Shown here piece by piece: positions 1-11,344 of a stretch of 11,344 bases of DNA. Position 1 is the first letter of the stretch; each line of letters begins with the position of its first letter. The notes beneath the pieces were generated by a model. The model saw nothing but the letters and a program-made list of their open reading frames with translations. It was not told the DNA's origin and did no database searches. Source of the stretch: an uncultured Chlorobiaceae bacterium (GTDB lineage Bacteria; Bacteroidota; Chlorobiia; Chlorobiales; Chlorobiaceae); the NCBI GenBank assembly GCA_903838095.1, contig CAILXE010000169.1, positions 1-11,344 of the forward strand, read 5' to 3'. The position numbers and the translations under genes are program-made.

Positions 1-128
1 ACCGGGAAGAGAATAAGTAATTGGAAAGAAGGTTAAGGACGGTTCAACGGTTGATGGTTCACTAACCTTGAACCTTGAACCTTGAACCGTCCTTAACCTT
101 CTTTCCTGTTACTTATTCTCTTCCCGGT
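1..128. repeat. 47-bp inverted repeat at the end of the cytochrome operon
   Basis: Bases 1-47 are the reverse complement of bases 82-128 with only two mismatches (21-22 against 107-108), separated by a 34-base loop. The right arm contains the last codons and stop of the 7-haem cytochrome gene (109-843), so the end of that mRNA would fold into a very long stem. The loop and inner arms hold GGTTNNN heptamers, including CCTTGAA repeated three times at about 67-87. The left arm starts at base 1 and may continue outside the window. It could act as a bidirectional transcription end, or be the centre of an inverted duplication or a palindromic assembly error. Confidence 0.9.
3..20 (+). other. mirrored C-terminal codons; possible end of a converging gene copy
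   Basis: In the plus frame starting at base 3 the left arm reads R-E-E-N-K-stop. These are exactly the last five residues and stop of the minus-strand 7-haem cytochrome that ends at 109. A second, convergent copy of that gene may therefore end here, with its body left of the window. Equally, the codons may be only the passive mirror of a hairpin. Only 18 bases are visible, so no product can be assigned. Confidence 0.3.
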
Positions 129-843
129 TATATTTCTGTGGCCGGTGACAGCCGGGAGCACAGCTGCCGCCTTTTTCTGAGATCTGAAAATTCATATCCA
201 TCTGCCAGTTGCCAAATCTGATAGTGCTGGCCATGAGTTTCGGATTTTCCGAACCATGAACATCGTGACAGGTTTTACAGTTTCTCCCTCGTTTTTCTTT
301 ATTCACATGAAGGTAGTGCAGGTTGCGGATGCCGTCTCTGAACCCGGTTGCAAATGCCGTTTCAGGATACATCATTAATTCAGGTTTGTGGCAGCTGAAA
401 CAGAGGCCATACTGGTCTTTGGTGTAATCTACGTAGAATTGGGTGGGGTGGTTTTTATGCAGTAAGCCTGTTCCGGGAAGAGCGTGAGGATTATGGCAGG
501 CAGCACATTTGTTTTCAGCCACAGGCGCATGAGGATAGGTATGCGCCTGTGGCACCTCTTCATGACACTCCAGGCACATTTTGGGAGCTAATTCCAAGCG
601 AACCTCAATCTGGTCATGATGGTCATAATCACCTTTATGGCAGTCTGTGCAAGCGAACTCTTTGGGGTGAACAGGGAATCCTTTTTGCAGCTTGCTATGG
701 CAGCCTTCGGTTATACAGGTGGGGGCAGTGTTGGCCTGGTGGGGAAACAAACAGATGAATAGTATTAAGAGGAGGTTTGCGGTAAGCGGTTTGCGGTTTA
801 TTGTTTTCACTTCGATATTCGACATTCGATATTTAACATGCAT
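109..843 (-). CDS. seven-haem c-type cytochrome, doubled-CXXCH type
   Basis: A 244-residue exported cytochrome, presumably periplasmic or outer-membrane associated, for electron transfer. Haem motifs: CX4CH at 43-49, CXXCH at 65, 90, 113, 148 and 189, and CX3CH at 228-233. A signal peptide precedes residue 40 (hydrophobic stretch about 23-33). From about residue 146 to 240 it matches the 13-haem protein of the same operon (CF-CH, FRxG, NLHxxHV, KGRxCKxCH, FGxW, GGSCxPGCHR), so the two are paralogous there. It is the last gene of the minus-strand operon, 4 bases after the 5-haem lipoprotein gene. There is no Shine-Dalgarno, and Met7 (base 825) is an alternative start. Heptamer repeats encode part of the N-terminus. 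The terminal electron acceptor or partner is not evident. Confidence 0.9.
   Translation of the reverse strand: MHVKYRMSNIEVKTINRKPLTANLLLILFICLFPHQANTAPTCITEGCHSKLQKGFPVHPKEFACTDCHKGDYDHHDQIEVRLELAPKMCLECHEEVPQAHTYPHAPVAENKCAACHNPHALPGTGLLHKNHPTQFYVDYTKDQYGLCFSCHKPELMMYPETAFATGFRDGIRNLHYLHVNKEKRGRNCKTCHDVHGSENPKLMASTIRFGNWQMDMNFQISEKGGSCAPGCHRPQKYNREENK
774..832. repeat. two heptamer arrays inside the signal-peptide codons
   Basis: 774-801 is four exact 7-base units (GGTTTGC, GGTAAGC, GGTTTGC, GGTTTAT). After a 10-base break, 812-832 is three units (TCGATAT, TCGACAT, TCGATAT). Both lie in the 5' end of the 7-haem cytochrome gene and contribute residues before its hydrophobic core. Three heptamers make seven codons, so such arrays can stay open in a reading frame. 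The GGTTTNN unit recurs at 1459-1493 and the TTCGAY-type unit near 6782-6816. Confidence 0.85.
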
Positions 844-847
844 AATT

Positions 848-1450
848 TTATTTCAAGAAGTATTGCCTGCTCCCACCATGGGCATCATGACAATTAACAC
901 ATTCCATATTATGTTCCTTTACGGCATTGTGCATTTCCAGGGCCAGTCGTTTTTCCTGATGGCATTTATTGCAGATGCCGCTGACACTCTCACGAAGCAG
1001 AGCTTTATTCTTTGATTCATGGGGAAGGTGACAGGCAAGACAGTCGCGTACTGCAATTGGACCATGGATGAAATCCCCCTTGTTTTTTACAAAATCGATG
1101 TGACATATTTCGCAAAGCTGGTCAGCCGGAGCAATAAGCAAATTGGTTTTTTTAAAGTTATGGCATCCCTGACAGTTTTTGTCAGCAAAAGGAGGATGGC
1201 TTGATCCTGCGGTCACCACCTTTTTCTCCTCAATGGAGCTGGCGCTTGCCTCAGCCAGTCTGTCCTGATAATAGGTGTTGAACAGATCATCCATATTGTC
1301 TTTGCAGAGTTGGGCAAGGGGAGGCAGATCAGGGACTCCGTCAAAGAAATCAGTCTTCCGTTTGTGTCTGACCAGGGGATCATCAGAGCAGCCTGTGAAC
1401 AGGGTCAGCACAAGAGTGAGTGAGAGTATGGGATGAAGCTTTGGCTGCAT
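848..1450 (-). CDS. five-haem c-type cytochrome lipoprotein
   Basis: A 200-residue cytochrome with a good lipobox, F18-T-G-C21, followed by Ser at +2. This predicts lipid attachment at Cys21 and sorting to the outer membrane. Residues 22-90 are haem-free and contain K-R-K-T-D-F-F-D-G-V-P, a motif I recall from other multihaem lipoproteins but could not check. CXXCH motifs begin at 93, 113, 137, 160 and 184. It lies 18 bases after the 13-haem gene and 4 bases before the 7-haem gene in one operon. The upstream spacer is heptamer repeat with no Shine-Dalgarno, so translation may be coupled to the preceding gene. A likely role is an outer-membrane-anchored electron carrier that hands electrons to, or receives them from, the larger cytochromes. 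Confidence 0.9.
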   Translation of the reverse strand: MQPKLHPILSLTLVLTLFTGCSDDPLVRHKRKTDFFDGVPDLPPLAQLCKDNMDDLFNTYYQDRLAEASASSIEEKKVVTAGSSHPPFADKNCQGCHNFKKTNLLIAPADQLCEICHIDFVKNKGDFIHGPIAVRDCLACHLPHESKNKALLRESVSGICNKCHQEKRLALEMHNAVKEHNMECVNCHDAHGGSRQYFLK

Positions 1451-1458
1451 GGTTAAGC

Positions 1459-1493
1459 GGTTTAGGGTTTACGGTTTAGGGTTTGCGGTTTGG
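1459..1493. repeat. five-unit GGTTTNN heptamer array at a gene junction
   Basis: Five uninterrupted 7-base units (GGTTTAG, GGTTTAC, GGTTTAG, GGTTTGC, GGTTTGG), with one more degenerate unit at 1451-1457. On the minus strand the array supplies the last codons and the stop (1469-1471) of the 13-haem cytochrome and the spacer before the 5-haem lipoprotein start at 1450. It therefore occupies the place where a ribosome-binding site would be expected. The TTTAGGG likeness to plant telomeres is chance. Confidence 0.9.
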
Positions 1494-3010
1494 GGGATTA
1501 CGGTTATGGGTTTTGGCTGTATGATATCGGCACCTTCATTGCCTTTGTCATCCAGCTTTTCCAGTTTTGGCTGTACTACATCGTCACCTTTATTGCCTTT
1601 GTCATCGAGCTTTTCCAGTTTTGGCTGTACTACAACGTCACCTTTATTGCCTTTGTCATCCAGCTTTTCCAGTTTTGGCTGTACTACAACGTCACCTTTA
1701 TTGCCTTTGTCATTCAGCTTTTCCTCAGTCTTCGGTGCCTCTTTTCCTGCGGCCTCTTTGCTGTTGTCTGCTGGTTTGTTGCGGTCATATTGCATGGTGC
1801 GATGGCAGCCCGGCATACAGCTCCCGCCAGTGTCGGTTGCCTTGAAGCGAACGGGGATTTTCCAGTCGCCAAAGGGGATGCCTTCCGGAGTTATCAGTTT
1901 TTCTCCGTCACTGGCATGGAGGTTGTGGCAGGCCTTACATGTCCTTCCCTTACGGGGGGGGGCAACGTGGATGTTGTGGAGATTCATTGAGCCATTGCGG
2001 AAATTTGTGGTTTTGTCTCTCTCTGTTAACAACTCTTTGTCATGACATTCAAAACAGAGATCATAGGTGTCTTTTTTTAAACCGGCATAGAATGTAGAAG
2101 GATAGGACTTATTCAATAAAAAACCAAATCTGCTGCCATGGGCATCATGGCAGGCGGAACATCCTGTATCTTTAATTGGTTCGTGGATGAATTTCTTGTT
2201 CTTGATATCTATCTGAGATGTGGCGGCCTCGGGTGAATCTTTTTTGGCTCCGGTCGTGCTGTGACAGTGAAGGCATGTGTCGTTACCGTCCCATTTCAGC
2301 AGGGCCGGGTAATTGGAATAGTGGGCCAAATGGCAGTTAGCACACTGGTGCTCAGAGTAGAGTGGAGCGTGTTTGTGCAGGGAGCTTTTATACTTCTCCT
2401 CTATATTACTGTGGCACTCAAAACAGCTGACACTTGTTTCCCCTTTGAGCAGAAATGGAAAGCCGCTGCTGTGTGGCTGATGACAGGCAGAGCAGTCACG
2501 CTCCTTGATGACTGAATGGATAACGACTGTCTTCTTCATGTCAGTTGCAAAATCTTCATGGCAGCCTAAACACAATTGCTGTAAAGGGGCCTTGAGAAAG
2601 GCTTTCAGGCTGGAGCCATGGGGGTTGTGACAGGTGGTGCAGGCCCCTGCAGCAGCAGGTCCATGTTCATATTTGTCGGCCTTGGAATCGTGGCACTGGA
2701 GGCAAAGGGCTTCCCCCTGCTTTTTTAAAGTGAATTCCGGCCCTTTCGCCGTGGGATGGATGGCGTCGGGACCATTTGCTGTTTGTGACCCGGATACTCT
2801 TTCATGGCACTTCAGGCACTCTTCTTTTGCGGCTGGTGCATGCATATACTTGTACTCTGTCATCTTGCCATGACATTCCTTGGTGGAACAGGAATCAGCA
2901 AAGGCGATCCGGGGGAGAGTTAGCAGGGCTGTGAGGAAAATGATGTAGAGGGTATAGCGGTATGCGGGATTTGCTTTGCGGCTTTCGCTATGGAGTGTGA
3001 GAGGCAGCAT
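1469..3010 (-). CDS. thirteen-haem c-type cytochrome with repetitive C-terminal tail
   Basis: A 513-residue exported protein. The signal peptide has hydrophobic residues about 20-33 and probable cleavage after A-F-A near 38. Haem motifs: CX4CH at 41-47, CXXCH at 65, 103, 124, 147, 173, 196, 223, 246, 284, 319 and 358, and CX3CH at 398-403. Doubled-CXXCH spacing with CHxPH/CHDAHG signatures recurs through 120-300. Residues 315-410 are paralogous to the C-terminus of the 7-haem protein. From about 411 on there is no haem, only a charged Lys/Asp/Gly tail with four 18-residue repeats (431-502). The start is 7 bases after the 12-haem gene with no Shine-Dalgarno. It is probably the longest electron wire of this operon; its exact location (periplasm or cell surface) is not shown. 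Confidence 0.92.
   Translation of the reverse strand: MLPLTLHSESRKANPAYRYTLYIIFLTALLTLPRIAFADSCSTKECHGKMTEYKYMHAPAAKEECLKCHERVSGSQTANGPDAIHPTAKGPEFTLKKQGEALCLQCHDSKADKYEHGPAAAGACTTCHNPHGSSLKAFLKAPLQQLCLGCHEDFATDMKKTVVIHSVIKERDCSACHQPHSSGFPFLLKGETSVSCFECHSNIEEKYKSSLHKHAPLYSEHQCANCHLAHYSNYPALLKWDGNDTCLHCHSTTGAKKDSPEAATSQIDIKNKKFIHEPIKDTGCSACHDAHGSRFGFLLNKSYPSTFYAGLKKDTYDLCFECHDKELLTERDKTTNFRNGSMNLHNIHVAPPRKGRTCKACHNLHASDGEKLITPEGIPFGDWKIPVRFKATDTGGSCMPGCHRTMQYDRNKPADNSKEAAGKEAPKTEEKLNDKGNKGDVVVQPKLEKLDDKGNKGDVVVQPKLEKLDDKGNKGDDVVQPKLEKLDDKGNEGADIIQPKPITVIPQTANPKP
1511..1726. repeat. four 54-bp tandem repeats encoding the cytochrome tail
   Basis: The marker TTTTGGCTGT recurs at 1511, 1565, 1619 and 1673, exactly 54 bases apart. 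Each unit encodes 18 residues of the pattern KLDDKGNKGDVVVQPKLE on the minus strand. The two central copies are nearly identical and the outer ones are more diverged, which suggests recent unequal exchange or slippage. 54 is divisible by three, so copy-number change would keep the frame and lengthen or shorten the tail. Confidence 0.95.
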
Positions 3011-3017
3011 TGTCGTG

Positions 3018-3911
3018 TTATTTTCTGGCTTTCACGAAAATATTTGTGGAGACACCTGTGGCGTCAAGATTATGGGCCTGTCCATGACATTCTCCACATG
3101 TGCCGTATCGTGAGTGGATTTTTTCAGCATGGGGGAGACCATGGCATTTTTGACATTCCGGGATGTTGCCATGAGTATCCGCATGACAGCGGATGCAGGA
3201 AACTGTCCTGTGTTTGCTGGTATTGGTGGTCATTTGCCCGTACTCAGCCTTGTGACAGGAACCGCAATCTTCTGAAAGAATAGAGTCCCCATAGCTTATT
3301 TCCAATGGCATATGTGCCTTATGGCATACCGTACAGCTGTCATCTTTCATTGTATCTGAGTGTGACCGATGACAATTACGACAGGGTTGAATTTGTCCAT
3401 GATAGTTATGGCAGGCAGTACATGCCAGTTTTGTATGGATACTCGGATACTTTTGCAACTGTTCCATCTGTTCGCTATGACAGCTCAGGCACGGCATGGT
3501 GATGTTACGGGTCAGACGAATCTCAAGGGGCGCATGGGGGTCAACATGGCAACTCATACAGTTTTCCAGTTTGAAGTGATCCTTGTCGTCCTTGTGACAC
3601 TGGCTGCAGAGTGGAATGATCCCGATATCTTCAGGTGGGTGACCCTTATGGCAATCTCCACAGAGAGTCCGGTGGGCCTTACCCTTGATATTAAGAGTAA
3701 ACAGAATTTCTTCATGACACTTATGGCAGTCACTCGCATCAACTGTGGCTTTAATATCTTTTTTGTTCTGGCTCGCCTCTGCCTGAAGGTGGGTAATTTG
3801 CACACAAAACAGACAGAGGCAAACAAGACACGTTGTAAAGCTGAAAACTTTTCCCACAATCGGCTTAGGGATTACCTTGGGCGATTGATTGCGGGGAGGA
3901 ACAGGGGCCAT
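3018..3911 (-). CDS. dodecahaem (12-haem) c-type cytochrome, soluble
   Basis: A 297-residue exported cytochrome with twelve CXXCH motifs, beginning at residues 62, 84, 102, 118, 141, 164, 177, 193, 216, 239, 253 and 272. It aligns end to end with the 12-haem protein at 5756-6625 (shared GDCHxGHPPE, PLCSQCH, NIT-CL-CH, CTxCH and GECH/GDCH endings), so they are full-length paralogues. The ATG at 3911 overlaps the preceding gene by 40 bases. A GTG at 3857, codon 19 and 15 bases past that gene's stop, would give a more usual signal peptide (hydrophobic about 23-40). Neither start has a clear Shine-Dalgarno. It is probably a periplasmic electron carrier between inner-membrane donors and the other cytochromes. 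Confidence 0.9.
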   Translation of the reverse strand: MAPVPPRNQSPKVIPKPIVGKVFSFTTCLVCLCLFCVQITHLQAEASQNKKDIKATVDASDCHKCHEEILFTLNIKGKAHRTLCGDCHKGHPPEDIGIIPLCSQCHKDDKDHFKLENCMSCHVDPHAPLEIRLTRNITMPCLSCHSEQMEQLQKYPSIHTKLACTACHNYHGQIQPCRNCHRSHSDTMKDDSCTVCHKAHMPLEISYGDSILSEDCGSCHKAEYGQMTTNTSKHRTVSCIRCHADTHGNIPECQKCHGLPHAEKIHSRYGTCGECHGQAHNLDATGVSTNIFVKARK

Positions 3912-4960
3912 GGAAATTTTTTCAGGGTGACAATGGTTACAGCGTTATGCGTATATGTAGCAAGACCCACCGAATAATCTCCTCCCCATTCCATTGTATG
4001 TTCATACTCGTCCCATGAGTCGTGAAAAATTATCTCATTATTTGTTGAAGTGTTGTAGCCAATTCCCACAACAATATGACCAGACAGGTGCAGCATCACA
4101 GGACGACCGGCATTAATTTCTGCTTTGTACTGATCATAAGTAAAACCATAATACTTCAAAGGGTTAATATATTGGTTGTACATGGTTGAAACTTTGTAGC
4201 CTCTGGACTCAAAAAAGAGTTTAAGTCCATACCCTGCGTCATACTGCGCGTACCCCTGCTGTTCCAGATAGGGTGCTGTCACAGGATCACCAGCTACACT
4301 AAAGAGAAAGGTGGCAGCGCCATCTTTGTTGATATTTTCTGGAAATATTGTTGGGTGCTCAGTTGATGAATTCGGAAACCATTTACTTGCTTTCATGTAG
4401 TCTCCGACACACTCACCAGGAGTGTGTTCCGTCCACCCATTGACAACATAAGGATCTGGGCCACTGTCACCTTGATGAACATAATAGTCATCGACATGGC
4501 CACGGGTAGCGCGTCCGTCCACACCTTGTCTGGTGGCACTTAAAGGACATTCATTTCCTCCCTTATCGCTGGCTCCCCAGCTTGTATTTGTCAAAGGCAT
4601 AACACCGCCATTTGTCGGCCCTGTGTACATGTTCGCAAAACCTGTCCTGTCATAGTATCCGGCAATCATGGCGCCGGCAGTTGCGGCTGGTCCGTAAGAC
4701 CATATATAGGCCGGAACATTTGAAAGCTTCACATCACCTGTTTTGGGAACAGCGCTTACTAAACCTTTGGCCGCCAGTTTTTGTTGGGGAGGAGCGGGAG
4801 GACTGTTGGCTATGACTATGTCAAGGCTGGTCCCGTCTTTAAGAACAACGGTGTGAGTTGAAGAATACGGATTGGCAAAAACAGTCTGAGATGAAGCGAG
4901 AAGCAGCAGGGACAGGACGATGGTGTTAGTATTTCGTTGAAACAGTGTAGGTTTTTTCAT
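3872..4960 (-). CDS. secreted C39-like papain-fold protein lacking the catalytic Cys
   Basis: A 362-residue protein with a signal peptide (hydrophobic 13-29, cleavage after V-F-A at 29). Residues 82-110 (VPAYIWSYG-PAATAGAMIAGYYDR) match the active-site helix of the peptidase C39-like family, where Y-G-Cys is expected; here the Cys position is Pro91 (codon CCA). The later His295 in SGHIVVGIGY and Asp314 in FHDSWDEY are kept, as is family text such as MYTGPTNGGVMPL and RGHVDD. It is therefore a probable pseudo-peptidase, perhaps binding or chaperoning a substrate rather than cutting it. It opens the cytochrome operon with a good Shine-Dalgarno (AGGAG, 8 bases before ATG). Its 3' end overlaps the annotated start of the 12-haem gene. 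Confidence 0.85.
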   Translation of the reverse strand: MKKPTLFQRNTNTIVLSLLLLASSQTVFANPYSSTHTVVLKDGTSLDIVIANSPPAPPQQKLAAKGLVSAVPKTGDVKLSNVPAYIWSYGPAATAGAMIAGYYDRTGFANMYTGPTNGGVMPLTNTSWGASDKGGNECPLSATRQGVDGRATRGHVDDYYVHQGDSGPDPYVVNGWTEHTPGECVGDYMKASKWFPNSSTEHPTIFPENINKDGAATFLFSVAGDPVTAPYLEQQGYAQYDAGYGLKLFFESRGYKVSTMYNQYINPLKYYGFTYDQYKAEINAGRPVMLHLSGHIVVGIGYNTSTNNEIIFHDSWDEYEHTMEWGGDYSVGLATYTHNAVTIVTLKKFPWPLFLPAINRPR

Positions 4961-4990
4961 TGATTTACTCCTGTTATCTTAAATTGATAG

Positions 4991-5045
4991 ATTTTGGAAT
5001 GTAACTATTCGGTTTTGCACTCTTGTTTCGTATTTTGAATGTAAC
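4991..5045. promoter_or_regulatory. direct repeat upstream of the minus-strand operon
   Basis: ATTTTGGAATGTAAC (4991-5005) and ATTTTGAATGTAAC (5032-5045) differ by one base and are about 41 bases, close to four helical turns, apart. They lie 31-85 bases upstream of the first gene's start codon, where a regulator of the cytochrome operon could bind. No clear -35/-10 pair was identified beside them. A two-copy AT-rich repeat can also arise by chance. Confidence 0.35.
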
Positions 5046-5075
5046 ATTTTCTGTTCTGCTCAGGTAGTTAGATTT

Positions 5076-5105
5076 TTGACAGGCCATGTCTTTTGAGCTG
5101 ATAAC
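5076..5105 (+). promoter_or_regulatory. possible sigma70-type promoter
   Basis: Perfect TTGACA at 5076-5081, an 18-base spacer and GATAAC (5100-5105, four of six matches to TATAAT). It is followed at 5118 by a perfect AGGAGG. It points towards the dodecahaem gene at 5756, about 650 bases on. The weak -10 and long spacer keep confidence low. Confidence 0.3.
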
Positions 5106-5127
5106 GAATATTCCCTCAGGAGGAAGA

Positions 5128-5178
5128 GTGAAAAAGGTTTTGTTTTCTTCTTTTTCTGTCTATTTTAAGTGGCATTAG
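5128..5178 (+). CDS. 16-codon micro-ORF with a perfect Shine-Dalgarno
   Basis: AGGAGG at 5118-5123 is followed, 4 bases later, by GTG and a short frame reading MKKVLFSSFSVYFKWH, then TAG. The Lys-Lys plus hydrophobic/serine start resembles the front of a signal peptide. It may be the stump of a lost exported gene or a leader peptide. It is the best ribosome-binding site in the window with almost nothing behind it. No family is recognisable and translation is unproven. Confidence 0.25.
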   Translation: MKKVLFSSFSVYFKWH

Positions 5179-5569
5179 TTATTGCATCACCGAAGTGACG
5201 GGTAGAGATTGAATCCTGTTCAAGCAAATGTAAATATTTTACTGAAACTTTAACCTAAGAGGTTGGTGATTTTCCATCTATTAATATGATAATTACACCA
5301 CATTGAGAGTATATGCAATATGTGTTGCCTGTTTGCCCCATGTGGGTCAAACGGCCCAACCGTTGTTGCTGTTCAAAGTGGTTTGTATTGAATCATGATT
5401 GTCTTTTTTGTCTTTTCGGTAAGAACAAATCTATGCAAAGGTTCCAGGGGAATGGTATTGTACTGAATCTGCAAAGTATCAAGGTACGCCTTAAAGCGTT
5501 TGAGGATGGAAGGTGTTTTTTTGCTAAGGGATTCGGAAATTGCTGAATTGCCAGATATTGGCCACAGGA

Positions 5570-5638
5570 GTAGGTCGGACTTCAGTCCGACAGCGGGGGT
5601 TAATACTACCGCCGTTATCGGACTGAAGTCCGACCTAC
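5570..5638. repeat. REP-pair (REPIN-like) palindrome
   Basis: A perfect 21-bp inverted repeat (5570-5590 with 5618-5638) surrounds a 27-base loop with an inner GCGG/CCGC pair. Each arm is itself a small hairpin: GTCGGACTTCAGTCCGAC at 5574-5591 and its near mirror at 5618-5633. This two-level design is that of paired REP elements mobilised by RAYT (TnpA-REP) transposases. No RAYT gene is in the window. It lies 118 bases upstream of the dodecahaem gene and could affect its mRNA. Confidence 0.8.
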
Positions 5639-5755
5639 ATGTTCAAAAACGGTAAATTTGTAATTTCTATATCCCTAACGTTTGGGGTGGAAAAGGGATG
5701 TCAGATTTTCTAAAAATATATTTATGGAAGGGATAATACATTTTAAGGAGAGAAA

Positions 5756-6625
5756 ATGAAGAAAGGAATGAGCCCGGCAGTGTATTTTAAAAGTTCACTC
5801 ATGTTTGCAGCAGCAGGAGCGCTAATGTTCAGCCTGTTATGCTGTTCAAAAGTTACAGATTCATCATCAAAAAATCAACCGGCAACAGCGCCAAACGTGA
5901 TGGTGGCTGCTCCGGTAGACAGTGGGATTTTATCCAACTCAGATTGTGCGAAATGCCATACTGCAGCCACTCAAGGAATCAGGGATCATGGCGGGTTGCA
6001 TAAAACTAAATTAACCTGTCAGGATTGTCACGAAGGGCATCCACCTGAGGTTAAGGAAATTATTCCATTATGTAGTCAGTGTCATGAAGGAAAACCGCAT
6101 TACAAGCTTGAGGGTTGTCTCAGTTGCCATTCAAACCCGCATACCCCGAAGAACATCACATTAGCTAAAAACATCACGGATGCCTGTCTGACCTGTCATA
6201 AGGAACAAAAACCTCAGCTGGTACAATTTAAAAGTGCGCATAGTCAACTTGCTTGTACATCCTGTCACCAGAAAACCCATGGTATGGTGCCGAGTTGTTT
6301 GAGCTGTCATAAGGAAGGTCATTCACCGGAAATGGTTCAGGCTGATTGTGCCAACTGTCATAAGGCCCATAAACCATTGAAGGTTGCTTATGCCGACAGC
6401 CTTGCTTCAAAGCAGTGTGCTTCCTGCCATGATGTTGCTTATACTCAGTTAATGGCAAGCCCTGCAAAGCATCACAATGTAAGTTGTGTGACCTGCCATA
6501 AGTCTGAGCACAAAATGATTCCAAAATGCGAGGATTGTCATCATACCCCTCATCCTGCCGCCATCACAGCTAAATTTAAAGGCTGTGGCGACTGTCATAA
6601 TATTGCCCATGATTTGAATAAATAA
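5756..6625 (+). CDS. dodecahaem (12-haem) c-type cytochrome, probably membrane-anchored
   Basis: A 289-residue cytochrome with twelve CXXCH motifs, at residues 64, 88, 106, 121, 144, 167, 181, 198, 221, 244, 258 and 277. It is a full-length paralogue of the minus-strand 12-haem protein (3018-3911). The N-terminus is a signal sequence ending L27-L-C-C30-S-K and then a Ser/Pro/Ala-rich linker (31-55). This suggests a lipoprotein, although the residue before either Cys is not the usual Gly/Ala/Ser. The start is supported by AAGGAGAG six to eight bases upstream. The gene heads a plus-strand operon with the DUF4350-like gene. Probable role: a periplasmic electron shuttle tethered to a membrane, complementing the soluble paralogue. 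Confidence 0.92.
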   Translation: MKKGMSPAVYFKSSLMFAAAGALMFSLLCCSKVTDSSSKNQPATAPNVMVAAPVDSGILSNSDCAKCHTAATQGIRDHGGLHKTKLTCQDCHEGHPPEVKEIIPLCSQCHEGKPHYKLEGCLSCHSNPHTPKNITLAKNITDACLTCHKEQKPQLVQFKSAHSQLACTSCHQKTHGMVPSCLSCHKEGHSPEMVQADCANCHKAHKPLKVAYADSLASKQCASCHDVAYTQLMASPAKHHNVSCVTCHKSEHKMIPKCEDCHHTPHPAAITAKFKGCGDCHNIAHDLNK

Positions 6626-6638
6626 GGGCCTGAAAAAA

Positions 6639-6690
6639 GAAAGGGTAACGGGCGGTGGCATCAGTGATGTTTGCCGCCCATTCCCCTTTC
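6639..6690 (+). other. stable intergenic stem-loop after the dodecahaem gene
   Basis: GAAAGGG (6639-6645) pairs with CCCTTTC (6684-6690), GGGCGG (6650-6655) with CCGCCC (6674-6679), and CATC (6659-6662) with GATG (6666-6669). It sits 14 bases after the cytochrome stop. On the plus strand no U-run follows, so it is more likely to protect the cytochrome mRNA or reduce read-through than to be a simple terminator. On the minus strand a T-run does follow, but no minus gene lies there to be terminated. Confidence 0.6.
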
Positions 6691-6714
6691 ATGAGCTTGA
6701 GATCGAGGAACATT

Positions 6715-6837
6715 ATGAAAAATCATAAAAGAAGAGCGAAGAGATCTCTTTATCTGTGGGTACTGGTTTGGGGCATTTTAACTTCGACATTTATTCTTCA
6801 ATATTCGACATTCAATATTCCCTGGAGGACTGTATGA
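6715..6837 (+). CDS. 40-residue basic membrane peptide, hypothetical
   Basis: ATG at 6715 has GAGGA five bases upstream. The frame reads a basic head (KNHKRRAKR), a hydrophobic stretch (about residues 12-29, SLYLWVLVWGILTSTFIL) and a tail coded by heptamer repeats, then stops at TGA. The stop overlaps the next gene's ATG as ATGA (6834-6837), which suggests translational coupling. The layout is that of a one-pass small membrane protein, or a dispensable coupling leader for the DUF4350-like gene. No family is recognised, and part of the frame may be open only because heptamer repeats lack stops. Confidence 0.4.
   Translation: MKNHKRRAKRSLYLWVLVWGILTSTFILQYSTFNIPWRTV
6782..6816. repeat. degenerate 7-base repeat before the DUF4350-like gene
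   Basis: Five units in strict 7-base period: CTTCGAC, ATTTATT, CTTCAAT, ATTCGAC and ATTCAAT. They end 8 bases before a strong GGAGG (6824-6828) that serves the start at 6834. The unit is of the same kind as TCGATAT/TCGACAT at 812-832, so the element recurs in distant spacers of this locus. Confidence 0.75.
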
Positions 6838-7622
6838 AATTGAACCATATAATTATATTTTTCTTTTGTCTTGCTTTGTCGTTTGTAAAAGACGCATCAG
6901 CTGCAGCATCTCCCGTTGTTCTTTTTGACGAGGCACATACGCAGCAGTTTCTTGTCGGCAAACAGGGAGATCTGGACCTCTCCGGGTTAGCTAAACTGTT
7001 TTCGGAGCAGGGCGCAGAAATAAGGACGGGAACAGCCTTGATTTCCAAAAACAGTCTGCTCGGTGTCGATGCTTTGATTGTTTCCGGTGCATTTACACCA
7101 TTTGTGGATTCTGAGATTGAGGCGATTCTTGCATTCCTTGCACGTGGTGGAAAAGTGGCTCTTATGACCCATATTCCCTCACCATATATGTCCCTGGCTA
7201 CGCGATTGGGGGTTTCATTTTCCAATGGTGTGGTGTTGGAGCAGGAGAATCTTGTTGATTCCAATGCTCAGAATTTCATGGTGAAAGATTTCACTGTTCA
7301 TCCACTGATGACCGGGATAAGCAGTTTTACTGCTTATGGGTGTTGGGCCCTTCTGGAGAGAAGTGAAACGGTTGTGAGTATTGCCAGGACAAGTCCTCGC
7401 GCCTGGGTGGATTTGAACAAGGATGGAAAACTGAGCGAAAGAGATGCCATGCAGGCTTTTTCAGTGATTTTGGCTGGAAAAGTTGGACAGGGCAATTTTG
7501 TGATTTTTGGAGATGATGCCATCTTTCAGAATCGTTTCCTGAAAGATGGGAATTATGCCTTGGCAAAGAATTTGGCGATCTGGTTTTGTGCACGGAAAGA
7601 GCCGAGGTTGGTGCAGCTTTAG
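6834..7622 (+). CDS. secreted DUF4350/GldG-like protein with an EF-hand-like loop
   Basis: A 262-residue protein with a signal peptide (hydrophobic 6-17, cleavage near A-S-A at 21-24). VVLFDEAHTQQF, the DALIVSGAFTPF strand, FLARGGKVALMTH and GNFVIFGDDAIFQNRF are typical of the DUF4350/ABC-auxiliary (GldG-like) class-I glutamine-amidotransferase-like fold, which usually binds rather than catalyses. Residues 193-204, DLNKDGKLSERD, fit the canonical 12-residue EF-hand calcium loop. ATG at 6834 is chosen because GGAGG lies five bases upstream; an in-frame ATG at 6756 has no such site and would block the signal peptide. It is co-directional with the dodecahaem gene. Its job with cytochromes is unknown; calcium-dependent binding is only an inference. 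Confidence 0.8.
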   Translation: MKLNHIIIFFFCLALSFVKDASAAASPVVLFDEAHTQQFLVGKQGDLDLSGLAKLFSEQGAEIRTGTALISKNSLLGVDALIVSGAFTPFVDSEIEAILAFLARGGKVALMTHIPSPYMSLATRLGVSFSNGVVLEQENLVDSNAQNFMVKDFTVHPLMTGISSFTAYGCWALLERSETVVSIARTSPRAWVDLNKDGKLSERDAMQAFSVILAGKVGQGNFVIFGDDAIFQNRFLKDGNYALAKNLAIWFCARKEPRLVQL

Positions 7623-7674
7623 GCGCCCTTCAAGTGTTTCCCCAACAAGAATGACTATGTGGATAGCCTAAATG

Positions 7675-7702
7675 AAACCCAACGAATACATTCGTTGGGT
7701 TT
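7675..7702. terminator. bidirectional terminator between convergent operons
   Basis: A perfect 12-bp stem (7675-7686 with 7691-7702) and a 4-base loop; each arm ends in AAA/TTT. It lies 53 bases after the DUF4350-like stop on the plus strand and 53 bases after the tetrahaem gene stop on the minus strand. That is the expected place to stop both converging transcripts. Confidence 0.8.
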
Positions 7703-7754
7703 GTTACCTCTATTCAACCTACCGGAAATACAGAATGTATTTCATGGTTGATAG

Positions 7755-8174
7755 CTATATCTTTCTATGGCAACCCATACATAACAGTTTTACTGTAGAA
7801 CGGCGCAAATAGTGACTATGAGAAGCTAACGTTGCTTTTCCCTTGTCGTGGTAAAAGTGGCAGGTAATGCAGTTTATTTGTTTTTTATTGTCCAACACCA
7901 GGTCGTTGGGAACAGCCATGCTGGGCGTCATGTTGATCGGATGAATGTAGCCGTCTTTCGTTTTGGCATCGTCCTTGCAGGGATAGTTCTTATGGCATGT
8001 CAGGCAGATTGAGGGAATGTCACTGTAAAAGGACAATGTGACCCTTTCAAGGGGCAATTTGACGTGACAGTCAAGACAACGGATTCCGGCGTCGTCATGG
8101 GGTGTTGCTGAAGCTGCCAGGCCATTGTGAGGCAAGAGAAGCAGAAGAGTGAAAAGGTAACGAAATTGCTTCAT
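7755..8174 (-). CDS. tetrahaem c-type cytochrome paired with a HAMP protein
   Basis: A 139-residue exported cytochrome with a signal peptide (hydrophobic 7-14, cleavage near G-L-A-A at 18-21) and CXXCH motifs at 33, 57, 102 and 132. It shares PHD...C-CH...CxTCH...G(Y/F)(I/M)HP...VPxD-L...CxTCHxxHD...LRR...CxxCH with the first 130 residues of the 7-haem protein at 8925-9740, so it is a shorter paralogue. Its ATG overlaps the stop of the HAMP gene upstream (ATGA, 8171-8174), strong evidence of coupled translation and joint function. It is probably a periplasmic electron carrier or redox-sensing partner of that membrane protein. Confidence 0.9.
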   Translation of the reverse strand: MKQFRYLFTLLLLLPHNGLAASATPHDDAGIRCLDCHVKLPLERVTLSFYSDIPSICLTCHKNYPCKDDAKTKDGYIHPINMTPSMAVPNDLVLDNKKQINCITCHFYHDKGKATLASHSHYLRRSTVKLLCMGCHRKI

Positions 8175-8740
8175 AGTTTCAGCAACTCCAACTCTTGTTT
8201 CATTGTTTTCAGGCGCCTATGACATTCTTCTGTCAGGGGAGTGCTGTCCAGTGCATCTCCTTCACCAAGTCTGCTGAGATTTTCACTGTTGATTTGTATT
8301 ACCTGAATTTTTGTTTTTAATGCTGTTCTCATTTCATCAAGTGTAAGGGCAAAGGTCTGAAGCTCATCCTTTTCCCTTAAGGCGACAGCATCTCTCAGGT
8401 TTCCTCCTTTGATTTTCAGGATAGCTCCTCTTAATTTGATCAACGGTCCTTCAATTCTCGAAAATATTTTCTTAAGTGTGTAGCTGAATAATAAAATAAC
8501 CACAATGACAGCAATGCCTGTGGTCAATGCCATTTCCTTGAAAAGCAGGTCGGCCAGGGTTGTTTCGGGTAATCTCATGGTGTACAGGGTTTTCTCGAGT
8601 TTTGTCTGGGCAAGGGAGACAAAAATGAAAACTGCTGCCACGGCAGAAATCAGGGAGGCGAGTGCAAAAGCGGCCATGAATTTAGACTGGGCCTCTTTGT
8701 CGATAAAGTAGTTTCTGCGTTTATAATGTTGTTGTGCCAT
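8171..8740 (-). CDS. two-TM HAMP-domain protein without output domain
   Basis: A 189-residue inner-membrane protein with a basic cytoplasmic head (YKRRNYF), TM1 about 21-43, an extracytoplasmic loop of only about 27 residues, TM2 about 71-91 and a HAMP domain about 92-143 (conserved Pro99, helix 2 with EKDELQTFALTLDEM). A short helical tail follows. There is no histidine kinase, GGDEF or methyl-accepting signalling domain; the family's usual HAMP proteins carry one. A clear AGGAGA precedes the ATG. It overlaps the tetrahaem cytochrome gene by 4 bases. It may relay a haem redox state to an unidentified cytoplasmic partner, or simply be a dimeric coiled anchor for the cytochrome. Confidence 0.85.
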   Translation of the reverse strand: MAQQHYKRRNYFIDKEAQSKFMAAFALASLISAVAAVFIFVSLAQTKLEKTLYTMRLPETTLADLLFKEMALTTGIAVIVVILLFSYTLKKIFSRIEGPLIKLRGAILKIKGGNLRDAVALREKDELQTFALTLDEMRTALKTKIQVIQINSENLSRLGEGDALDSTPLTEECHRRLKTMKQELELLKL

Positions 8741-8924
8741 GATTATCTCCTAATAAAGAGGGCAAACACGAATTTTGATATTCGAATTTATGTATTCTTA
8801 GAGCGTGTCCGTAAATAATATTTTCAGGGATCGCACCGGATTTTGAGACGAATTTTGTTGGGACGATTGACTAAAACCGCCGGCATTAGTCCTTAATCCA
8901 TGAGGTTTTTTACGATTCCATTGA

Positions 8925-9740
8925 TCACATCATATGACAGGCAAAACAGAGCGCACTGCGATTGTCGCTCATAACTAGGCGATCTTGGCCCTTGTTCATA
9001 TAAGGGTTGTGGCAGGAGCCACATCCTATTTGACCGTCAAAAAAGTTGATCCGTTTATCAACTTCATTGATGGGGCGTAAATCTGATTTCCGACCTGATC
9101 TCATTCGAGCCTGCTCATAATTAATGCCGATGGGATGTTTTTTGCCAAGTGTTGGACCGGAAAAACTGCTGCTGTGATCCCAGTTGCCCGTATTTATGGC
9201 GACTGAAGATCCCTGAGTACCATCGTGACAGCTGATACAGTTTTTTGATATGGAGTCGATGCTGCCGCTCTTTCCGTTTTCGGAGGCAATGTGACTTGCA
9301 GTAAAATGGGCGACAGCCAGAGTCGACGCATGGCTGCTTCCTATGCTGCCATCACTGTGGCAAATCACACAAAAAACTTGCGGAGGCTCTTGCCGGCGCA
9401 GGAATTTGGGGGACTTGTTGTAATCAGCATGAACATCATGGCAGGTATTGCAGGTTAATAATCCGGTTCTGGAGAGGGGCATATCTCTCGGGACAGTAAC
9501 TTTCTCAGGTATTATATCAACAGGATGCATAAATCCACTTTCAAATATCTTCTGATGACAAGTTTTACATGTCAAAGATCCGCTTCCGACAGTCAAGAAT
9601 CCCGGTGAATTTTGATCCCCCGTGTGGCAGAGTATGCATTCAGATTGAGAAAAATCATGGGGAACCGGCCCGAGACAATAAGTCGTCAGAGCAGTGAAAA
9701 GACAAAATAATAAACCCCATATAATGGTAGAATGTTTCAT
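8925..9740 (-). CDS. seven-haem c-type cytochrome paired with a HAMP protein
   Basis: A 271-residue exported cytochrome with CXXCH at 35, 58, 97, 124, 168, 240 and 265. The hydrophobic signal is at about 6-20. Residues 25-130 match the tetrahaem protein at 7755-8174. A second part (130-271) adds three haems with long gaps (172 to 240) and KHPIGINYEQA and GCGSCHNPY signatures seen in other multihaem families. It lies 134 bases after the HAMP gene at 9875-10423 and 184 bases before the next HAMP gene, so order and orientation repeat. There is no good Shine-Dalgarno before ATG 9740. The protein ends directly after the last haem (CFACHMM), which is unusually short but not truncated by any visible lesion. 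Confidence 0.9.
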   Translation of the reverse strand: MKHSTIIWGLLFCLFTALTTYCLGPVPHDFSQSECILCHTGDQNSPGFLTVGSGSLTCKTCHQKIFESGFMHPVDIIPEKVTVPRDMPLSRTGLLTCNTCHDVHADYNKSPKFLRRQEPPQVFCVICHSDGSIGSSHASTLAVAHFTASHIASENGKSGSIDSISKNCISCHDGTQGSSVAINTGNWDHSSSFSGPTLGKKHPIGINYEQARMRSGRKSDLRPINEVDKRINFFDGQIGCGSCHNPYMNKGQDRLVMSDNRSALCFACHMM

Positions 9741-9855
9741 GGATAATACTGTTAGGAACGATGATTTTGCAAAAAAAATATAATTTACACCCTAAGGGGT
9801 ATTTCCTGTGGGGACGCATCAATGATGGCCGGTTAAATCTTCTTTTTTGAAATCT

Positions 9856-9872
9856 GCGCTGATCGACAGCGC
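9856..9872 (-). other. small GC stem-loop between HAMP gene and seven-haem gene
   Basis: GCGCTG (9856-9861) pairs with CAGCGC (9867-9872) around a 5-base loop, 3 bases after the HAMP gene's stop at 9875. No clear U-run follows in the minus-strand RNA, so it may only attenuate or stabilise. It could lower expression of the downstream cytochrome relative to the HAMP protein. Confidence 0.35.
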
Positions 9873-9874
9873 CA

Positions 9875-10423
9875 TCATAATTGGAATTGTTCGGTTAGTT
9901 GATGAATTTCCTTTGCCTTCTTTTTTATTTTGGAAAGGGTTTCCTCGTCTTTGTCCATCTCGGCAGTCAAGGTTTCCAAGGTTTCCACTTCTTTTTTGAT
10001 TTCTTGGAATTTGTTGTGATACACATTTACCAGTTTGTTCAGTTCTTCGGCCACAGGGTGTATGACATCTTTATCTCTTAAACCGACCCTTTCATTCAGG
10101 TGGCCCTCTGTTACTTTTTTTACGAATTGGGTCAGCCGATAGAGGGGGCCTGCTATCCGGTGTGAATAGAGCATGGCCAGAATAAGAATGCCGATGATCA
10201 TAAAAAAGAAGGTGATTCCGAAAATTGTCAAGGCCTTGTAGAGAATATTCTGTCTCAGGCCTGTGAGCATTTTGATACCCACAGCGTAGGTGGGGCCAAT
10301 GTCCTGTTGCATGGTGAAGTACAGGACGGCAAGGGTCGCTACAAGGCCTGTGATACAGGATATACTCAGGCCAAAGAGTACTCGGCCCTTAAACCAGGAT
10401 TTTTTGGTGTAAATATCTGTCAT
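9875..10423 (-). CDS. two-TM HAMP-domain protein with coiled-coil tail, no output domain
   Basis: A 182-residue membrane protein: TM1 about 15-37, loop about 38-65, TM2 about 66-86, HAMP about 87-136 (SHRIAGPLYRLTQFVKKVTEG, then DKDVIHPVAEELNKL). A long Lys/Glu coiled coil runs from about 137 to 180. As in the second HAMP protein of this locus, kinase, cyclase and chemotaxis domains are absent and the periplasmic loop is too short to be a normal sensor domain. AGGAGA lies seven bases before ATG 10423. It is the first gene of the HAMP-cytochrome-HAMP-cytochrome run. A relay or scaffold role is inferred, not shown. Confidence 0.85.
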   Translation of the reverse strand: MTDIYTKKSWFKGRVLFGLSISCITGLVATLAVLYFTMQQDIGPTYAVGIKMLTGLRQNILYKALTIFGITFFFMIIGILILAMLYSHRIAGPLYRLTQFVKKVTEGHLNERVGLRDKDVIHPVAEELNKLVNVYHNKFQEIKKEVETLETLTAEMDKDEETLSKIKKKAKEIHQLTEQFQL

Positions 10424-10858
10424 TATGGTCTCCTGTCAGGCCTGTCTATTGTTGAAAAAATATTGAATAATGAAGAGGCAAGCGCAGACTTTATCATTTT
10501 TAGTGTATATTTTTTTTAAACAAAACTACAAGAAAATACGACGCCATCAAATAGCTTGAACTGTTTTTCTTGAGGCTTAATTGTTTTTTACTTTGGCGTC
10601 CGTAAGCTGTGCAATGCCTTTTAGGCATGGGCTTTTCTCCTTTTTTTTGAGGTGTCCATTTTGTTTTGGGAGTGTTTCGCCTTTTAAAACACCCCCAAAC
10701 CTTCTAGCTTACAATATATACTAATGGACTTTATCAGACAAGAAAGAAGAAAAAGAAGTGATTATTCGCTATGCGCTGAATAGTGTCTTGTGGTATATTT
10801 TATTGAAAATACAGGGATATAAAGACGGTGCTGGATGGTATTAAAGGGGCGTCAGAAA
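10424..10858. other. non-coding leader region upstream of the HAMP-cytochrome genes
   Basis: About 435 bases with no supported gene. It should hold the minus-strand promoter of the HAMP-cytochrome run, but only a weak candidate is visible (TTGTAG at 10531-10526, 16-base spacer, TATACA at 10509-10504). A stem-loop lies at 10664-10700. No riboswitch or small RNA family was recognised. Confidence 0.5.
10664..10700. other. imperfect stem-loop
   Basis: TTTTGGGAGTGTTT (10664-10677) pairs with AAACACCCCCAAA (10687-10699) with one interior mismatch and a 9-base loop. Neither side has the U-run of a typical terminator. It may be a fold in an untranslated leader or a remnant repeat. Confidence 0.4.
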
Positions 10859-10897
10859 CAAAAAAGGCCAGCTCCAAGATTAACCCGAAACTGGCCT
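10859..10897 (-). terminator. intrinsic terminator of the tRNA-Lys transcript
   Basis: On the minus strand AGGCCAG, a 19-base loop and CTGGCCT are followed by a TTTTTT run (A-run at 10859-10864 on the plus strand). It lies 12 bases after the CCA end of the tRNA-Lys 3' half. It is most simply the original terminator of that tRNA, and marks the left side of the fragment as resident chromosome. Confidence 0.8.
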
Positions 10898-10909
10898 GAA
10901 AAGTCGTAA

Positions 10910-10956
10910 TGGTGGGCCGTCCCGGGATCGAACCGGGGACCTGTTGATTAAGAGTC
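10910..10956 (-). pseudogene. 3' half of tRNA-Lys(CTT), island attachment-site copy
   Basis: On the minus strand it reads anticodon loop CTCTTAA, variable AGGTC, T-stem and loop CCCGG-TTCGATC-CCGGG, acceptor ACGGCCC, then A and an encoded CCA. This is a normal tRNA-Lys 3' half. The D-arm, the 5' acceptor strand and most of the 5' anticodon stem are missing: homology stops at 10956, where ACAGA stands in place of the expected GTTGA. Tyrosine integrases often cross over in anticodon loops, and an integrase gene begins 168 bases to the right. The intact tRNA should lie at the other end of the island, right of the window. Confidence 0.88.
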
Positions 10957-10970
10957 TGTGTCTTTAGCAA

Positions 10971-11112
10971 ATATCTAAAAATATCTAAATATCTTTATCG
11001 CGTATTTCCCTGTACTTATCCTTGACATTCCCTCCCGACGTTGTATCATTTAGTCTCAACTAAGCCCTATTTTATCCGCCAAAATCTAACCGGCATCTAG
11101 CCAGAAATCTAA
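10971..11112. promoter_or_regulatory. ATCTAA repeats, possible integrase arm-type sites
   Basis: ATATCTAAAA (10971-10980) is followed directly by ATATCTAAAT (10981-10990). Three more ATCTA(A/G) copies begin at 11084, 11095 and 11107, 11 and 12 bases apart, on one face of the helix. They flank the attachment core and the integrase start, where arm-type or excisionase-binding sites are expected. The AT-rich motif is short, so the function is only inferred. Confidence 0.4.
11022..11049 (+). promoter_or_regulatory. sigma70-type promoter of the integrase gene
   Basis: TTGACA at 11022-11027, a 16-base spacer and TATCAT at 11044-11049, pointing at the integrase ATG 75 bases downstream. The -35 is perfect and the -10 has four of six matches. 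Confidence 0.55.
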
Positions 11113-11124
11113 CTGAGGGAGATC

Positions 11125-11214
11125 ATGGCTAAGGATAATAAATTCAACTTCACCGATGAGCGATTGAGGAAAATGGAGCCTGCGCCATCCGGCAAGCGCA
11201 ATTATTATCATGAT
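11125..11214 (+). pseudogene. tyrosine integrase N-terminus, interrupted by an IS
   Basis: The first 30 codons (MAKDNKFNFTDERLRKMEP, then GKRNYYHD) match the start of P4-type integrases of the tyrosine recombinase family, which open with an arm-DNA-binding domain of the form FNFT...L...P...GKR..YYD. A Shine-Dalgarno (GAGG, 6 bases upstream) supports the start. After codon 30 the protein no longer follows the family. The frame runs into insertion-sequence end repeats and stops at 11304, so the catalytic domain is cut off. The gene lies beside the tRNA-Lys attachment copy, as such integrases do, and would have integrated the island. It is inactive unless the rest and the IS are removed. Confidence 0.8.
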
Positions 11215-11232
11215 ATGCTGACTGCTTGTCAA

Positions 11233-11280
11233 TCGGCATTGAAAATTGACCCACCATCGGCGTCCAAAATTGACCCACCT
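11233..11280. repeat. two tandem IS-end repeats (transposase-binding type)
   Basis: TCGGCATTGAAAATTGACCC and TCGGCGTCCAAAATTGACCC, each followed by ACC and A or T, lie head to tail as 24-base units at 11233-11256 and 11257-11280. Multiple internal copies near the tips are characteristic of IS21-family ends, where the IstA transposase binds. Confidence 0.8.
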
Positions 11281-11293
11281 CAGGCAGTGTTTT

Positions 11294-11344
11294 TCAGTTA
11301 TTGATTCTTGATCTAATTCTCCAGCTTTCGTTGCCTGTTTCGAT
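11294..11344 (-). CDS. istB: IstB-like ATPase, C-terminal end only
   Basis: The minus-strand frame reads I-E-T-G-N-E-S-W-R-I-R-S-R-I-N-N and stops at 11294-11296. The IETGNESWR text is the usual C-terminal strand of IstB, the AAA+ helper that selects targets and stimulates the IS21-family transposase IstA. Only 16 residues are visible; the Walker motifs would lie beyond the right edge. It sits next to the IS end repeats, as expected. Confidence 0.65.
   Translation of the reverse strand: METGNESWRIRSRINN

Follow-up and report, generated by a model that had tools for sequence, protein, structure and literature searches.

A recurrent gene triad of two short HAMP proteins and a seven-haem cytochrome as a candidate membrane complex

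The question raised by this locus is what two short HAMP membrane proteins, neither of which carries an output domain, are doing next to multihaem c-type cytochromes. The stretch of DNA analyzed (11,344 nt, hereafter the window) contains on its minus strand a block of four genes, in the order HAMP1, seven-haem cytochrome, HAMP2, four-haem cytochrome:

9875-10423, minus strand: HAMP1, 182 aa; hydrophobic (transmembrane) segments at residues 15-33 and 67-85, a divergent HAMP domain and a coil reaching the C-terminus, without output domain
8925-9740, minus strand: seven-haem c-type cytochrome, 271 aa; anchor-like N-terminal helix, seven CXXCH motifs and seven conserved further histidines
8171-8740, minus strand: HAMP2, 189 aa; N-terminal KRRNYFIDK, hydrophobic (transmembrane) segments at residues 23-41 and 71-89, HAMP domain at about 99-142 and a short coil, without output domain
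7755-8174, minus strand: four-haem c-type cytochrome, 139 aa; its family is related to the N-terminal half of the seven-haem protein; accessory

The four-gene block and its surroundings

The CXXCH motifs lie at residues 35, 58, 97, 124, 168, 240 and 265 of the seven-haem protein and at residues 33, 57, 102 and 132 of the four-haem protein; HAMP2 ends, and the four-haem gene begins, within a shared ATGA at 8174-8171. When HAMP1 is used as a query it finds HAMP2 (E 6e-7, 25% identity), the two being homologues. The cytochromes are related as well: the seven-haem profile matches the four-haem genes beside triads in L131, L133, L134, L135 and L137 with E values between 6e-22 and 4e-17; no match extends beyond profile positions 1-135. 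By coordinates, the TAG inside this match in L133 and L134 is the four-haem gene's own stop. Gene order, strand, haem counts, the ATGA overlap and both homologies had been proposed in a first-pass annotation, and all of them agree with these data.

Further multihaem cytochrome genes are present in the window:

3018-3911, minus strand: 12-haem cytochrome, 297 aa; its homologue opens the run into HAMP1 in L027, L030, L032 and L201
1469-3010, minus strand: 11-haem cytochrome, 513 aa; same cassette
848-1450, minus strand: 5-haem cytochrome, 200 aa; N-terminus lipoprotein-like by eye; same cassette
109-843, minus strand: 5-haem cytochrome, 244 aa; same cassette
5756-6625, plus (opposite) strand: second 12-haem cytochrome, 289 aa; related to the 12-haem homologues of the relatives

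In the four relatives named, a single run comprises the genes for the 12-haem, 11-haem and two 5-haem cytochromes, followed by HAMP1, the seven-haem gene, HAMP2 and the four-haem gene. In the window, the 12-, 11-, 5- and 5-haem block is located on the far side of the four-haem gene, about 3.8 kb off, and the second 12-haem gene, a DUF4350 gene and a Peptidase_C39_2-like gene lie between them. The window cassette hence consists of the relatives' parts in a rearranged order. The loci nearest in sequence, L025 and L026, carry the HAMP1-to-four-haem block without the 12-, 11-, 5- and 5-haem set in the stretch examined. A 54-base repeat is present in four copies at 1510-1724, near the 3′ end of the 11-haem gene; the protein repeats DKGNKGDVVVQPKLEKL.

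At about 10922-10970, the minus strand looks by eye like a tRNA 3′ half with a terminal CCA. As ARAGORN called no tRNA there, the sequence is perhaps an attachment-site remnant. No strong relatives of HAMP2 were found in the sample of the assembly's own phylum, and relatives with 76-84% identity occur in Desulfobulbaceae MAGs; the contig (G000:C169) may therefore be mis-binned or acquired.

Recurrence of the triad

A scan of named genome contigs for the HAMP2 family yielded 66 loci, 15 of which contain the cytochrome arrangement. In 13 of these the seven-haem gene lies between two HAMP genes (HAMP1 of L062 is cut by the contig end); the remaining two, L028 and L033, start too close to a contig end for the triad to be judged and keep the four-haem gene. 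The incomplete locus L089 groups in the HAMP2 clade of the tree described below.

An alignment of the seven-haem protein was then used to search 690 genomes. The phylum of G309 (the L030 genome, with the title Desulfurivibrio) contributed 395 of these, and that of G310 (the L086 genome, with the title Nitrospiraceae) 295. Matches with E≤1e-30 were obtained in at least 23 and at least 43 genomes, respectively, both numbers being lower bounds because few candidates were scored per genome. A short HAMP gene is found on both sides of the seven-haem gene in 22/23 matches from the phylum of G309 and in 42/49 from that of G310, that is, in 64/72 overall, including L187, whose downstream HAMP is a frame of only 63 aa with a stop inside the match. 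Three further matches are cut by a contig end, and no HAMP was found beside the seven-haem gene in L130, L173, L246 (a fragment) and L247. As the arrangement recurs in two phyla, chance is excluded. The genome-neighbourhood survey called for by the first-pass annotation has thus revealed a recurrent pairing; neither of the two results named there as adverse, a lack of such pairing or HAMP proteins that are fragments of chemoreceptors (MCPs) or kinases, was encountered.

HAMP1 and the seven-haem gene overlap by 4 nt in 28/72 cases. The four-haem gene follows the triad in 17/72 (4 in the phylum of G309 and 13 in that of G310) and is accessory to it. The conserved unit is the triad HAMP1-seven-haem-HAMP2. 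As a control, 32 triad-bearing loci were inspected: HAMP genes occur on both sides of 30/32 seven-haem genes and of 0/86 other genes with at least four CXXCH motifs, a comparison that tests specificity for the seven-haem gene and not frequency, because the loci were picked for holding triads. A HAMP gene on one side was found for 25 of these 86 genes, and all 61 short HAMP genes in the 32 loci adjoin a seven-haem gene.

In a tree labelled by gene position only, all upstream (68/68) and all downstream (64/64) HAMP proteins fall into separate clades with a support of 0.99, and an earlier tree, labelled by profile and including 48 cytochrome-free relatives, gave the same split. It follows that the HAMP duplication predates the spread of the triad, and HAMP1 and HAMP2 are old, non-interchangeable paralogues. 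The block had initially been regarded as a duplicated HAMP-cytochrome unit. The homology on which that view was based holds; the two equal pairs do not, the four-haem gene being an occasional companion and the HAMP genes belonging to two old, separate clades. Such position-tied clades would fit a heterodimer around one asymmetric partner. HAMP domains act as dimers, described as homodimers (PMC4359373), and the simplest arrangement predicted here is one HAMP1 and one HAMP2 around one asymmetric cytochrome. The recurrence of the triad points to an undescribed membrane complex that may link the cell interior with electron flow on the outer side of the inner membrane.

The short HAMP proteins and the cytochromes

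Judged from the window proteins alone, the HAMP assignment is weak: HAMP2 scores 17.4 bits against PF00672 (cut-off 25), and HAMP1 gives no Pfam HAMP match at E≤1, chemoreceptor and kinase models matching its HAMP stretch with E values of 6e-6 and weaker. It is clear at the family level, as PF00672 is matched at E≤0.01 by 30/65 relatives of HAMP1 and 38/68 relatives of HAMP2. The HAMP profiles also match the HAMP stretches of solved chemoreceptors, of the sensory rhodopsin transducer and of Af1503; the HAMP1 profile matches unrelated coiled coils too, through its C-terminal coil. Two hydrophobic peaks are present in 65/65 HAMP1 and 67/68 HAMP2 proteins, with a median of 30 residues between the 19-residue peak windows, and both families have the form of a two-transmembrane HAMP protein with a short outside loop. 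Both window proteins stop 40-50 residues past the HAMP domain, and Pfam detects in them no chemoreceptor signalling or kinase domain after it, in agreement with the lack of an output domain noted in the first-pass annotation. Among the matches listed, those to HAMP2 with E≤1e-25 are mostly frames of about 190-260 aa (exceptions: 289, 329, 356 and 365 aa), and weaker ones occur in long frames, such as one of 909 aa (G732:C55, E 1.5e-22), which by size are ordinary-length receptors. Among the matches listed, the frames holding triad HAMP domains are thus mostly not long enough to include an output domain. Small HAMP proteins of this kind are labelled methyl-accepting chemotaxis protein by a database source.

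Relatives of the triad HAMP proteins share, by eye, an RR.YFI.K start and an LR..D motif. Where no cytochrome is present, short HAMP genes are found between genes for SurA-like and HExxH proteins, after PDZ or DUF3047 genes, or beside genes for pilin-like proteins, the family names having been tested on one or two examples each. The operon comprising a SurA_N-like anchored protein, a short HAMP protein and a HExxH protein is recurrent (L049, L254-L257, L259-L263, L267, L268 and others); in L049 it adjoins, by eye, chain-length and polysaccharide-type genes. In L047 (9965-11149) and L056 (665-1840) one polypeptide combines the short HAMP with the HExxH protein, elsewhere the product of the neighbouring gene; a hydrophobic segment separates the two parts, and a SurA-like lipoprotein gene precedes the fusion gene. 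Short HAMP genes, single or paired, adjoin pilin-like genes in L249, L250, L264, L265 and L266 (N_methyl was tested in L250; the rest were assigned by eye). Together, these settings and the L047/L056 fusion suggest a class of HAMP-only membrane proteins which work with separate outside partners.

With regard to the cytochromes, both window proteins score above the cut-off (20.6 bits) of the doubled-CXXCH family PF09699, the seven-haem protein with 56.8 and the four-haem protein with 22.1 bits. Alignment of 74 seven-haem proteins shows six histidines outside CXXCH conserved in 74/74 (window residues 28, 72, 104, 137, 145 and 202) and a seventh (189) in 70/74; no other conserved histidine outside CXXCH was found in this alignment. 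Seven haems and seven such histidines lead us to predict bis-His ligation throughout, from which we infer a protein suited to electron transfer rather than to catalysis or gas binding. The N-terminal helix (residues 2-22) is predicted confidently (pLDDT about 92 over residues 1-20) and no clear cleavage site follows it by eye, and hence it is probably a membrane anchor. The C-terminal part is homologous to chain 9yuq_N (E 2.6e-12). In the four-haem family, three further histidines are conserved for four haems, the fourth distal histidine is not, and an extra cysteine (Cys66) occurs in 11/12 members; the fourth haem may be completed by another protein.

A membrane-anchored multihaem protein beside a transmembrane bundle could act as a quinol dehydrogenase, oxidising quinol in place of a NapC/NrfH- or CbcL-type entry. 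The predicted anchor would suit this role, inspection by eye of a set of triad stretches brought up no other quinol enzyme, and NrfH (2j7a_C) is matched weakly at profile positions 27-74 (E 1.3e-5). However, the seven-haem protein gives no match to NapC/NirT (PF03264) at E≤1, the four-haem protein reaches 15.5 bits against a cut-off of 24.1, and all haems of the seven-haem protein are predicted to be bis-His; we consider this role unlikely.

Possible roles of the triad

We tentatively favour, at somewhat below an even chance, an inner-membrane complex of HAMP1, the seven-haem cytochrome and HAMP2 in which the HAMP pair is a transmembrane relay; complex, heterodimer and relay are all inferred from genetics only. 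A HAMP1:HAMP2 heterodimer would contribute four transmembrane helices and, on the cytoplasmic side, the HAMP bundle together with a short coil, and would hold the N-terminally anchored cytochrome on the periplasmic face, from where the latter would relay electrons onward. The redox or binding state of the cytochrome would shift the transmembrane/HAMP pair or, in the reverse direction, a cytoplasmic partner would shift the cytochrome. The HAMP pair would thus be a relay whose exocytoplasmic part is supplied in trans. We count in favour the conservation of the triad, its specificity for the seven-haem gene, the position-tied clades, the conserved histidines, the anchor helix, the matches of HAMP2-type profiles to Af1503 and HtrII, and the HAMP-HExxH fusions. 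We count against it the seven-haem genes without a HAMP found beside them and the broken downstream HAMP of L187, the description of HAMP dimers as homodimers cited above, and the SurA-like, PDZ, DUF3047 and pilin-like partners of short HAMP proteins, which are not obviously sensors.

The genes around the triads bear on this relay too. Among long stretches, other genes with at least four haems lie near the triad in 9/10 from the phylum of G309 (all but L197) and, the four-haem gene aside, in 1/10 from the phylum of G310 (L211, in which four consecutive 6-haem cytochrome genes, encoding 263-292 aa, lie at 4225-7660 close to the triad). This contrast has exceptions: neighbours of this kind occur in L035, L042 and L086, which bear Nitrospirota-type titles, and are absent from L060, L062, L025 and L026. 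The rich clusters include NHL-repeat proteins, a 5-haem protein with a lipoprotein-like start and an 11-haem cytochrome, as well as large secreted proteins that look by eye like outer-membrane barrels (L195, L198; that of L198 without Pfam match); no barrel-like gene was noticed by eye in the window.

The multihaem surroundings in the phylum of G309 count against the relay, as a purely structural role would suffice for them. The HAMP pair would then be a dimerising membrane clamp that fixes the seven-haem protein and orients it to serve an electron conduit as its inner-membrane relay; the HAMP fold would be kept for packing only, and no signal would be passed. This passive scaffold is a close rival, to which we give a lower but still substantial probability: many of the triads set amid multihaem genes have NHL and 5-, 11- or 12-haem genes beside them, a linked output is absent, and several unrelated exported partners of short HAMP proteins are what a general anchor would have. 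On the other hand, the seven-haem protein seemingly has an N-terminal anchor of its own, 9/10 long stretches from the phylum of G310 lack another multihaem gene nearby (L035, L042 and L086 do have one), and two non-interchangeable HAMP types with conserved cytoplasmic parts exceed the needs of an anchor.

Two-component genes are not enriched near triads, accounting for 9/174 genes within three genes of them and 15/259 farther away (p=0.83), and none was found in 19/31 loci. No cytoplasmic partner having been found in this way, the result again weighs against the relay. It also bears on a classical split sensor, with the seven-haem protein as sensor and a histidine kinase or response regulator encoded nearby as the target of the HAMP pair. 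Such genes do lie near some triads (for instance L060, L062, L086, L202 and L203), but in L060, L062 and L086 they are on the opposite strand, and this possibility appears very improbable. The first-pass suggestion that the cytochrome may be the sensor and an unlinked protein the output gained no support from these counts, and an anchoring or electron-relay role would suit the multihaem surroundings too.

For the relay that we favour, separate features of its design have precedents. In the sensory rhodopsin II-HtrII system, a separate membrane-bound sensor works with a two-transmembrane HAMP protein with very small outside loops; HtrII itself is homodimeric and possesses a chemoreceptor output. 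Its chain 2f95_B matches the HAMP2-type profile over the transmembrane and HAMP parts (E 1.1e-6), and the triad would resemble this system in combining a separate membrane sensor with a short-loop HAMP protein. It differs in that its HAMP proteins lack an output and are of two types, and in that their conserved neighbour is a multihaem cytochrome, the seven-haem protein, and not a rhodopsin. A HAMP protein lacking the usual input and output domains, Af1503 of Archaeoglobus, is called non-signalling (PMC3585426). It shares with the triad HAMP proteins the lack of an output domain, and is matched by their profile. We know of no cytochrome partner or paired second HAMP for Af1503. The LapD/LapG system uses a HAMP domain to connect the cytoplasm with a trans-bound periplasmic protein, and inside-out action is possible there (PMC4359373); unlike the triad HAMP proteins, LapD carries a periplasmic domain as well as GGDEF-EAL domains. 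A membrane partner in trans, a HAMP without output and HAMP control of a periplasmic protein thus each have a precedent.

On the cytochrome side, the multihaem surroundings of several triads resemble the gene clusters of the OetABI porin-cytochrome conduit (PMC10553843) and of the SEEP-SRB1 cytochrome operon, which includes a beta-propeller protein (PMC5539420). The word HAMP is absent from the main texts of both papers, and the triad, in contrast to these clusters, is also found with no other multihaem gene around it in many stretches of another phylum. Extracytoplasmic sensing through a c-type haem has been described for a Cache sensor domain with a c-type haem motif; sensor and receptor are apparently one protein there (PMC12889525), whereas the triad has a separate seven-haem cytochrome. 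The combination of a short HAMP protein with a multihaem cytochrome was not found among the listed results of literature searches in a largely open-access collection.

More broadly, short HAMP-only proteins could be widespread output-less transmembrane relays, each with a separate and swappable exocytoplasmic partner. The triad would be their redox version, an asymmetric heterodimeric receptor with a seven-haem wire as its input, which would read or gate inner-membrane electron flow mechanically across the membrane; we regard this as a conjecture worth entertaining, with the chances leaning against it. To our knowledge, how bacteria that trade electrons with solids or partner cells sense current at the inner membrane is an open question. 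If the proposal is true, this conserved set of a multihaem cytochrome and two HAMP proteins without output would offer a concrete candidate for such sensing in two phyla, and a function would be assigned to small HAMP proteins that now bear the label of methyl-accepting chemotaxis protein.
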